NCBI RefSeq assembly: GCF_036013525.1
Contig: NZ_CP107853.1
Coordinates: 6,448,001-6,512,000 of the forward strand
Reading direction: 5' to 3'
Source of the DNA: Nonomuraea sp. NBC_00507
Lineage (GTDB): Bacteria > Actinomycetota > Actinomycetes > Streptosporangiales > Streptosporangiaceae
Length of the DNA: 64,000 nt
The position numbers were made by a program, and so were the translations under genes. Positions 1 through 64,000 of this stretch are shown here, piece by piece. The notes under the pieces were generated by a model, which did not search any database, had not been told where the DNA came from, and was given only the letters and a program-made list of their open reading frames with translations. How positions within the stretch are numbered: the first letter of the stretch is position 1; each line of letters starts with the position of its first letter.

Positions 1-94
1 CCCGCGGCGGATGGTTCGCCTCCTGGCCGTCGGCGGCCTTGTGCAGCTCGGCGATCTCCTGATCGATGTCCGCCTGGGTGAGGGGTGGAGTCAT
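1..94 (-). CDS. pcaH: Protocatechuate 3,4-dioxygenase beta subunit, N-terminus (partial)
   Basis: Only the first 31 codons are inside the window; the gene runs off the left edge. Translation starts at the ATG ending at 94, five bases after the stop of the thiolase gene, with a GAAAGG ribosome binding site inside the thiolase tail. The start TQADIDQEIAELHK followed by a NHPPR-type stretch resembles the N-terminal helix of protocatechuate dioxygenase beta subunits. The order I-J-F-H matches the known actinomycete pca operon (pcaIJFHGBL). The assignment rests mainly on this context, because the iron ligands lie outside the window. Confidence 0.65.
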   Translation of the reverse strand, partial: MTPPLTQADIDQEIAELHKAADGQEANHPPR

Positions 95-99
95 TGCGC

Positions 100-1245
100 C
101 TACCTTTCGAGCACGACGGCCAGGCCCTGGCCGACGCCGATGCAGAGAGTAGCCAGGCCGGTGCCGGAGCCGGCCGCCGCCAGGCGGTGCGCCACGGTGC
201 CGGTGACGCGGGCGCCGGAGGCGCCGAGGGGGTGGCCGAGCGCGATCGCGCCGCCGTTCGGGTTGACGAGGGCGGGGTCGAGATCGGGCAGCTCGGCCAG
301 GCAGCCGAGCACCTGGGCGGCGAAGGCCTCGTTCAGCTCGACCGTGTCCAGGTCGCCGAAGGTCTTGCCCGCCTTGGCCAGGGCCTTCTGCGCGGCTTCG
401 ACCGGCCCGAGCCCGAAGTAGCGGGGCTCGAGCGCGCTGGCCGCGCCCGCGGTGATCCGCGCCAGGGGCTCGCGGCCGCGCAGCCCGGCCTCGTCGGTAA
501 GCAGCAACGCCGCCGCGCCGTCGTTGAGCGGGGAGGAATTGCCCGCGGTGACCGTGCCGTCCTTGCGGAAGACCGGCTTGAGCCGGGCGAGCTTGTCCAG
601 CGAGGTGTCCTCCCGAATGCCCTCGTCCCTGGTCACGTCGCCGATCGGGACGATCTCGCGCTCGAAGGACGACTTGGCCGCCTTCTGGTGGCTGGCCAGC
701 GCGTACGCGTCCTGCTCCGCCCGTGAGATGCCGTGCTTGTCGGCGATCAGCTCGGCGCCCTCGCCGAGTGGCACGGTGTGCTCGGCCGGCATCTTCGGGT
801 TGACCAGCCGCCAGCCGAGCGTGGTGGACACCAGCTCCTGCCCGCCCGCCGGGAAGGCCCGGTCCGGCTTGGGCAGCACCCAAGGGGCGCGGGTCATGGA
901 CTCCACACCGCCGGCGATCACCGTGGACGCGTCGCCGAGCGCGATCATCCGGTACGCCTGGATCACGGCCTCCATGCCGGACCCGCACAGGCGGTTCACG
1001 GTCGCGCCGGGGGTGGTCACCGGCAGGCCCGCCAGCAGTGCGGCCATGCGGGCGACGTTGCGGTTCTCCTCGCCCGCGCCGTTGGCGTTGCCGAAGATCA
1101 CCTCGTCGGGGGCCGCCACGTCGTTGCGCTCGGCGATCGCCGCGACCACGTGCGCGGCCAGGTCGTCGGGGCGGATGCCGGCCAGCGCCCCGCCGTGCCG
1201 TCCGAAGGGCGTGCGGACGGCGTCCACGATGTAAACGGTGTTCAT
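100..1245 (-). CDS. pcaF: Beta-ketoadipyl-CoA thiolase
   Basis: A 381-residue thiolase that would cleave 3-oxoadipyl-CoA to succinyl-CoA and acetyl-CoA, the last step of protocatechuate and catechol degradation. The nucleophilic Cys87 lies in [11 protein letters not shown], His338 in [12 protein letters not shown] and the second catalytic Cys368 in [11 protein letters not shown]. The chosen ATG at 1245 overlaps the TGA of pcaJ (ATGA), which indicates translational coupling; a longer ORF upstream would read into pcaJ. The protein is about 20 residues shorter than typical thiolases of 400 residues, but all catalytic motifs are present. A general acetyl-CoA acetyltransferase is possible from sequence alone; the pcaI/J neighbours favour PcaF. 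Confidence 0.88.
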
Positions 1246-1871
1246 GCCAGCACCTCGGCTTCCGTACGGTCCCGCAGCTCTTCCACGCTCACTCCCGGTG
1301 CGCATTCCACCAGCCGCAACCCGTCAGGCGTGACGTCGAGCACGCCGAGGTCGCTGATGATCCGGTGGACGCACGCCTTGCCGGTGAGCGGCAGCGAGCA
1401 CTCCTTGACGATCTTCGGTGAGCCGTCCTTGGCGGTGTGGTCCATGATCACGATGACCTTGCGCGCGCCGTGGACCAGGTCCATCGCCCCGCCCATACCC
1501 TTGACCAGCTTCCCGGGAACCACCCAGTTGGCCAGGTCGCCGCCGGCCGAGACCTGCATCGCCCCCAGCACCGCCACGTCGATGTGCCCGCCGCGGATCA
1601 TGCCGAACGACAGCGACGAGTCGAAGAACGCCGCCCCGTCCCGCACGGTCACCGTCTCCTTGCCCGCGTTGATCAGGTCGGGGTCGACCTCGTCCTCGGC
1701 CGGGTAGGGGCCGACGCCGAGGATGCCGTTCTCCGAGTGCAGGATCACGTCCACGTCGGCCGGCAGGAAGGACGGGATGCGGGTGGGCAGGCCGATGCCC
1801 AGGTTGACGTAGTCGCCGTCGCGCAGCTCGGCCGCGGCGCGGGCCACCATCTCGTCACGCGTCCAGCTCAT
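1242..1871 (-). CDS. pcaJ: 3-oxoadipate CoA-transferase subunit B
   Basis: A 209-residue family I CoA-transferase beta subunit. With subunit A it moves CoA from succinyl-CoA to 3-oxoadipate in the beta-ketoadipate pathway. The catalytic glutamate is Glu47 in the SENG motif, followed by the glycine-rich GILGVGPYP stretch. The start overlaps the pcaI stop by four bases and the stop overlaps pcaF in the same way, so I, J and F form a tightly coupled operon. Succinyl-CoA:3-ketoacid transferase (ScoB) is closely related and cannot be excluded by motif alone; the thiolase and dioxygenase neighbours argue for PcaJ. Confidence 0.88.
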
Positions 1872-2647
1872 GAGCGCAGCGTCCCTCGTGTCGAAGATGC
1901 GGAAATTGTGCGCCGCTCGATGCCCTTGTCGGCGGCCTGCTCGGGGGTGAGCGGGAGCACCCGCTGGACGAAGACGCCCGGCAGGTGCACCTCGTCAGGG
2001 TCCAGCTCGGTCAGCTCCTCGACCTCGGCGATCGTGATCCGCCCCGCCATGGCGGCGAGCGGGTTGAAGTTCCTCGCGGCCTTGCTGAAGACCAGGTTGC
2101 CGTGCCGGTCGCCCTTCGCCGCCCGGACCAGCGCGAAGTCCGTCGTGATGCCGTACTCCAGCACGTACGGGCGGCCGTCGAACTCCCGCACCTCCTTGGG
2201 CGGCGAGGCGACCGCGATCGAGCCGTCCGGGTTGTGGCGCAGCGGCAGGCCGCCGTCGGCCACCGGCGTGCCGACCCCGGCCGGGGTGTAGAAGGCGGGG
2301 ATGCCGCTGCCGCCCGCGCGCAGCCGCTCGGCCAGGCTGCCCTGCGGGGTCAGCTCCACCTCCAGCTCACCCCCGAGGTACTGCCGGGCGAACTCCTTGT
2401 TCTCGCCGATGTACGACGCCGTCACCCGGGCGATGCGTCCGGCCGCCAGCAGCACGCCGAGGCCGCCGCCGTCGACGCCGCAGTTGTTCGACACCACGCC
2501 GATGCCGGTCACTCCGGTGTTGTAGAGGGCCTGGATCAGCACGTTGGGGATGCCGCTCAGCCCGAAGCCGCCGACCGCGAACGACGCGCCGTCACGCACG
2601 CCGGCCAGCGCCTCCTCGGCGGTCGCGACCACTTTGTCTCTCCGCAC
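1868..2647 (-). CDS. pcaI: 3-oxoadipate CoA-transferase subunit A
   Basis: A 259-residue alpha subunit of the family I CoA-transferase, first gene of the operon. The N-terminal CoA-binding stretch [12 protein letters not shown] (residues 23-34) and the conserved [11 protein letters not shown] and [19 protein letters not shown] regions are intact. The start is a GTG at 2647; a second in-frame GTG at 2632 is possible. The 5' side faces the IclR regulator gene across 110 bases that contain a 22-base palindrome (2675-2696). Expression is therefore probably controlled by that regulator in response to a pathway intermediate (inference from other IclR-controlled pca operons). Confidence 0.87.
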
Positions 2648-2674
2648 GACGCTCCATTCACCGGGAGTGTTCGC

Positions 2675-2696
2675 ATAGTGAACTTTTGTCCACTAT
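2675..2696. promoter_or_regulatory. Palindromic operator between pcaI and the IclR gene
   Basis: ATAGTGAAC, four T bases, then GTCCACTAT: two 9-base half-sites in inverted orientation with a single mismatch. It lies about 28 bases upstream of pcaI and 62 bases upstream of the divergent regulator gene, in an AT-rich pocket of very GC-rich DNA. Position and symmetry fit an IclR-family operator serving both promoters. No binding data are available here. Confidence 0.65.
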
Positions 2697-2757
2697 TGTG
2701 TGGTCGAGTATCTGTAATGAGAGGCGCTCCTGTCAAAGGATCTCGAGGAGGTGGGCG

Positions 2758-4269
2758 ATGGAACCGGCGGGAACCCTGGACCGCGGCCTGGCCGTGCTGC
2801 GCGTGCTGGCCGGCGACCCGCGCCGCCGCCTGGGGCCCACCGACCTGGTCCGCGCGACCGGCCTGGCCAGGTCCACGGTGGACCGCGTGCTGGCCACGTT
2901 CGCCCATCTCGGCTACCTCCGGCTGGAAGGGCGCGAGGTGCACCTGACGCCGCGCCTGATGGAGCTGGGGGAGGCCTACCTCGCCTGCGGCGGCCTGCGT
3001 GACGTGCTGTCCCCGCTGGCCGAGCGGCTGGCCGAGGACCTCGACGAGTCGGTGTCGCTGGCCGTGAAGGACGGCGCCCCCGGGCCGGAGCACGTGCGCT
3101 TCATCGGCCAGTTCACCCGGCGGCGCACCATGTCCGTGGCCTTCCGGGTGGGGGACCTGCTGCCCGCCGGCCGGTGCGCGGCCGGGCTCGCGCTGCTCGA
3201 CCCGGCGGCGTCGTGGGCCGAGGACGACCAGCTCGTCGAGCCGGGCCTGGTGGCCGTCGCGGTGCCCGTACGGGATCCGGACGGCACGCCGGTGTGCGCG
3301 GTCAGCGTGGTCAGCCACACCAGCAGGCACACCGTCGCCGGGCTGCGCGAGCACGCCCTGCCCCGGCTGCTCAAGACGGTCGCGGAGATGGAGGCGAGAC
3401 TGGCCCGGCCGGCCACTGAGCCTCGCAGGGGGATCGCCGCCGAGGACACCTCCCGGGCCGCCAAGAAGGAACTGGGCGCCGGCTACCTGCAGTCGCTGGC
3501 CCGCGGCCTGGCCATGCTGGTCGCGCTCGGCACGGCGCCGGGCGGCTCGACCCTGGCCGACGCGGCCAGGGTCACCGGGCAGCCGCGGGCGACCGTGCGC
3601 CGCGCCATCCAGACGCTGGAACGGCTCGGCTACGTGGCCGCCGACGGCTCCCGCTTCGTCCTGCTGCCCAAGGTCCTGGAGCTCGGCTACGCCCACCTGT
3701 CCGGCCGCGCCTTCCGCGCCGTCGTGCAGCCGCACCTGGCCGACCTGGTCGCCCGCGTCCACGAGTCCGCCTCGGTCGCCGTGCTCTCCGGCGACGACAT
3801 CGTCTATCTGGCCCGCGTGCCGACCCAGCGCATCATGAGCGTCGACATCACCGTCGGCACCCGTTTCCCCGCGTACGCGACCTCGATGGGGCGGGTCCTC
3901 CTGGCCTCCCTGCCCGAGGAGCGGCTGGACGCCATCACCCCCAAGCCCCTGTCACGCCACACCATCACCACCACAGCCGAGCTGAAGGCCGCCGTCCGCC
4001 AGGCCGCCGCCGACGGGTACGCCCTGGTCGATCAGGAGCTGGAGGAGGGCGTGCGCTCACTGGCGGTCCCCATTAGGGACCGCGCCGGGCGGGTGGTCGC
4101 GGCCGTGAACGTCGCCACGCACGCCAGCCGCGCCACCCCCGATGACCTGGTGCGCGACGTCCTGCCCGCGCTCCAGGACGCGGCCGCCCGCATGGAGGTC
4201 GACCTGGCGTACGTCCACGGCCCCGCCTGGAACGGCGCCCTCCCCGAGGCCGCCCGTCTGAGCCGCTGA
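2758..4269 (+). CDS. Tandem IclR-family transcriptional regulator
   Basis: A 503-residue protein that holds two consecutive IclR units. The first winged helix-turn-helix is at about residues 5-60 (TDLVRATGLARSTVDRV) and its effector region at 65-215. The second winged HTH is at about 240-300 (LADAARVTGQPRATVRRA), followed by a complete effector domain to residue 490 (SVDITVGTRFPAYATSMGRVLL). The start is ATG 2758, preceded by GAGGAGG at 2745-2751. The first effector region lacks roughly 45 residues that the second one has, so ligand sensing probably falls to the C-terminal half. Divergent position next to pcaI points to control of protocatechuate catabolism; duplicated IclR proteins of this size are known in actinomycete aromatic pathways. 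Confidence 0.85.
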   Translation: MEPAGTLDRGLAVLRVLAGDPRRRLGPTDLVRATGLARSTVDRVLATFAHLGYLRLEGREVHLTPRLMELGEAYLACGGLRDVLSPLAERLAEDLDESVSLAVKDGAPGPEHVRFIGQFTRRRTMSVAFRVGDLLPAGRCAAGLALLDPAASWAEDDQLVEPGLVAVAVPVRDPDGTPVCAVSVVSHTSRHTVAGLREHALPRLLKTVAEMEARLARPATEPRRGIAAEDTSRAAKKELGAGYLQSLARGLAMLVALGTAPGGSTLADAARVTGQPRATVRRAIQTLERLGYVAADGSRFVLLPKVLELGYAHLSGRAFRAVVQPHLADLVARVHESASVAVLSGDDIVYLARVPTQRIMSVDITVGTRFPAYATSMGRVLLASLPEERLDAITPKPLSRHTITTTAELKAAVRQAAADGYALVDQELEEGVRSLAVPIRDRAGRVVAAVNVATHASRATPDDLVRDVLPALQDAAARMEVDLAYVHGPAWNGALPEAARLSR

Positions 4270-4383
4270 ACCACGGCTCGAGTGGTGACCTAGACGTAGC
4301 CGGTGGAGCCGTCGGGCCGGATGGGCAGCACGCGTTCCCATTGGACGTAGTCGTCCGTCCCCAGAGCCGACTAGCGGGAGGCC

Positions 4384-4593
4384 ATGGAGCTCAAGGTGTG
4401 GCGGCCTGGTCAACGGGATCCAGCGGAAGAGGGGCTCGCGCAGCTCGACCGCTATCTGGACCGGCTGGATCTCGAGACCGGCTACCTGGTGATCTTCGAT
4501 CGCCGTCCGGAGGCGGCTCCGATGGAGGAGCGCGTCCGGTTCGATCAGGACCGCACCCCGGCGGGACGACAGGTCACCGTTCTGAGGGCGTAA
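4384..4593 (+). pseudogene. Orphan C-terminal fragment of an AAA/PD-(D/E)XK-type ATPase
   Basis: A 69-codon reading frame, MELKVWRPGQRDPAEEGL at its start and GYLVIFDRRPE in the middle. This pattern matches what I recall of the extreme C-terminus of bacterial AAA-ATPase-like proteins that carry a PD-(D/E)XK domain (the ELKVWR strand and the LVIFDRR strand). An in-frame TAG at 4372-4374 closes the frame just upstream, and no ATPase part is visible nearby, so it looks like a remnant. It has a plausible ribosome binding site (GCGGGAGG) and could still be translated as a small protein. The ancestral family is inferred by eye. Confidence 0.5.
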
Positions 4594-4612
4594 GGAGCCG
4601 GCGGCACGCGGG

Positions 4613-5785
4613 TCACGGATCGACGGGCAGCCGCCTGGCCGCCACGCCGGCCCAGCCGAGCCCCAACGCGGTGACCAGGAGCACTCCGGCGGCGCCCATG
4701 CCGGCCGCCACCAGCCCGGCCAGGCCGGGCAGGATCAGCTGCCCGGTACGATTCCCGACCAGGCGCAGCGACATCGCCCGCCCGCGCAGCCCCGCAGGCG
4801 CGGACTCGGCCAGCCATGACATGGTCAGCGGCTGCCCCACCCCGAGCCCGAACCCGAGGATCAGCAGCACGAAGGCCAGCGCCCACAGCGGCATGGGCAC
4901 GGGCGTGACCAGCATTGCGGCGGCCGCCGCCACCGTGCTCGTCACCAGCAGCCGCCGCCGGCCGACGGCCCGCGACAAGCGGCCCAGGAAGAAGCGAGAG
5001 GCCATCGACGCCACGCCGCGGATGGTCAGCAGCAGCCCGATCGTGCCCGAGGTGAGGCCCCGCTCGGTGCCGAACGCGGGCAGGTAGACCAGCGTGATGT
5101 CGAGCGCGGCGATGACCACGCAGCTCGTCACCAGGGCGTGCGGCAGGCCGGGCAGGCGCAGCAGGGAGCGCACGCTGCCCGCCGCCTCTCGTTCACCGTC
5201 GGCCGGGTGCGGGCTGCGGGTCAGCAGCGCCGACAGCACGACGAGCAGCACGGCCAGACCGCACGACCAGGCGAAGATGCGATCGGTGTCCGGGATCGCC
5301 CGCTCCCCGCCGAACGCCGCGATCAGCACCGGGCCGGCGGCCTGGCCCAGCGAGGCGGCGAACGTGTAGTGGCCGAAGGCGGTGTCGTGGCCGCCGCGCC
5401 GGGTGGTGTTGGCCACGAGCGCCTGCTGGGCGATCACGCAGCCCAGATGCCCGGTGCCCAGCAGCACTCCGGCCGTGAGCAGCCCCGGGACGGTGTGCCC
5501 GATCGTCAGGAACGCGACGCTGGCGGCGGTGAGCAGGATCGCACCGGTCACGGCCAGGCGCCGCTCGCCGTACCGGTCGGCGGCGTGCCCGGCAGGCAGC
5601 GCCAGCAGCAGCGGTGCGATCGCGAAGCTCGCGCCCAGCAGGCCGAGCAGCGCCGCGGGGACGTCGAGCTCGATCGCCCGGTACGACATGGTGGGACGCA
5701 GCACGAACGTGATGACCTGCGTGGCGGCGGCATGAGCCAGCAACACGGCGGTCACCCGCCTCCCGCGACCGCCCCCCTCAGACAT
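4613..5785 (-). CDS. MFS transporter, 12-TM type
   Basis: A 390-residue hydrophobic protein with about 12 membrane segments. The MFS loop 2-3 signature is recognisable as GHAADRYGERRLAVTG after helix 2, and the central cytoplasmic loop (SPHPADGEREAAGSVRS, near residue 200) separates two six-helix halves. This layout fits a proton-driven exporter or importer of small molecules in the cell membrane. The substrate cannot be told. It stands alone, convergent with the fragment at 4384-4593 and divergent from the esterase gene. The start is the ATG at 5785; the region in front of it is an extreme GC simple-sequence stretch (CCGCCG repeats at about 5785-5825). Confidence 0.8.
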   Translation of the reverse strand: MSEGGGRGRRVTAVLLAHAAATQVITFVLRPTMSYRAIELDVPAALLGLLGASFAIAPLLLALPAGHAADRYGERRLAVTGAILLTAASVAFLTIGHTVPGLLTAGVLLGTGHLGCVIAQQALVANTTRRGGHDTAFGHYTFAASLGQAAGPVLIAAFGGERAIPDTDRIFAWSCGLAVLLVVLSALLTRSPHPADGEREAAGSVRSLLRLPGLPHALVTSCVVIAALDITLVYLPAFGTERGLTSGTIGLLLTIRGVASMASRFFLGRLSRAVGRRRLLVTSTVAAAAAMLVTPVPMPLWALAFVLLILGFGLGVGQPLTMSWLAESAPAGLRGRAMSLRLVGNRTGQLILPGLAGLVAAGMGAAGVLLVTALGLGWAGVAARRLPVDP

Positions 5786-6033
5786 CGCCGCCCCCGCCGC
5801 CGCCGCCGCCCCCGCCGCCCTGGTCGCTGCACTCGCCCCGGTCGCCGCGCCCGGCGCCGCCCCGGTCGCTGTGCCCGTCGCCGGGTCCGCAGCCCCCGCC
5901 GTCGGCCGGCCGCCGGACTGTGGCTACGGCGTCGATGTGCACACACATGACGCTCCAACCTATCGAGCCGCCTTGGTTGACATCGCAACACCCCTCCCTG
6001 GAAACTCTGCCGAAACACCACAAGGTGCCTTCC

Positions 6034-6045
6034 GTAAACGTTTAC
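6034..6045. promoter_or_regulatory. LacI-type operator upstream of the esterase gene
   Basis: Perfect 12-base palindrome GTAAACGTTTAC, ending just before the AGGAG ribosome binding site of the next gene. A TTGACA hexamer lies upstream at 5977-5982, with only a weak -10 candidate. A repressor bound here would block elongation or initiation. It shares the frame GTAA-N-CG-N-TTAC with the operators at 17697-17737 and differs only in the bases flanking the central CG. Confidence 0.6.
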
Positions 6046-6056
6046 AGGAGCGGTCG

Positions 6057-8138
6057 ATGCTCTTACCTCGCCGGCTCGGCGCCGCCACACTGGCCGCACT
6101 CGCCGCGCTCTCCCTCCTCGCCGTCCCCGGCGAGACGGACACCCGCGCGCCCGGCACGCTCATCACCGGCTCCGCGCCGTCCCCCGCGCTGGACGGGGAG
6201 CGCATCGCTTACACCGCCTACCTCCCGTACGGCTACGACCGCGGCGCCGCCCGCCACCCGGTCCTCTACCTGCTCCACGGCCGCGGCGACACCATGCAGG
6301 CGTGGACCCGCGTCAAGAGCGTTCTCGACGACATGATTCGCACCAAACGCATCCCGCCGGTCATCGCCGTCATGCCGGACGCGCCGTGGAGCGAGCGCGG
6401 CAACTGGTACGTCGACTCCCGCTACACCGGCGCCGACCTGCCGGGACGTCCGGTGGAGACGGCCCTCACCCGCGACCTGGTGGCCCACGTGGACGCCACG
6501 TACCGCACGGCACCGATCCGGGAGGCCCGCCTGGTCGGCGGCTACTCGATGGGCGGCGCGGGCGCGCTGCGGTTCGCGCTCGCCCACCAGGACGTGTTCA
6601 GCGCCGCCGCCGTGCTCAGTCCGGCCGTCTACACGCCGCTGCCGCCGTCCGACTCCTCCACCCGCGACTACGGCGCCTTCGGCCGAGGGGAGGAGAAGTT
6701 CTCCGACGAGGTCTACCGCGAGCTCACCTATCCGGCGTCGCTGCCCGATCTGGACCCCGATCTGCCGGTGCGGCTGTTCGTGGCCGTCGGCGACGACGAG
6801 TACGCCAACCCCGATCCCGCCGACGCCCGCCACGACCTGGACTTCGAGTCCGCCGCCCTCTATAACGCGGCCAGGCGCTCACCCGCCCTGTCCGCGCAGC
6901 TGCGCGTCATGGACGGGGGCCACGACTGGTCGGTCTGGACGCCGGCCTTCGAGCAGGCCATGGCCGAGCTCGGCCCCGGGCTGAGCGTCACGCCCCCGAC
7001 CGGCCTGCCCGCCCCGCTGCACGGCACGGCCGCCACCGACTGGGCGGGCGGCGTCGCGGCCCACCCGGACGGGGCCCTGACCATCGGGTACGCGGCGGGC
7101 CAGTCTCCCTCAGGCCGGCTCGACGCCGTGGTGTCCCGGATCGGCGGCTGGACCAGGCAGTTCGGAACCCCGGCGGACGAGCGCCTGTACGGCGTCGCGC
7201 CGCTGCCCGACGGCGGCGTGCTCACGGCCGGGTACACGAAGGGCGACCTCGACGGCCGGCACCCGGGCAACGCGGCCGACGACGCGTTCGTGGCCAGGCT
7301 CGGCCCCGACGGCACGGTCCGGTGGATCACCCAGTTCGGCGCGCCGGACGCCGCCGACCGCCTCTACGGGCTCGCCGCCGCGCCCGACGGCGGCGCGTAC
7401 GTGGCGGGCTATACCAAGGGCTCCCTGGACGGGCCGAACAACGGCGACAAGGACGCCATCGTCGCCAGGATCACCCCGGCCGGCGAGCTGTCGTGGCTCA
7501 GGCAGTACGGTGGCACGGGCGAGGACAAGGCGTACGGTGTCGCCGCGGACGCCACGACGCTCTACGTCACCGGCAGCGCCACCGCGGCCCCGCCCGGCAC
7601 CACCGCGCTCGGCGGCCTCGACGGCTGGCTCGCCGCCTTCGCCGCCGCCGACGGCAGCAGGGCGTGGGCCACGACGGCAGGCGGTTCCGGCGACGACCGG
7701 CTGAATGCGGTGACCGTCACCACGGAGGGTCTCGCCGTCGCCACGGGCGCGTCGGGCGGCGACGCGTACACGGTGGCCCACACAGGGCAGGGCCGCCGCC
7801 GCTGGGAGCACACGCTCGCCACCCCGGCCGCCGACGAGGGCGCCGCCGTGGCGGCGCTGCCGGGTGGCGAGGTGGAGGTCGTGGGCTACACCCGCGGCCG
7901 GATCGGGGTGCCGGCAGGCGGCGCCGACGTGCTGACCGCACGCCTGGACGGCCGGGGCACGCAACGTGCCGCCGCCCAGCTCGGCACCGCCAGGGACGAC
8001 GCCGTCGACCCCTTCGCCGAGCCGAACCTGTACGCCACCACGACCGCCGCCGGCCAGGTGGCGATCTCCGGCCTGACGTGCGGCGCCCCGTCCGGGGGCG
8101 CCGCACTGGGCAACGGCGACGTCTTCCTGATCAGCTGA
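6057..8138 (+). CDS. Secreted esterase fused to SBBP-type beta-propeller
   Basis: A 693-residue exported protein. Residues 1-22 form a signal peptide (RRLGAATLAALAALSLLAV). Residues about 25-300 are an esterase D/feruloyl-esterase-like alpha/beta hydrolase with nucleophile Ser164 in GGYSMGGAGAL, an oxyanion region near LLHGRGD, and the probable catalytic His near 288 in GGHDW. Residues about 320-690 contain six or so repeats of the SBBP kind (RLYGVAPLPDGGVLTAGYT, RLYGLAAAPDGGAYVAGYT, KAYGVAADATTLYVTG), which predict a propeller. The start at ATG 6057 is preceded by AGGAG and the palindrome 6034-6045. Codon 3 is the rare TTA leucine codon. The hydrolase probably removes acyl groups from an extracellular polysaccharide; the substrate is inference. 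Confidence 0.82.
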   Translation: MLLPRRLGAATLAALAALSLLAVPGETDTRAPGTLITGSAPSPALDGERIAYTAYLPYGYDRGAARHPVLYLLHGRGDTMQAWTRVKSVLDDMIRTKRIPPVIAVMPDAPWSERGNWYVDSRYTGADLPGRPVETALTRDLVAHVDATYRTAPIREARLVGGYSMGGAGALRFALAHQDVFSAAAVLSPAVYTPLPPSDSSTRDYGAFGRGEEKFSDEVYRELTYPASLPDLDPDLPVRLFVAVGDDEYANPDPADARHDLDFESAALYNAARRSPALSAQLRVMDGGHDWSVWTPAFEQAMAELGPGLSVTPPTGLPAPLHGTAATDWAGGVAAHPDGALTIGYAAGQSPSGRLDAVVSRIGGWTRQFGTPADERLYGVAPLPDGGVLTAGYTKGDLDGRHPGNAADDAFVARLGPDGTVRWITQFGAPDAADRLYGLAAAPDGGAYVAGYTKGSLDGPNNGDKDAIVARITPAGELSWLRQYGGTGEDKAYGVAADATTLYVTGSATAAPPGTTALGGLDGWLAAFAAADGSRAWATTAGGSGDDRLNAVTVTTEGLAVATGASGGDAYTVAHTGQGRRRWEHTLATPAADEGAAVAALPGGEVEVVGYTRGRIGVPAGGADVLTARLDGRGTQRAAAQLGTARDDAVDPFAEPNLYATTTAAGQVAISGLTCGAPSGGAALGNGDVFLIS

Positions 8139-8140
8139 GC

Positions 8141-9619
8141 TCAGAAGGTCACCAGCGGGTCCCCCACGAAGTCGGCGATGAAGTTGACGAAGAAGAAGCC
8201 GAAGAACAGGAAGTTCAGGACGAGGATGATGTAATGCCACGGCCGCGGGCGCGCCGGGCGCGGGAGCTTGCTGTTGAGATACATCAGCAGGAACGGATAG
8301 AACAGCGCGCCCAGGTTGGACATGTTGGCCGACCACTCCACCAGCCCCACCGGCAGCGACTGGAAGATGATGATCGAGATGATCACCAGCAGCAGGAGCA
8401 TGAACGGGTAGTAGAACCGGCGCGGGTCGCCCTCGATCAGCCGGCGCAGGCGGGGGCTGGTGGCGTTGGCGGCGTCCGTCGTCACCCGCACCATCGCCTC
8501 GAAGATGCCGAGCTGCGTGGAGAACAGGATCAGCACGCCTACCACCAGCGCGATGTAGAACACCGTGCGCCCGTACTCGCCGCCCAGCGCGCTGGCCACG
8601 AACGTCGGGACGTTGGCGCGCGTGGGCCGCTCGCCCGACAGCTGCACCGCCTGGGCCATGAGGATCGTGGGCAGCAGCATGCCGAGGATCGCGCCGACGA
8701 AGAACACGCCCCACATGTCCACCATGAGCAGCCGATACCACCGGCGCCACAGGCCCCGGTTGCGCTCGTCGTCGGGGAAGGTGACGCCGCTGGCCAGGAT
8801 CGGCCGCCGCTCGCCGCGCAGGCCCGAGATGTAGCCGACGCGGTGGCCCATGCCGTAGCCCTTGTCACGGTAGTGACCCATGACGTACCAGTTGAGTCCT
8901 GACGCCAGCGCCGTGAAGCCGGCCAGGGCGCCGAGCTGGGTCGCGGTGATCCCGGCGGGCGGCGCGGCGGGGGTGATGAAGCCGCGGATGCCCTCCCACC
9001 ACTGGCTGAACGGCACCACGAGCAGGTCCACGGCCAGCAGGGCGATCAGGATCGTCCCGACCAGCACCCAGTTCGCCAGCTCCAGCGCGCGGCTGATGCG
9101 GCGCGCGGCGGCGGTGATGAGGAACACCAGCACCAGCAGGCCGATGGCCCACCAGCGTGGCTCCGCGTCCCCGGCCGCCGGGGGCACGCCGTGGACCAGT
9201 GCGTACACGCCCTGCCCCGCCGACGCGGCCCAGCCGCCCGCGATGAACGCGAAGATCACGATGAAGACCGAGAGCGGCACCCAGAGCGGCCAGCCCGGCG
9301 GCACACGCCCCCAGCCGACCACCGGGGTCTCGCCCGTGGCGAGGACATACCGGGAGCACTCGACGTTGTAGAAGGTCTGCAGCAGCGCCGAGACCAGGAT
9401 GACCCAGCCGACGCCGACGAATCCGTATTGGCCGACGCTCAGCGGGCCCAGCAGCCACTCGCCGCTTCCGATCGAGATGCCGAGTGCGATCAGGCTGGGG
9501 CCGACGGCGTATTTGAAGAGCTCCTTGGTGCCGATCTTGGAGACCTTGAAGACCTCCTCAGGCGTGGGCAGGTCGGTGACTTCGAGATCCGGGCGGCTGA
9601 CTCCGAGTGGGTGCGACAT
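8141..9619 (-). CDS. Nramp-like membrane transporter lacking the canonical metal motifs
   Basis: A 492-residue protein with 11-12 membrane segments and the overall Nramp/LeuT-like pattern. It begins with a GPSLIALGISIGSGEWLLGP helix. In Mn/Fe Nramp transporters this first helix carries DPGN; here the site reads GSGE. The TM6 MPH motif is also absent; that region reads SGLNWYVMGHYRDKGYGMG. A divergent Nramp-related subfamily with an unknown substrate is therefore more likely than a Mn(II) importer. The start was set at ATG 9619 because AGGAGG sits seven bases upstream and the N-terminus is then a short soluble tail (SHPLGVSRPDLEV). It is convergent with the esterase gene, two bases apart. Confidence 0.75.
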   Translation of the reverse strand: MSHPLGVSRPDLEVTDLPTPEEVFKVSKIGTKELFKYAVGPSLIALGISIGSGEWLLGPLSVGQYGFVGVGWVILVSALLQTFYNVECSRYVLATGETPVVGWGRVPPGWPLWVPLSVFIVIFAFIAGGWAASAGQGVYALVHGVPPAAGDAEPRWWAIGLLVLVFLITAAARRISRALELANWVLVGTILIALLAVDLLVVPFSQWWEGIRGFITPAAPPAGITATQLGALAGFTALASGLNWYVMGHYRDKGYGMGHRVGYISGLRGERRPILASGVTFPDDERNRGLWRRWYRLLMVDMWGVFFVGAILGMLLPTILMAQAVQLSGERPTRANVPTFVASALGGEYGRTVFYIALVVGVLILFSTQLGIFEAMVRVTTDAANATSPRLRRLIEGDPRRFYYPFMLLLLVIISIIIFQSLPVGLVEWSANMSNLGALFYPFLLMYLNSKLPRPARPRPWHYIILVLNFLFFGFFFVNFIADFVGDPLVTF

Positions 9620-9851
9620 CACTGCCTCCTGTCGTTCAGCGTGATCCCGAACGACGGCCGCATCAAGACCCAATCGGCGATGGACGAACCACGCGTCCTG
9701 ACGGCCAGCCTTGAAACCGCCCCTATCTCGTGATCTTGCGCAACAGCCTCCGCAACGCGACGCAACGATCTGCGCGTGGCGTTACCGCATGTCCCGGGAA
9801 TGACTACTTAGAGTGATGATGTGTTGCCATAAGCGACCGCGGGGAGAGATC

Positions 9852-10130
9852 ATGAAAGTCAACCTCATAGCTGCCGGTGGCGCCCTTGCCGCCACCGCGG
9901 TCGTCGCCATGGCGAGCCCGGCCGGCGCCCGCCCGGCCGAGTGTGAACTCACCATCGGCGGTCAGGTTCACACCCTCGGCAGCGGCGGCTCGGGCGTTTA
10001 CGCCGCCCAGCACGAGGTCATCTCCTGCGAGGAGCAGTACAGCGACGACTCGACGAGTGGCTACGACGACGTCAGCACCGACAATGGCAGCAACACGGGC
10101 GATCCCGCAGGTTACAGCCTGGGCTACTAG
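9852..10130 (+). CDS. Small secreted protein of unknown function
   Basis: A 92-residue protein with a clear signal peptide (residues 1-27, KVNLIAAGGALAATAVVAMA then PAGA). The mature part of about 65 residues is acidic and rich in Ser, Asp, Gly and Tyr, and holds two cysteines (CELTIGG and SCEEQY) that could form a disulfide. It starts at ATG 9852 after GGGGAGAG. No family is recognised. It is convergent with glgC and not part of an operon. Confidence 0.65.
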   Translation: MKVNLIAAGGALAATAVVAMASPAGARPAECELTIGGQVHTLGSGGSGVYAAQHEVISCEEQYSDDSTSGYDDVSTDNGSNTGDPAGYSLGY

Positions 10131-10183
10131 TGGCCCAGGCAGCACCACGGCTCCCTGTCTCGCGCCTGCCCGCTGCGCGCCGC

Positions 10184-11419
10184 CTACCGGTCGACGATCT
10201 CGTTCTTGCCGATGACCACGACCCCGCCCCGGGTCAGGGCGAACCGGGTGCGATCGTATTCAAGGTCGAATCCGATCCGCGCCCCGTCCGGGATCACCAC
10301 GTTCTTGTCGATGATCGCCTTGCGCACGATCGCGCCCCGCCCGACCTTGACGTTCTCCATCAGCACCGAGTCCTCCACCCGCGCGTGCGAGTGCAGCACC
10401 ACCTTGGGGGACAGGACGGACCGGATTGCCGTGCCGCCGGAGACGATCACGCCGGGCGACACCAGCGAGTCGATCGCCCGTCCCACGCGGTCGCCGTCGT
10501 TGTGCACGAACTTGGCGGGCGGCAGCGGGTCGTGCCCGGTGAAGATCGGCCACTTGTCGTTGTACAGGTTGAACACCGGGTGCGCCGAGATGAGATCCAT
10601 GTGGGCCTCGTAGTAGGCGTCCAGCGTCCCCACGTCACGCCAGTAGCCCCGATCGCGCTCGCTCGACCCCGGCACGACGTTGTTGGCGAAGTCGTAGACG
10701 TCGGCGCCGCCCGACTTGACCAGCATCGGGATGATGTTTCCACCCAGGTCGTGCTTGCTGGTCGGGTCGAGCGCGTCCTCCCGCAGCGCGTCGATCATCG
10801 ACTGCGTCTTGAACACGTAGTTGCCCATCGAGGCGAACACCTCGTCGGGGGAGTCCGCCAGCCCCACCGCGTCCTTGGGCTTCTCCCTGAAGGCGACGAT
10901 CCTGCGCCCCTGGGGGTCGGTCTCGATCACGCCGAACTGGTCGGCCAGCGACAGCGGCTGCCTGATCGCGGCCACCGTCACGTCGGCGCCGGAGTCCTCG
11001 TGCTGCTCGACCATCTGCCGCGGATCCATGCGGTAGATGTGGTCGGCCCCGAACACGATCACGTGCTCGGGCATCTCGTCGTAGATCAGGTTGAGATTCT
11101 GGAAGAGCGCGTCCGCGGACCCGGAGAACCACCGCGGCCCGAGCCGCTGCTGCGCCGGCACGGGCGTCACGTAGTTGCCCAGCATCGCCGACAGCCGCCA
11201 CGTCCGCGAGACGTGCCGGTCCAGGCTGTGGTTCTTGTACTGGGTCAGGACGACGATCTTCAGGAACCCGCCGTTCGCCAGGTTCGACAACACGAAATCT
11301 ATGAGCCGATATATCCCCCCGAACGGCACCGCCGGTTTCGCCCGATCCGCCGTGAGCGGCATGAGCCTCTTACCCTCTCCACCTGCCAGCACAACCGCAA
11401 GCACCCTCCGGGACCTCAT
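10184..11419 (-). CDS. glgC: Glucose-1-phosphate adenylyltransferase
   Basis: A 411-residue ADP-glucose pyrophosphorylase that makes ADP-glucose from ATP and glucose 1-phosphate. The nucleotide-binding motif [14 protein letters not shown] is at residues 8-21, the KPAVPFGG motif follows, the substrate region has [11 protein letters not shown] and ADHIYRMD, and the C-terminal half is a left-handed beta-helix ([20 protein letters not shown]). The start was placed at ATG 11419 because homologues start [16 protein letters not shown]; the 28 codons upstream are not conserved in character. It lies divergent to glgM, as in mycobacteria (Rv1213/Rv1212c), so the pair supplies ADP-glucose to glycogen or maltose-1-phosphate-based glucan synthesis. 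Confidence 0.95.
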
Positions 11420-11527
11420 GCCCGAGACGCTACCCTCAAATGGCCGATCTATCGACGAATCCCGGCACGGAGAAGTTCCTTCGTGTCCTGATTTGCCGTT
11501 CAATGGCCCGAGCCGGGGTTACCGACC

Positions 11528-11556
11528 TTGGGCTCGTCGATTGTGTTCCCTATGCT
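11528..11556 (+). promoter_or_regulatory. Probable sigma-70-type promoter of glgM
   Basis: TTGGGC at 11528-11533 and TATGCT at 11551-11556 are separated by 17 bases, 24 bases before the glgM start codon. The spacing is ideal and the -10 box good; the -35 box is moderate. A small inverted repeat, GACC-GTAA-GGTC, follows at the likely start of the transcript. Confidence 0.5.
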
Positions 11557-11579
11557 CAGGTTGACCGTAAGGTCGTCTC

Positions 11580-12752
11580 ATGCGTGTTGATCTGCTCAGC
11601 CGGGAGTACCCGCCGGAGGTGTACGGCGGCGCCGGCGTGCACATGGAATACCTGGCCAGAGAGCTGAGGCGGCTGGCCGACGTGCGGGTGCGCTGCTTCG
11701 GCGCCGACCGCGACGAGCCCGGCGTCGCCGCCTACCGGGTGCCGGGCGGGCTGCAGGACGCCAACGCGGCCCTGCAGGTGCTCGGCGTCGACCTGGAGAT
11801 GGCCGCCGCCTGCCAGGGAGCCGACGTCGTCCACTCCCACACCTGGTACGCCAACTTCGCCGGGCATGTCGCGAAGCTGTTGCACGGCATCCCGCACGTG
11901 GTCACCACGCACAGCCTGGAGCCGCTGCGGCCGTGGAAGGCCGAGCAGCTCGGCGGCGGCTACACGATCTCGTCGTGGGCCGAGCGCACGGCCCTGGCCG
12001 CCGCGGACGCGGTGATCGCGGTCTCGGAGGGCATGCGCCGCGACGTCCTGGCCGCCTACCCGGAGATCTCGCCGGACAAGGTCAGCGTCATCCACAACGG
12101 CATCGACACCGCCGAATACGTCCCCGACCCAGGCCTGGACGTCCTGCGGAAGCACGGCGTGGACCTGAGCCGGCCCTACGTCGTCTTCGTGGGCCGCATC
12201 ACCCGCCAGAAGGGCCTGATCCACCTCCTGCACGCGGCACGCTCCTTCGACCCCGACGCCCAGCTCGTGTTGTGTGCCGGCGCGCCCGACACGACGGAGA
12301 TCGCGGCCGAGGTGACGCAGCTGGTCCGCGACCTCGACCGCGACGGCGTCGTCTGGATCCAGGAGATGTTGCCCAAGCCCGAGGTGATCCAGCTGCTGAC
12401 GCACGCGACCGTGTTCGTGTGCCCGTCGGTCTACGAGCCGATGGGGATCGTGAACCTGGAGGCCATGGCCTGCGAGACGGCCGTGGTCGCGACCGCCACC
12501 GGCGGCATCCCCGAGGTGGTGGCCGACGGCGAGACGGGCCTGCTCGTGCCGATCGAGCAGGGCGCCGACGGCACGCCGCACGACCCTGACCGCTTCGCCG
12601 CGGACCTGGCCGAACGCGTCAACACCCTGCTGGCGGACCCGGGCCGGGCCGCCGCGATGGGGAAGGCGGGCCGCGTCAGGGCCGTCGAGCACTTCTCCTG
12701 GGAACGCATCGCCCACCGCACCATGGAGCTGTACTCGGCGCTGCGCCCCTGA
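11580..12752 (+). CDS. glgM: GT4 alpha-glucan synthase (maltose-1-phosphate synthase, GlgM/GlgA type)
   Basis: A 390-residue retaining glycosyltransferase of the GT4 fold. The N-terminus MRVDLLSREYPPEVYGGAG has the actinobacterial signature with the GGAG acceptor loop, the middle domain has VFVGRITRQKGL, and the E-x7-E nucleotide-sugar motif reads YEPMGIVNLEAMACE. In mycobacteria the orthologous protein (Rv1212c), once called glycogen synthase GlgA, uses ADP-glucose and glucose 1-phosphate to make maltose 1-phosphate for the GlgE route. Length, start and divergent pairing with glgC fit that enzyme. It could also extend glycogen directly; sequence alone does not settle this. Confidence 0.88.
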   Translation: MRVDLLSREYPPEVYGGAGVHMEYLARELRRLADVRVRCFGADRDEPGVAAYRVPGGLQDANAALQVLGVDLEMAAACQGADVVHSHTWYANFAGHVAKLLHGIPHVVTTHSLEPLRPWKAEQLGGGYTISSWAERTALAAADAVIAVSEGMRRDVLAAYPEISPDKVSVIHNGIDTAEYVPDPGLDVLRKHGVDLSRPYVVFVGRITRQKGLIHLLHAARSFDPDAQLVLCAGAPDTTEIAAEVTQLVRDLDRDGVVWIQEMLPKPEVIQLLTHATVFVCPSVYEPMGIVNLEAMACETAVVATATGGIPEVVADGETGLLVPIEQGADGTPHDPDRFAADLAERVNTLLADPGRAAAMGKAGRVRAVEHFSWERIAHRTMELYSALRP

Positions 12753-12764
12753 GCACGGGGGCGG

Positions 12765-13772
12765 TCAGACCAGGCCCCGGCGGCTGGCCTGGGCGCCGGC
12801 CTGGAAGCGGGTCTCGGCGTTGAGCTCGTCGAGGAGGTGGCGCAGGCGGCGGCGGAGGCTGCGCGGGCTGGTGCCGAGCTGGCGGGCGATGGCGTCGTCC
12901 TTGAGCCCGGCCGCCAGCAACGCCAGCAGCCTGCGGTCGTCGAGGCCGAGGTCCGTCGCCGGTTCCTCCTCCTGGGCGGGCTCCGGCGAGCTGTCGTGCG
13001 ACCAGAGCTCGGGGCGCACCGGCAGGGCCTCTCGCCACAGGCGCTCGAACAGCTCCACCAGCGCCACGACCATGGTGGACCCCCTGATCAGCACGCCGCG
13101 TGTCAGCGGCGGGTCCATGTGCAGCGGCATGACCGCCCGCCGCCGGTCGACGAGCGCCATCTTGAACGGCAGCGAGGGCAGGATCCGCGCCTCCTCGCCC
13201 GCCCTGATCAGGCTGCCCACCTCATCGAGCGCCCCGGTGTGGTCGAACGCCTCCGGCACGTAGATGGTGCGGTAGCGCACGCCGCTGCGGAGCAGGTCGG
13301 TCTGCAGCGGGTTGTGGTAGTCCAGCACGTACGGGGGCCGGTCGAAGGTCAGCACCTCCTCCTTGGCCTCCTGCTGCAGCCGGACGTACCAGCGGGCCTG
13401 CTCCTCGGGCCCGGCCAGGACCTCGAACTGCCCGCTCCCCTCGGGGTCCGCGCCGACGTTGCGGAAGGCCACCTCCAGTTCGTCGGCCGTGTCGGTGAGC
13501 CGGTCCAGCTCGCTCTGCATGCCGCGGACCAGTGAGCGGATCGCGGTGCCCGGGTTCGTCGCCGTCCAGCGGGGCGAGCGCCCCCAGAGGCGGCTGATCA
13601 GGCCCCTGGCGCGGAGCCTGCTCAGCGACGACTGGATGCGCCCCGCGCTCTCGCCGCTCCTCATGACGAGCTCCTGCACGGTGATGCCGGGGCAGGCCAG
13701 CACGCATCGGTAGACGTGCTCATCGAACGCGCTGATGCCGACGATCTCCAGCGCCCGGCCGTCTTCTAGCAT
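12765..13772 (-). CDS. TrmB-like/LuxR-type HTH regulator
   Basis: A 335-residue DNA-binding protein. The N-terminal winged HTH (about residues 10-75, VQELVMRSGESAGRIQSSLSRLRARGLISR) is of the TrmB/MarR-like sort. The middle region (130-260, EVLTFDRPPYV and the phospholipase-D-like YRTIYVPEAFDH stretch) resembles the sensor region of actinomycete helix-turn-helix regulators in that group. A LuxR-type HTH closes the protein (about 275-325, LLALLAAGLKDDAIARQLG). The start at ATG 13772 was preferred; ATG 13790 gives six more residues. It is divergent from the large subtilase gene, only about 90 bases apart, and may control it (inference). Confidence 0.75.
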   Translation of the reverse strand: MLEDGRALEIVGISAFDEHVYRCVLACPGITVQELVMRSGESAGRIQSSLSRLRARGLISRLWGRSPRWTATNPGTAIRSLVRGMQSELDRLTDTADELEVAFRNVGADPEGSGQFEVLAGPEEQARWYVRLQQEAKEEVLTFDRPPYVLDYHNPLQTDLLRSGVRYRTIYVPEAFDHTGALDEVGSLIRAGEEARILPSLPFKMALVDRRRAVMPLHMDPPLTRGVLIRGSTMVVALVELFERLWREALPVRPELWSHDSSPEPAQEEEPATDLGLDDRRLLALLAAGLKDDAIARQLGTSPRSLRRRLRHLLDELNAETRFQAGAQASRRGLV

Positions 13773-13863
13773 GGCCCCGATCTTGGCCATTTCCGGCAGT
13801 TGCCGCAATAGGCCACAGGAACCACCTTGTCCCCAAAATTCACTGGCAGTTAGAAAGCGGGGT

Positions 13864-16800
13864 GTGCAACAGAGAATCGCCATTCTGGGCGCCGTGCTCC
13901 TGGCCGTCACCACGGCCGCCGTACCGGCTCAGGCGGCACCCACCCCGCCCCCCGCCCAGGTAGAGCCCGCCAAGACGATCACCCTCATCACCGGGGACAA
14001 GGTCACCCTCCGCGCGCTCCCCAACAAGCAGACCCAGCTCGACATCGCTCCCGCCCCCGGCCGGGAGAAGATCGACTTCGTGCACCGCCGGTCCACGGAG
14101 GGGCTCAGCATCGTGCCCGTGGACGCCATGCCCCTCCTGGCGGCGGGCACACTGGACCCGCGGCTGTTCAACGTCACCAAGCTGGCCGCGCTCGGCTACG
14201 ACGACGCCGCCAGCCAAGGGCTCCCGCTCATCCTGACGTACCCGGAGCAGGCCGGCGCCGCCACGCTCAAGGCCGCGGGCGGGCGTCCGCTGCCCGCGAT
14301 CAACGGCGTAGCCAGGAACGAGCCACGTACCGGTGCGCTCTGGAAGACCCTGACCGCGCAGGCCAGGACGCTGGCGACGCCCGCGAAGATCTGGCTCGAC
14401 GGCAAGGCCAAGGTGTCGCTCGACGTCAGCGTCCCGCACATCGGCGCGCCCGCGGCCTGGGCGGCCGGCCACACCGGCAAGGACGTCCCCGTCGCGGTCC
14501 TCGACACCGGCTACGACCCCGCCCACCCCGATCTGCAAGGCCTGGTCGCCAAGGCCGAGAACTTCACCTCCGAGCCGGACACGCGCGACCTGCACGGGCA
14601 CGGCACACACGTCTCCTCCACGATCGCCGGCTCCGGCGCCGCCTCGGGCGGCACGCACAAGGGCGTTGCCCCCGGCGCCCGGCTGCTCATCGGCAAGGTC
14701 TGCGACCAGAGCGGCTTCTGTCCCGACTCGGGCATCATCGAGGGCATGACGTGGGCGGCGGAGAACGGCGCCCGCGTCGCCAACCTCAGCCTCGGTGGCC
14801 CTGACGCGCCCGGCACCGACCCGCTGGAGCAGGCCGTCGACAACCTCACGGAGAAGTACGGCACGCTGTTCGTGATCGCCGCGGGCAACGACGGGCCCCA
14901 GCACCTCGGCTCCCCGGGCAGCGCGGACAGCGCGCTGTCGGTCGGCGCCTCCCACCGCGACGCCGACACGGTGGCCGATTTCAGCAGCACCGGCCCGCGC
15001 CCCGGCGACGCCGCGGTCAAGCCGGACCTGATCGCGCCCGGCGTGGGCATCGTCGCCGCCAGGGCCGCCGGCACCGCCGCCGGAGCGCCCGCCGACGACT
15101 CCTACACGGCGATGAGCGGCACGTCCATGGCCACCCCGCACGTGGCGGGCGCCGCGGCGATCGTCGCCGGCCTGCACCCCGACTGGAAGGCCGGCCGCAT
15201 CAAGGCGGCGCTCATGGCGTCCACCGCCCCCGGTGCCGAGCTGGGCGCCTACGTCCAGGGCGCCGGCCGCGTGGACGTCGCCCGGGCCATCACCCAGCAG
15301 GTCACGGCCGAGCCGGTCTCGCTCTCCATGGGAGACGTCGAGCTGCCCGACAACGAGCCGAAGGAGCGCACGCTCACCTACCGCAACGACGGCGACGCCG
15401 CCCTCCGGCTGGAGCTCGAGGTGACGGCCAAGGACGGGCACGGCGAGCCGGCGACGGTGTTCGCGCTCGGCGCCACCACGGTCGAGGTGCCCGCACACGG
15501 CACCGCCCAGGTCACCGTGACCGCCCGGCCCGGCGCCACCGGCATCTACAGCGGCACGGTCGTGGCCGAGGGAGGCGGCGTCACCGTACGCACCGGCATC
15601 GGCATGCGTGTCGAACCGGAGAAGCGCGGCCTCAAGCTGACCTTCACCGGCACGGACGGGCAGCCCGCCCAGAACGCCTTCGCCGGGGTGATCGACCTCG
15701 ACGCCAAGGAACAGACCAACTACGACATCGCCGGCGGCACCCTGGACCTGCGGCTGCTCAAGGGTCACCGCTACACGGTCGTCACCTTGATGGCCGACCA
15801 CGACGGCACGCTGGTGATGGCCGCCGAGCCGGAGTTCACCCTCGACGCCGACCGCACCGTCGCCGCCGACGCCGGCCGGGCCAAGCCGGTGGACGTGCGT
15901 ACCGAGGAGCCGACGGCGCGGCTGGCCATCGGCCTGTTCGGCATGCTGCAGCTCATCGAGGGCATGCAGCCCTTCGGCGTGGACGTGGACCTGAACTCCC
16001 TGTGGGGCGCGGACCGCATCGAAGGCATCAAGGCCATCCCGACGACCCGCACGGCCAGCAAGAACTTCGCCTACTACCGGTGGACCCAATGGGCCAAGCC
16101 CAAGGACGACGGCAGCTATGACGACAGCCCGTACTTCTATCACCTGATGAAGGCCGAGCCGCGCATCCCCGCCGACCCCGGCTACCGCCCCCGCCGCCGC
16201 GACCTCGCCGAGGTCACCTCCACCTACGCCACGCAGCACGACGTGAAGTTCGGCGAGCACATGGCGCTGCCCGTGCTGTACGGAACGGAGCTGGCGTGGA
16301 TGCCCTACAGCCACGTCTCCCGCCTCTCGCTGCCCTTCCGCAGGACCGAGTACTACACGCCCGGCGACACCGGCTGGTACCCGTCCTTCGTCCAGTACCG
16401 CACGCCCCCGGACGGCCTGAACGACCTCGACCAGTTCTTCTTCGGCAAGACCACCGTCTACCGGGCCGGCCAGAAGACCACCGACCGCTGGAACAACGGC
16501 GTCTTCGCGGCCGGGCTAAGCCCCGGCGGGGACCTCAACTGGCGTGAGGACAACATGCTGCAGTTCGCGGCCGGCCTGTTCGAGGACGGCACCCCCGACC
16601 GCATCTCCTACGGCGAGTACGCCTCCCCGCAGGCCAAGCTCTACCGCGACGGAAAGGAGATCTACGCCACCGACTACCTGCCCGGCTGGATCGACGTGCC
16701 CGCGGAGCAGAAGGAGAGCGACTACCGGCTCACCATGACCGCCGACCGCGCTTCCGCCCAGACCAAGGTGTCCACGCGGGTCAGCGCCGAGTGGCGGTTC

Positions 16801-17163
16801 CGGTCGAAGACCCCCGAGCCGGGCAAGCGGCAGGTGCTGCCGCTGCTCGCCGTCAAGATCAGCCCAGAGCTGGACGAGCGCAACCGGGCCGCCGTGGGCC
16901 ACATGCGCATCCCGCTTCGTCTGCAGCGCCAGGACGGCTCGCCCGACCTGAAGCTGCGCACGCTCACAGTGGAGATCTCCTACGACGACGGCCGCACCTG
17001 GCTGCCCACGCTGGTGCATCCGTCGGCCAAGGGCGGCTGGTCCGCCGAGACCTGGCACCCGGCCGGGGCGCGCGGGAGGTTCGCCTCGCTGCGCGTCAAG
17101 GCCGCCGACACCGGCGGCAACGCCTTCGCCGAGACCGTCATCAGGGCGTACCAGATCAAGTGA
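13864..17163 (+). CDS. Large secreted subtilisin-like protease (S8 family)
   Basis: A 1099-residue exported serine protease. The GTG start at 13864 was chosen because it begins a textbook signal peptide (residues 1-24, RIAILGAVLLAVTTAAVPAQA). A propeptide of about 170 residues precedes the catalytic domain. The catalytic triad is Asp214 (VAVLDTGYD), His246 (HGHGTHVSS) and Ser421 (SGTSMATPHVAG). The remaining 620 residues are beta-rich, with an immunoglobulin-like stretch (EVTAKDGHGEPATVFALG) and a region ending in YDDGRTWLPTLVHP. Long S8 proteins of this design are common in Streptomyces and relatives as extracellular proteases. Perfect terminator 17171-17198 follows eight bases after the stop. 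Confidence 0.92.
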   Translation: MQQRIAILGAVLLAVTTAAVPAQAAPTPPPAQVEPAKTITLITGDKVTLRALPNKQTQLDIAPAPGREKIDFVHRRSTEGLSIVPVDAMPLLAAGTLDPRLFNVTKLAALGYDDAASQGLPLILTYPEQAGAATLKAAGGRPLPAINGVARNEPRTGALWKTLTAQARTLATPAKIWLDGKAKVSLDVSVPHIGAPAAWAAGHTGKDVPVAVLDTGYDPAHPDLQGLVAKAENFTSEPDTRDLHGHGTHVSSTIAGSGAASGGTHKGVAPGARLLIGKVCDQSGFCPDSGIIEGMTWAAENGARVANLSLGGPDAPGTDPLEQAVDNLTEKYGTLFVIAAGNDGPQHLGSPGSADSALSVGASHRDADTVADFSSTGPRPGDAAVKPDLIAPGVGIVAARAAGTAAGAPADDSYTAMSGTSMATPHVAGAAAIVAGLHPDWKAGRIKAALMASTAPGAELGAYVQGAGRVDVARAITQQVTAEPVSLSMGDVELPDNEPKERTLTYRNDGDAALRLELEVTAKDGHGEPATVFALGATTVEVPAHGTAQVTVTARPGATGIYSGTVVAEGGGVTVRTGIGMRVEPEKRGLKLTFTGTDGQPAQNAFAGVIDLDAKEQTNYDIAGGTLDLRLLKGHRYTVVTLMADHDGTLVMAAEPEFTLDADRTVAADAGRAKPVDVRTEEPTARLAIGLFGMLQLIEGMQPFGVDVDLNSLWGADRIEGIKAIPTTRTASKNFAYYRWTQWAKPKDDGSYDDSPYFYHLMKAEPRIPADPGYRPRRRDLAEVTSTYATQHDVKFGEHMALPVLYGTELAWMPYSHVSRLSLPFRRTEYYTPGDTGWYPSFVQYRTPPDGLNDLDQFFFGKTTVYRAGQKTTDRWNNGVFAAGLSPGGDLNWREDNMLQFAAGLFEDGTPDRISYGEYASPQAKLYRDGKEIYATDYLPGWIDVPAEQKESDYRLTMTADRASAQTKVSTRVSAEWRFRSKTPEPGKRQVLPLLAVKISPELDERNRAAVGHMRIPLRLQRQDGSPDLKLRTLTVEISYDDGRTWLPTLVHPSAKGGWSAETWHPAGARGRFASLRVKAADTGGNAFAETVIRAYQIK

Positions 17164-17170
17164 TTCAAGC

Positions 17171-17198
17171 GGAAGGCCCCGCTTCGGCGGGGCCTTCC
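17171..17198 (+). terminator. Rho-independent-type terminator after the subtilase
   Basis: Perfect 12-base stem GGAAGGCCCCGC with a TTCG tetraloop and its exact complement. There is no strong T tract, as usual in high-GC actinomycetes. It sits between convergent genes and probably stops transcription from both sides. Confidence 0.85.
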
Positions 17199-17204
17199 GG
17201 CCAT

Positions 17205-17609
17205 TTAGGTGATGCGCTCGAGGACGACGACCGGGATGTCGCGGTCGGTCTTGCGCTGGTATTCGTCGTAGTCCGGCCACGTGCTCGTCATGAGCCGCCA
17301 GAGCGCGGGCTTGTCCTCGTCGCTCGCCGTGTGGGCGCGGGCCTTGAACTTGTCGCCCTTGACCTGCACCTCGACGTCAGGGTTGGCCTTCAGGTTCTTG
17401 TACCACTCGGGATGGTCGGGATCGCCGCCCTTGGAGGCCACGACCACGTGGTCGTCGCCGTGCCGCTGGTAGATGAGCGGGGTCGTGTATGGTTTGCCCG
17501 ATTTGCGGCCTTTGGTGGTGAGGAGGAGGACTGTGGTGTTGTTCCAGTCGTGTCCTTCCGCGCCGTCGGTCTCCTGATAGCGCCGGACATGTTCCTTGCC
17601 ATAGAGCAT
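17205..17609 (-). CDS. F420H2-dependent nitroreductase/quinone reductase (DDN family)
   Basis: A 134-residue single-domain protein of the deazaflavin-dependent nitroreductase family. Family marks are LLLTTKGRKSGKPYTTPLIY in the first third, the VVVASKGGDPDHPEWYKNL phosphate/cofactor stretch, and the ending VVVLERI. Members bind coenzyme F420 in a split-barrel fold and reduce quinones or nitro compounds, often at the membrane. The length is normal for the shorter members (130-150). It is transcribed alone, convergent with the subtilase, and separated from the divergent lacI operon by about 140 bases. Confidence 0.88.
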   Translation of the reverse strand: MLYGKEHVRRYQETDGAEGHDWNNTTVLLLTTKGRKSGKPYTTPLIYQRHGDDHVVVASKGGDPDHPEWYKNLKANPDVEVQVKGDKFKARAHTASDEDKPALWRLMTSTWPDYDEYQRKTDRDIPVVVLERIT

Positions 17610-17696
17610 GCCGTCCAGCTACCCACCTCCGGCGTGACCTCACCGTTACTCGACGGGGTCTGTACGAGAAGTTAACAAGGCTGGCACACTGCATTT

Positions 17697-17712
17697 GTGT
17701 AAGCGCTTACAC
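17697..17712. promoter_or_regulatory. LacI operator O1 of the GH144/GH39 operon
   Basis: Perfect 16-base palindrome GTGTAAGCGCTTACAC with the central CG typical of LacI/GalR operators, 40 bases before the lacI start. Confidence 0.78.
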
Positions 17713-17721
17713 CGCCCCATG

Positions 17722-17737
17722 ATGAAAGCGCTTACAT
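17722..17737. promoter_or_regulatory. LacI operator O2 of the GH144/GH39 operon
   Basis: ATGAAAGCGCTTACAT, a 16-base palindrome with one mismatched pair, in the same arrangement as O1. Centre-to-centre spacing is 25 bases, between two and two and a half helical turns. It ends 14 bases before the lacI start codon and overlaps the untranslated leader, so the repressor probably controls its own operon. Confidence 0.75.
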
Positions 17738-17751
17738 AAAGGAGTGGCTCC

Positions 17752-18747
17752 ATGGACGTGACCATCTACGAGGTGGCCCAACGCGCCGGCGTGTCGATCG
17801 CGACCGTGTCCAGGGCCCTGCGCGGCACCGGACCCGTCGCGGCCAAGACCCGCGAGAAGGTGCTCAAGGCCGTCGAGGAGCTCAACTTCACGCCCAGCCG
17901 CCTCGGCGTCAGCCTGGCCGAGGGCCGGCACGCCGCCAACGGCGTCGTCTTTCCCGATCTCGCCGGCCCTTACTACACCGAGGTGCTGCTCGGTTACGAG
18001 GAGGTCGCCTCCGAGCTGGGCCGCTCGGTGGTGATCCTGTCGACCAAGGGCCGCACCAGGGTCAACGACCTGATCAAGGACCTGGCCGGGCGCGTGGACG
18101 GCCTGCTGGTCTTCGGCCACGCCGTCCCCGACCCGCTGATCGCCGAGCTGGTCCGGCTCGGCGTGCGGCTGGTGGTCATCTCCCGAGACCCGCTGCCCGG
18201 CGCGGACACGCTGCGCAGCGAGAACACCGCCTCGGCGCGGGCGCTGGCCGAGCACCTGGCCGGCCACGGCTACGAGCGCTTCGCGTTCCTCGGCGCGCCC
18301 CTGACCAGCGGCGACGACGTGGACGAGCGCTGGCGTGGCGTGCGGTCGGTGCTCGGCGGCGCGATCGAGGCCGTGGCCACGCGGGAGTACACCGTGGAGT
18401 GCGGCTTCGACGCCGCCAGGGCGCTGCTCAAGGACAAGCGGCCGGAGGCCATCGTCTGCTCCGACGACGAGGTGGCGCTGGGGGCGCTGCTGGCGGCCGA
18501 GGAGCTCGGCCTCGACGTGCCCGGCGACGTGGCCGTCACCGGCTGGGACGACATCATGGCCGCCCGCCACGCCAGGCCCGCGCTGACCACCGTGCGCCAG
18601 CCGATGCGCGAGCTCGGCGCCCGCGCCGCCCGCGCGCTCGACGAGCTGATCACCGGCGTCCGCGACACGCCGAGCCACCTCATCCTGACCACCGAGCTGG
18701 TCGTGCGCGCCAGCTGCGGTTCCCACCCCCAGGAGGTAAGAACGTGA
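17752..18747 (+). CDS. LacI-family repressor of the downstream sugar operon
   Basis: A 331-residue repressor. The N-terminal HTH (residues 3-25, IYEVAQRAGVSIATVSRAL) and hinge helix (RLGVSLAEG, where family members usually have LA) precede a type 1 periplasmic-binding-like sensor domain (from FPDLAGPYYTEVLLG to TTELVVRASC). The sensor includes the family stretch DVAVTGWDDI and the LTTVRQPMRELG end. Its start follows a GGAG site and tandem operators. The stop overlaps the GTG of the binding-protein gene, so regulator and transporter are translated from one message. The inducer is probably an oligosaccharide released by the operon's enzymes (inference). Confidence 0.92.
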   Translation: MDVTIYEVAQRAGVSIATVSRALRGTGPVAAKTREKVLKAVEELNFTPSRLGVSLAEGRHAANGVVFPDLAGPYYTEVLLGYEEVASELGRSVVILSTKGRTRVNDLIKDLAGRVDGLLVFGHAVPDPLIAELVRLGVRLVVISRDPLPGADTLRSENTASARALAEHLAGHGYERFAFLGAPLTSGDDVDERWRGVRSVLGGAIEAVATREYTVECGFDAARALLKDKRPEAIVCSDDEVALGALLAAEELGLDVPGDVAVTGWDDIMAARHARPALTTVRQPMRELGARAARALDELITGVRDTPSHLILTTELVVRASCGSHPQEVRT

Positions 18748-20021
18748 ACACCATCACCCGGCGCGCCGGAGTCCGCGCCACCGGCGGCCTGCTGGCTCTC
18801 GCGATCCTGGCCGCGGGCTGCGGCCGCGACGCCGCTCAGGCGCCCGAGCAGGCGCAGAACGTCACGACCGGCAAGGTCACGGGGGAGGTCACGGTCTGGG
18901 CGATGGGGGAGGAAGGCAAGGCGCTCGGCACGTTCGTCAAGGACTTCGAGAGCGCCAACCCCGGCGTGAAGGTCAACGTCACGGCGATCGGGTGGGACGT
19001 GGCGCACGACAAGATCACCGCGGCCATCGCGGGCGGCGCCACCCCCGACGTGAGCATGATCGGCTCGACCTGGTCGGGCGAACTGGCCAAGACCGGCGCC
19101 CTCGACCCCACCCCGCCCAATTTGGTGGACAAGGCGGCGTTCTTCCCCGGCGCGTGGCAGACGGTCGAGCTCAACGGCACGGCGTACGGGGTGCCGTGGT
19201 ACGTCGAGACCCGCGTCCTCTACTACCGCACCGACCAGGCGAAGAAGGCCGGAGTGGAGCCGCCGAAGACCTGGCGGGAGTTCACCGAGTTCGCCAGGGC
19301 GCTCAAGGACAGGGGCGGGGCCAAGGACGGCTTCCAGCAGAGTTACACGCTCGGCGCGTCCTGGCAGGAGACGCTGCCGCTGATCTGGCAGGCCGGCGGC
19401 GAGATCGTCAAGGACGGCAAATACACCTTCGACACCCCCGAGGCGGTGACCGCGCTCAAGCAGTACGAGTCGCTGTTCAAGCAGAAGCTCGCCCCGACCA
19501 ACACGGCCGAGGGCGCCTTCCCGCAGACCTTCATCAAGGGCGAGGTCGGCGGCTTCTTCTCAGGCCCGTGGATGATCGGGGTGCTCAACAACGACGGCGG
19601 GCCGGAGTTCAAGGACAAGTTCGACGTCGCCCCCTACCCCAAGGGCCCCGTCTCGGGCACCAGCTTCATCGGCGGCTCCGCCATGGCGGTGTTCAAGAAG
19701 GCGAAGAACCGTGACGCCGCCTGGACGTTCCTGCAGTGGCTGAGCGAGCCGAAGGTGCAGGCCAAGTGGTACACGACCGTCAAGGCGCTGCCTGCCGTGC
19801 AGGTGGCCTGGCAGGAGCCCGAGCTGACCGCCGACAAGCAGCTGGCCGTCTTCGGCGAGCAGCTCAAGGACGCCAAGACGCCGCCGCCGTTCCCGACGTG
19901 GGAGCAGGTGGCCAGGGTGCTCGAGGCGGAGCTGGAGAAGCTGGCCCGCGGCGCCCAGACCCCCGAGCAGACGGCCAAGTCCATCCAGTCGCAGGCCGAC
20001 ACGATCGGGACCGGCCTGTGA
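18744..20021 (+). CDS. ABC sugar-binding lipoprotein
   Basis: A 425-residue extracellular solute-binding protein, family 1. The lipobox LAAGC puts the lipidated cysteine at residue 26 of a typical lipoprotein signal. The mature part shows the family 1 pattern (EVTVWAMGEEGKAL, ITAAIAGGATPDVSMIGSTW, AYGVPWYVETRVLYYRTD, SFIGGSAMAVFKKAKN). It starts at GTG 18744 overlapping the lacI stop, with AGGAGG just upstream. It captures an oligosaccharide and passes it to the two permeases that follow. The ligand is not known; the neighbouring enzymes suggest beta-linked glucose or xylose oligomers. Confidence 0.92.
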   Translation: MNTITRRAGVRATGGLLALAILAAGCGRDAAQAPEQAQNVTTGKVTGEVTVWAMGEEGKALGTFVKDFESANPGVKVNVTAIGWDVAHDKITAAIAGGATPDVSMIGSTWSGELAKTGALDPTPPNLVDKAAFFPGAWQTVELNGTAYGVPWYVETRVLYYRTDQAKKAGVEPPKTWREFTEFARALKDRGGAKDGFQQSYTLGASWQETLPLIWQAGGEIVKDGKYTFDTPEAVTALKQYESLFKQKLAPTNTAEGAFPQTFIKGEVGGFFSGPWMIGVLNNDGGPEFKDKFDVAPYPKGPVSGTSFIGGSAMAVFKKAKNRDAAWTFLQWLSEPKVQAKWYTTVKALPAVQVAWQEPELTADKQLAVFGEQLKDAKTPPPFPTWEQVARVLEAELEKLARGAQTPEQTAKSIQSQADTIGTGL

Positions 20022-20941
20022 ACCTGGCGGTTCCCACGACGGGACGGGCGGCGGACGTCGTCCGGATCGCGTTACGCCGGAGCTGGATCGGCTGGATGTT
20101 CATCCTGCCGTTCGTGGTGCTGTTCGTGGTGTTCTACCTGGGGCCGCTGCTCGTCGGCATCGGCATGAGCTTCACCGACATGCGCAGCACCGACGTGACG
20201 AACCCGTTCGCCGTCGACCTCGTCGGCGTCGACAACTACCTGCGGCTGGTCAACGACGGCGCCATGCGGCGGGCGGCGGTCAACACGCTCGTGTTCGTGG
20301 TCACGACGCTGCCGCTGACCATCGGGCTCGGGCTGGCCGCCGCCGTCCTGCTCAACTCGGGTATCGCCCGCCTGCCCGCGGCGTTCTTCCGGCTCGGCTA
20401 CTACCTGCCGAACATCACCAGCATCATCGGCATCGCCGTGGCCTGGAAGTTCCTCCTGGAGCCGGAGGCCGGCCTGGTCAACCGGCTGCTGGAGCTGGTC
20501 GGCGTCCAGGGCCCGAACTGGCTGCAGAACCAGAGCACCGCCCTGCCCGCGATCATCGTCATGACCGCCTGGCGCAGCTTCGGCTTCAACATGGTCGTGC
20601 TGCTGGCCGCGCTCCAGACCATCCCGAGAGAGCTGTACGAGGCCGCGGAGGTGGACGGCGCCGGACGCTGGGCCCGTTTCCGCTCGGTGACCGTGCCCTC
20701 GCTCCGCCCCGTGCTGCTGTTCTGCACCGTCTACAGCTCGGTCGGGTTCATGCAGTTCCTGGAGGAGCCGCTGGTGATGACCCGCGGCGGACCGCTGAAC
20801 GCCACGCTGTCGGCGTCGCTGGCGATCTTCAACCAGTTCGGGGTCGGCAACTACGGCTACGCCGGGGCCGCCTCGACGGTCTTGTTCACCGTGATCGTGG
20901 CGCTGGCCGTCCTGCAGCTGAGGCTGGGGAGGAACAGGTGA
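20018..20941 (+). CDS. ABC sugar permease, MalF type
   Basis: A 307-residue inner membrane component with six transmembrane segments. The conserved cytoplasmic EAA loop reads YEAAEVDGAGRWARFRSVTVPSL near residue 215, the docking site for the ATPase. It is coupled to the binding-protein gene (GTGA overlap) and to the next permease gene (GTGA overlap). No ATPase gene occurs in the operon, so a shared MsiK-like ATPase is expected elsewhere in the genome, as is usual in actinomycetes. Confidence 0.92.
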   Translation: MNLAVPTTGRAADVVRIALRRSWIGWMFILPFVVLFVVFYLGPLLVGIGMSFTDMRSTDVTNPFAVDLVGVDNYLRLVNDGAMRRAAVNTLVFVVTTLPLTIGLGLAAAVLLNSGIARLPAAFFRLGYYLPNITSIIGIAVAWKFLLEPEAGLVNRLLELVGVQGPNWLQNQSTALPAIIVMTAWRSFGFNMVVLLAALQTIPRELYEAAEVDGAGRWARFRSVTVPSLRPVLLFCTVYSSVGFMQFLEEPLVMTRGGPLNATLSASLAIFNQFGVGNYGYAGAASTVLFTVIVALAVLQLRLGRNR

Positions 20942-21759
20942 AGAGGACCCGCCGCCAGCACGCGGTCGTCTACCTCGGGCTCACCCTCGGCCTGGCGCTG
21001 GTCGTGGGGCCGTTCCTGTGGACCGCGCTCAGCTCGGTCAAGCCCGAGCGGGAGATCAGGCGCGACCCGCCGACGTTCTGGCCCGAGACGTGGACGCTGG
21101 ACAACTTCGCCGAGCTGTTCGAGCGGGTGAACATCGGCACCGCGTTCGCCAACAGCGTGATCATCGCGCTCGTGCTGGTGGCCACCAACCTGCTGTTCTG
21201 CTCCATGGTGGGCTACGCCTTCGCCAAGCTCGACTTCCGCGGCAAGAATCTGGCGTTCGGGCTCGTCCTGGTCCAGCTGGCGATCCCGGCGATCGTGCTC
21301 ATGATGCCGCAGTTCGTGCTGATCGCGAGACTCGGCATGGTCAACACCTTCATCGGGATCATCCTGCCGACCGTGGTGACCCCGCTCGGCGTGTTCATGA
21401 TGCGGCAGTTCATCTCCGACCTGCCCGACGAGCTGATCGACGCGGCCAGGGTGGACGGCGCGCGAGAGTTCCGGATCTTCTTCAGGATCATCCTGCCGCT
21501 CTGCGGGCCGCCGCTGGCCACCCTGGGGCTGATCACGTTCCTCGGCTCGTGGAACAACTTCCTGTGGCCGGCCGTGGTCGCGCAGAGCGAGAACATGTAC
21601 ACCCTCCCGGTCGCGCTCAACATCCTCAACGGCAACGAAGGCACCCACTACAACCTGCTGGTCGCGGGGTCGGTCGTGGTGATCGCGCCGATCCTGTTCC
21701 TGTTCGTGTTCCTGCAGCGCTTCTTCATCCAGGGAATCGCCACCTCCGGACTCAAGTAA
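20938..21759 (+). CDS. ABC sugar permease, MalG type
   Basis: A 273-residue second permease with six membrane helices and the EAA loop IDAARVDGAREFRIFFRIILP near residue 170. The start is GTG 20938, overlapping the stop of the MalF-type gene. With the previous two genes it forms a CUT1-type importer for di- or oligosaccharides. Confidence 0.92.
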   Translation: MKRTRRQHAVVYLGLTLGLALVVGPFLWTALSSVKPEREIRRDPPTFWPETWTLDNFAELFERVNIGTAFANSVIIALVLVATNLLFCSMVGYAFAKLDFRGKNLAFGLVLVQLAIPAIVLMMPQFVLIARLGMVNTFIGIILPTVVTPLGVFMMRQFISDLPDELIDAARVDGAREFRIFFRIILPLCGPPLATLGLITFLGSWNNFLWPAVVAQSENMYTLPVALNILNGNEGTHYNLLVAGSVVVIAPILFLFVFLQRFFIQGIATSGLK

Positions 21760-21771
21760 GAGGAGCCCCTC

Positions 21772-23268
21772 ATGCGTAAGACCGTCCTGTCCGGCTTAGT
21801 CGTGCTGGCGCTCACGGTGCCGGCCGCTCCCGCGAACGCCGACAGCACGCTCCACCGCTACGCGAAGGACACCTGGCGGTCGATGGCCGCCATGGTCGAG
21901 CCGGCCACCGGCCTGCCCGCCGACAAGGTGACCGGCGACCTCAAGACCCGGGCGAAGGTCACCTCGCCCACCAACATCGGCACGTACCTGTGGAGCACGC
22001 TCACCGCCCGCGACCTGCGCCTGATCACCGGCCAGGATGCCGCCGCCAGGATCGGCCGGGTCCTCACGGCGCTGGAGCGGCTGGAGCGCAACGCCCCGAC
22101 GGGCCAGTTCTACAACTGGTACGACCCCGCAACCCTCCAGCTCGTCCGCACCTGGCCGGAGACGGGCGACCCGGTCCGCCTGTTCGCCTCCAGCGTGGAC
22201 AACGGCTGGCTGGCCACGGCCCTCATGATGGTCCGCAACGCCACCCCGCACCATGCCGCCCGCGCCAACCGGCTGCTGACCTCCATGAACTTCACGTCCT
22301 ACTACGACCCGGCGGCCCGCCCCGACGCCGGCACGGGCCTGCTGCGCGGCGGCTTCTGGCCGGAGCCGCCCGACGGCTGCTACGTCGAGAGCGACTACGC
22401 CGGCACCGGCACGACCGTCTACTCCACCTGCCACCATTACGGCGCGCCCGCCGAAACCCGCATCGGCCAGTACGTGGGCATCGCGCTCGGCCAGATCCCG
22501 CGCGAGAGCTACTTCGGCCCGTACCGGACCTTCCCCGACAACGGCTGCGACTTCGGCTGGCAGGAACAGAAGCCGGTCGGCTCGTGGAAGCGGTATCTGG
22601 GCGTGAACGTCTGGGAGGGCACCTACGGCTACCGGGGCATGCGGTACGTCCCCAACTGGGGCGGCTCCATGTTCGAGGCCCTCATGCCCGACCTCGTCGT
22701 CCCCGAGGCGGCGTGGGCGCCGCGCAGCTGGGGCCGCAACCACCCGGTCTTCGTCCAGGCCCAGATCGAGCACGGGCTCAACGAGGCCAAGTACGGCTAC
22801 TGGGGCTTCTCCCCGTCCAACGACCCGCACGGCGGCTACCGCGAGTACGGGGTGGACCCGCTCGGCATGGACGCGCCGGGCTACACCTCCGACCGCGAGC
22901 GCACCAGCACCGACCCCGGCTACGAGGGCTGCCGCCCCGCCCAGCCCGAGCCGGCCGCCTACGGCGACGGCGTGGTGACGCCGCACGCGAGCTTCCTGGC
23001 GCTGCCGTACGCGAAGGCCGCGGCCATGGACAACCTGGCCAAGCTGCGCCGCGACTTCGACGCCTACGGCCCCGGCGGCTTCTACGACGCGATCGCCGTC
23101 CGCTCCGGCGTGGTGTCGAAGTGGTACCTGGCCCTCGATCAGGGCATGGTCATGGCCGCCCTCGGCAACGTGCTCGCCGGCGGCAACCTGCACCGCTACT
23201 TCGCCGGCTCCGGTGTCGAGGCCAAGCTCCGCCCGGTGATGCAGCTCGAAGAATGGGATGTTCGATGA
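21772..23268 (+). CDS. Secreted glucoamylase-domain enzyme, GH144-like (putative beta-1,2-glucanase)
   Basis: A 498-residue protein with a signal peptide (residues 1-23, TVLSGLVVLALTVPAAPANA) and a catalytic domain of the glycoamylase Pfam type (PF10091) that includes GH144 beta-1,2-glucanases. Diagnostic stretches are IGTYLWSTLTARDL, YNWYDPATLQL, VPNWGGSMFEALMPDL, KYGYWGFSPSNDP, YREYGVDPLG and VTPHASFLALPYAK. GAGGAG lies in front of the ATG, 12 bases after the permease gene. Codon 9 is the rare leucine TTA. The likely role is to cut an extracellular glucan into pieces for the importer. The exact linkage is uncertain, since the Pfam family covers more than one specificity. Confidence 0.75.
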   Translation: MRKTVLSGLVVLALTVPAAPANADSTLHRYAKDTWRSMAAMVEPATGLPADKVTGDLKTRAKVTSPTNIGTYLWSTLTARDLRLITGQDAAARIGRVLTALERLERNAPTGQFYNWYDPATLQLVRTWPETGDPVRLFASSVDNGWLATALMMVRNATPHHAARANRLLTSMNFTSYYDPAARPDAGTGLLRGGFWPEPPDGCYVESDYAGTGTTVYSTCHHYGAPAETRIGQYVGIALGQIPRESYFGPYRTFPDNGCDFGWQEQKPVGSWKRYLGVNVWEGTYGYRGMRYVPNWGGSMFEALMPDLVVPEAAWAPRSWGRNHPVFVQAQIEHGLNEAKYGYWGFSPSNDPHGGYREYGVDPLGMDAPGYTSDRERTSTDPGYEGCRPAQPEPAAYGDGVVTPHASFLALPYAKAAAMDNLAKLRRDFDAYGPGGFYDAIAVRSGVVSKWYLALDQGMVMAALGNVLAGGNLHRYFAGSGVEAKLRPVMQLEEWDVR

Positions 23269-25060
23269 AACGGGGAAGCCATTGAGTAACACGCCCGCCC
23301 ATCGCGACTGGCAGGACCGCATCGGCCAGGCGTCCGGCGAGATCGCCGCGGCCTCCCGGCCCGACCTGGAGGCCCCGACCGGCCTCCGGGCGGTGCCCGG
23401 CGCCGGCGCCGTGACGCTGACCTGGGATCCCGTGCCCGGCGCCATCGGCTACCTGGTGCACAGGGACGGGGAGCCGATCGGGCAGCCAGACGTGGACGTG
23501 CCGGCCGTCCCGTCCTGCCGGTACGTCGACACGGGCCGGGGGGCGGCGGACTACGCGGTGGCCGCCATCTCCGCGATGGACACGATCGGGCCCTTGTCCC
23601 CGGCGGTCGAGGCCGGGCCCGCCGCGTCCGCCCGGGAGGTCTCCGTCCACGTGGACGCCCGGCGGACGAGCGGTGACCTGCCGCGCCCCTGGAAGCTCAT
23701 GGTGGGCTCGGAGCACCTGTCGTACCTCCTCAACACCGAGGAGACCGGCGGGCGGCCCATCGGCGAGGAGCTGACCGAGGCGCTGCGGATCACGCGGGAC
23801 GAGCTCGGCGTCGAGACGGTGCGGGCGCACGGCATCCTCTGCGACGACCTGGGCGTGTACAAGCAGGGAAACGTCTACGACTTCAGCGGCGTGGACCGGG
23901 TCTATGACACCGTCACCGGCCTGGGCCTGCGCCCGGTCGTGGAGCTCGGGTTCATGCCGCGGGACCTGGCCGCCGACCCGTCCAAGACCGTGTTCGGCTA
24001 TGAGGCGATCATCTCGCCGCCCAAGGACTTCGAGGCGTGGGGCGATCTGGTGCGGGCCCTGGTCGAGCACCTGGCCGCCCGGTACGGCATCCACGAGCTG
24101 ATCGACCACTGGGCCTTCGAGGTGTGGAACGAGCCCAACCTGGCCGTTTTCTGGTCCGGCACGCCCGAGGAGTATTTCCTGCTCTACGACGTCACCGCCG
24201 CCGCCGTGAAGAACGTGCACCCCGACCTGCGCGTCGGCGGCCCCGCCTCGGCCGCGAACGGCTGGATCGAGGAGCTGCTCGCCCACGTCGCCGAGTCCGG
24301 GGCGGCACTCGACTTCCTGTCCACGCACACCTACGGCAACGCCCCGCTCGACTGGCGCCCGGCGCTGGCCAGGCACGGGCGGGACATCCCCATCTGGTGG
24401 ACCGAGTGGGGTCCCACGCCGACCCACTTCCACGGCATCGGCGACGGGCCGTTCGGGGCGGCGTTCCTGCTGCACGGCATGAAGTCGGCCGCGGGCAGGA
24501 TCGGCGCGCTGTCGCACTGGGTGGCCTCCGACCACTTCGAGGAGCTGGGCCGCCCGCCCCGGCTCTTCCATGGCGGCTTCGGCCTCCTCACCGTCGGCAA
24601 CCTGCGCAAACCCCGCTTCCACGCACTCGCGCTCGCCGCCCGCCTCGGCGACGCCGAGCTGCCGGCCACGTTGGAGGGGGACGTGGCCGGCGTGGAGGCG
24701 TGGGCGGCCCGGCACGACGACGGCCGGATCGGCGTGCTGCTCTGGAATGGCACGCTCAACCACTCCCAGGCGACCGGCGCCCCCGAGCTGGCCCGCACGA
24801 TCACCCTGACCGTCGACGGCCTGGACGGCCGCCCACGCACGCTCACCCACCACCGCATCGACCACGATCACTCCACCATCGAGGCCGTCTGGCACGCTAT
24901 GGGGGGTGGAGACTGGCCGGCGGACGAGCAGTGGGACAAACTCCGCGCCGCCAACACCCTCGACGAGCTGGACCCGCCCGCCACGGTCACCGGCACCGGT
25001 GTCACGCTGCGCTTCGACCTGCCCATGCCGGGGGTGTCCTTCATCGAGCTGTCGGGCTGA
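23258..25060 (+). CDS. GH39-type glycosidase with N-terminal fibronectin III domain
   Basis: A protein of about 600 residues with no signal peptide, so probably cytoplasmic. Residues about 45-125 look like a fibronectin type III domain (PTGLRAVPGAGAVTLTWDPV). A GH39 barrel follows (WKLMVGSEHLSYLL onward) with acid/base Glu292 in EVWNEPN and nucleophile Glu383 in WWTEWG, then a C-terminal beta-sandwich. GH39 contains beta-xylosidases, iduronidases and some beta-glucosidases. ATG 23258 overlaps the preceding gene by 11 bases; a TTG at 23282 (giving MSNTPAHRDW) is an equally likely start. As last gene of the operon it would hydrolyse imported oligosaccharides. Confidence 0.85.
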   Translation: MFDETGKPLSNTPAHRDWQDRIGQASGEIAAASRPDLEAPTGLRAVPGAGAVTLTWDPVPGAIGYLVHRDGEPIGQPDVDVPAVPSCRYVDTGRGAADYAVAAISAMDTIGPLSPAVEAGPAASAREVSVHVDARRTSGDLPRPWKLMVGSEHLSYLLNTEETGGRPIGEELTEALRITRDELGVETVRAHGILCDDLGVYKQGNVYDFSGVDRVYDTVTGLGLRPVVELGFMPRDLAADPSKTVFGYEAIISPPKDFEAWGDLVRALVEHLAARYGIHELIDHWAFEVWNEPNLAVFWSGTPEEYFLLYDVTAAAVKNVHPDLRVGGPASAANGWIEELLAHVAESGAALDFLSTHTYGNAPLDWRPALARHGRDIPIWWTEWGPTPTHFHGIGDGPFGAAFLLHGMKSAAGRIGALSHWVASDHFEELGRPPRLFHGGFGLLTVGNLRKPRFHALALAARLGDAELPATLEGDVAGVEAWAARHDDGRIGVLLWNGTLNHSQATGAPELARTITLTVDGLDGRPRTLTHHRIDHDHSTIEAVWHAMGGGDWPADEQWDKLRAANTLDELDPPATVTGTGVTLRFDLPMPGVSFIELSG

Positions 25061-25105
25061 GCCGCGGTCCTGTACGGGCGCGTCCGCCGGTGGGACCCTG
25101 TGCCC

Positions 25106-28100
25106 ATGACCGATCCGGCCGCGGCGCTCGCCGCCCGCATCGAGCGGTTCGAACAGGCCGCGGATCCCGGGCTGATCTGGGATCCCGCGGCGCTGGACGA
25201 GGCCGAGCAGGCGATGCGGGCGTGCGCCGGCGACCGGTCCGACGCCGCCACCTGGCGCCTGATCGGCATGCTCCACCTGGCCCGCTACCGGCTCGACCAG
25301 CGGACCACGCAGGACGCCGCGATCGCGGGCGCCTTCTTCGCCGCCGTGGCCGTGGTCGACCCCGGGCGGCTGCCGGAGAAGCTGCGCGGCTCGGGCATGC
25401 CGCCCGGCGACTCGGCCGGCACGTGGGCCGGGCTGCTGGAGGAGATCTTCCTGCACGTGGACCCGGCCGCGTACCGGCACGTCGGGCTGCTCATCCACGC
25501 CTTGGTCCGCCGTGCGGTGGCCCACCCGACCGTGGACACCGCCGACCGGCTCCAGCAGCTGCTGTTACAGCAGGCCATGCGCTCGGCCGACCCGTCCTGG
25601 GCGCCCGGCGCGCTCGCGCTGCTCGGCAGCGGACTGGTCCGGCTGCACGGGCAGACGGGCGCGCGGGAGCTCATCGACGCCGCCGTGCACGTGCTGTTCA
25701 GGGCGGCCTTGGGGGCGCCCGGCGAGGTGGCCTACCGGGGGGAGCTGGCCGCGGCGCTCGCGTTGGCGGCGCCCGGCGAGGAGGACCTGGTCAGGGCCTA
25801 CCTCGCGGCCGCGGAATCGGCGCCGGGCAGCCGCGGCAGGTCGCAGACGCTGCTGGCGCTCGTGGAGCTCACGCGGGCGCGGGCGGCCGGCTCGGTCCTG
25901 GACGACGACCTGCTGGCGTTCATCAGGGTGGGGCAGTGCGCGCTGGACTTCTGGCACGAGCAGTGGGCGCATCCCGGGGTGCTGGCGCCGTACGCGGCGG
26001 GGCTCCTCGAGTGGTACGTGGTCACGGGGGACGAGCGCTCGCTCGAGGCCGGCCGGGAGATGCTGGACGCCCTGGGCGTCGCCCCCGGCGAGCCGGCCCG
26101 CGGACGGGGGGACTCGTTCGCCCAGGTCAGTGACGATTCGGTGGGCCGCCTCGCCGCCGACCCGATCGTGCGCCTCGGCGCCGACCCGATCGCGCGGCTC
26201 GCACTGCTGGCCGAGCGCCGGTGGCGCCGCTACGGCGTCACCGGGGAGCAGGCCGACCTGGACGTGGCCATCGACGCCATCCGCGAAGCGGTCGGACCGG
26301 CCCCGCCCGGCCACCCCGACCGCGCCCGCCTGCTGGCCACCCTGGCGAACGCGCTGCTCGAGCGGGCCGTGGTCACCGGAGGCGACCCCACGGAGCCGAT
26401 CACCGCCGCCCGCGCGGCCCTCGCCGCCCACGCCCAGCAGGACCCCGCCCGGCCCGAAGCACTCCTCCTGCTCGCCCAGTCCCTGAGCCTGCGCCTCACC
26501 CCCGCGACAGCGGACGAGGCGGTTACCGCACTGCGCGAGACCCTCACCTTCGCCGAACACCTGACGCTCCGCGCCGACGCCTACGGCCGCCTGTCGGAGG
26601 TGCTCCAATGGCGCGCCACCCACCCGGCCCCTGCGCCGCCCGAGGGAGCGGGGGCCGAGGACGTGAACGACGCCGTCCTGGCCGCCCGCCAAGGCCTCGA
26701 GCTGGCCGTGAAGACCTCCCGCGACCAGGCCCCCGCCCAGCGGCTGCTGTCCCACGCCCTGCTGACCCGCTTCTCCGCCCTGGGCGACGCCCGCGACCTG
26801 AGCGAAGCCCTGGCCCTGGCCAGGAACGGCGACGCCGACCTGCTGAACCGGCTGTCCGCCGTACTCGACGGCCCGCCGCCGGCGATGGACGAGCACCTCG
26901 TGCAGGCCGCCGTCGAGCTCGCGCTCCTGACCTCGGACGAGGACCTGACGCTCAAGCTCCTCCACTTCGCCGAGCACCAGTTCGACCCGGCCGGTGAACG
27001 CGGTCAGGCGCCGGGCGATCGCGGGGGGTTCCTGCTGTCCGCGGCGCTCCGACTGGCCGAGCTGGGCCGCCTCAGAGCCGCCAAGGCCGTGCTGGCCAGG
27101 GCGGCGGCCGCGTTCGACGAGGCTGGCGAGCGCGCCAGGACCGCCGACGCGCTCTCCAGGCTCGGCTTCAACCATGCGGAGCTGGACGAGCCGGACCAGG
27201 CCCTGGAGGCGTACGAACGTTCGGCGGCCGTCTACGGCGCCCTGGGCGAGACCCGATCCGAGGCCCGGCAGCTCACCGGCATGGGCGTCGTCCTCCTGCG
27301 GGCCGGCGACCCGGCCCGCGCCGTCGACCGGCACCTCCGCGCGGCCGCCCTGTGCGCAGCCGCCGGACTGGCCGCCGAGGAGGCGTCACACCAGGCCCAG
27401 GCGGCCGACGCCTGCCTGGCCGCCGGCGATCCGGCCGCGGCGGTGGCGTGCGCGGCCCGGGCCCGCGAGATGTACCTGACGCTGGGCGAGCGGAAACCGG
27501 CGGCCACCGCGCTGATCCCCGCCGCCCGCGCCGCCGTCGACCAGGGCGACCTCACCGCGGCGGTGGAGCGCATGACCGCCTGCGCCATCGAGCTGGAGGC
27601 CGCCGGGGCGTGGGAGGACGCCTGCCGGGCGCTCGACGCGCACGCCGTCCTGCTGGCCGGGCGCGGCCACCGCCCGCAGGCCGCCGCCTGCGAGGCCCGC
27701 GTGGTGGAGATCGTACGGCGGAGGGGGGAGCGCCGGGAGCCCGCCGACGAGTGGTACCGCATCGCGCGACGCCGCCGGGCCACCGGCGACGCCGCGGGCG
27801 CCAGGGCCGCCTTCGAGCTGGCGGAACGCGAGTACGAGGCGATCAGCCACCATGACGGCTCCGCCTCGGTCCGCTACAACCTGGGCGTGCTCGCGTACAC
27901 GGAGGGTGATGCCGAGCGGGCGCTGGAGGAGTTCGGGGCGGCGGGGGAGACGTTCGCCCGGATGCGGGCGCCCGCCAAGGAGGCGGTCGCCCTGACCATG
28001 CGCGCCTTCTGCCTGGCCGGCCTGGATCGGGTGGACGACGCCCTGCCGGAGCTGCAACGGGCGCTGGAGCTGGCCGTCGGCGAAGGCGACCTCGACGCCC

Positions 28101-28258
28101 TCTTCGTCGCCACCCTGCACCGCGCCGTGCTCGACCTGCGGCGGGGCGAGTTCGCGGAGGCGGAGGAGCGCCTGCACGCAGCCCTCGGCCCGGCCGTCGC
28201 CGACCCGCTAAAGGATGGCGGTGGTTGGTCGGGGCCGATCGGTCCGGCGGGGAGGTGA
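25106..28258 (+). CDS. Giant TPR-repeat protein of unknown function
   Basis: A 1050-residue soluble protein, very rich in alanine and leucine helices. The second half, from about residue 640, contains clear tetratricopeptide repeats (ALSRLGFNHAELDEPDQALEAYERS, AVLLAGRGHRPQAAACEARV, VRYNLGVLAYTEGDAERALEEF). The first half is helical with weaker repeats. No CHAT, NB-ARC, kinase or HTH domain is visible, unlike many long actinomycete TPR proteins. It contains a TTA leucine codon (codon 154). The start is ATG 25106 with a weak ribosome binding site; GTG 25100 is an alternative. It may act as a scaffold; no specific role can be stated. Confidence 0.75.
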   Translation: MTDPAAALAARIERFEQAADPGLIWDPAALDEAEQAMRACAGDRSDAATWRLIGMLHLARYRLDQRTTQDAAIAGAFFAAVAVVDPGRLPEKLRGSGMPPGDSAGTWAGLLEEIFLHVDPAAYRHVGLLIHALVRRAVAHPTVDTADRLQQLLLQQAMRSADPSWAPGALALLGSGLVRLHGQTGARELIDAAVHVLFRAALGAPGEVAYRGELAAALALAAPGEEDLVRAYLAAAESAPGSRGRSQTLLALVELTRARAAGSVLDDDLLAFIRVGQCALDFWHEQWAHPGVLAPYAAGLLEWYVVTGDERSLEAGREMLDALGVAPGEPARGRGDSFAQVSDDSVGRLAADPIVRLGADPIARLALLAERRWRRYGVTGEQADLDVAIDAIREAVGPAPPGHPDRARLLATLANALLERAVVTGGDPTEPITAARAALAAHAQQDPARPEALLLLAQSLSLRLTPATADEAVTALRETLTFAEHLTLRADAYGRLSEVLQWRATHPAPAPPEGAGAEDVNDAVLAARQGLELAVKTSRDQAPAQRLLSHALLTRFSALGDARDLSEALALARNGDADLLNRLSAVLDGPPPAMDEHLVQAAVELALLTSDEDLTLKLLHFAEHQFDPAGERGQAPGDRGGFLLSAALRLAELGRLRAAKAVLARAAAAFDEAGERARTADALSRLGFNHAELDEPDQALEAYERSAAVYGALGETRSEARQLTGMGVVLLRAGDPARAVDRHLRAAALCAAAGLAAEEASHQAQAADACLAAGDPAAAVACAARAREMYLTLGERKPAATALIPAARAAVDQGDLTAAVERMTACAIELEAAGAWEDACRALDAHAVLLAGRGHRPQAAACEARVVEIVRRRGERREPADEWYRIARRRRATGDAAGARAAFELAEREYEAISHHDGSASVRYNLGVLAYTEGDAERALEEFGAAGETFARMRAPAKEAVALTMRAFCLAGLDRVDDALPELQRALELAVGEGDLDALFVATLHRAVLDLRRGEFAEAEERLHAALGPAVADPLKDGGGWSGPIGPAGR

Positions 28259-28294
28259 CGGGGCCTCGCCACCTCCGGCGGAGGCGCCGCCGGA

Positions 28295-28549
28295 CTAGTG
28301 GTCCATCCACTTCGAGTCCGGCATCAGCGTGGCCACGACCAGGTAGCCGAAGAAGCCGACCGCGAGCCCCACCGCGTAGGCCCCGAACACCTCGGGCACG
28401 TCGAACAACGCCGTCACCGCCCCGCCGCCCACCGCGGCCAGCACCGTGGCGAGGTCGGTCAGACCCACGGCGCCCTCCCTGCGGCGCAGCGTCCGGTATG
28501 TGATCCAGCCGATCACCAGCCCGAAGCAGATCGCGCCGAGCACCGCCAT
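28295..28549 (-). CDS. Small two- to three-helix membrane protein
   Basis: An 84-residue hydrophobic protein with segments at about 2-18 (VLGAICFGLVIGWITYR), 33-50 and 52-74 (GAYAVGLAVGFFGYLVVATLM) and a short charged tail. A perfect AGGAGG lies seven bases before ATG 28549, a strong translation signal. No family is recognised. It is convergent with the TPR gene, which ends 36 bases away. Confidence 0.75.
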   Translation of the reverse strand: MAVLGAICFGLVIGWITYRTLRRREGAVGLTDLATVLAAVGGGAVTALFDVPEVFGAYAVGLAVGFFGYLVVATLMPDSKWMDH

Positions 28550-28654
28550 GGGAACCTCCTCGTCGTTCAGACCGCCACCAGCGGGTTTCGCGCCGTGTGC
28601 CGGGGCCCGCCGGAAGGATCTTCGTTCACCATGGCACGCGGCGAGACCTTCTGA

Positions 28655-29110
28655 CTAGAGGTAGGACTTGGCCGCACTCACGAGTTCGGCCGTGCCGTCG
28701 GGCGTGTCGACGTAGAGGGCGGCTTCCGGGGTGCGCTCGCGGACGTCCTGGTCGCGGATCGCGAACACGGCCGGAGCCACGCCCACGTCGCCGTAGCGGC
28801 TCGCCACGGCCTCGCCGATCGCCTGCCGCACGTCCCCGACCACGTCCCTGACCGTGTGGCCGGAGCCGGAAGCGGCGAGGTAACCCAGCATCCCCGCGAA
28901 TCGCAGCTCCGTCTCGGCCGCCGGCCGCTGCTCGGGGAGCACGGGCCGGTCCAGCCAGAACACCTTGCCCGTCAGGAACGCCTCGTAGCCGGCGCCCTCG
29001 TGGCCCAGCATGCGTGCCGTCCCGGCGAGCAACGCCCCGAACTCGGCCAGGTCCGCCTCAGGCGGCAGGTCCGTCGTGACGAACAGGGGCACGATCAGCG
29101 AGTCGACCAT
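28655..29110 (-). CDS. Conserved-looking protein of unknown function
   Basis: A 151-residue soluble protein beginning MVDSLIVPLFVTTDLPPE. It mixes alpha and beta segments, has one central HTVRDVVGDVRQAIGEAV helix, and ends in a helix (TAELVSAAKSYL). GGAGGG is nine bases before ATG 29110. Codon usage is normal for the window and the frame has high third-position GC, so it is very likely coding. No domain is recognised. Confidence 0.6.
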   Translation of the reverse strand: MVDSLIVPLFVTTDLPPEADLAEFGALLAGTARMLGHEGAGYEAFLTGKVFWLDRPVLPEQRPAAETELRFAGMLGYLAASGSGHTVRDVVGDVRQAIGEAVASRYGDVGVAPAVFAIRDQDVRERTPEAALYVDTPDGTAELVSAAKSYL

Positions 29111-29184
29111 AGGCTCATCCCTCCATGAGGAGGCTCATCGTAGGGTGCCCCACCGACAATCCCCGCGCCCGCCACACCGGCCGC

Positions 29185-29733
29185 TCAGCGATCGATCCAC
29201 TCGTCCTCGAGTGCCGAGTGCACGATCGAGTCGCGCCACCCGTGCGGCGTGTGCACGTGGTGCCGGATCCGGCCCTCCTCTACCATCCCCGCCGTCAGCA
29301 TCGCCAGCTGCGCGGGCAGATTGGCCGGCGACCGGGCACCCCAGATCCGGTGCAGCCCGAGCTCCTTGAACCCGAACGACAGCAGCAGCCGCACCAGGTC
29401 CGTGCCGACTCCGCGGCCCCACACGTCGGGGTGGAGCCCGAAGCCGATCTCCGCACTGTGCGGGTGCTCGGACTCGATGCTCAGGCGGGCCACCCCGATC
29501 AGGTCGCGGCGCTCGGCGTCGACCACGGCCATCACGTAGAGCAGCCGCGGCTGCGCACAGACCGCCGCCATGGCCTCGTCCACCAGGTCCGCGACCTCGC
29601 CCAAGGTGCGCGGCGCGAACGGCATGTGCTGCGTGACGGTGGGATCGCCGTAGATGGCGTGCAGCGCGGGCACGTCGGCCTCGGTCACGTCACGGAGGCC
29701 GAGTCGATCCCTGTTCCACACCACCTGGCGCAT
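29185..29733 (-). CDS. GNAT-family N-acetyltransferase
   Basis: A 182-residue acetyltransferase of the RimJ/RimL-like branch. The N-terminal RLGLRDVTEADVPALHAIYGDP, the beta-bulge region IGFGLHPDVWGRGVGTDLVRLLL with the pyrophosphate-binding Q/R-x-x-G-x-G/A variant (WGRGVG), and the HRIWGARSPANLPAQLAML stretch are typical. It would transfer acetyl from acetyl-CoA to an amine of a protein N-terminus, antibiotic or metabolite. The start ATG 29733 gives the usual length. It stands alone between an unknown gene and the CbiX-like gene on the same strand. Confidence 0.88.
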   Translation of the reverse strand: MRQVVWNRDRLGLRDVTEADVPALHAIYGDPTVTQHMPFAPRTLGEVADLVDEAMAAVCAQPRLLYVMAVVDAERRDLIGVARLSIESEHPHSAEIGFGLHPDVWGRGVGTDLVRLLLSFGFKELGLHRIWGARSPANLPAQLAMLTAGMVEEGRIRHHVHTPHGWRDSIVHSALEDEWIDR

Positions 29734-29776
29734 GCGCAGACGGTAACGCGAGTTCCGTGATCTTTACAAGCCCTTG

Positions 29777-30565
29777 TCAAGTCGCGAGTTGACTGCCGTA
29801 AGCTCGCGCGACAAGTTCGGCGACCGCGCTGTGCGAGCCGAGCGGCTCCGCATGCCCGGCGTTGATCTCCACGGCGGCCCGCTCGACGATTCCAGGGGGC
29901 GCCTCGTGGCCGATCATGCAGGGCGCGATCGCCAGCCGCTCGGCGCCGGCCGCGCGCAGGCGCTGGGCGGCGACGCTCACGCCCGGTTCGCTGTCGAGCG
30001 CGGCGGCCACGACCGGGAGCGTGAGCCGGGAGGCCAGCAGCACCGCGGTGGCCTGCACGGCGCGCACCGCGCGCTCGCCGCCGACGGTGCCGAGGATGAC
30101 GGCGTCCACGGGGCTGGAGACGTTCAGCAGGCGGACGCGGTCGGCCCGGGCCAGGCCGCGCTCGGCGAGCCGGATGTGCAGGGCCTCGGCCAGCAGCGGG
30201 TGCGGCCCGAGCGCGTCGGACACCGCGGCCCCTGAGCCGCCGGCTGCCACGGCCTTGCCGATCTCCGCCATGACGACGGGGTCTTCCCAGGTGAGCAGGG
30301 GCACGATGACCACGTCGCGGCCGGTGGGAAGGGAGTCCGCCAGGTCGGCGACGCTCGACAGCCGGACCTCGATCTGGGGGTTGTCCACGCGTACCACGGC
30401 GGCGATCTCTTCTGCCACGCCGGCGGTGTCGCCGGGGGTGGCGAGCACGAGCACAGGAGCGTCCGGCGGCAGGGACGTGGGCACGGGCCGGCGGTGGCGA
30501 CCGCCGCCCGGCCGAGGGGAACGTTCACGTACAGGCAGGCTCACAGGCGGGCAGTTTATGCCCAT
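29777..30565 (-). CDS. CbiX/SirB-like chelatase-fold protein, probably degenerate
   Basis: A 262-residue protein with the double-repeat pattern of sirohydrochlorin chelatases (VLVLATPGDTAGVAEEI at the first strand and RLAIAPCMIGHEAPPGIVERA in the second half). Active members have a histidine in the first strand-loop (HGS/HGT type); here the position reads ATPGD, so the metal-binding residue seems lost. The N-terminal 30 residues are basic and proline-rich and may be untranslated; an internal GTG before PTSLPPDAP is possible. No siroheme or cobalamin genes are nearby. Ferrochelatase-like activity is doubtful. Confidence 0.6.
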   Translation of the reverse strand: MGINCPPVSLPVRERSPRPGGGRHRRPVPTSLPPDAPVLVLATPGDTAGVAEEIAAVVRVDNPQIEVRLSSVADLADSLPTGRDVVIVPLLTWEDPVVMAEIGKAVAAGGSGAAVSDALGPHPLLAEALHIRLAERGLARADRVRLLNVSSPVDAVILGTVGGERAVRAVQATAVLLASRLTLPVVAAALDSEPGVSVAAQRLRAAGAERLAIAPCMIGHEAPPGIVERAAVEINAGHAEPLGSHSAVAELVARAYGSQLAT

Positions 30566-30687
30566 TCGATGGGTGTTGTTCCGTGAATAGATGGCGATTC
30601 CGTCACAACCCTGACCCTGTGCTCGAGATCACATCGTGATCCCTCGGAACGTTGACTTATCCATACAAAACGGAAAGCTTGGAGCAA

Positions 30688-30704
30688 CTAGAAACGCGTT
30701 CTAG
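30688..30704. promoter_or_regulatory. Inverted repeat upstream of the MFS gene (TetR-like operator)
   Basis: CTAGAA-ACGCG-TTCTAG: 6-base arms around a 5-base centre, 37 bases before the ATG and close to the ribosome binding site. The form resembles operators of TetR-family repressors. No TetR gene lies next to it, so the regulator would be encoded elsewhere. Confidence 0.45.
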
Positions 30705-30740
30705 AGCGATGTCCCACAACCGTCCCCCGGAGGATGGGTC

Positions 30741-32060
30741 ATGAAGCCGTTCTATGTCCGCGAGCTGGGCGTTTACCCGGTCGGTCGCCGCCGGATCTTC
30801 CTGCTGGCGATCGCGGTCCTGGCGAGTCTGGTGGCCAACTTCGAGACCACGATCGCCACCATCCTGCCCCTCCTCATGGAGGACCTGGGCATGTCGCTCA
30901 CCGTCTACGGGCAGATCGCCGCGCTGTCGGTGCTCGTGGGCGGGCTCTCGGCCGGTTTCGGGGGCATCCTGTCCGACCGGTGGGGGCGGGTCACGATCCT
31001 GGTGCCCACCCTGACCATCACGGCCGCCTGCAACTTCCTGCTCGCCACCGTGGACTCGGTGGCCGGCCTGTTCTGGATCCGCTGCCTGATGTTGTTCATC
31101 GAGGGCGCGGGGATCACGATCACCGCCTCGCTCGTCCGGGACTTCTCGCCGCGGCTGGGCCGGGCGCAGGCGTTCGCGTTCTGGACGTGGGGTCCCGTCG
31201 GGGCGTCGTTCCTGGCCTCGTTCATCGCGGGGTTCACGCTGCCGCTGTTCGGCAACGCGTGGCAGTCGCAGGCGATCATCATGGGCGTCGTGTCGCTGGG
31301 TATGTGCGGCGTCATCATCTGGAAGATCGCCGAGCCGTCGGCGGCGCTGCGGGCCGAGGTGCTCGAGTCCGAGATGGCCGTGCAGGCCGAGGGGCGGACC
31401 CAGCACGGCCGGGTACGTGAGCTGTTCCGGCATCCGCACCTGTGGGCCCACGTCCTCGGCAACACCGGCTGGCAGGTCCTCTACTGGACGTTCGCGATCT
31501 TCGGCCAGACCATACTGACGGGCGCGTTCGGCATGGACCCGGCGGCGGCCAACCGGGTGGTGGCGCTGGGCATCGTGCTCAACGCCGTGGCCGTGGTCAT
31601 CGTGGGCCGGGTCTCGGACCGCATCCAGCTGCGCAAGCCGTTCACCGCCGTGGGCACCCTGCTGACCGTGGCGATGCTCGTGTACTTCATCACCCTGATC
31701 GGCCCGGGCGTCCCGGCGGCACAGGTGACGGTCGTGTACGCACTGCTCTACCTGTTCATGGGCGTCGCGTACGTGCCGTGGATGGCCAACTTCTCCGAGA
31801 ACGCCGAGGACGTCGAATCCCGGCTGCAGGGCTCGGCCCTCGGCATCTGGGGCATGGTCGTCCGCGTCATGATCGTGGTGCTGCTCGTGGTCTCGCCGCT
31901 GGTGGTGGAGTCCGGCGGCTGGCAGACGTGGCTCGGTGTGGCGCTCGCCGGACAGGTCGTGTTCCTGGTCTCGATGGTGGCCTTCAAGGGCAGATGGCGT
32001 ACGGCGCTCAGCGTGCCTGCAGCACAACCGGCCGCGGATTCCCCGGGGCCCACACCGTGA
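30741..32060 (+). CDS. MFS transporter
   Basis: A 439-residue 12-helix major facilitator. The loop 2-3 motif GGILSDRWGRVTILVPT is intact and repeated in weaker form in the second half (VGRVSDRIQLRKPF). It starts at ATG 30741 with GGAGGA six bases upstream. The acidic cytoplasmic loop near 195-225 and the long hydrophobic N-terminal helix fit organic-acid or drug permeases. The substrate is unknown. It is convergent with the MHS-family transporter and separated from it by a strong hairpin. Confidence 0.85.
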   Translation: MKPFYVRELGVYPVGRRRIFLLAIAVLASLVANFETTIATILPLLMEDLGMSLTVYGQIAALSVLVGGLSAGFGGILSDRWGRVTILVPTLTITAACNFLLATVDSVAGLFWIRCLMLFIEGAGITITASLVRDFSPRLGRAQAFAFWTWGPVGASFLASFIAGFTLPLFGNAWQSQAIIMGVVSLGMCGVIIWKIAEPSAALRAEVLESEMAVQAEGRTQHGRVRELFRHPHLWAHVLGNTGWQVLYWTFAIFGQTILTGAFGMDPAAANRVVALGIVLNAVAVVIVGRVSDRIQLRKPFTAVGTLLTVAMLVYFITLIGPGVPAAQVTVVYALLYLFMGVAYVPWMANFSENAEDVESRLQGSALGIWGMVVRVMIVVLLVVSPLVVESGGWQTWLGVALAGQVVFLVSMVAFKGRWRTALSVPAAQPAADSPGPTP

Positions 32061-32100
32061 TGCCCTGCGGCGGCGACCTCACGTAACCGCGCCCTTCCGC

Positions 32101-32128
32101 GCGGGCGGCGGTGGCAGCCGCCGCCCGC
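32101..32128. terminator. Bidirectional hairpin terminator between convergent MFS genes
   Basis: GCGGGCGGCGG and its exact complement form an 11-base stem with a 6-base loop, placed between the stops of two convergent genes (32060 and 32152). Confidence 0.75.
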
Positions 32129-32151
32129 CTTCGCGGCAATCGAGTGGTGCT

Positions 32152-33486
32152 TCAGGCGAACGGCCCGACCTGGCCGGGGATCCCGGGGCGCGGCGCGGGC
32201 TTCGTCTCTGCGGCGAGGTCGAGGTCGCGGGTCTCCGGCGCGATGGCCAGGCCCAAGGTGGTGACGGCCAGGGCGATGACCACGTAGATCGACACCGCGA
32301 CTGTGGTCTGGTACGTCTGGAACAGCTGGAGCGCGATGATCGGCGCCAGGGCGCCGCCCACGATGCCGGCCACCTGATAGCCCATGGAGGCCCCGCTGTA
32401 ACGCAGCCGGGTGCTGAACAGCTCGGCGATGAACGCGGCCTGCGGCCCGTACATCGCGGCGTGCGTGATCAGCGCGGCCACGGCGGCCAGCGCGATCAGC
32501 GGGAACGACTTCGTTTCGAGCAGTGGGAAGAACGCGAACACCCACACCGCCGCGCCCACGACGCCCCCGAAGTAGACCGGCCGCCGCCCCACCCGGTCCG
32601 ACAGCGCCCCGAACAGCGGGATCAGCGCCAGCTGCAGCGCCGAGCCGATGAGGACCGCGTTCAGCGCGTACGAGCGCGGAAGGTCCAGCTGGCCGGTGAT
32701 GTAGACGATGATGTACGCGGTGAAGGTGTAGAACGCCACGTCCACCCCGATCCGCGCGGTGAAGGCGGACAGCAGCGCGCGCGGGTGCGTCCGCAGCACC
32801 TCCAGCAGCGGCATCTTCGCCTTGGCGCCTTGCTGCTCGACCTCGGCGAACAACGGCGACTCGGTGATCTTCAGCCGCACCCACAGGCCCACGAACACCA
32901 GCGCGCCCGACAGCAGGAACGGCACCCGCCAGCCCCACGACAGGAACGCCGTGTCCGACTGGACGAATGACAGGAGGGTGAGCAGGCCGGTGGCCAGCAC
33001 GTACCCGGCCGGCACACCGACCTGCGGCCAGCTGGCGTTGAACCCGCGCCGCCGCCCGTCGCCGTGCTCCAGCGACATGATCACCGCGCCGCCCCACTCG
33101 CCGCCGAGTCCGAGTCCCTGAACGAAGCGCAGCAGCGCCAGCAGGATCGGCGCGATCACGCCCACGCTCGCGTAGCCGGGCAGCACGCCGATGAGGAACG
33201 TCGAGACGCCCATCACCAGCAGCGTCACCACCAGCACGGTCTTGCGGCCCACCCGGTCGCCGAAGTGGCCGAACACCACGCCGCCCAGCGGCCTGGCGAC
33301 GAACGCCACGGCATTGGTGGTCAGCGACGCCAGCGTCGCGTTGAACGGGTCGAGCCCGGGGAAGAACAACTTGGGGAAGACCAGCGTCGCGGCCGTCGTG
33401 TAGAGGAAGAAGTCGTACCACTCCAGCGACGTGCCGATCAGGCTGGCGAGGATCACCCGCCGGGTCTGTTGCGCGGAGCTTGACAT
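32152..33486 (-). CDS. MHS-family metabolite:H+ symporter
   Basis: A 444-residue 12-helix transporter of the metabolite:proton symporter branch of MFS (ShiA/ProP/KgtP-like). Branch-specific features are SLEWYDFFLYTTAATLVFPKLFF at the first helix, FGHFGDRVGRKTVLVVTLLVMG after helix 2, and GLGLGGEWGGAVIMSLEH near helix 4. Such proteins import carboxylates, aromatic acids or compatible solutes with protons. AGGAG precedes ATG 33486. It is divergent from the GntR-type regulator with shared inverted repeats, so it is probably that regulator's target. Confidence 0.88.
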   Translation of the reverse strand: MSSSAQQTRRVILASLIGTSLEWYDFFLYTTAATLVFPKLFFPGLDPFNATLASLTTNAVAFVARPLGGVVFGHFGDRVGRKTVLVVTLLVMGVSTFLIGVLPGYASVGVIAPILLALLRFVQGLGLGGEWGGAVIMSLEHGDGRRRGFNASWPQVGVPAGYVLATGLLTLLSFVQSDTAFLSWGWRVPFLLSGALVFVGLWVRLKITESPLFAEVEQQGAKAKMPLLEVLRTHPRALLSAFTARIGVDVAFYTFTAYIIVYITGQLDLPRSYALNAVLIGSALQLALIPLFGALSDRVGRRPVYFGGVVGAAVWVFAFFPLLETKSFPLIALAAVAALITHAAMYGPQAAFIAELFSTRLRYSGASMGYQVAGIVGGALAPIIALQLFQTYQTTVAVSIYVVIALAVTTLGLAIAPETRDLDLAAETKPAPRPGIPGQVGPFA

Positions 33487-33500
33487 CGATTGCTCCTAAG

Positions 33501-33551
33501 TTGTCGAGGGGGAGATAGTTTCAACATAAGAATCGTTGAACAATTCGACAA
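33501..33551. promoter_or_regulatory. Nested inverted repeats in the MHS transporter/GntR intergenic region
   Basis: Outer pair TTGTCGA (33501-33507) and TCGACAA (33545-33551); inner pair TTCAAC (33520-33525) and GTTGAA (33535-33540). Both pairs are symmetric about nearly the same centre in an AT-rich intergenic stretch, as expected for operators of the divergent FCD-type regulator. Confidence 0.5.
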
Positions 33552-34261
33552 GAGGTTTGCTCCATGATTCCCTGTTAAATGTGGATGACGTCGTCGCTGA
33601 TCTCTCCCAGGACCGGCCCCGGCTGGGACGCAGCAGCACGGCCGAGCGGGTGGCCGACATCCTGCGCGACCGCATCAGCGAGGGTTTCTTCCGCCCCGGC
33701 CAGCGGCTGTCGGAGGAGGCCATCTCCGAAGGGCTCGGCGTGTCACGCAACACGCTGCGGGAGGCGTTCCGGCTGCTCGGGCACGAGCGGCTGCTCGACC
33801 ACAAGCTCAACAGGGGCGTGTTCGTGTGCCTGCCGTCCGTCGAGGACGTGCTCGACCTCTACCGGGTGCGCCGCGTGCTGGAGGGCGCGGCGGTGCGCCG
33901 TCCGGCATCGCCGCGGGCGCTGACCGTGGTCAGAGAGGCCATGCGGGACGCCGAGCGGGCCGCCGCCAAGGATGACTGGCTGGGGGTCGGCACCGCCAAC
34001 ATCCGCTTCCATCAGGCGCTCGTGTCGCTCAACGACAGCCCGAGGATCGACGAGCTCATGCGCCAGCTGCTGGCCGAGCTGCGCCTGGTCTTCCACGTGA
34101 TGGAGAACCCACGGGCCTTCCACGAGCCGTTCGTCGACCGCAACCGCACGCTGCTCGAGCTGATCGAGGCCGGCAAGCCGGAGGAGGCCGCGGCCTATCT
34201 GGACGACTATCTGGACCACGCGCAAGAGCTGCTCGTCCAAGCGTACGAGCCGAACCGCTAA
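33536..34261 (+). CDS. GntR-family regulator with FCD sensor domain
   Basis: A regulator of up to 241 residues. The winged HTH (about residues 33-95 of this frame, AERVADILRDRISEGFFRPGQRLSEEAISEGLGVSRNTLREAFRLL) has the GntR pattern. A helical FCD domain follows with likely metal-binding positions around the first helices (DLYRVRRVLEGAAVR), FHQALVSL and the DYLDHAQELL helix. The start is uncertain: TTG 33536 is the outer limit and GTG 33581 would remove 15 poorly conserved residues. It probably senses an organic acid and controls the divergent MHS symporter. Confidence 0.85.
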   Translation: MNNSTRGLLHDSLLNVDDVVADLSQDRPRLGRSSTAERVADILRDRISEGFFRPGQRLSEEAISEGLGVSRNTLREAFRLLGHERLLDHKLNRGVFVCLPSVEDVLDLYRVRRVLEGAAVRRPASPRALTVVREAMRDAERAAAKDDWLGVGTANIRFHQALVSLNDSPRIDELMRQLLAELRLVFHVMENPRAFHEPFVDRNRTLLELIEAGKPEEAAAYLDDYLDHAQELLVQAYEPNR

Positions 34262-34270
34262 CGTTTCCGC

Positions 34271-34633
34271 ATGGACCGGATCTTCACCGTCGACGAGGCC
34301 CGCTCCCTGCTGCCCGGTGTGATCGAGGACGCCCGCGTGGTGATCGCCGCCCGCGCCGACCTCGCCGAGATCACCTTCGATCGGCAGGCCAGAGGCGGCT
34401 CCGAGCTCGGCGGCATTCCCGAGATGAAGGCGCTCGAGGCCCGCATCGAGGAGATCCTCAGCGGGTGGACCGGCTTGGGGATCGAGGTCAAGGGCATCGC
34501 GCCGGTGCTGGTCGACTTCCCCGCGGTGCTCGACGAGGTGTCGGTGCGCCTGTGCTGGATCGAGGGGGAGCGGGAGCTCGCCTGGTACCACCGTACGGAC
34601 CTGGGCTTCGCCGGCCGCCGTCCGCTCCCATAA
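34271..34633 (+). CDS. DUF2203-family protein
   Basis: A 120-residue protein that begins MDRIFTVDEARSLLPGVIE, the hallmark of the DUF2203 family, and ends with the conserved VRLCWIEGERELAWYHRTDLGFAGRRPLP-type tail (key residues C-W near 95 and W-Y-H near 105). The function is unknown. It lies nine bases after the GntR gene on the same strand and is probably co-transcribed with it. No ribosome binding site is obvious. Confidence 0.88.
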   Translation: MDRIFTVDEARSLLPGVIEDARVVIAARADLAEITFDRQARGGSELGGIPEMKALEARIEEILSGWTGLGIEVKGIAPVLVDFPAVLDEVSVRLCWIEGERELAWYHRTDLGFAGRRPLP

Positions 34634-34672
34634 CCGTCGTGCCGGACGAGGACGCGCCGACGGCCCGCGGGG

Positions 34673-35374
34673 TCACTTCTTCGCCTGGCCGGACATGACG
34701 TCCGTCCCGGCCGGGTTCCCTTCTGAGCCACCGGCCCGTCCCGGCGGCTCCCCGGTCGGTCCAGGAGGTGTGGGCCGGGCATCGGCAGGTGTGTCAGAGG
34801 GCTTTCCGGGCGGGCTGGGCGGGGTCTTGGCAGGTGCGGTCTTGGCGGGCGTCGGGCCCCTGGCCGCCGTCGTCTTGGCCGGCGCGACCGTCTTGCCGGG
34901 CCGCGTAGCAACAGATTCGCCGGGGTGCGCAGCGGTCTTGCTCCCCCGCGCGGTCGCGCCGACCGCCACCGGCGCCCCCCGATCTGGCGTCGGTCGTACC
35001 GTGCCCGTGGGAACGCCGCCCGGCGGCGTACGCCCGCGACCGTCGGCAGGCGTCGCGCCGCTGACAGGCAGAGCGGTGGGCGCGGCGGTGTCCGGCGTGG
35101 GGAGGACCGGCGACGCCGCGGGGCGGGCGCTGAGCGCGGCCGGCGGCGGCGCCGTCGTGTACCCCTCAGGCACGGGCACGCGGTCCAGCGTGGGCGAGCT
35201 CCCGGGAATCCCCGCCAGCACGGCGGCCATGGCCAGATGGAGCAGCCCGGCGAGCACTGTGGAGATCCGCACCGCACGCGCCCGCCGCGAGCCCCGCTCA
35301 CCGGGCGCGTCCTGGGACCGCCCGGGCTCCGGGGCCACGTCCAGGCCCGCGGTGGTCACGATCGGTGAGCCCAT
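34673..35374 (-). CDS. Membrane-anchored Pro/Ala/Thr-rich protein
   Basis: A protein of about 233 residues: a short basic cytoplasmic N-terminus, one transmembrane segment (ISTVLAGLLHLAMAAVLAGIPG at about 37-58), then about 175 residues of low-complexity Pro, Ala, Thr and Lys sequence (PAKTTAARGPTPAKTAPAKTPP), which would cross the peptidoglycan. ATG 35374 is the likely start; the open frame extends to TTG 35413. The opposite strand is also open over the same stretch (34695-35426) because of GC skew, but lacks a membrane or signal segment at its start. No function is recognised. Confidence 0.55.
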   Translation of the reverse strand: MGSPIVTTAGLDVAPEPGRSQDAPGERGSRRARAVRISTVLAGLLHLAMAAVLAGIPGSSPTLDRVPVPEGYTTAPPPAALSARPAASPVLPTPDTAAPTALPVSGATPADGRGRTPPGGVPTGTVRPTPDRGAPVAVGATARGSKTAAHPGESVATRPGKTVAPAKTTAARGPTPAKTAPAKTPPSPPGKPSDTPADARPTPPGPTGEPPGRAGGSEGNPAGTDVMSGQAKK

Positions 35375-35550
35375 GCCGACGCCATGCCGAATCCTCCGCT
35401 CGGGAACGATCAACCTTCTGATCTAGACATGGATGAGGGCGACGGTCAAGAGGCCCGCCAGCGCGCGTCCGACGGACAGCTGTGGCCGATCCGTGACGAA
35501 CCGGCCACGGCACGTGCGGGTCTAAACGGGTGAACGAAAGGATCACAGCC

Positions 35551-36555
35551 ATGAGGCATCCCTCAGCGACCGCCGCGCTCCTGGCGGCGGCCGCCCTCGG
35601 CGGGCTGGGACTCGTACCCGGCGCCGCCCACGCGCGGACCGCGCCCCCGGTGGCCCGCGCCGCCTGGGTCAAGTCCTGCTACGACAAGAAGGAAGGCGAC
35701 TCCTTCCCCTGCGGCCACTGGCGGCTGCTGTGGCGCGACGGCAAGCAGACGACCGTCCGCGACGCCGCCATCACCACGATCGACGCTGCGGGCGAGGACG
35801 TCCGTGAGTCCGGCACGTTCGCGATCAGCGGGGACGGGCGGGTGCTCGCCTACGAACGGGCCGGCGACCACCGCCTGGTCGTCCGCTCGGCCGCCGGCGG
35901 CCCGGCGACGGTGCTGCCCAAGTCGGCCGTGCCCAAGGGCGTCGGCACCGACGAGATCGGCGTCGAGCTGTCACCCGCGGGGGACAAGGTCCTGATCGAC
36001 TATCTGGACGATCCCACCCGTCTGCCCACTAAGGTCATCACGGTCGCCACCGGCAAGATCACTACGTTGCCCGCCGCGGACACGATTCTCGGCTTCAGCG
36101 GCGACGGCGACGAGGTGCTGGCCACCCGCCTCCAGCGCGACAACACCACGGCCATGTACGCCTACCGCCTCGACGGCGGCGCCCCCATCACGAGCACGCC
36201 TCCCCAGGTCGTCGCGAACGCCCTCGCGCACGCGCTGGCCCCTGACGGCAAGACCGTGGCGACGTTCACGACGGGCGACACGCACACGAAGCGGCCGCCC
36301 AGGGTGCGGATCTACGACCTGGATACCGGGGATCTCTCGGCCGCCGCCGACCTGCCCGTCAGTCCCGGCGCGCTGCCGTACGGTCCGTGGTGGAGCGCGG
36401 ACGGGCGGCTCAACGTGGTCGTGCAGAGCGGCGAGGACGGGCAACCGGCGGTGATACGGGTGCTCACCGTCGACCCGCACTCCCGGGAGGCCACGCAGGC
36501 CGACACGTACACGATCAGCAAGACCAGGCACGCCTACTTCGCCGCGGGGGAGTGA
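35551..36555 (+). CDS. Secreted beta-propeller-like protein, paralogue 1
   Basis: A 334-residue exported protein with a signal peptide (residues 1-29) and a mature domain of repeated beta strands of TolB/WD40-like type (FAISGDGRVLAYERAG, VELSPAGDKVLIDYLD, GFSGDGDEVLATRLQ, HALAPDGKTVATFTTG). A cysteine pair near the mature N-terminus (KSCYDKKEGDSFPCGHWRL) is shared with the next gene. ATG 35551 follows AAAGGA; upstream GTG 35530 is unlikely. It lies five bases before paralogue 2 and both are probably one transcript. No enzymatic motif was seen, so a binding or scaffold role outside the cell is possible. Confidence 0.75.
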   Translation: MRHPSATAALLAAAALGGLGLVPGAAHARTAPPVARAAWVKSCYDKKEGDSFPCGHWRLLWRDGKQTTVRDAAITTIDAAGEDVRESGTFAISGDGRVLAYERAGDHRLVVRSAAGGPATVLPKSAVPKGVGTDEIGVELSPAGDKVLIDYLDDPTRLPTKVITVATGKITTLPAADTILGFSGDGDEVLATRLQRDNTTAMYAYRLDGGAPITSTPPQVVANALAHALAPDGKTVATFTTGDTHTKRPPRVRIYDLDTGDLSAAADLPVSPGALPYGPWWSADGRLNVVVQSGEDGQPAVIRVLTVDPHSREATQADTYTISKTRHAYFAAGE

Positions 36556-36560
36556 CCCAC

Positions 36561-37523
36561 ATGAGAACCAAGATCTTCGCGACCCTCGCCGTCGCGCTCG
36601 CCGCCCTGGCGGCGGCCCCGGCGATGGCGCACGCCGATCCGCACCACGACAGCATCAGGTACGCCTCCATCAAGAGCTGCGCGGACAAGGACGAGCAGCC
36701 CCGGCCGTGCGGCGGCTGGCGGCTCGTCCTGCACGGCGGCGAGCAGATGACGCTGCGCGACGCGCAGGGGGTCGCCCTCGACGCCAAGGGCAGGCCCACC
36801 CGCGACTTCCCGGCGCCCATCGCGGTCAGCGGGAACGGGCAGCGGATCGCGTACTACACCAAGACCGGCAGGCTCGCCGTGCGGACGCTTGGCGGCGGCG
36901 TCACCCTGCTGCCCAAGGACGCGCTGCCGCGGGTCGGCCAGAACGAGGTGACGCTGGTGCTCTCCGACGACGGCGGCCGGCTGGCCGTGATCTTCAGCAA
37001 CAAGCCCCGCGCCACCCTCGTCTTCGACACCGCCACCGGCGACCGGCTCGGCACCCTGCCGTCCGACCTGGGCCTGCAGGGCTTCAGCGCCGACGGCGAC
37101 GAGGTCCTCGCCACCTTCGAGGACGACGAGTCCGTCACCGACCTGATCGTCTACAGCGACGCGGGCGAGCGGCTGCATCGCGCCACGCCGCCGCAGGTCG
37201 TCGCGGCGAACGGGCCGCAGGCGCTGGCCGCCGACGGGCGTACGGTGGCGAACCTCGTGCAGGGGGACAAGCCGGAGCTGGTGCTGTACGACCTGGAGTC
37301 CGACCAGGTCACCGACCGCAAGAAGATCAAGCTGCCGGCCGGCGACCTCGACATGATCGACTGGACGGGGGACACCCAGGTGACCCTCCACCTGACCCGC
37401 CACCTGTCGAACTCCACCAAGGTGACGATCGTCCAGATCGACACCCGGACCGGCGCGGCCACGATCAGGGACCGCTACACGGTGCTGAAGGACACCTTCG
37501 TGTTCGCGGCTTGCGGCGGCTGA
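36561..37523 (+). CDS. Secreted beta-propeller-like protein, paralogue 2
   Basis: A 320-residue exported protein, signal peptide residues 1-25 (IFATLAVALAALAAAPAMAHA). It aligns along its length with the preceding gene: the IKSCADKDEQPRPCGGWRLVL cysteine pair, the VLPK/LLPK stretch, GFSADGDEVLATFED, ATPPQVVAANGPQALAADGRTVA. The two are clearly an old tandem duplication (roughly 40-45% alike by eye, with synonymous sites well diverged). Propeller repeats without catalytic residues. Function unknown. Confidence 0.75.
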   Translation: MRTKIFATLAVALAALAAAPAMAHADPHHDSIRYASIKSCADKDEQPRPCGGWRLVLHGGEQMTLRDAQGVALDAKGRPTRDFPAPIAVSGNGQRIAYYTKTGRLAVRTLGGGVTLLPKDALPRVGQNEVTLVLSDDGGRLAVIFSNKPRATLVFDTATGDRLGTLPSDLGLQGFSADGDEVLATFEDDESVTDLIVYSDAGERLHRATPPQVVAANGPQALAADGRTVANLVQGDKPELVLYDLESDQVTDRKKIKLPAGDLDMIDWTGDTQVTLHLTRHLSNSTKVTIVQIDTRTGAATIRDRYTVLKDTFVFAACGG

Positions 37524-37573
37524 CCCACGCGCCGACCGGCTCCTCGCTCACCTGAAGCCGGCGGTCACGCCGT

Positions 37574-38341
37574 TCACGCCGAGCTGGTGATGACCGCGAA
37601 ACGGGCGCCGTGCGGGTCGGTCAGGAACGCCATGCGCCCGACGTCCTCCACGTTCATCGACGGAGCCCGCACCGTGCCGCCGAGCTGCTGCGCCATGGCC
37701 ACCGTGGCGTCGCAGTCCGGCACCTCGAAGTAAGGCAGCCAGTACGGGGTGTCGCCCGGCTCCAGCTGGGCGAGCCCGGCCATGGACGTCTCCTCGCCGC
37801 CCCCGGCGGGGGTGATCACGGGGTAGGACAGGTCGCCCATCGGCAGGTCACGGATGGCCCACCCGAAGACGGCCTGGTAGAAGGAGCGCGCGGCGGCGAG
37901 GTCGGGGACGTAGAGCTCCGCCCAGGCGAGCGAACCCGGCTCCGTGACCATCCCGAGCCCCTTGGTCTCGCCCGGCTGCCACACGGCGAACCTGGCTCCC
38001 GCCGGATCCGCGAACACCGCCATCCGGCCCTGCCCCTCGATGTCGCGCGGCGGCGCGACCACCGTGCCGCCCGCCTGCTCGATCGTCTTGGCGGCGGTGT
38101 CGGCGTCGGGGGTCCGGAAGTACGTCAGCCAGGCCGCGGCCGGGTTGTCCTCGGTGGCGTGGCTTATCCCGGCGACCGTCCTGCCGTCGACCTGGCAGAG
38201 GCGGTAGTCCCTGTGCTCAGGCCCGAGCGTGATCGTCTGCCAGCCGAACAGCCCGGTGTAGAAGGCCGCGCAACGGTCGACGTCGGGGCTGTTGACGTCG
38301 ATCCAGCAGGGGGTGCCCGGCAGGTAGTGCGTGGTGAGCAT
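37574..38341 (-). CDS. Two-domain VOC (glyoxalase-like) protein
   Basis: A 255-residue protein made of two vicinal-oxygen-chelate modules, residues about 8-120 (PCWIDVNSPDVDRCAAFYTGLFGW) and 137-253 (LAWAELYVPDLAAARSFYQAVFGW). Each has the FYTGLFGW/FYQAVFGW signature and ends in a GRMAVFADPAGARFAVW / GRMAFLTDPHGARFAVI strand. Actinomycete proteins of this design are annotated as glyoxalase/bleomycin-resistance-like, with unknown substrates; hydroxylases in secondary metabolism also occur. It is transcribed alone, convergent with the propeller pair and divergent from the AlkB-like gene. Confidence 0.87.
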   Translation of the reverse strand: MLTTHYLPGTPCWIDVNSPDVDRCAAFYTGLFGWQTITLGPEHRDYRLCQVDGRTVAGISHATEDNPAAAWLTYFRTPDADTAAKTIEQAGGTVVAPPRDIEGQGRMAVFADPAGARFAVWQPGETKGLGMVTEPGSLAWAELYVPDLAAARSFYQAVFGWAIRDLPMGDLSYPVITPAGGGEETSMAGLAQLEPGDTPYWLPYFEVPDCDATVAMAQQLGGTVRAPSMNVEDVGRMAFLTDPHGARFAVITSSA

Positions 38342-38512
38342 GGCGTTGGTCCTTCGCGTGACGAAGCGGTGGGTGGCCTCCTCACCTCACGGCGCGGTCT
38401 GAGGGCGACGCCACTCGTGTCCGGCGTCTGCCAGCCTGGCATGGCGCGCCGGCGAAAGCGACCTTCTCCTACTGTCGAATATGTGTTTGAACCATGGCCT
38501 ACACTCGGCACT

Positions 38513-39142
38513 ATGACAGCCGCGTTCCAAGCATCTCTGCTGGGTCTGGACGAAGAGCTCGGCGTCGGGCCGCTCGGCGCCGCAGTCCGCAGGACGCAGC
38601 TCGCCCACGGCGCCTGGATCGATCTGCGGCCGGGCTGGCTGTCGGGTGCCGACACGTTGTTCGAGAGGCTCGCCGAGGTGGTGCCGTGGCGGGCCGAGCG
38701 GCGGAGGATGTACGACCGGGTGGTGGACGTGCCCCGGCTGCTGAAGTTCTACGACGAGGACGAGACCCTGCCGGACCCGGTGCTCGACGACGCCCGGCGC
38801 GCGTTGAACGCCCATTACGGCGAGGAGCTCGGGGAGCCGTTCCGCACGGCCGGGCTTTGCTTCTACCGGGACGGCCGTGACAGCGTGGCCTGGCACGGGG
38901 ACACCATCGGCCGGGGAAGCACCGAGGACACGATGGTGGCGATCGTCTCGGTCGGCTGCCCCAGGCCCCTTCTGCTCCGTCCGCGCGGCGGCGGCCCCTC
39001 GATCCGGCGTGACCTCGGCCACGGGGATCTGATCGTGATGGGCGGCAGCTGCCAACGCACGTGGGAGCACGCCATCCCGAAGACGACCCGCCCCACGGGG
39101 CCGCGCATCAGCATCCAATTCCGTCCCCGCGGCGTCCGCTGA
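38513..39142 (+). CDS. AlkB-like Fe(II)/2-oxoglutarate dioxygenase
   Basis: A 209-residue dioxygenase of the AlkB type. The iron ligands are His and Asp in WHGDT and the distal His in WEHAIPK; the 2-oxoglutarate-binding arginines lie in RISIQFRPRG at the C-terminus. The region NAHYGEELGEPFRTAGLCFYRDGRDSVAWHGD matches the substrate lid of bacterial AlkB homologues. It would repair alkylated bases in DNA or RNA by oxidative demethylation. The start ATG 38513 gives the normal length. It is not linked to ada or other repair genes. Confidence 0.85.
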   Translation: MTAAFQASLLGLDEELGVGPLGAAVRRTQLAHGAWIDLRPGWLSGADTLFERLAEVVPWRAERRRMYDRVVDVPRLLKFYDEDETLPDPVLDDARRALNAHYGEELGEPFRTAGLCFYRDGRDSVAWHGDTIGRGSTEDTMVAIVSVGCPRPLLLRPRGGGPSIRRDLGHGDLIVMGGSCQRTWEHAIPKTTRPTGPRISIQFRPRGVR

Positions 39143-39183
39143 CCTCCCCGCGGCACCGCGCCCGCGCAGGCTCGGCGGGCAGG

Positions 39184-40245
39184 CTACTGCAGAGTCAGCT
39201 TGGCGACGCGGCCCTGTTCGCCCGACGCCCAGCAAGCCCCGTCCCGCGCGCATGACACCGTGTCGAACGACCCGCCGTCGAACGTCTCCCAGCTCCGTCC
39301 GCCCGAATACGTCACATCACTGCCGGACGGCCCCACCGCGACAGCGGCGAACGGCGGGTACGGCAGCCACGTCACCCCCGAGCGGTACGCCGGGGGCGGC
39401 GCGGCGGCGGGCTGCCAGGTGGCGCCGCCGTCCCTGGTCACCGCTCCCGCGCTGGGTGACTGCTGGTCCGGCCGGAAGTCGCCGCCGACCGCGATGCCGC
39501 GGTGCCGGTCCCGGAAGGCCAGCGCGAACACGCCCCGCGCGGGGTCTCCGGCAGGGATCGGCGTGTCGGCGACCGTCCACGTACGTCCTCGATCTCCCGA
39601 GTGGAACACCCGCGCCCGCTCGGCCCCGCCGCCGGCCAGCCACACGTCCCGGCCGCCGGCCGTGACCAGGCACTGCCCGCTGGCCGCGAACCCGGCCTCG
39701 CCCGGCAGCGCCTCCGGCATGCCGTCAGAAGGCAGCACCCGCCAGCTCCGCCCGCCGTCCTCCGTGGCCAGGATCCGGAACCTGCCGTCCACGGGGTCGC
39801 TCATGGCCAGCCCGTGCCGGGGATCGAAGAACGCCAGGCAGTCGTAGAACGCCCGAGGCTCGTCGTTTCTGAACGTCTCCGTCCAGGTCTGCCCGCCGTC
39901 CTCCGTACGGTAGACCCGCGAGTCCGTCCCCTCGCCAATGGACAGCGCCACGGCCCGGCGCGCGTCGAACGCCTCGATGTCGCGGAACTGCAGGGCGGCG
40001 GTGTCGGGCGGCGACACGTTCTGCCACGTCCGGCCGCCGTCCACGGTCCTCAGCACCGTGCCACCCGAGCCGGAGGCCCAGACCACGTCGCGGCTGACGG
40101 GCGACAGGCCACGCAGGCGCGCGGTCACCCCGGTCTCCTTGAGCTCCCAGCCGAGCCGTGGCGGGCCGGCGTGGGCGGGGAACGGGGCCGCCGCCGCGAG
40201 GACGAGGGTCGCTGACAGCGCGCTCAACGCGATTCGAAGCCTCAT
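39184..40245 (-). CDS. Secreted BNR/Ycf48-like beta-propeller protein
   Basis: A 353-residue exported protein, signal peptide residues 1-26. It has six or seven Asp-box/BNR repeats (VLRTVDGGRTWQNVSPPD, VYRTEDGGQTWTETF, ILATEDGGRSWRVLP, VFHSGDRGRTWTVADTP, GAVTRDGGATWQP, VTYSGGRSWETFDG), the pattern of Ycf48/photosystem-II-assembly-like and oxidoreductase-annotated secreted propellers. ATG 40245 opens the signal peptide. The role is unknown; it may bind glycans or other extracellular ligands. The neighbouring D,D-carboxypeptidase is on the same strand 122 bases upstream. Confidence 0.8.
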   Translation of the reverse strand: MRLRIALSALSATLVLAAAAPFPAHAGPPRLGWELKETGVTARLRGLSPVSRDVVWASGSGGTVLRTVDGGRTWQNVSPPDTAALQFRDIEAFDARRAVALSIGEGTDSRVYRTEDGGQTWTETFRNDEPRAFYDCLAFFDPRHGLAMSDPVDGRFRILATEDGGRSWRVLPSDGMPEALPGEAGFAASGQCLVTAGGRDVWLAGGGAERARVFHSGDRGRTWTVADTPIPAGDPARGVFALAFRDRHRGIAVGGDFRPDQQSPSAGAVTRDGGATWQPAAAPPPAYRSGVTWLPYPPFAAVAVGPSGSDVTYSGGRSWETFDGGSFDTVSCARDGACWASGEQGRVAKLTLQ

Positions 40246-40367
40246 GTCGGGCAAACTAAACGAAAAGATCAACACCGTCTATGGGCTGATGGATCCAGTT
40301 GGCTGATCTACCACGCCTCGCGTCACGCGGCCGGCCGCCCGGCGCCGGAGGGCCGGCACGCCGGGCG

Positions 40368-41246
40368 TCAGGCGGACTGGCGGCTCGCGCCCCAGGTCAG
40401 CAACTCCTCGGCCGTGGCGAAGCGGCGGCTGGAGTCGGACTCCCCGAGCAGCACGCCTACCAGGCGCCGCCCGTCCTGCTCACTCGCGAACGCCAGGCAG
40501 AACCCGGCCGCCCGGGTGAACCCGGTCTTCAGCCCGATCGCGTCCGGCGTCGTCCGCAGGAGCCGGTTGGTGTTGCGCCAGCTGTACGAGCGGTGCTCAT
40601 CGTTGGCGTCCAGCGAGTGGTACCGGGTGCCGGCCGTCTCCTTGATCAGCGGGAGCTCCAGCGCCTTGGCAGCCAGCAGGGCCTGGTCGCGCGCGGTGGA
40701 GTAGCCGTCGCCGCCCGGCATGGGGAGGCCGTCGGCGTTGACGTACCGGGTGTCGGTCATGCCGAGCTGGCGGGCGGTCGCGTTCATCTTGGTGACGAAG
40801 CCGCCGACGCCGGGGCCGTAGGTGCGGGCCAGGGCGTGCGCGGCATCGGCTCCAGAGGGCAGCATCAGGCCGTACAGGAGCTCGTCCACCGTGAGGCGGT
40901 CGCCGGCGCGCAGGTCCGCGGTGGTGCCGCCGCCGTCCTCGGCGTAGGCGACGTCGGCGGGAGCGATCTCGACCACGTCCGTCGGCTTGGCGGTCTTCAG
41001 CACGACATAGGCCGTCATCGTCTTGGTGAGGCTGGCGATCGGCATGCGCTCGGCGCTGTTGTCCTCGAACAACACCTCGCCGGAGGAGGCGTCGAGCAGG
41101 TAGGCGGCGCGGCCGTACATCGTGGGGGCGTCGACGGCGGTGACGGGAAGGAGCGGCGACGCGCTCGCGTGTGCGGGCGCGGCGAGCCCTGTGACCAGGG
41201 CAACAATGCCTGCCAAGGCAGCCAGGATGGCGTTCCGGGTACGCAT
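40368..41246 (-). CDS. D-alanyl-D-alanine carboxypeptidase (S11)
   Basis: A 292-residue exported penicillin-binding protein of low molecular mass. Signal peptide residues 1-26. The active-site SxxK is in IASLTKTMTAY, and KTG is in IGLKTGFTRAAG. The SxN triad position reads PSGADAA, with alanine in place of asparagine; related actinomycete enzymes also vary here (often SGCDAA). It trims the terminal D-alanine of peptidoglycan stem peptides outside the membrane. No C-terminal membrane anchor is seen. ATG 41246 was chosen because it opens the signal peptide. Together with VanX-like and hydrolase genes it belongs to the wall-turnover set in this window. Confidence 0.88.
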   Translation of the reverse strand: MRTRNAILAALAGIVALVTGLAAPAHASASPLLPVTAVDAPTMYGRAAYLLDASSGEVLFEDNSAERMPIASLTKTMTAYVVLKTAKPTDVVEIAPADVAYAEDGGGTTADLRAGDRLTVDELLYGLMLPSGADAAHALARTYGPGVGGFVTKMNATARQLGMTDTRYVNADGLPMPGGDGYSTARDQALLAAKALELPLIKETAGTRYHSLDANDEHRSYSWRNTNRLLRTTPDAIGLKTGFTRAAGFCLAFASEQDGRRLVGVLLGESDSSRRFATAEELLTWGASRQSA

Positions 41247-41382
41247 TGACCCAGACTGCACCGCCCTTGAGGGTGCTTTTGCCGATATAAGCGAAATTAA
41301 GGGATAAAACGCCCAAGAAAGCCGATAGTGTCGCGGATTCCGACGAGTAGATCTTTTGGGCAATGTCTAAAGAACCCGGGCT

Positions 41383-42564
41383 CTACCTGCTGCCGCTCCA
41401 GAAACTGTCCGTCACGCGCTCGCCCTGCATCAGCTCAGAGAACAAATCCTCCCACAAGGGCATCACGAGTTCCGGCGCGTACGCCCGAGACGTTTTCGCC
41501 GCCTCTTTCCCCATTCGCACCCGCAGCTGACGATCCGCGACGACTCGCTTCAGCGCCCCGGCCAGCGCGTCCACGTCCCGGGGCGGCACCAGCACCCCGT
41601 CCACGCCGTCGCTCAGCACGTCCCGCGGCCCGGTCGGGCAGTCGAACGCCACCACCGGCAGTGCGTGCGTCATGGCCTCGATCATCACCATGGGCAGCCC
41701 CTCGACCCGCGAGCTCAGCGCGTACACGGAGGCCTCGGTCAGCTCCCGTTCCAGCCGGTCGGTACGCCCGGGCAGCGCCACGTGCTCGCGCAGCCCGTAC
41801 TGCTCGACGAGCCCGCTCAGCTGGCTCTTGCGCGGCCCGGTGCCGAAGATGCGCAGCCGCCAGTCCGGATGCTCGGCCACCACTTGGGCGAAGGCCGCGA
41901 TGAGCAGGTCGAACCCCTTCTGCGGCACCAGCCGGCCGGCCGCGACCACGACGGGGTTGGCCTGACGGGAACGGTTCTGATCGACCCTGTGCACGGCGTT
42001 CGGGATCTGCACGATCGGCGTCGCGGGGAGCAGCCGCTGGTATTCGAGCCGGTTCGTCCCCGTCAGCACGGTGATCGCGTCGAACCGCCCGTAGTGGCGG
42101 GCGATCTCCCTGCGGATGGTGTCGGGGTAGGCCGACAGGTTCATGTGCTCCTGGGCGACCCTGATGACGCTCTTGGGGGTACGGCGGGCGGAGATCAGGT
42201 TCAGCGCCGGCCGGTTGGTGACCAGGATGCCGTCGCGCAGCTTGGCGCAGTAGTCCATGGCCGCCCATTCCACCCGCTCGGTGAAGTAGTCGGCCGCGAA
42301 CTCGCCCCGTGGCACGACCTTGCCGCGCATCCGGCGCCAGGCCCTGCGCCCGATGGAGTCGGGCCGGCGCCCACCACGCTGGTCCACCAGCGTGGTGATC
42401 GTGATCCGCGGGTCCAGCGCGAACCGCGGCCTGTCGCGCCGGCGTACCACGCTGACCAGCTCCACCTCGTGTCCCGCCGCGGCCATCGCGTTCGCCTGGT
42501 TGACGATCGTGCGAATGGTGCCGCCCATGCCGTACGCGTGCAGCATGAGATAGCGGATCTTCAC
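41383..42564 (-). CDS. GT4 family glycosyltransferase
   Basis: A 393-residue retaining glycosyltransferase. The N-terminal acceptor loop reads HAYGMGGTIRTIVNQANAM, the middle nucleotide-sugar domain starts VVVAAGRLVPQKGFDLLIAAF, and the E-x7-E motif appears as SRVEGLPMVMIEAM. The GTG start at 42564 overlaps the TGA of the sulfotransferase gene, so the two are co-translated. Members with the GGTIRT loop (TagE/WcaL-like) act in wall teichoic acid or exopolysaccharide glycosylation. The product may be a sulfated surface glycan or glycolipid, since a sulfotransferase is its only partner (inference). Confidence 0.88.
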   Translation of the reverse strand: MKIRYLMLHAYGMGGTIRTIVNQANAMAAAGHEVELVSVVRRRDRPRFALDPRITITTLVDQRGGRRPDSIGRRAWRRMRGKVVPRGEFAADYFTERVEWAAMDYCAKLRDGILVTNRPALNLISARRTPKSVIRVAQEHMNLSAYPDTIRREIARHYGRFDAITVLTGTNRLEYQRLLPATPIVQIPNAVHRVDQNRSRQANPVVVAAGRLVPQKGFDLLIAAFAQVVAEHPDWRLRIFGTGPRKSQLSGLVEQYGLREHVALPGRTDRLERELTEASVYALSSRVEGLPMVMIEAMTHALPVVAFDCPTGPRDVLSDGVDGVLVPPRDVDALAGALKRVVADRQLRVRMGKEAAKTSRAYAPELVMPLWEDLFSELMQGERVTDSFWSGSR

Positions 42565-43406
42565 GAGATGTACCCCCAGGTACGGGAAATCGGCTTGAGC
42601 GCGTCCGGGATCTCGTGCTCGGCGGGCAGTTCGCGGGCGGGCTGCACGGTGCCGGATCGGATCTTGTCGCGCCAGTCGCCGAGCCCTTTCTGGATCACGC
42701 TCTGCTTGCCGTAGGAGAGCATCTCCGGCTCCCACTCCAGGCCCAGGAACGCGCAGATCTCCCGGGTGACGCGCTCCGGCTCGGCGCTGAGCTCCTCGTA
42801 CTTGACGGTCAGGCCGGGCAGTGCCTTCCTGGCCCGCTGCACGGCCTTCATGTACCGCAGCGCGTCCAGTGCGGCCTCGTCGGGAGTGCGCTTGTCGGGG
42901 CTGGCCTCGTGCCAGGACGTGGCGATCGAGGCGGGGTGGCGCAGCAGGAAGATGAAGCGGGCGTCGGGCCAGCACGTCGCGATGCGCTGGTAGACGAAGG
43001 CGTTGGCGGGTGTCTTGTCCACGACGTGCCGTTTGCCGCTGCGGACCAGCTCCCGGTGCAGGACGCGGTCCCACAGCAGATGCTCCAGATCGGCCTGGTT
43101 GTGGCCGAGCGCCGCCATCGCCTTCGACGCCAGGCTCGTCTCGAAACTCACCTTCAGGCGTCGTACGTGCAACTCATGAGGAGCGTGCAGCGCCGAGTGG
43201 GCGTTCAGTATCGACCGCAGGAGCGTCGAGCCGGACCGCACGGGGGACAGGAGGAACACGGGGGCTTCGAGCAGCCGGTCGGTCAGCGGATCCGCGGGCG
43301 GTCGGACGTCGGGAACGGGAGGGGCCGACGGCTCTTTCCCGGCCCGTTCGATCTGGAATCCGGTGAACCTGACCAGCGCTTTGTTCACCTTGCGCTGCCA
43401 GTTCAT
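42561..43406 (-). CDS. PAPS-dependent sulfotransferase family protein
   Basis: A 281-residue sulfotransferase. The 5'-phosphosulfate loop is APVFLLSPVRSGSTLLRSIL (about residues 46-65), the 3'-phosphate-binding stretch is RFIFLLRHPASIATSWHEAS near residue 150, and the VKYEELSAEPERVTREICAFLGLEW tail is typical of the Stf0/Sulfotransfer_3-like group. ATG 43406 (MNWQRKVNKAL) is preferred to the farther ATG 43448. It would move sulfate from PAPS to a carbohydrate or lipid hydroxyl. First gene of a two-gene unit with the GT4 enzyme. Confidence 0.85.
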   Translation of the reverse strand: MNWQRKVNKALVRFTGFQIERAGKEPSAPPVPDVRPPADPLTDRLLEAPVFLLSPVRSGSTLLRSILNAHSALHAPHELHVRRLKVSFETSLASKAMAALGHNQADLEHLLWDRVLHRELVRSGKRHVVDKTPANAFVYQRIATCWPDARFIFLLRHPASIATSWHEASPDKRTPDEAALDALRYMKAVQRARKALPGLTVKYEELSAEPERVTREICAFLGLEWEPEMLSYGKQSVIQKGLGDWRDKIRSGTVQPARELPAEHEIPDALKPISRTWGYIS

Positions 43407-43524
43407 GCCGAGCGAGACTACCGTCACTTCCTGGTGATTGCCTGGCAACCTGACGGTTATGGGGAGGTCGGCGGTGGCTTGACCTCACAGTGGGCGCACC
43501 GCCGCCGGCCTCAACGGATGACTA

Positions 43525-44358
43525 TCACTGGCCGGCCAGGCCGGTGTGCGCGACGCCGCGGACGATCTGCCGCTGGAACAGCACGAACACCACGAGCAGC
43601 GGCAGCCCGGCCAGCACGACGGACGCCATGATCTGCGCGTACCGCAGGCCGAAGGTGCCCTGCACGACGTTCGCCAGCCCTACCGGCAGCGTCATCGTGT
43701 TCGGGTCGGTGGAGACCAGGAACGGCCACAGGAAGTTGTTCCACGTGGTGATGAACGTGAAGATCGACACCGCGGCCAGCACGGGCCGCGACAGTGGCAG
43801 CACGATCGTGAAGAACACCCGCCAGCGCCCCGCCCCGTCCACGAACGCGGCCTGCTCCAGCTCCGGCGGCACGTCCTGGAAGAACTTGTACAGGACGTAC
43901 ACGATCAGCGGCGCGGCCACCTGCGGCAGGATGATCGCCCACCAGGTGTCGACCAGCCCGAGGGCGACCATCTCCGCGAACAACGGCGCGATCAGCACCT
44001 GCGGCGGCACCATGATCCCGGCCAGGATGACCGCCAGCAGCGCCCGCTGGCCGCGGAACTGCGTCCGCGCGAACCCGTAGGCCGCCATCGCGGAGAACAA
44101 CACGGTCAGGAACGTAGTGATCACCGCGGTCACGGTGGAGTTGATCGCCCACTTGACGATGCCGCCGGTGCCCAGGACCAGCTGGTAGGAGTCCAGCGTG
44201 ATCGCGCTGCCGATCCACTCCAGCGGGATCTTCGTGGTCTCGGACTCGGGCTTGAGCGAGACGGCGACGGCCCAGGCGATGGGCGCCAGCCAGATGATCG
44301 CCAGCGCCAGCGCCACCACCAGCAGGATGAGCTGGCTGATGCTGAACCGCTTGGTCAT
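43525..44358 (-). CDS. ABC sugar permease, MalG type (arabinose divergon)
   Basis: A 277-residue membrane permease with six helices and the EAA loop LEQAAFVDGAGRWRVFFTIVLPL near residue 180. ATG 44358 overlaps the stop of the MalF-type gene (ATGA). Third gene of a binding protein-permease-permease operon transcribed away from the GH51 gene. Confidence 0.92.
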   Translation of the reverse strand: MTKRFSISQLILLVVALALAIIWLAPIAWAVAVSLKPESETTKIPLEWIGSAITLDSYQLVLGTGGIVKWAINSTVTAVITTFLTVLFSAMAAYGFARTQFRGQRALLAVILAGIMVPPQVLIAPLFAEMVALGLVDTWWAIILPQVAAPLIVYVLYKFFQDVPPELEQAAFVDGAGRWRVFFTIVLPLSRPVLAAVSIFTFITTWNNFLWPFLVSTDPNTMTLPVGLANVVQGTFGLRYAQIMASVVLAGLPLLVVFVLFQRQIVRGVAHTGLAGQ

Positions 44359-45281
44359 GACGAGCCCTCCGCGCGCTTGCGGAACAGCCGCAGCTGTGCC
44401 AGGGAGACGATGACGATGATGGCGAACAGGATGTACGACACGGCCGAGGCGTAACCGATGCGGTAACCGGTGAAGCCCATGTCGTAGGCGTACTCGATGA
44501 TCGGCCTGGTGGAGTCCTCGGGCCCGCCGCCGGTCATGAGGTAGATCTGGTCGAAGACCTTCAACGACGCGAGCAGCTGCAGCACCACGATCAGCGCGGT
44601 CGTGCGGCCGAGCAGCGGCAGCGTGATCGAGCGCATCTTGTCCCAGGCGGAGGCGCCGTCGATGGCGGCCGCCTCGTACAGGTGCTGGGGGATGGACTGC
44701 AAGGCGGCCAGGTAGAGCAGGAAGTTGAAGCCGACCGTCCACCAGACCGTGGTCAGCACCACCGAGAACATGGAGGTCGACGGGTCGGTCAGCCAGGTGA
44801 ACTCGGTGCCGAGCGTGCCGTTGATCAGGCCGTAGTCGGGCGGGTAGATCATCTGCAGCCAGAGGATCGACACCACGGCCGACGGCAGCAGGAACGGCCC
44901 GAAGAACGACAGCCGCCAGAGCCACTGCACGAACCGCAGATGGTGCACCAGCAACGCGAACCCGAGACCGAGCAGCACCAGCGGGACCGTGCTCAGCACG
45001 GTGAAGACCACCGTGTTCCAGAGCGAGCGCCACATGCGCGGGTCGGCGAACGCCTCGGCGTAGTTGTCGAACCCGACGAGGGTGTCGTTGGTGCCGGCGA
45101 TGTTGACGCTCGACATGCTCATCCGCAGGCCCTGCACGGTCGGCCAGACCAGGAAGGCCACGTAGATGAGCAGGAAGGGCGCGACGAACAGCAACCCGTG
45201 CTGGGTCCAGCTGCGCCGGACCTTGGCCTCGGTGGCGGCAGGGGTGGCGGCGGCGGGGGCGGCGACGGTGGTGGTCATCAT
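44355..45281 (-). CDS. ABC sugar permease, MalF type (arabinose divergon)
   Basis: A 308-residue permease with six membrane helices after an Ala/Thr-rich cytoplasmic N-terminus (TTTVAAPAAATPAATEA). The EAA loop YEAAAIDGASAWDKMRSITLPLL is near residue 205. The start overlaps the binding-protein stop and the stop overlaps the next start, so all three are translationally coupled. No ATPase gene is in the unit. Confidence 0.92.
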   Translation of the reverse strand: MMTTTVAAPAAATPAATEAKVRRSWTQHGLLFVAPFLLIYVAFLVWPTVQGLRMSMSSVNIAGTNDTLVGFDNYAEAFADPRMWRSLWNTVVFTVLSTVPLVLLGLGFALLVHHLRFVQWLWRLSFFGPFLLPSAVVSILWLQMIYPPDYGLINGTLGTEFTWLTDPSTSMFSVVLTTVWWTVGFNFLLYLAALQSIPQHLYEAAAIDGASAWDKMRSITLPLLGRTTALIVVLQLLASLKVFDQIYLMTGGGPEDSTRPIIEYAYDMGFTGYRIGYASAVSYILFAIIVIVSLAQLRLFRKRAEGSS

Positions 45282-46609
45282 CGCTCCTGGTCGGGGAAGG
45301 GGTTCGGGGCCGACAGGAGCCGGTTCAGCGAGGCCTTGGCCGCGGCCAGGCCATCTTCCGGCGTGCGTTCAGCGCTGATCACCGGGGAGAACGCCTCCCC
45401 GAACTCGATCCACATCCGCGACGCCGACCCGGTGAACCACACCTGGGGATCGAGCGCGACCTCGGTGATGACGGAGCGGTACTCCGACTGGGGCTGCAGC
45501 GCGAGGTAGTCGGGCTCCTCCAGGGCGGGCAGGTACGCGGGCACGTGCCCGGCGACCGCCCAGTCGGCGCTGTTCTTGATGAGGTAGGCGATGAAGCGGT
45601 AGGTGGCCCGCTCGACCTCGGGATCGCGGAAGCGCTGGTGCGGCAGGACGAACGCGTGGCAGTCGGCCTGCGCCGCGCCCGTGCCGAAGACGCTCGGGAA
45701 GCGGGTCATGCTGAACGGCGTCTTGCGTTCCTTGAGCCCGGTGGTCTCCCAGTCGCCGTTCCACAGGAAGGCCGACTGGCCGTTGGTGAAGCTGGCCACG
45801 GAGGCGCCGTAGTCGGTGCGCGGGTCGCACAGCCCTTCCTGGCCGAGCTGCGCCATGAGCCGCAGCGCCTGCAGCGCCTTCTGGTCGTCGATGGTGATCG
45901 TGACGCCGTCGTCCGCCAGCAGGGTGCCGCCGCTCTGCGCATAGAGCGAATACCACACCCGCCAGGGACCCACGGTGCCCAGGCCGAGCGCGTCGAAGAC
46001 CAGCGGCGGCTTGCCGCCCAGCGTCTCCTTGACCTTGCGCAGCATGGCCAGCAGCTCGTCCTGGTTGCGGGTGGGCAGGAGCTTGCCGTCCGAGCCGAGC
46101 AGTCCCGCCTTGCCGCAGATGTCGGTGTTGTAGTACAGCACCATCGGGTGGGCGTCGAACGGGATCGCGTACAACACGCCGTCGAGCTGGGCGCGTTCCC
46201 AGATGGGCGGGCTGAAGTCGGCGGCGCGCAGGCCGGCCTCCTCCAGCAGTTTCACGTTGATGGGGTCGAGGATGGCGCCGGCGCCGATCCCGGCCAGCCG
46301 GGCCAGGTGGAAGGTGGCCAGGTCGGGCGACCGCCCGCCGGAACCGGCCATGGCGATCTTGGTGTAATAAGGCTCGCCCCAGGCGAGCACGTTCTCTTCG
46401 ACGAAGATGTTCGGGTTGTCCTTGGCGAACGCCGAGACCATCTGGTTCATGATGATGCCGTCGCTCGCACCGAGGAAGTGCCAGTACTGGACGCGGGTCT
46501 GAGCGGAGCCGAGCCCTACCGGGATGGCGCATCCGGCGGCCGCGGCGCCGACCAGCGCCAAGCTGCCGCCGAGGAGGCTCCGGCGGGTGACTTTGGGGGG
46601 ATCTTGCAC
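45278..46609 (-). CDS. ABC sugar-binding lipoprotein, Tat-type signal (arabinose divergon)
   Basis: A 443-residue family 1 solute-binding protein. The N-terminus has a twin-arginine motif (TRRSLLGG) and lipobox (AAAAGC, lipid cysteine at about residue 27), so it is probably exported folded by Tat and lipidated. The mature domain shows TRVQYWHFLGASDGIIMNQM, YAIPFDAHPMVLYYNTD and the pocket-lining QSAFLWNGDWETTG. It is divergent from the GH51 arabinofuranosidase gene and shares LacI operators with it, so arabinose or arabino-oligosaccharides are the likely ligand (inference). Confidence 0.9.
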   Translation of the reverse strand: MQDPPKVTRRSLLGGSLALVGAAAAGCAIPVGLGSAQTRVQYWHFLGASDGIIMNQMVSAFAKDNPNIFVEENVLAWGEPYYTKIAMAGSGGRSPDLATFHLARLAGIGAGAILDPINVKLLEEAGLRAADFSPPIWERAQLDGVLYAIPFDAHPMVLYYNTDICGKAGLLGSDGKLLPTRNQDELLAMLRKVKETLGGKPPLVFDALGLGTVGPWRVWYSLYAQSGGTLLADDGVTITIDDQKALQALRLMAQLGQEGLCDPRTDYGASVASFTNGQSAFLWNGDWETTGLKERKTPFSMTRFPSVFGTGAAQADCHAFVLPHQRFRDPEVERATYRFIAYLIKNSADWAVAGHVPAYLPALEEPDYLALQPQSEYRSVITEVALDPQVWFTGSASRMWIEFGEAFSPVISAERTPEDGLAAAKASLNRLLSAPNPFPDQER

Positions 46610-46642
46610 GGTTGCCTCGATGTTTCGTCGGGGTTAACCGGA

Positions 46643-46670
46643 GTGTTAGCGGTAACAAGAAGGATGTCAA
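46643..46670 (-). promoter_or_regulatory. Promoter of the ABC transporter operon
   Basis: On the minus strand TTGACA (46665-46670) and TAACAC (46643-46648) are 16 bases apart. The -10 box lies inside the operator at 46644-46657. Confidence 0.6.
46644..46657. promoter_or_regulatory. LacI operator, ABC transporter side
   Basis: TGTTAGCGGTAACA, a 14-base inverted repeat (TGTTA/TAACA arms). Same element as at 46722-46735 and 49282-49295. It covers the -10 box of the transporter promoter. Confidence 0.75.
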
Positions 46671-46707
46671 GGCTTTGATCGCAACCCGTTTTCGTGATCG
46701 CACGACC

Positions 46708-46736
46708 TTGACCAGCCGTGCTGATAACGCTAACAA
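46708..46736 (+). promoter_or_regulatory. Promoter of the GH51 gene
   Basis: TTGACC (46708-46713) and TAACAA (46731-46736) with an exact 17-base spacer, 40 bases before the GTG start. The -10 box overlaps the operator at 46722-46735. Confidence 0.62.
46722..46735. promoter_or_regulatory. LacI operator, GH51 side
   Basis: TGATAACGCTAACA; its reverse complement TGTTAGCGTTATCA matches the site at 46644-46657 in 12 of 14 positions. It overlaps the -10 box of the GH51 promoter, which fits simple repression. Confidence 0.72.
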
Positions 46737-46775
46737 TCTGTGCGAAGTAACGCCCGCGAAACAGGAGCCACCTTC

Positions 46776-48266
46776 GTGCATCAGGCCCAGCTCACGATCG
46801 ATCCCGCGTTCAAAGTCGCTCCGGTGCGCCGGCGTACGTTCGGCACGTTCGTCGAGCACCTCGGGCGCTGCGTCTACACCGGCATCTACGAGCCGGGGCA
46901 CCCGACGGCCGACGAGGACGGCTTCCGCCGCGACGTGCTGGACCTGACCAGGGAGCTGGGAGTCTCCACGGTCCGCTACCCGGGCGGCAACTTCGTCTCC
47001 GGCTACCGGTGGGAGGACGGCATCGGGCCCAAGGACCAGCGCCCGCGCCGGCTCGACCTGGCCTGGCACAGCACCGAGACGAACGAGGTCGGCGTCGACG
47101 AGTTCGCGCGCTGGTGCCGCAAGGCCGGCGTCGAGCCGATGATGGCGATCAACCTCGGCACCCGCGGCATCGAGGCGGCGCTCGACCTGCTGGAATACTG
47201 CAACCACCCGTCCGGCACCGCGCTGTCCGACCTGCGTGCCGCCAATGGTGCCAAGGAGCCGCACGGCATCAGGATGTGGTGCCTGGGCAACGAGATGGAC
47301 GGCCCCTGGCAGACCGGGCACAAGACGGCCCGCGAGTACGGCAGGCTCGCCGCCGAGACCGCCCGCGCCATGCGCATGGTGGAGCGCGACCTGGAGCTGG
47401 TGGCCTGCGGCAGCTCCAGCTCCTCCATGCCGACCTTCGGCGCCTGGGAGGCCGAGGTGCTGGAGGAGACTTACGACCTGGTGGACTACATCTCCTGCCA
47501 CGCCTACTACGAGGAGAAGGACGGCGACCTCGGCAGCTTCCTGGCCTGCTCGACCAATATGGAGTACTTCATCCGCTCGGTCGTGGCCACCGCCGACCAC
47601 GTCGGCGCCCGGCTCAAGTCGCGCAAGCGCATCGACGTCTCCTTCGACGAGTGGAACGTCTGGTACCTGTCGCGCTTCCAGAACGCCGAGCCCCCCGCCG
47701 ACTGGCCGGTCGCGCCGCCGTTGCTGGAGGACCACTACCACCTGGCCGACGCGGTCGCGTTCGGCGGCCTGCTCATCACGCTGCTGCGCAACAGCGACCG
47801 GGTGACCGCCGCCTCGCTGGCGCAACTGGTGAACGTGATCGCGCCGATCATGACCGAGCCCGGTGGGCGGGCGTGGAAGCAGACCACGTTCCACCCGTTC
47901 GCGCAGGCGTCCAGGCTCGCGGCGGGCGATGTGCTGCGGATCGAGCCGGTGTCGCCGACGTACGAGACGGCCGAGTTCGGCGAGGTGCCGCTGCTGCACG
48001 CCGTGGCCACGCACTCCGCCGAGGGCACGACGGTGTTCGCGGTCAACCGCTCCACCGACGGGCCGCTGTCCCTGAAGATCGACGCGCGAGCCCTCGGCGG
48101 GAAGCGGATCATCGAGGCCACCACGCTGACGGACGCCGACGTCTACGCCCGCAACACGGCCGACGGCCCGGACCGCGTCACACCGAAGCCGAACGCGGAC
48201 GTCGAGCACGACCCGATGCGCGTCCTGCTGCCCCCGGTCTCCTGGAACGTGATCAGGATCGGCTAG
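46776..48266 (+). CDS. Alpha-L-arabinofuranosidase, GH51
   Basis: A 496-residue enzyme without a signal peptide, so intracellular. The GH51 acid/base is Glu173 in CLGNEMDG and the nucleophile is Glu292 in FDEWNVWY. The N-terminal TFVEHLGRCVYTGIYEPGH and YPGGNFVSGYRWEDGIG stretches are standard, as is the C-terminal beta-sandwich (VPLLHAVATHSAEGTTVFAVNRS). GTG 46776 is preferred because ACAGGAG sits at the right distance and the next residues match homologues. It removes arabinose from imported arabino-oligosaccharides. The 3' end overlaps the convergent lacI gene by 14 bases. Confidence 0.94.
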   Translation: MHQAQLTIDPAFKVAPVRRRTFGTFVEHLGRCVYTGIYEPGHPTADEDGFRRDVLDLTRELGVSTVRYPGGNFVSGYRWEDGIGPKDQRPRRLDLAWHSTETNEVGVDEFARWCRKAGVEPMMAINLGTRGIEAALDLLEYCNHPSGTALSDLRAANGAKEPHGIRMWCLGNEMDGPWQTGHKTAREYGRLAAETARAMRMVERDLELVACGSSSSSMPTFGAWEAEVLEETYDLVDYISCHAYYEEKDGDLGSFLACSTNMEYFIRSVVATADHVGARLKSRKRIDVSFDEWNVWYLSRFQNAEPPADWPVAPPLLEDHYHLADAVAFGGLLITLLRNSDRVTAASLAQLVNVIAPIMTEPGGRAWKQTTFHPFAQASRLAAGDVLRIEPVSPTYETAEFGEVPLLHAVATHSAEGTTVFAVNRSTDGPLSLKIDARALGGKRIIEATTLTDADVYARNTADGPDRVTPKPNADVEHDPMRVLLPPVSWNVIRIG

Positions 48267-49263
48267 CGGTGCTCTCGCGGACGATGAGCTCCGGCTCCAC
48301 CAGCCGGCGGGCGTCGGGCTCGGCGCCCGCCATCCGGTCCAGCAACATGTGGAAGGCGTGCCGGCCGACCTCCTGGAAGTCCTGCCGCACGGTCGTCAGC
48401 GGCGGCCAGAAGTAGGCGGCCTCGGGGATGTCGTCGAACCCGGCCACGCTCACGTCCTCGGGGACGCGCCGCCCCGCCTCCCGCAGCGCGCGCAGCACGC
48501 CGAGCGCCATCTGGTCGTTGGCCACGAACACGGCGGTGACCTCGGCGTTCCGGGCGAGGTCGCGGCCGAGCTGGTAGCCGGAGCGCGCACTCCAGTCGCC
48601 GCGCAGGATCTCGGGCACCGGCCGGTCGGCGGCTTCCAGCACGCCGCGCCAGCCCGCGATGCGGTCGTTGGCGTCGAGCCAGTCGGCCGGTCCCGCCACG
48701 TGCCAGACCGTCTCGTGGCCGAGGCTGAGCAGGTGCCTGGTCACGCGGGCGGCGCCGGCCCTCTGGTCCACCTTGGCGACCGGCACGGGGATGTCGTCGC
48801 CCGCGTCCACCGCGACCACCGGCATCTCGGGCGGCAGGTGGCGCAGGCCGTCGGCCGCCGACTCGTGCGGCGCCACGATGATGACGCCGTCGACCGCCTG
48901 GGCGCGCAGCCGCTGCACGCCTTCCTCCATCGACCTGCGGTTGAGCGAGCTCAGGCTGGCGATGCTGACGTTGTAGCCGGCGTGCCTGGCGGCCTGCTCG
49001 ATGCAGTAGAGCGTCGAGGCGGGGCCGTAGAGCGTGGTGTCGATGCTGACCACGCCGAGCACGCCGGAGCGGCCGGTGACGAGCTGGCGGGCGGCCTGGT
49101 TGGGCCGGTAGTCGAGCTCCTTGACGGCGGCCAGCACGCGGGCCCGTGTCTCGGCCCTGACCCGTTCGGGCGCGTTGAGCACACGCGAGACGGTCATCGT
49201 GGAAACGCCGGCGAGAACGGCCACGTCCACCAGCACCGCAGGCCTGCCGTCCCTGGATTTCAC
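48253..49263 (-). CDS. LacI-family repressor of the arabinose divergon
   Basis: A 336-residue repressor. HTH at residues 9-31 (VLVDVAVLAGVSTMTVSRVL), hinge (YRPNQAARQLVTG), sensor domain from VLGVVSIDTTLYGPASTLY through SVAGFDDIPEAAYFWPPLTTVRQDF to LVEPELIVREST. It faces the GH51 gene convergently. The operator 49282-49295 lies 19 bases before its ATG, and the same motif occurs twice in the GH51/transporter intergenic region, which ties the repressor to those genes and to itself. Confidence 0.92.
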   Translation of the reverse strand: MKSRDGRPAVLVDVAVLAGVSTMTVSRVLNAPERVRAETRARVLAAVKELDYRPNQAARQLVTGRSGVLGVVSIDTTLYGPASTLYCIEQAARHAGYNVSIASLSSLNRRSMEEGVQRLRAQAVDGVIIVAPHESAADGLRHLPPEMPVVAVDAGDDIPVPVAKVDQRAGAARVTRHLLSLGHETVWHVAGPADWLDANDRIAGWRGVLEAADRPVPEILRGDWSARSGYQLGRDLARNAEVTAVFVANDQMALGVLRALREAGRRVPEDVSVAGFDDIPEAAYFWPPLTTVRQDFQEVGRHAFHMLLDRMAGAEPDARRLVEPELIVRESTASRS

Positions 49264-49277
49264 CGCGGCTCACCCCC

Positions 49278-49910
49278 TTGGCGGTAACGCTAACAGGCCG
49301 AAGGGGCGAGCGCGCGATCATATTCGCCCGGTTTCTGCGCCCGGCGCTGGCGGTAACCGCCATCGCCCTGAGCGCGGTCGCGGTCTCCTCCACGCCGGCG
49401 TCGGCGGTGTCCCGCTCCTCCATCGTCTCCATAGCGGAGAACGAGCGCGACAACTCCTCACGCAACCACGAGTCGCCGATGGGCAGTGGCTGCAACTTCT
49501 ACACCGGCTACTTCCGCCCCTGGAAGCCCGCCGACGGCTGCCCGAGCTCCGACGGCGTCCAGTGGCGCGACAGCGACTGGTGCGCCGACTTCGTGAAGTA
49601 CGTGGCCAGAAGTACGGCACCTGGCACACCCGCGGCAGCGGCTACACGCCCCAGGCCGGGGACGCCGTTGTCTGCGCCCGCACCCAGAGCAACTCCTACT
49701 CCCGCTCCAACATCGACATCGTCGGCTACAGCGCCCCTGTCGGAGGGACGCGTGCCTCCTCGTACGAGGCTGACTTCGACGGCAACGGTGTCGGGGAGAT
49801 CTTCACGACGGCGGACGGCGCGTTGCACGTCTGGAACGGCAAGGGCGGCAACAGCTTCGGCAACGCCATCGAGATCGGCCCGGGCTGGGCTCCGTACGTC
49901 TGGCATCTCC
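49278..49910 (+). pseudogene. Decayed CHAP-domain peptidoglycan hydrolase with FG-GAP remnant
   Basis: Pieces of one secreted hydrolase are spread over two frames. Frame 3 has a signal peptide (LAVTAIALSAVAVSSTPASA) and the start of a CHAP domain with its catalytic cysteine (SDWCADFVKYV, near 49578). After about 49600 the reading continues in another frame with KYGTWHTRGSGYTPQAGDAVV, then jumps to SNSYSRSNIDIVGYSAPVG and an FG-GAP-like repeat (ADFDGNGVGEIFTTADGALHVWNGKGG), cut off near WAPY. The middle of the CHAP domain, including the region around its histidine, is missing, and the propeller is truncated. At least two deletions plus a frame change make it inactive. Confidence 0.75.
49282..49295. 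promoter_or_regulatory. LacI operator upstream of the arabinose repressor gene
   Basis: CGGTAACGCTAACA; its reverse complement TGTTAGCGTTACCG is the third copy of the TGTTAGCG motif. It lies 19 bases before the repressor ATG, so autoregulation is likely. Confidence 0.7.
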
Positions 49911-49916
49911 GAATCC

Positions 49917-49952
49917 AAGGACCCCGGGAGCGATCCCGGGATCCTTCTTTTT
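49917..49952 (+). terminator. Rho-independent terminator
   Basis: AAGGA and CCCGGGA pair with TCCCGGG and TCCTT around a GCGA loop (one C/A mismatch), followed by a run of five T bases. It probably ended the transcript of the decayed CHAP gene. Confidence 0.85.
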
Positions 49953-50025
49953 CGCGGACATACCGGCGACATACCGGCGATCTCTAGAATCGCCCCCGGG
50001 ATCGGCGATGCCTTTGGGAGTACCG

Positions 50026-53000
50026 ATGGAGATACGCCTCCTGGGTCCGATTGAGGTGTGGTGCGACGGGCGGCAGCTTGCCCTCGGGGGACGCAAGCCG
50101 CGAGCCTTGCTCGCCGCCCTGCTCCTCGACGCCGGACGGGCGGTCACCGTCGAGCGGCTGATGGAGGCGATCTGGCGGGACGACCCGCCGCAGACCGCCC
50201 GAGGCGTGCTCCACACCTACGTCGCCTCGCTGCGCAGGGCCTTCGAGAGCGCGGGCCGGCCGGGAATCATCGTCTCCCACCAGGTGGGATACACCGCCGA
50301 GATCCCTCCCGACGCCCTGGACAAGAACGTGTTCGAACGGCTCGTGAGCCAGGGACGGCGAGCCGCGCGCGAGGAGAGCCACCGCGAGGCCGGGGAGGCC
50401 TTCCGCGCGGCGCTGGCGCTGTGGCGGGGCCCGGCCCTGGGCGGGCTCGGCGACACCTACCTGAAGGCCGAGGCCGCCAGACTCGAGGAGGTACGGCTCG
50501 CCGTACTGGAGGAGCGGATCGCGGCCGATCTGGCGACGGGCGGCGGCGAGGGCCTGATCGACGAGCTGACCGAGCTGGTCGCGGCACATCCGGTCCGGGA
50601 GCGGCTGCGCCGCGACCTCATGGTCGTGCTCTACCGGGCCGGCCGCCAGGCGGACGCGCTGGCGGTCTACCAGCAGGGCCGGGTGGCGCTGATCGACGAA
50701 CTGGGCATCGAGCCGGGGCCCGAGCTGCGGCAGGCGCACGAGGCCATCCTGCGGTCGGACACCGCTCTTCTCGCCGGTGCGGCGACAGCCGTACCTCCCA
50801 GGCAGTTACCCTCGTCACTGCCCGACTTCACCGCCCGCGAGGACGAGCTCGGCGCCTTGTGCGACCGGCTCACCAGGCCGGACTCCACGCCGGTCTGCGT
50901 GATCTTCGGGCCGGGCGGTGTCGGCAAGTCGGCACTCGCTCTGCGCGCCGCACACGAAGTCGCGCGCTTCTACCCCGACGGTCAGCTGCATGTCGAGCTG
51001 CGCGGCACCAGCGAGGCGCCCGCCACCCCGCTGGAAGTCCTCGGCCGGCTGCTGCGGGAGCTGGAGCCCGGCGTCCCGCCGCCCGGCACCATGGAAGAGC
51101 GCGCCGCCCGCTACCGCACGCTGCTGGCCGGCCGGCGCGAGCTGGTCGTGCTGGAGGACGCCGCGACCGAGAGCCAGGTCCGGCCGCTGCTGCCAGGCGC
51201 CCCCGGCTGCGGGGTGATCGTCACCTCTCGCAACCGGCTCACCGGCCTGGCCGGGGTCACGGTGCTCGAACTCGGCCTGCTGCCTGACCAGGATGCGTTG
51301 CACCTCCTGGGGCAGATCACCGGCGCGGAGCGGATCGCCGCCGACCCGGACGCCGCACAGCGGGTCGTCCGGCAGTGCAGCGGCCTGCCACTCGCGCTGC
51401 GCATCGCGGGATCAAGGCTGGCCTCGCGCCGCCAGTGGTCAGTGGCACGCCTGGCCGACCGCCTGGCCGACGAGCAGCGCAGGCTCGACGAACTGGCCGT
51501 CGGGGACCAGGAGGTACGAGCCACCATCGCCCTCAGCTACAACCTCCTGTCATCCGAGGCCAGGACCGCGCTGCGCCGCCTGGGCCTGCTCGGCCTGCCG
51601 TACATCCCGGTGTGGGTGGCGGCGGCCGCCGCGGAGACCGGCCTGGACGAGGCAGAGCGGGTGCTGGAGCACCTCGTCGACGCCTCCCTCGCCACCGTCG
51701 TGGAGAACCGCTACCGGCTGCACGACCTGATCCGGCTGTTCGCCCGGGAGCGCGCCTACGAGGAGGAGCCGGCGCCAGAACGCACGGCGGTGGTGCGCCG
51801 CGTGCTCGGCGGGTGGCTGTGGCTCATCGAACGGCTCGGCGAAGCCGTACCCAACGGAGTCCCCGTACACCGCACCTCCCCGGATCTCGCGCGGCCGCTG
51901 GACCCGCAGGTGCTGCACGGGGCACTCGCCGACCCGCACGCCTGGCTGCGTGGGGAGGAGGAGACGCTCATCGTCGCCGTGGAGCTGGCGGCGGCGATGG
52001 ACCTCGACGACATCGCCGTCGAGCTGGCCGCCACACTGTGCTCCACGGCCCTCGAAGGCAGCCGGTACGTCTTCGACAACCCCTTCGCGGCATGGCACCG
52101 CACGCACGAGGCCGCCCTCGCCGTCGCCCGGCGCATGGACAACACCCTGGGCGAGGCGATCCTGCTCGCGGGACTCGGCCGCCTGTACTACGAGCGCGAC
52201 CACTTCGCCGAGTCCCGCGACTACCTCAGCCAGGCGCTGTCGCTGTTCCGCGCCGCGCAGGACACCAGAGGCGAGGCCGCCACGCTCGCCGCCCTCGGCG
52301 CCTCCTGCCGTGAGCAGGGATACCTGCCCGAGGCCCTGCACTTCCTGGAGCGGGCGAGCCGGCTGTGGAGCGACCTCGCCGACCCGGAGGCCCTCGCGCA
52401 CGTCAGGCGGCTGGCCGGCAGCGTCCACCTGGAGCGCGGCGACTACCCGGCCGCCTGGAGCGAGCTGACCTCGGCACTGTCGTTGTACCAGGACGTGGGC
52501 AGCCGCCGCGGGGAAGGACTGACCCTGCGCACCATGTCCCTCTACCACCGAGCGCGCGGCGAGCTGGCGGAGTCGCAGGAGCTGTGCGAGCGGGCGCTGG
52601 AGATCTTTCGCGAGCTGGGCGACAGGCTGATGGAGGCGTACGGCCTGTCCGCTCTGGCCAAGACCCAGGTACGGCTGCGCCAGTTCGACGCGGCGGGCCG
52701 CGCACTGGCGGAGGTCCTCCCGGTGACGCGCATGCTCAACGACCGCTGGGGCGAGGCGTGGACGCTGCGCACGCTCGGTGAGCTGGACCTGGCCGAGGGG
52801 CGGCTTTACCAGGCCAAGAGCCGCCTGGAGGAATCAATGGCGCTCTGGGGAACGCTGCGCGCCGCCCTGTCTCGCGCGCGCACCCTGCGCGACCTGGCCC
52901 AGGTGCACGAGGCACTCGGCGACGACGCCGCCGCGGCGACGGCCAGGGCGGAGGCGCTGGAGATCTTCCGGCTGCACGAGGCGCGGGAGTATCGCGAGCT

Positions 53001-53028
53001 CGGTGGAGAGGGATTACAGCGTTTTTGA
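50026..53028 (+). CDS. SARP/AfsR-type regulator (BTAD, NB-ARC, TPR)
   Basis: A 1000-residue regulator. Residues 1-95 form an OmpR-like winged helix (MEIRLLGPIEVWCDGRQLAL onward), 95-245 the bacterial transcriptional activation domain (EVRLAVLEERIAADLATGG, VYQQGRVALIDELGIEPG), 270-560 an NB-ARC ATPase with Walker A GPGGVGKSALAL near 295-306 and GLPLALRIAGSRLASR, and 680-990 TPR repeats. Proteins of this design (AfsR, and pathway regulators in antibiotic clusters) activate promoters when the ATPase/TPR part receives a signal. ATG 50026 has GGGAG seven bases upstream; ATG 50008 is less likely. No biosynthetic cluster lies in the window, so the target is unknown. Confidence 0.9.
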   Translation: MEIRLLGPIEVWCDGRQLALGGRKPRALLAALLLDAGRAVTVERLMEAIWRDDPPQTARGVLHTYVASLRRAFESAGRPGIIVSHQVGYTAEIPPDALDKNVFERLVSQGRRAAREESHREAGEAFRAALALWRGPALGGLGDTYLKAEAARLEEVRLAVLEERIAADLATGGGEGLIDELTELVAAHPVRERLRRDLMVVLYRAGRQADALAVYQQGRVALIDELGIEPGPELRQAHEAILRSDTALLAGAATAVPPRQLPSSLPDFTAREDELGALCDRLTRPDSTPVCVIFGPGGVGKSALALRAAHEVARFYPDGQLHVELRGTSEAPATPLEVLGRLLRELEPGVPPPGTMEERAARYRTLLAGRRELVVLEDAATESQVRPLLPGAPGCGVIVTSRNRLTGLAGVTVLELGLLPDQDALHLLGQITGAERIAADPDAAQRVVRQCSGLPLALRIAGSRLASRRQWSVARLADRLADEQRRLDELAVGDQEVRATIALSYNLLSSEARTALRRLGLLGLPYIPVWVAAAAAETGLDEAERVLEHLVDASLATVVENRYRLHDLIRLFARERAYEEEPAPERTAVVRRVLGGWLWLIERLGEAVPNGVPVHRTSPDLARPLDPQVLHGALADPHAWLRGEEETLIVAVELAAAMDLDDIAVELAATLCSTALEGSRYVFDNPFAAWHRTHEAALAVARRMDNTLGEAILLAGLGRLYYERDHFAESRDYLSQALSLFRAAQDTRGEAATLAALGASCREQGYLPEALHFLERASRLWSDLADPEALAHVRRLAGSVHLERGDYPAAWSELTSALSLYQDVGSRRGEGLTLRTMSLYHRARGELAESQELCERALEIFRELGDRLMEAYGLSALAKTQVRLRQFDAAGRALAEVLPVTRMLNDRWGEAWTLRTLGELDLAEGRLYQAKSRLEESMALWGTLRAALSRARTLRDLAQVHEALGDDAAAATARAEALEIFRLHEAREYRELGGEGLQRF

Positions 53029-53077
53029 AGCGGGCGGATGCATCATGAAGCCTCCCTGTCACCACCTGGAGGTCTCC

Positions 53078-53737
53078 ATGCCCGACATCGTGCTCCTGTC
53101 CGACCCGCGGATCGCCGAGGTGCCGGTGAAGGAGTGCGGTGAAGCCCTGGTGGATCTGCGGACCCTGCCGGCACTCCGGGTCGACGAGCGCCTGGCCGAC
53201 CCGGAAGGAGCCTTCGCGCGCGTACGGCTGAGCGTGGCCGACCGCCTGATCGCCGCCCAGGCACGTCTGCCCCGTGCGCTCCGGCTGCTGGTGGTGGAAG
53301 GATTCCGCCCGGTTTCCGTCCAGGAGAAGTATTTCGCCGCGTCCGTGGCCAGACACCGGGGAGCCAACCCCGGCTGGGACGACAGGCAGGTCTATGTGGA
53401 GGCCAGCCGTTACGTCTCCCCGCCGCAGGTGGCCCCGCACGTCACCGGAGGCGCCGTCGACCTGACCCTGTGCACGGCCGCCGGCACGGAGTTGCCCATG
53501 GGGACGCAGGTCAACGCCACCCCTCCGGAGGACACCGACGCGTGCTACACCGCCTACTGCGGCATCTCCGCTGAAGCCCGCCGCAACCGCGACATCCTGG
53601 CGACCGCCATGGCCTCCGCCGGTTTCGTCAACTACCCCACCGAGTGGTGGCACTGGTCCTACGGCGACCGTTACTGGGCCCTGATCACTGGCGCCCGCTA
53701 CGCCTGTTACACCATGACCCAGATCCCCGCCCCTTGA
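53078..53737 (+). CDS. D-alanyl-D-alanine dipeptidase (VanX-like, M15D)
   Basis: A 219-residue zinc dipeptidase. Zinc ligands are His121 and Asp128 in PHVTGGAVDL and His192 in EWWHW; the catalytic base is Glu189. The substrate-anchoring arginine lies in VVEGFRPVSVQEKYF. The positions match VanX closely (116, 123, 181 and 184 in the enterococcal enzyme). GGAGG precedes ATG 53078; ATG 53045 would add 11 residues. There is no vanH, vanA or vanRS here, so the role is probably recycling of D-Ala-D-Ala or general wall turnover rather than full glycopeptide resistance. It follows the SARP gene by 49 bases. Confidence 0.9.
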   Translation: MPDIVLLSDPRIAEVPVKECGEALVDLRTLPALRVDERLADPEGAFARVRLSVADRLIAAQARLPRALRLLVVEGFRPVSVQEKYFAASVARHRGANPGWDDRQVYVEASRYVSPPQVAPHVTGGAVDLTLCTAAGTELPMGTQVNATPPEDTDACYTAYCGISAEARRNRDILATAMASAGFVNYPTEWWHWSYGDRYWALITGARYACYTMTQIPAP

Positions 53738-53765
53738 GCGCGCCTTCCCGCGCGAGATTGTGCCG

Positions 53766-56312
53766 TCACTTCGGGGCCGCGTCGGGGAGGCGGTCGCAGA
53801 TGGCGTCCTTCGGCGGCGGCTCGTTCGTGTCGAGCACCCCGCAGCGGACGACCGGCTTGGCATACCCCCACGCTGTTTTCTCCACCTTCATGATGGCGAC
53901 CACCTTGTTCACCGGACCGTGCCGCTCCGACGGGGCAAAGTCGATCACACCGCCAGATCCCTCCCAGGATGAGCTGCCGGAGGTACGGGAGAGCCGGTAG
54001 AGGATGTCGCCCCTGCTGGGCAGCCCCTGATCGGTGCTGGCTGCGAGATAGGCGGCATTGGCGGCCTGGTACACCACGCTGATGGCGTCGTAGGTGAGGA
54101 TGAGGTTCTCGTCCGCGGCCTTCCTGTGCGCGCCCTGGAGCAGCCTGCCGACGAACGCCGTCGGCTTGGCGGAGCCGGCCGACCAGAGGGCCCGGTTCGC
54201 CAGTGCCAGGTGGTAGACCTCGACCTGCTTCATGTTGGCGATCTCGGCGCCGTGGTCGACCACCACCTTGACGACGTCGTCACCGGCGATCACCTTGAGC
54301 ACACCGGTCCCGCAGGCCTTGCCTTCGATCGCGACGAGGAAGTCGCGGAACTCCGGGGCGCGCCCCGCGTACATCAGGACGTCCGGCTTGAGCTCGCAGG
54401 CCTTCACCGCTGCCGCGGAGATCCCGCCGGCGTTCACGGTGTAGGAGAGGCGGTCCTTGACGTCGACGCCCTGCTGGACCAGCGTCGTCTCGAGGTCGGC
54501 GGCCAGGTTGTTGGTGTAATCGTCGCTGGGCGAGCCGTCCTGCACGATGACCGCCGACGTGAGCTTGAGCCTGCCGGCGAACCTGGCCGCCAGCGAGGCC
54601 TCGCGGAAGTTGGTGGGGCCCACGTGGAAGTAGTACGGAGACGGGTTGCCGGTGTCATCGAGGTAGCCGAGCCGATCCGCGGTCGCCGTGCCGGCCACCA
54701 TCGGGATCTTCGCGGCGTGCAGCACGTCGACTGCCTGCCTGACTCCCTCGACGCTACGGCCAAAGCCGACCACGCCCATGACGTGCCGGTCGGCTTCGGC
54801 CAGCCTGGTGATGAGCTCCGCCGTCCGCCGGCCCTGCCGGAAGTTGTCGCCCGCGTTGGCGATCAGCACGCGCAGCCGCGGGGTGCCGGAGACCGTGCGC
54901 TGGTATTCCTCGACGGCCGCGAGTTCGGATATCGCGCTCGCCAGGCGGGTGTCGTCCGCCGCCGCCTTCTTGATCGAGAACTCGCCGAACAGGACCACGC
55001 TGACGTACCTGCCCGAGCTCGTGGCAAAGTCGTTGTTTTCGTCGATCTTCTTGATGAGGTTCTTCACCTCGCCGTCGAACAGGTCGTCCGGCGTGTCTTC
55101 CGCCGCGTTGACGACGCCCACGCACTCTCCGTCGATCCGCTCCACCCAGGCAAGGCCGCCACAGTGCGCGTCCCTGTCCTGCTGGGCCCAGAAGACCCAG
55201 GCGAGGGGCGCGGTGACCAGGAGGAGAACGGCGCCCCAGTATCCGAGCGCGCGCAACCGGCTCCGTACCAGCCGCGGCTTGTACGTCTGCGCCAGCTGGT
55301 CCGAGGGCGGGTCGGAAGACCGGAGGTCGAGCCTCAGGCGGGGAAGGCGCCGCTTCGCCAGCTCCTGCCATTTCTTGACCGCGACGTCGAGGTCGCTGAA
55401 CTCCAGGGGCTTGGCTGATGTCGCGGTGGTGAAGTCGTCGGGCACGGAGGCCAGCACGATCATCGGGGGCAGTAGCCCGGTCTCCTCCGTGGTCTTCTCC
55501 AGGAGGTGAAGGAAGTCGGCGTTCACCCCCGACGAATTCTTGATCTCGAGGAGTACGAGGGAGTACAGCCCCCGGCCCCAGCTCGGCCAGGGAATGACCC
55601 ACTTCTTGTACGCCGTGCGCATGTCGCCGCAGAGCGCATGGACCAAGAGCAGCTCGAGATCCGGGTCGCTCGCCTTCGCCAGGCGTGAGGCGTAATCGGG
55701 GAGCCGCTCGAACGGGGCGCGCCGCAGATAGGGCTGCTTGCGGAACCAGCCGGTGAACAGCGATCCCCTGATCGACAGCACCCCCATCGCCGCGGTGCCG
55801 ATCACCGCCACCGTGCCGCCCAGCAGCCACGGAATGATGCCGACGAGGTCGGATGCGCCGCCCACCCACCAGACGGCGAACGTCCCGAGCGGGACCCACG
55901 TGGTGGCCGCGCGGGTCAGGAAGTCGGCTGTGGTCCTGACATTGTGGTCGCCGCCGCGATTGCGCCTCCTGAGCCGCTTCTTCCACTCCCCGTAGCCGCC
56001 CTCCTCAGGCTGCTTCTTCGCCCACAGGACGAACTGGACGAAGGGGAAGCGGGGCGCGGGCAGGAAGGATCCGCCTACCGGCTTGCCCAGCTTGCGGTCT
56101 CCCGCCAGGGCCTCCACCAACTCGCTCACATTCGCGTGAGCGCCCTCCTCGACCGAGGCGTACGGCACGTCGCCCTTAAAGGGCTTGGCCAGCTTTGTCA
56201 GCGCCTCGAACGCGTGCTCGCCTGTCACCAGCACGATGGGGAGTGGTGGGTCCGCTCGCCAGAACGCCGGCCGCCGAATGAGTCCAGCGATGACACCGCG
56301 CAGATCGGCCAC
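53766..56312 (-). CDS. Three-helix membrane receptor with pseudo-NTPase and periplasmic-binding (PBP1) domains
   Basis: An 848-residue protein. Residues 1-110 and 182-356 are cytoplasmic and look like the halves of a STAND/AAA-type NTPase: PIVLVTGEHAFEALTKL sits where a Walker A loop would be, but without GK-S/T, and YSLVLLEIKNS resembles a Walker B strand. A helical hairpin (138-155, 157-181) interrupts it. A third helix (357-376) leads to an extracellular type 1 ligand-binding domain of branched-chain-amino-acid-receptor style (395-810; RLRVLIANAGDNFRQGR, VVGFGRSVEGVRQAVDVL, IPMVAGTATADRL, ADENLILTYDAISVVYQAAN). It starts at GTG 56312 after GGGGAGG. No ABC permease is near, so it is more likely a sensor than a transporter part. 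The tRNA array lies 162 bases upstream on the same strand. Confidence 0.75.
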   Translation of the reverse strand: MADLRGVIAGLIRRPAFWRADPPLPIVLVTGEHAFEALTKLAKPFKGDVPYASVEEGAHANVSELVEALAGDRKLGKPVGGSFLPAPRFPFVQFVLWAKKQPEEGGYGEWKKRLRRRNRGGDHNVRTTADFLTRAATTWVPLGTFAVWWVGGASDLVGIIPWLLGGTVAVIGTAAMGVLSIRGSLFTGWFRKQPYLRRAPFERLPDYASRLAKASDPDLELLLVHALCGDMRTAYKKWVIPWPSWGRGLYSLVLLEIKNSSGVNADFLHLLEKTTEETGLLPPMIVLASVPDDFTTATSAKPLEFSDLDVAVKKWQELAKRRLPRLRLDLRSSDPPSDQLAQTYKPRLVRSRLRALGYWGAVLLLVTAPLAWVFWAQQDRDAHCGGLAWVERIDGECVGVVNAAEDTPDDLFDGEVKNLIKKIDENNDFATSSGRYVSVVLFGEFSIKKAAADDTRLASAISELAAVEEYQRTVSGTPRLRVLIANAGDNFRQGRRTAELITRLAEADRHVMGVVGFGRSVEGVRQAVDVLHAAKIPMVAGTATADRLGYLDDTGNPSPYYFHVGPTNFREASLAARFAGRLKLTSAVIVQDGSPSDDYTNNLAADLETTLVQQGVDVKDRLSYTVNAGGISAAAVKACELKPDVLMYAGRAPEFRDFLVAIEGKACGTGVLKVIAGDDVVKVVVDHGAEIANMKQVEVYHLALANRALWSAGSAKPTAFVGRLLQGAHRKAADENLILTYDAISVVYQAANAAYLAASTDQGLPSRGDILYRLSRTSGSSSWEGSGGVIDFAPSERHGPVNKVVAIMKVEKTAWGYAKPVVRCGVLDTNEPPPKDAICDRLPDAAPK

Positions 56313-56474
56313 GTGGACGTCCTCCCCTGAGTCTTACCGTCCGCACCCCGGTCAATCCATTCTGTCAAGCTCAGCCGCGCTGGACAGGCATATGGCACGA
56401 AGCTTCTGAAACGACGCTAAGGACCCACCGATGAACGGGCGGGCATACGGCTCCGCAGCGGAAGATCATCGAAG

Positions 56475-56544
56475 AGACGCAGGCGAGAGTCGAACTCGCT
56501 CGGACGGGCTTTGCAGGCCTGCCTCCGCACCCGCGAACTGCGCC
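56475..56544 (-). tRNA. tRNA-Cys(GCA)-like, shrunken D arm
   Basis: 70 nucleotides. The acceptor GGCGCAG pairs with CTGCGTC (one G-U), discriminator U. The T arm is GCGAG-TTCGACT-CTCGC. The anticodon loop is CTGCAAA (GCA), on a stem CAGGC/GCCCG with one A-C mismatch. The D arm is reduced to about CGC-GGGT-GCG and lacks the normal GG pair. It may be a decaying or structurally minimal tRNA. CCA is not encoded. Confidence 0.6.
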
Positions 56545-56580
56545 AAGTCCACCCGGCCCTCACAATGGCGAGGCGGATCG

Positions 56581-56661
56581 TGCGCGAGGACGGAGTCGAA
56601 CCGCCACAGCCGAAGCGTCCGGTTTACGGCCGGGTGGGCTCCCCAGGTGCCCAGCTCGCGC
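56581..56661 (-). tRNA. tRNA-Tyr(GTA)-like with C33
   Basis: 81 nucleotides with a class II variable arm. The acceptor GCGCGAG/CTCGCGC is perfect, discriminator A, D stem GGGC/GCCC, T arm GGCGG-TTCGACT-CCGTC. The anticodon loop reads CCGTAAA: anticodon GTA, but the almost universal U33 is replaced by C. The first pair of the anticodon stem is mismatched (C-A). Confidence 0.65.
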
Positions 56662-56667
56662 GAGAGG

Positions 56668-56688
56668 GAATGTGTGCGTAACACATTC
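56668..56688. other. Perfect hairpin in the tRNA array spacer
   Basis: GAATGTGT-GCGTA-ACACATTC, an 8-base stem with a 5-base loop, starting seven bases from the 5' end of the Tyr-like tRNA. It has no T run in either direction, so it may be a processing or regulatory element rather than a terminator. Confidence 0.5.
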
Positions 56689-56707
56689 AAGTAGCCCAGC
56701 AGACAAG

Positions 56708-56782
56708 TAGCCCCAGCAGGATTCGAACCTGCAACAGACCCGGCTTCGTAGGCCGGCGCTCTATCCATTGAGCTATAGGGCC
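56708..56782 (-). tRNA. tRNA-Arg(ACG)
   Basis: 75 nucleotides. Acceptor GGCCCTA with TGGGGCT (two G-U pairs), discriminator A, D stem GCTC/GAGC, anticodon arm CCGGC-CTACGAA-GCCGG giving ACG, T arm GCAGG-TTCGAAT-CCTGC. A34 would be edited to inosine. It abuts the next array member with no spacer. CCA is not encoded. Confidence 0.85.
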
Positions 56783-56853
56783 GGTCCGGCGGGATTCGAA
56801 CCCGCACCGCCCGGCTCCTTAGGCCGGCGCCTCTCCCATTGGGCTACGGACGC
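56782..56853 (-). tRNA. Class I tRNA with AAG (Leu) anticodon, atypical
   Basis: About 72 nucleotides. The anticodon arm CCGGC-CTAAGGA-GCCGG gives AAG, a leucine anticodon, but the variable loop is only GCGGT, so it is class I; bacterial tRNA-Leu is class II with a long arm. G37 and the D-arm sequence (TAGCCCAATGGGAG) resemble tRNA-Arg. T arm GCGGG-TTCGAAT-CCCGC is perfect. In the acceptor the first two pairs are mismatched (GCGTCCG with CGGACCG). Its 3' end touches the 5' end of tRNA-Arg(ACG). Confidence 0.6.
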
Positions 56854-56858
56854 TTCAG

Positions 56859-56930
56859 AGCCGCAGCGGGGACTCGAACCCCGTCCTGCTGGTTGGAAGC
56901 CAGCTGCCTTACCAGTTCGGCCTCTGCGGC
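56859..56930 (-). tRNA. tRNA-Gly(TCC)
   Basis: 72 nucleotides, first of the array. Acceptor GCCGCAG/CTGCGGC is perfect, discriminator U, anticodon arm GCTGG-CTTCCAA-CCAGC giving TCC, T arm CGGGG-TTCGAGT-CCCCG. The structure is sound. Its sequence is quite unlike the tRNA-Gly(GCC) at 61340-61411. CCA is not encoded. Confidence 0.88.
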
Positions 56931-56980
56931 GTGGACCGATGTCTTCCGCTGTGGAGTTGTCAAAAAGCAAGGAAAGAGAA

Positions 56981-57009
56981 AGGCCGCCTGGGTATGTCCC
57001 TGGCGGCCT
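56981..57009 (-). terminator. Hairpin terminator before the tRNA array
   Basis: AGGCCGCC and GGCGGCCT form an 8-base stem, extended inside by GGG/CCC. On the minus strand it is followed by a T-rich run (TTTCTCTTTCC). It would end a short transcript that carries the 31-codon ORF, or attenuate entry into the array. Confidence 0.65.
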
Positions 57010-57031
57010 CCGGATCATCCTTCGTTTCGGA

Positions 57032-57127
57032 TTACCCCGAAGCCTGCCCGATGAGCGCGCAGCCGGACACCGCAGGCCGGCGATAGAGGCACCGTTCCTG
57101 CCCGAGTGCGGCGGCTGCGTAGCGCAT
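57032..57127 (-). CDS. Candidate 31-residue small protein or leader peptide
   Basis: MRYAAAALGQERCLYRRPAV opens the 31-codon frame, which ends CALIGQASG. GAAAGG lies seven bases before ATG 57127; an in-frame ATG at 57142 would add five residues. A terminator-like hairpin follows 22 bases after the stop, and two palindromes lie upstream. The compact layout of start, small frame and terminator ahead of the tRNA array looks like a leader peptide, but no ribosome-stalling motif is recognised. Coding is a hypothesis. Confidence 0.35.
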   Translation of the reverse strand: MRYAAAALGQERCLYRRPAVSGCALIGQASG

Positions 57128-57181
57128 GGCTGGCCTTTCCATGACGTTGCGGGGGCGGCTGGGATCCGCCCCTTCCTTTCG

Positions 57182-57195
57182 ACGTGGATCCACGT
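57182..57195. promoter_or_regulatory. 14-base perfect palindrome
   Basis: ACGTGGATCCACGT between the two divergent small ORFs (57032-57127 minus and 57216-57395 plus). A likely protein binding site; the family is not recognised. Confidence 0.45.
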
Positions 57196-57203
57196 TAACG
57201 AGG

Positions 57204-57220
57204 GGCATTCGGTGAATGCC
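57204..57220. promoter_or_regulatory. Perfect inverted repeat overlapping a start codon
   Basis: GGCATTC-GGT-GAATGCC. The ATG of the plus-strand ORF at 57216 lies within the right arm, so a bound protein or RNA hairpin could hide that start. Confidence 0.42.
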
Positions 57221-57395
57221 ACTCATTTATTACCAGGACGCGTTCGCGGCCGTTTCGGTTCAGCCCGAGGCGGCGGAGCTGCTGCGGTCCCTGTCGATCA
57301 TCCAGCTCGGGGTCTGCCGGGTCACCACGGAGCCGGTGACGCTGGGCGGTGATGAAGGCGGTGGTGGCCAGTGGGCAGCCTCGAGTCCCACATGA
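57216..57395 (+). CDS. Possible 59-residue ORF of unknown function
   Basis: The frame begins MPLIYYQDAFAAVSVQPEAA and contains a plausible helix (AAELLRSLSIIQLGVCRVT), then becomes Gly-rich. GAGGGG lies ten bases upstream. The first 40 codons read like a natural protein, the last 15 less so, which suggests a truncated gene remnant. No family is recognised. Confidence 0.3.
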   Translation: MPLIYYQDAFAAVSVQPEAAELLRSLSIIQLGVCRVTTEPVTLGGDEGGGGQWAASSPT

Positions 57396-57426
57396 CACAT
57401 TGCTCCATGTTGGGCAGACTCGTCCC

Positions 57427-57891
57427 ATGCACAACGGACGGTTATTTACCATCGTCGGCGGGATATTCGGTCTCGTCGGGCTGGTGCTGCTCTGCGTCGG
57501 CATCGCGCTGGCCGCCTCTACGGCGAGCTTCCTGGCCTCGGCCAACCAGACCGAGGGTACCGTGGTCGAGCTGACCGCACGGACCACCACGACACGGAGT
57601 TCCGGCGGCCATATCCGCCGCGACACGTCGTGGTACCCGACCGTGGAGTTCACCGTCGACGCCAGGCGGTACTCGTTTCAGAGCTCCACTGGCAGCAACC
57701 CACCGTCCCACAAGGAAGGCGAAAGCGTACCTGTCGCCTACGACCCGGACGATCCGTCCAACGCGCGGGTTGCGTCGTTCTGGTCCGCGTTCCTCGCTCC
57801 GCTGATCGTCGGTGGACTAGGCGTGGTGTTCACGCCGATTGGTGCGGTCTTGTTCGCCAAAGGACGACGGATCGCTCGGCTGCGAGCCTAA
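57427..57891 (+). CDS. DUF3592-family membrane protein
   Basis: A 154-residue protein with two membrane segments, residues about 8-32 (FTIVGGIFGLVGLVLLCVGIALA) and 120-145 (FWSAFLAPLIVGGLGVVFTPIG). Between them lies an extracytoplasmic beta domain with the DUF3592 signature (TEGTVVELTART, WYPTVEFTVDARRYSFQSSTGSNPP, GESVPVAYDPDDPSNARV). ATG 57427 was chosen because it starts just before the first helix. The function of the family is unknown. It is followed by a strong terminator at 57988-58027. Confidence 0.82.
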   Translation: MHNGRLFTIVGGIFGLVGLVLLCVGIALAASTASFLASANQTEGTVVELTARTTTTRSSGGHIRRDTSWYPTVEFTVDARRYSFQSSTGSNPPSHKEGESVPVAYDPDDPSNARVASFWSAFLAPLIVGGLGVVFTPIGAVLFAKGRRIARLRA

Positions 57892-58323
57892 TCGCAACCT
57901 GGTCGATGTGGACGCCAGTCGTACCGCTGCTCGGCCGGCAGGAAGTCATCGGTGCCGACAGCAACCGTGATCAACCCGGAACAACAACAAGCCCCAGCTC
58001 CCGGCAGGTGCCGTGAGCTGGGGCTTGGTTCCGTGGGGGGGGGGGGTTCCCGCCGCCCGAGTTGGCCCAGCGCTGGGACGGGTACGCCTGGCCGTCGGCC
58101 CGCGCCAACTCCCACGTGCCGGCCGCGCTGCCGCCCGGTTCGTCCCTCGGAGTGGACGAAGCGGATGTTTACCCTTCCTGGAGCGGCACGCGACAACCCG
58201 GTAAACATACCCGCGCTATACCGCCGCCTCCTATGGTCGGTTCCGCACAGGAGAAGTCAGCGGGAATGTGAATCGCTTGTCTGAGCATTTCCCGCCCACT
58301 CGGAATTCACCTGGAGGAATCTC
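57892..58323. other. Gene-poor stretch: terminator, G11 tract, inverted repeat
   Basis: No convincing gene. It contains the terminator 57988-58027, an uninterrupted run of 11 G at 58035-58045, and a 9-base inverted repeat ATGTTTACC (58165-58173) / GGTAAACAT (58200-58208) with a 26-base spacer. A frame from 58062 to 58271 (AQRWDGYAWPSARANSH) reads like part of a protein that would need the G tract to change length to extend upstream; I do not call it a gene. The last 115 bases lead to the GGAGGAA site of the M23 gene. Confidence 0.6.
57988..58027. terminator. Bidirectional hairpin terminator
   Basis: CAAGCCCCAGCTC and GAGCTGGGGCTTG form a perfect 13-base stem with a 14-base loop, 97 bases after the DUF3592 gene. 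Confidence 0.82.
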
Positions 58324-59637
58324 ATGTCGCGATCCGCAATATTACGCGGGTTCATCGCCACATTGTTCGCCGCCGCGTTCTGCGTCGTCGGCCTGGCGAG
58401 CCCGGCGCTGGCCGTACCGAACTTCCAGCTTCCCTTCCCATGCGGCCAGAAGTGGCAGCTGAACAGCTGGGCCCACGCGCCCGCCCTCGACATGGTCAAG
58501 GAGCCCGACCAGCACGGCACCGAAGGCGCCACCCTGCTAGCGGCCGCCGGCGGGACTGTGGACAGGTCCTTCTGGCATGACAACGGCGGCCACGTCGTGC
58601 AGATCGATCACGGCGGCGGCTACTTCACCACCTACATCCACCTCCAGTCCCGTGCCGTCTCGGCCGGGGACAAGGTGGAGCGGGGAACCGTGATCGGCAA
58701 GGTCGGCAGGACCGGGGCGGAGTCCAACGACCACCCCCACCTGCACTTCGAGCTCGCCTACGACGCCAACGGCGATGGGGACGCCTCGTGGGGGTTCGCC
58801 GGGTCCGAACGCATCAAGCCGATCTTCAACGGCGTCACCTACGGCCAGGCCAACGGCATGGAGTGGGACAACGTCGAGAGCCGCAACTGCGGCCCGGTGT
58901 CTCCCAAGGGCGACGCGTCCGTTTACGGCGTCCTGTCCAACGGTCTGTTGACGTACACGTCGATTGACGCGGCGACCGGTAAGCGGACGTCGGGTGCCGA
59001 GGTGTCGGCGGTGTCGCTGGGGTTCAAGCCGAAGGCGATAGCGACGCTGAATCACAACACGCTGCTGGTGACCGAGGACGGCACGGGCGGCCGCTTGTAT
59101 CGGGTCGACGTCATCACGGTGAGGGATACGGTGATTTTCGAGAAGCCGGTGTTCTTGGGAACGGGGTGGACGCACGATCTGCTGGCGTATGACGGGTCGT
59201 CTTATCTGTTCGGTATCGCCGATGGTGCGTTGCGCCGGTACAAGCTGACGGCCGACAAGCCGGCGTTGGCGGATATCACGGGTAATACGCTGATCGGGAA
59301 TGGGTTCACGCTGAAGACGCTGACCGCGACGGGTCCGAGCTGGATTCTGGGCACGACCTCGGCGGGTGCGCTGATCTCGTACAAGATCAATGGTGCGGAG
59401 TCGTGGCAGCGCTACCAGTTGCGTGACACGACCTGGCAGGTGTTCGACCAGTTGCTGTCGCCGGGCGGCGGTGTCTACTACGGCCACAGGAACGCCGAGG
59501 GGTCGGTGCACCGCTACTTCGATGAGAACCCGCACGACGGCCAGGGTGATGACCTGACCGGGCAGGGCGTGGTGGACGCCAACGGCTGGACGCAGGTGCT
59601 GCTGTCGGCCAACCCCGACACCGTGACCAGCTCGTGA
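58324..59637 (+). CDS. Secreted M23 peptidase with C-terminal tachylectin-like propeller
   Basis: A 437-residue exported protein. Signal peptide residues 1-30 (LRGFIATLFAAAFCVVGLASPALA). LytM/M23 domain at about 35-190 with metal-site residues His51 and Asp56 in HAPALDM and the HLHFE motif at His139/His141; the first zinc motif is H-x4-D rather than the usual H-x3-D. Residues 197-433 form a propeller of five or so repeats (SSYLFGIADGALRRYKL, PSWILGTTSAGALISYKI, GGVYYGHRNAEGSVHRYF), tachylectin-2-like, probably for glycan binding. GGAGGAA precedes the ATG. The stop overlaps the GTG of the next gene. It would cleave peptidoglycan cross-bridges. The propeller DNA is nearly identical to that of the next gene. 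Confidence 0.88.
   Translation: MSRSAILRGFIATLFAAAFCVVGLASPALAVPNFQLPFPCGQKWQLNSWAHAPALDMVKEPDQHGTEGATLLAAAGGTVDRSFWHDNGGHVVQIDHGGGYFTTYIHLQSRAVSAGDKVERGTVIGKVGRTGAESNDHPHLHFELAYDANGDGDASWGFAGSERIKPIFNGVTYGQANGMEWDNVESRNCGPVSPKGDASVYGVLSNGLLTYTSIDAATGKRTSGAEVSAVSLGFKPKAIATLNHNTLLVTEDGTGGRLYRVDVITVRDTVIFEKPVFLGTGWTHDLLAYDGSSYLFGIADGALRRYKLTADKPALADITGNTLIGNGFTLKTLTATGPSWILGTTSAGALISYKINGAESWQRYQLRDTTWQVFDQLLSPGGGVYYGHRNAEGSVHRYFDENPHDGQGDDLTGQGVVDANGWTQVLLSANPDTVTSS
58951..59624 (+). repeat. Near-identical propeller-coding repeat, copy 1
   Basis: This 674-base segment matches 60297-60970 at an offset of 1346 bases with about eight differences, seven of them within one 30-base patch near 59106-59132. 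Outside the left boundary the two genes still encode the same residues but differ at most third positions. Confidence 0.92.
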
Positions 59638-60977
59638 AGGGCCTACCGGCACGCGCCGCCGTCACGGCCACGGCCCTGATCGCCCTGATCGGGTTATCCC
59701 ACCCCGCGATGGCCGACCCGACGGACCCGCCGATGGAGGCGTCGGACATCACCGCCGCCTACGCCACGGTCGCCTGCGACCCCGGCGGCACCACCTCGAC
59801 GGACGCGGCCCTGGCCACCCAGCTCAACAGCGCGCTCGACGACAAGATGCGCGGCTACATGACCGCCTACCGCGTCTCCTGCGCCCGCATGGTGATCAAG
59901 GCCGTGCACGACCGCGGGCTGCCGAAGCGGGCCGCCGCCATCGCGATCGCCACGACGATCGTGGAGTCCAGCATCCAGAACATCAGCGAGGAAGTCGACC
60001 ACGACAGCCTGGGCCTGTTCCAGCAGCGAGCCTCCTGGGGCAGCAGGACCCAGCGCCTGAACCCGACGTGGGCCACCAACGCCTTCCTCGACAAGATGCT
60101 CCGCGTCTACCCGAACGACAGCTGGCAGACCGCGTCGATCGGCGAAGTCTGCCAAGCCGTCCAGGTCTCGGCCTACCCCGACCGGTACCAGGTCGAGGCC
60201 AGTGACGCACAGATCATCGTCAACGCCATCTGGCCCTACATCGACGGCCCCAACGGTGTGGCCTCGGTGTACGGGGTGCTGTCGAACGGTTTGTTGACGT
60301 ACACGTCGATTGACGCGGCGACCGGTAAGCGGACGTCGGGTGCCGAGGTGTCGGCGGTGTCGCTGGGGTTCAAGCCGAAGGCGATAGCGACGCTGAATCA
60401 CAACACGCTGCTGGTGACCGAGGACGGCACGGGCGGCCGCTTGTATCGGGTCGATATCGGCACGGTGCAGGGTACGGTGATTTTCGAGAAGCCGGTGTTC
60501 TTGGGAACGGGGTGGACGCACGATCTGCTGGCGTATGACGGGTCGTCTTATCTGTTCGGTATCGCCGATGGTGCGTTGCGCCGGTACAAGCTGACGGCCG
60601 ACAAGCCGGCGTTGGCGGATATCACGGGTAATACGCTGATCGGGAATGGGTTCACGCTGAAGACGCTGACCGCGACGGGTCCGAGCTGGATTCTGGGCAC
60701 GACCTCGGCGGGTGCGCTGATCTCGTACAAGATCAATGGTGCGGAGTCGTGGCAGCGCTACCAGTTGCGTGACACGACCTGGCAGGTGTTCGACCAGTTG
60801 CTGTCGCCGGGCGGCGGTGTCTACTACGGCCACAGGAACGCCGAGGGGTCGGTGCACCGCTACTTCGATGAGAACCCGCACGACGGCCGGGGTGATGACC
60901 TGACCGGGCAGGGCGTGGTGGACGCCAACGGCTGGACGCAGGTGCTGCTGTCGGCCAACCCCGACACCGTCACCTGA
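59634..60977 (+). CDS. Secreted lysozyme-like hydrolase with C-terminal tachylectin-like propeller
   Basis: A 447-residue exported protein beginning at GTG 59634, overlapping the previous stop (GTGA). Signal peptide residues 1-27 (AAVTATALIALIGLSHPAMA). The catalytic part, about 75-205, has the lysozyme/lytic-transglycosylase pattern (AAAIAIATTIVESSIQN with predicted acid Glu111, then HDSLGLFQQRASWGS and the YPDRYQVEASDAQIIV tail), as in actinomycete phage-lysin-like muramidases. Residues 210-447 are the same propeller as in the upstream gene, almost residue for residue (VITVRDT there, IGTVQGT here). Co-translation suggests a pair that attacks peptide and glycan bonds of the same wall, guided by one binding module. 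Confidence 0.85.
   Translation: MKGLPARAAVTATALIALIGLSHPAMADPTDPPMEASDITAAYATVACDPGGTTSTDAALATQLNSALDDKMRGYMTAYRVSCARMVIKAVHDRGLPKRAAAIAIATTIVESSIQNISEEVDHDSLGLFQQRASWGSRTQRLNPTWATNAFLDKMLRVYPNDSWQTASIGEVCQAVQVSAYPDRYQVEASDAQIIVNAIWPYIDGPNGVASVYGVLSNGLLTYTSIDAATGKRTSGAEVSAVSLGFKPKAIATLNHNTLLVTEDGTGGRLYRVDIGTVQGTVIFEKPVFLGTGWTHDLLAYDGSSYLFGIADGALRRYKLTADKPALADITGNTLIGNGFTLKTLTATGPSWILGTTSAGALISYKINGAESWQRYQLRDTTWQVFDQLLSPGGGVYYGHRNAEGSVHRYFDENPHDGRGDDLTGQGVVDANGWTQVLLSANPDTVT
60297..60970 (+). repeat. Near-identical propeller-coding repeat, copy 2
   Basis: Second copy of the 674-base segment at 58951-59624. Both copies use more T and A at third positions (GCGGAT, GGTAAT and similar) than the flanking catalytic domains. 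Confidence 0.92.
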
Positions 60978-60985
60978 GAAGTCGC

Positions 60986-61011
60986 GAAGGCCCCGGCCTG
61001 CCGGGGCCTTC
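60986..61011 (+). terminator. Terminator of the hydrolase pair
   Basis: GAAGGCCCCGG, tetraloop CCTG, CCGGGGCCTTC: a perfect 11-base stem eight bases after the stop codon. Confidence 0.88.
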
Positions 61012-61142
61012 TGCGTGTACGCCCATGCCGATCAGCGCGGCCGGCGTCAACCAAGACCACCATGCTGCCCGCCCTGTGCGCCGACCGCGGCGCCACGTCC
61101 GGCGAGGTGCTCCCGATTCCTTGATCCGTAACCGGAGAAACA

Positions 61143-61173
61143 AGAAACCCCAGGCCGTTGACCTGGGGTTTCT
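61143..61173 (-). terminator. Terminator of the Gly-Cys-Val tRNA cluster
   Basis: AGAAACCCCAGG and CCTGGGGTTTCT form a perfect 12-base stem with a 7-base loop; on the minus strand it is followed by TGTTTCTCC. It lies five bases beyond the 3' end of tRNA-Val. Confidence 0.85.
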
Positions 61174-61177
61174 GCGG

Positions 61178-61249
61178 TGGACGATACTGGGATTGAACCA
61201 GTGACCTCTTCCGTGTCAGGGAAGCGCTCTCCCGCTGAGCTAATCGTCC
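61178..61249 (-). tRNA. tRNA-Val(GAC)
   Basis: Acceptor GGACGAT/ATCGTCC, discriminator A, D stem GCTC/GAGC, anticodon arm CTTCC-CTGACAC-GGAAG giving GAC, T arm ACTGG-TTCAATC-CCAGT. Canonical in all arms. Last of a three-tRNA cluster common in actinomycete chromosomes. Confidence 0.96.
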
Positions 61250-61254
61250 TTACG

Positions 61255-61325
61255 AGGTGGCGACGGGATTTGAACCCGTGTGGACGGCTTTGCAGGCCGC
61301 TGCCTCGCCTCTCGGCCACGCCACC
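61255..61325 (-). tRNA. tRNA-Cys(GCA)
   Basis: Acceptor GGTGGCG/CGCCACC, discriminator U as required for cysteine identity, anticodon loop CTGCAAA giving GCA, T arm ACGGG-TTCAAAT-CCCGT. This is the normal chromosomal tRNA-Cys and makes the Cys-like member of the array at 56475 a second copy. Confidence 0.96.
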
Positions 61326-61339
61326 GGGCCAGATCTCCG

Positions 61340-61411
61340 AGCGGAAGACGGGATTCGAACCCGCGACCCTCACCTTGGCAAGGTGATGCTCTACCACTGA
61401 GCCACTTCCGC
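61340..61411 (-). tRNA. tRNA-Gly(GCC)
   Basis: Acceptor GCGGAAG/CTTCCGC, discriminator U, D stem GCTC/GAGC, anticodon arm TCACC-TTGCCAA-GGTGA giving GCC, T arm GCGGG-TTCGAAT-CCCGT. Canonical. First gene of the Gly-Cys-Val cluster. Confidence 0.96.
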
Positions 61412-61450
61412 GTTGCTCAAGTAACTCTAGCGGGTTTTCCGGCCGGATGG

Positions 61451-62086
61451 TTACTTGCGCAGCTGGCGGGCCACGCTTCGCTCGGTGGCGGGCAGGCTGA
61501 GGAAGATCTCCAGGATCCTGGTGAGGCGGTGGACCTCGATGCGGTGGAAGGCGGGACCTTCGGAGCGGGCCAGCAGGAGCGTGATGGCGAGCGGCGGCAG
61601 CGGGGCGTGAATGACGTGCAGGCCCTCGTCGAGCGTCATTGCCGCCGGGCGCGCGGGCACGTCGTCCGGGATGGTCAGCTCCTGCGGGGCGCGCCAGCTG
61701 GCGTACAACACGCGGTTCTCGGCGGTCGTCGCAGCCCAGTCGGCGCTGAACAGCACGGGGAGCGAGTCGACGAGCGTGGTCAGGGCCCGGTCGCCCGCCG
61801 TCGTGATGTATTTGAGTATCTCCAGCTCCGGGTAGGTGCCGGGCGCCTCGCGCGTGGTCCAGATGCCCTCGACCCGCACACCGTCGACTCCCTCCAGGCT
61901 CTTGACCAGGGCCTGCCTGGGCGTGCCGTCCGGCCAGAAGACCGTGATGTCGTCCACGGCCACACCCGCGCCACGGTCGAGGACGATCACCTGGGTGATG
62001 TCCGCCCCCGCCACACCCAGGACCTTGGTGACCTGCGCCAGCGAACCCGGCCTGTCGGGCAGTGCGATGCGCACGCGAAGAAGCAT
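61451..62086 (-). CDS. ACT-domain protein
   Basis: A 211-residue protein. Residues 1-75 are an ACT domain (MLLRVRIALPDRPGSLAQVTKVLG, with the DRPGSL ligand-binding turn) as in amino-acid-sensing enzymes and regulators. The rest (about 85-211) is not an enzyme domain I recognise; it includes ADWAATTAENRVLYASWRAPQE and the helix HRIEVHRLTRILEIFLSLPA. ATG 62086 is preferred because the ACT strand follows at once; ATG 62101 adds five residues. It is divergent from the dus gene with 83 bases between. It probably senses an amino acid; the partner is unknown. Confidence 0.82.
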   Translation of the reverse strand: MLLRVRIALPDRPGSLAQVTKVLGVAGADITQVIVLDRGAGVAVDDITVFWPDGTPRQALVKSLEGVDGVRVEGIWTTREAPGTYPELEILKYITTAGDRALTTLVDSLPVLFSADWAATTAENRVLYASWRAPQELTIPDDVPARPAAMTLDEGLHVIHAPLPPLAITLLLARSEGPAFHRIEVHRLTRILEIFLSLPATERSVARQLRK

Positions 62087-62169
62087 CCATCCCCCATCCA
62101 CCGAAGATGCTGCTTCTCACCCTATCCGCGAATACCGCTCGCGACCTGACCTGCGCTACAACTGACGGA

Positions 62170-63279
62170 GTGAAGATTGGGCCGATTGGGGTTTGGCCGC
62201 CGGTGGTGCTGGCGCCGATGGCGGGCATCACGAACGCGCCGTTCCGGGTGTTGTGCCGGCAGCAGGGCGCCGGGCTGTTCGTGTGCGAGATGATCACGAC
62301 GCGTGCGCTGGTGGAGCGCAATCCCAAGACGCTCAGGATGATCAGGTTCGCCGAGTCGGAGCAGCCCAGGAGCATCCAGCTCTACGGGGTGGATCCGGGT
62401 GTCGTGGGGCGGGCGGTCAGGATGATCGCCGAGGAGGACCTGGCCGATCACATCGATCTCAACTTCGGGTGCCCGGTACCCAAGGTGACCAGGCGCGGGG
62501 GAGGGTCCGCGCTGCCGTACAAGAGGAATCTGCTGCGGCGGATCCTGCGGGAGGCGGTCGCCAACGCCGGAGCGCTTCCCGTGACGATGAAGATGCGCAA
62601 GGGGATCGACGACGATCACCTGACGTATCTGGACGCGGGGCGCATCGCGGCGGAGGAGGGCGTCGCGGCGGTCGCGCTGCACGCCCGTACGGCCAGGCAG
62701 CACTACGGCGGCGTTGCCGACTGGGAGGCCGTCGCCCGGCTGAAGGAGGCCGTGCCGGAGATCCCCGTGCTGGGCAACGGCGACATCTGGTGCGCCGACG
62801 ACGCGCTGAGGATGGTGGCGCGGACGGGGTGCGACGGCGTGGTGGTCGGGCGCGGCTGCCTGGGGCGGCCGTGGTTGTTCAAGGACCTGGACAACGCGTT
62901 CAACGGCAGCCCCGAGCGGGCTCGGCCGACGCTCGGCGAGGTTGCCGAGATGATGGCCAGGCACGCCGAAGGGCTGGCCGAGTGTTTCGACATTGAGCGG
63001 TACGCGGTGGCCGACTTCCGTAAGCACGTCGGCTGGTATCTGAAGGGGTTCATGGTCGGCAGCGAGCTCCGGCGGGAGCTGGCCACGGCCGAGTCGCTCG
63101 ACGGGCTGCGCGAGGGGCTGGCGAAGCTCGAGCACGACCAGCCGTGGCCGGCCAACACCGACACGCCGCGGGGCAAGTCGGGTGAGCGGTCCAAGGTGCT
63201 TCTTCCCGACGGGTGGCTGGACGATCCGTGGGACTGTGTGGTGCCCGAGGACGCCGAGTCGGACATTTCCGGAGGCTAG
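62170..63279 (+). CDS. dus: tRNA-dihydrouridine synthase
   Basis: A 369-residue FMN enzyme that reduces uridines in the D loop of tRNA. Family marks are VVLAPMAGITNAPFRVLCRQQGAG, QLYGVDP, the LNFGCPVPKVTRRGGGSAL stretch with the catalytic Cys near residue 100, MKMRKGIDDDHLTYLD, VALHARTARQHYGG, IPVLGNGDIW and GVVVGRGCLGRPWLF. GTG 62170 was chosen because the conserved protein starts just after it. The best -10-like hexamer, TACAAC, lies only seven bases before it, so the message may be leaderless. The NifR3-like branch in actinomycetes is usually a single gene. It overlaps the convergent dioxygenase gene by four bases. Confidence 0.93.
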   Translation: MKIGPIGVWPPVVLAPMAGITNAPFRVLCRQQGAGLFVCEMITTRALVERNPKTLRMIRFAESEQPRSIQLYGVDPGVVGRAVRMIAEEDLADHIDLNFGCPVPKVTRRGGGSALPYKRNLLRRILREAVANAGALPVTMKMRKGIDDDHLTYLDAGRIAAEEGVAAVALHARTARQHYGGVADWEAVARLKEAVPEIPVLGNGDIWCADDALRMVARTGCDGVVVGRGCLGRPWLFKDLDNAFNGSPERARPTLGEVAEMMARHAEGLAECFDIERYAVADFRKHVGWYLKGFMVGSELRRELATAESLDGLREGLAKLEHDQPWPANTDTPRGKSGERSKVLLPDGWLDDPWDCVVPEDAESDISGG

Positions 63280-64000
63280 TGGGGGCCGGCGGCCTCCGTG
63301 CCGCAGGGGCCGCCGCCCACGGCCTGCTCCAACTGGATGCGCTCGCCTGACATGGTGAGCGTCGGGTAGTACTCGGCGATGCGCTCCGCCGAGCGGCCGG
63401 CGTAGTGGCAGATGAAGCTGCGCCTGAAGCGGTCGGTCGTGCTGTTCGGCTCCGAGCCGTGGACCAGGCTGCCGTTGAAGAACAACACGTCCCCGGGATC
63501 CATGTCGACCGGCACCTTCTTCAGGCCGGGTGGCGGCGGCACGTACTCCCTGGTGAACGAGACGCCCTGGTCGGCTTCCTCCGGGCAGAACAGGTCCATC
63601 AGGTGCGTGCCGGGCACGACCTCCAGGCCGCCGTTCGCCCGGTCGACCCGGTCGAGCGCCACCCACGCGGCCACGCAGGTGCCCGGCTCGACGCGGAGGT
63701 AGAAGTTGTCCTGGTGCAGCGCCTGCCCTCTCGCGCCCGGCGGCTTGAAGTAGAACATGCTCTGGGCTGCTATCGGCTCCTCGCCGAGCAGGTCGCGGAG
63801 TATCGCGGCGATGCGGGTGTCGAGCAAGTAGCGAAGGGCCAGGTCGTTGACCTCGTGGGGGTGCATGATGCGCGGGTATTCGCGCAGGATGTCGTATGGC
63901 CGGCCGGGCTCCTGCGGCTGGGGCGAGAAATGACCGGGGATGGGGCCTCCGGCGTGGATCGCCATGAACTCCTCGCGCAGCTCGGCCACCTCTTCGGGGG
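63276..64000 (-). CDS. Phytanoyl-CoA-dioxygenase-family oxygenase (5' end outside window)
   Basis: At least 241 residues are visible; the frame is open to the right edge (PEEVAELREEFMAIHAGG), so the true start probably lies beyond 64000. Fe(II) ligands are His and Asp in ALHQDNFYLRVEPG and the distal His in NGSLVHGSEPN; the 2-oxoglutarate-binding arginine is in DRFRRSFICHYAG. The pattern VVPGTHLMDLF and the LDPGDVLFF-like DMDPGDVLFFNG are typical of PhyH proteins, which hydroxylate diverse natural products or lipids. The substrate is unknown. It is convergent with dus. Confidence 0.85.
   Translation of the reverse strand, partial: PEEVAELREEFMAIHAGGPIPGHFSPQPQEPGRPYDILREYPRIMHPHEVNDLALRYLLDTRIAAILRDLLGEEPIAAQSMFYFKPPGARGQALHQDNFYLRVEPGTCVAAWVALDRVDRANGGLEVVPGTHLMDLFCPEEADQGVSFTREYVPPPPGLKKVPVDMDPGDVLFFNGSLVHGSEPNSTTDRFRRSFICHYAGRSAERIAEYYPTLTMSGERIQLEQAVGGGPCGTEAAGPH

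Follow-up and report, generated by a model that had tools for sequence, protein, structure and literature searches.

Leader-peptide transcription attenuators of amino acid operons, of the trp and his type, consist of a short ORF with the relevant codons, an intrinsic terminator, and then the operon. In the parts of the literature on clustered tRNA genes that were covered, a tRNA array unit is defined as at least 20 tRNAs at no fewer than 2 per kb (PMC5966550), and the trn array of Anabaena is described as lying on a megaplasmid, normally silent, and induced under translation-targeting antibiotics, with TrcR as its repressor (PMC10272220). The covered parts of PMC12803027 and PMC5966550 describe the purpose of bacterial accessory tRNA arrays as undetermined or as not clearly understood and make no mention of a leader-peptide attenuator. 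Among openly licensed full texts, no relevant report of leader-peptide attenuation at tRNA arrays was found, which does not prove its absence. The window, that is, the whole stretch of 64,000 nucleotides analyzed, holds an array of five tRNA genes, fewer than a tRNA array unit has by definition. The data presented here make it likely that these genes belong to an accessory tRNA mini-operon under a translation-sensing attenuator.

Members and relatives of the window array

The earlier note had described five co-oriented tRNA-like genes, two of them touching. This was borne out by ARAGORN, which found five co-oriented tRNA genes at 56474-56930 on the minus strand of the 64-kb window, with an overlap of 4 nt between the Leu and Arg genes. 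The order of transcription is Gly-TCC, Leu-AAG, Arg-ACG, Tyr-GTA, and Cys-GCA. On Rfam scoring, Arg (63.9), Gly (63.6), and Leu (44.1) were above the tRNA cut-off of 29, and Tyr and Cys fell below it and matched tRNA-Sec only, at 29.3 and 31.7, respectively (family cut-off of 47). That at least three members are structurally abnormal was likewise correct. By eye, pairs 1-72 and 2-71 of the Leu tRNA were found to be broken after its 3' loss, the U preceding the anticodon of the Tyr tRNA was replaced by C (position 33), and the anticodon stem of the Cys tRNA contained a mismatch.

The AAG gene was identified as a tRNA-Leu whose variable arm is short. This identity is plausible; according to the covered part of a review, leucine identity in E. 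coli does not depend critically on the long variable arm. The short-armed array Leu folds as a class I tRNA. In an alignment of 26 of the 31 short-armed array copies with the chromosomal Leu-TAA, from which the broken window copy was left out, 99.8% of the cells were paired, 13 of the 20 pairs were changed on both sides, and no shuffle reached the observed covariation. Because of this strong covariation, it was concluded that the short-armed Leu has been kept as a tRNA. Its novelty was ruled out since the spacing is widespread in the class and constitutes an ordinary actinobacterial trait. The only Leu-TAA found by pattern in the window genome is also short armed (L046 39-113, corresponding to contig 1, 3615728-3615802), and when 138 genomes of the class were scanned by pattern, short Leu-TAA spacing occurred in many families and long spacing in all nine genomes of family f18, each with a match. 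One of the Leu pattern searches had a minimum spacing that left out the short-armed Leu-TAA.

Nonomuraea sp. G32, with 95% identity in the neighboring 848-aa gene, carries seven tRNAs at the same site (Ala, Gly, Leu, Glu, Arg, Tyr, and Cys). Alignment of the window copy to that of G32 revealed two gaps, one removing Ala and the other removing Glu and the 3' end of Leu. The gaps were read as deletions in the window strain because other species carry Ala and Glu at those places in the array. The host has its own tRNAs elsewhere for Gly-TCC, Arg-ACG, Tyr, and Cys as well as several Leu isoacceptors, and the five window tRNAs were therefore deduced to be accessory. The window array represents an accessory chromosomal tRNA mini-array in worn form.

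Two more arrays lie in the same genome (Table 1). The second mini-array has the types that are lost or broken in the window array, namely, Ala, Leu, and Glu, for which the chance is 1/35 in what is a single case. The other, a 35-tRNA array for all 20 amino acids, is on the second contig of 198,862 bp. The mini-array order agrees with that of the 35-tRNA array for 7 of 8 members when Ala is matched by amino acid and not by anticodon, and 50 of 40,320 orders do as well. This shared order suggests common descent.

Across the genus, mini-array DNA was matched strongly (>85 bits, read off the match list) in 28 of 54 Nonomuraea genomes. At 30 loci from 27 of these 28 genomes, compared over up to 20 kb each, the common order was Ala-Gly-Leu-Glu-Arg-(Val)-Tyr-Cys, and many loci are without some members. 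The arrays of G003 and G039 have tRNA sets unlike that of the usual mini-array, and the single-tRNA locus of G010 and the locus of G033 were kept outside all array counts. In many Nonomuraea species, the array tRNA-Ala (e.g., L103 9472-9543) has a recurrent T-stem variant, GGGTTTCGAGATCCC, which by eye is unlike the usual G53-C61 pair.

Leader and terminator upstream of the arrays

Upstream of the window array, at 57140-56970 on the minus strand, a ribosome-binding site is followed by a leader ORF of 31 codons and then by a terminator hairpin (Table 1), and homology to the G006 locus extends beyond the array to about 57267. A simple scanner applied to the window leader region did not list the hairpin and recognized no promoter. 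No Rfam match to a T-box riboswitch was obtained at the gathering score in the window or in six array loci.

Table 1. Features of the window array, its leader region, and other arrays (window positions unless a locus is given)
Feature	Position	Strand	Basis or remark
Shine-Dalgarno-like GGAAAGG	57134..57140	-	By eye; core also before most of 26 Nonomuraea leaders
Leader ORF, 31 codons plus stop, MRYAAAALGQERCLYRRPAVSGCALIGQASG	57032..57127	-	Fixed rule; counterpart at 26 Nonomuraea loci
Predicted antiterminator: last leader codons (57035-57043) pair with TCCGGAGGCC (57005-57014), overlapping the terminator 5' arm	57005..57043	-	
Intrinsic-terminator hairpin, arms 57009-56998 and 56992-56981, T-rich tail 56980-56970	56970..57009	-	Inverted repeat, terminator rule
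Conserved element TTGACAACTCCACAGCGGAAGACAT before first tRNA	56939..56963	-	Motif match at array starts
tRNA-Gly (TCC), intact	56858..56930	-	ARAGORN, Rfam
tRNA-Leu (AAG), short variable arm, 3' end gone together with tRNA-Glu	56779..56853	-	ARAGORN, Rfam, alignment
tRNA-Arg (ACG), intact	56707..56782	-	ARAGORN, Rfam
tRNA-Tyr (GTA), accessory type, C at position 33	56580..56661	-	ARAGORN and inspection
tRNA-Cys (GCA), accessory type, one anticodon-stem mismatch	56474..56544	-	ARAGORN and inspection
Inverted partial copy of conserved element, far array end	56456..56471	+	Inverted repeat
Second mini-array (Ala, Leu-CAG, Glu) with own leader, then F420H2-quinone-reductase/hemerythrin gene	L103 9472-9712 = contig 1, 7889471-7889711		
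35-tRNA array with own leader MISKAAQMQPCRQPWHSALFGDAIAPRQASG and terminator	L034 7713-12903 = second contig, 147712-152902		
27-tRNA viral array, tRNA-Trp first, then TTGACAACTCCACAGCGGAAGACAT core	L274 4685-12245		IMG/VR contig

The structures were examined in an alignment of 27 of the 40 leaders. The terminator was paired in 99.5% of the cells, with one G-C pair changed to A-U on both sides in three leaders. The predicted antiterminator was paired in 90% of the cells and had no covariation support in this alignment. Its duplex was stronger than the mononucleotide-shuffled sequences in 28 of the 40 leaders, with a p value of 0.027 for the window locus. When folds with a stalled ribosome were inspected by eye, the terminator was still favored in most of the 27.

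Recurrence of the layout was assessed by a fixed rule comprising a terminator score, an ORF of 15 to 40 codons, a ribosome site, and a stop codon 10 to 35 nt before the hairpin. The rule was positive before 40 of 56 arrays, compared to 0 of 23 housekeeping tRNA units of the window genome and 1 of 400 random windows. The first loci are not an independent test since the rule was written after those examples, while the control rates are independent. Inclusion of nine further loci (4/18 positive, these being N. gerenzanensis and 3 of the 4 loci of family f17) gave 44 positives for 74 arrays. The N. gerenzanensis leader (NZ_LT559118, L267) is the same as that of L121 (G018), the two probably being one species, and L267 is contained in the totals of 44 and 74 but was kept outside the permutation groups described below. 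In all 44 leaders the distance from stop to hairpin was 17 to 25 nt, compared with the 10 to 35 nt that the rule allowed.

The layout precedes 26 Nonomuraea arrays, the 35-tRNA array, and the arrays of G003, G039, and G024, and the leader-terminator unit is also present before arrays in other genera and in one other family. The loci outside Nonomuraea (20 matches and four f17 genomes) were chosen for carrying accessory-type tRNAs. At the level of sequence comparison, the layout is clearly recurrent. The fixed rule was negative at 16 of the 56 and 30 of the 74 arrays, at 10 of 10 phage clusters, at 8 of 8 plasmid clusters (Mycobacterium, Mycolicibacterium, Arthrobacter, and Euzebya), and at the canonical Gly-Cys-Val clusters of the window and of G32. 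An Arthrobacter plasmid leader, MNHAPKFYGQDQAWTALMRHRS, did not pass the ribosome-site rule and is absent from the fixed-rule counts, and L124, where the leader ORF is present and the T-run degraded, was counted as negative. An over-strict terminator pattern yielded 3 finds in 250 genomes.

Between the terminator and the first tRNA lies the conserved element TTGACAACTCCACAGCGGAAGACAT. With up to 6 mismatches allowed, it was matched 28 times in 1.2 Mb of array loci, and 25 of these matches lie no more than 300 nt from an array. In two families it is located at the start of the array or behind the first tRNA-Trp. A transposon with terminal inverted repeats was ruled out, as the repeats at the array ends are copies of the element found at array starts in other genera. 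A boxA-like role was unsupported since the 16-base core occurs in the window genome only at the window array. The core is also present in two viral contigs, one of which carries a 27-tRNA array (L274), and no leader was found at this array.

Leader composition and array content

Every amino acid of the downstream array is held by 37 of the 44 leaders. The remaining leaders are L034 (lacking E, N, T, V, and Y), L130 (Y), L237 (D and V), L238 (C), L269 (F and K), L270 (K, M, and V), and L272 (K and V). The match between leader and array was evaluated by permutation, with one member drawn randomly from each of 10 groups set by genus and similarity, and 0 of 50,000 permutations were as good as the observed match for each of the Jaccard, coverage, and fraction scores. 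An earlier permutation with 9 groups had given 3, 4, and 0 of 30,000 reaching the observed match. In comparison to random in-frame gene fragments, the enrichment in nine representatives corresponded to Fisher combination p values of 6.7e-8 for fraction and 4e-4 for coverage, to which the 35-tRNA array, holding all 20 amino acids, adds little. The permutation score used with that comparison was ad hoc, and plain scores were used in the later tests. Coverage is weaker than composition as evidence and is unremarkable for tiny sets such as Ala, Leu, and Glu.

The correspondence is visible in individual leaders. The leader of a Leu-Leu array is Leu rich, that of a Trp, Leu, Leu, Ser, Arg, Arg array has 2 Trp, 4 Leu, 4 Ser, and 8 Arg, and the leader MNTALWHLSQRMRYELRAVLAETSG holds all nine kinds of its Trp, Arg, Gln, Leu, Leu, Glu, Met, Asn, Arg, His, Tyr array. 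Taken by amino acid, leaders tend to contain Trp, Met, Asp, Cys, and Asn where the array has the matching tRNA (p values of 2.8e-6 to 3e-4, uncorrected and from related rows, the Trp count including three tRNA genes missed by ARAGORN). The association was weaker for His (0.005), Gln (0.02), and Phe (0.04) and did not reach significance for Tyr (0.07) or Lys (0.13). The missed genes concern leaders L237, L238, and L240, which have Trp and for whose arrays ARAGORN gave no tRNA-Trp. By eye, similarity to the tRNA-Trp called in L239 was seen at the head of each of these arrays, and an Rfam tRNA match of 40.6 bits was obtained at L237 7898-7970; the L238 and L240 copies were not listed by Rfam at an E value of 0.01. 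Five leaders have Trp with no known tRNA-Trp in the array. Leader Trp is a practical sign, having pointed to finder-missed tRNA genes in three arrays. The amino acid match between leaders and their tRNA sets is, as a comparison of sequences, established.

The codons of the 25 Nonomuraea leaders point in the same direction. Array-readable codons numbered 218 of 354, compared to 156 expected, and relative to genome usage the rare codons GCA (33 versus 5.9 expected), GAA (24 versus 6.5), GGA (25 versus 6.3), TAT, and CGA as well as the codon CTC were over-used. The corresponding readers are Ala-TGC, Glu-TTC, Gly-TCC, Tyr-GTA, Arg-ACG (if A34 is modified), and Leu-AAG. Codon 4 is GCA and codon 11 is GAA, each in 16 of the 17 full-length leaders. 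These codon counts are not independent because the Nonomuraea leaders share descent. GCT was also over-used (20 versus 5.8 expected) and is unread by Ala-TGC under the wobble rule applied, so that some of the codon bias may reflect RNA structure. It forms codon 29 in 13 of the 17 full-length leaders, inside the stretch able to pair with the terminator arm. Outside the Nonomuraea group, no codon excess beyond usage was observed (35/55 versus 37.0, 25/34 versus 26.9, and 54/68 versus 52.3 expected). Third-position changes showed no excess in the 17 full-length leaders (916, 1190, 1197), from which it was deduced that the leader peptide lacks the conservation expected of a protein. Conservation at the peptide level is not needed for an attenuator, and the leader ORF remains putative as a translated frame.

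Proposed switch, alternatives, and known systems

We infer the switching, its trigger, and its benefit as follows. RNA polymerase would transcribe the short leader ORF, then the terminator, and then the tRNAs. With the array tRNAs all charged, the ribosome would get to the leader stop and cover the last codons, the terminator would form, and the array would be off. Were one array tRNA missing, through starvation or through cleavage by a tRNA nuclease, the ribosome would stall earlier in the leader, the last leader codons could form a duplex with the terminator 5' arm, and the polymerase would continue into a spare set that includes the absent tRNA. The predicted switch looks intact in the window strain and the array appears to be decaying, and the second mini-array at 7,889,471 with its own leader would still supply Ala, Leu, and Glu. 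It is also somewhat probable that these loci represent a general actinobacterial class, a chromosomal and extrachromosomal reserve in which the leader peptide spells the downstream tRNA set and a lack of any single tRNA among many would induce replacement. A sensor peptide that lists the tRNAs of its operon suggests that the trigger is a shortage of tRNA, which could arise from starvation, antibiotics, or tRNA-cleaving enzymes. Resistance to such enzymes, a role raised in the earlier note, is possible and gains from the predicted attenuator. If this is true, one short peptide would monitor many tRNAs, which would make it the control device of an inducible tRNA-repair reserve.

The loss of Ala and Glu and the damage to Leu in the window copy, together with the variation of tRNA subsets among loci and the member order shared with the 35-tRNA array (7/8), could also be expected of a decaying, neutral remnant of a mobile tRNA array, whose leader and terminator would be fossils or would serve transcription unrelated to tRNA sensing. 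This is improbable given that the short-armed Leu is conserved with covariation, that leader composition follows array content across genera, and that the three types lost or broken in the window are still at the second locus (1/35 by chance, one case). A more serious alternative, still unlikely, is that the leader senses a general slowing of translation, caused for example by ribosome-targeting antibiotics, with the array as a general stress reserve as in the Anabaena trn operon. A terminator behind a short ORF would react to any stall, and the Anabaena array is induced by antibiotics that target translation (PMC10272220, covered part), yet general slowing does not predict that leader residues and rare codons follow the tRNA set of the array, as was observed.

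The earlier note had linked the array to the 848-residue membrane receptor gene as parts of one accessory island. Its placement of that gene 162 bases away on the same strand was accurate: the gene occupies 53766-56312 on the minus strand, and 162 nt separate it from the array. Adjacency and shared strand in the window strain and its sister would suit an array and receptor acting jointly, but a homologue of the 848-aa gene does not adjoin the array at loci from the 25 other array-bearing genomes, and joint action is highly improbable. The island claim holds for the tRNAs, which are accessory, host redundant, and of the mobile-element kind, and is not supported for the linkage to the receptor gene, a neighbor that is incidental. 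For two relatives of the 848-aa gene (L032 and L033) the upstream DNA extended over only 378 and 793 nt, so the absence of tRNAs near them says little. The commonest neighbor of the arrays is an F420H2-quinone-reductase/hemerythrin fusion gene, downstream and co-oriented at 17 of 30 loci. A functional partnership between this gene and the array is unsupported, as a close relative is present in four genomes without the array. PADLOC found no defense system among three neighboring proteins. Elsewhere in the window, at 58324-60977, two adjacent proteins, one with an M23 peptidase domain, have C-terminal halves that are nearly identical, as if duplicated.

As judged from the covered parts of the cited sources, the window array resembles the tRNA arrays of actinobacterial plasmids and phages in being dense, co-oriented, and host redundant, with differing tRNA bodies and a possible antidefense role (PMC5966550 and PMC12803027), and differs in having 5 members rather than at least 20 (PMC5966550). 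The phage and named plasmid arrays tested were without a leader by the fixed rule, whereas the window array has one. Like the known spare-tRNA systems, the window tRNAs could replace cleaved ones; here, in contrast, the set is bacterial and chromosomal and has a putative built-in switch. The Anabaena trn operon is also an accessory tRNA array, silent until translation stress, and is controlled by the protein repressor TrcR, whereas a cis-acting leader peptide and terminator are predicted here (PMC10272220, covered part).

The arrangement is shared with the trp and his attenuators, in which a short ORF with relevant codons is likewise followed by an intrinsic terminator and then the operon. Unlike in those attenuators, the operon here encodes tRNAs rather than enzymes, so that the leader would sense the very tRNAs under its own control, and as many as 16 amino acids of an array are found in its one leader (L269).
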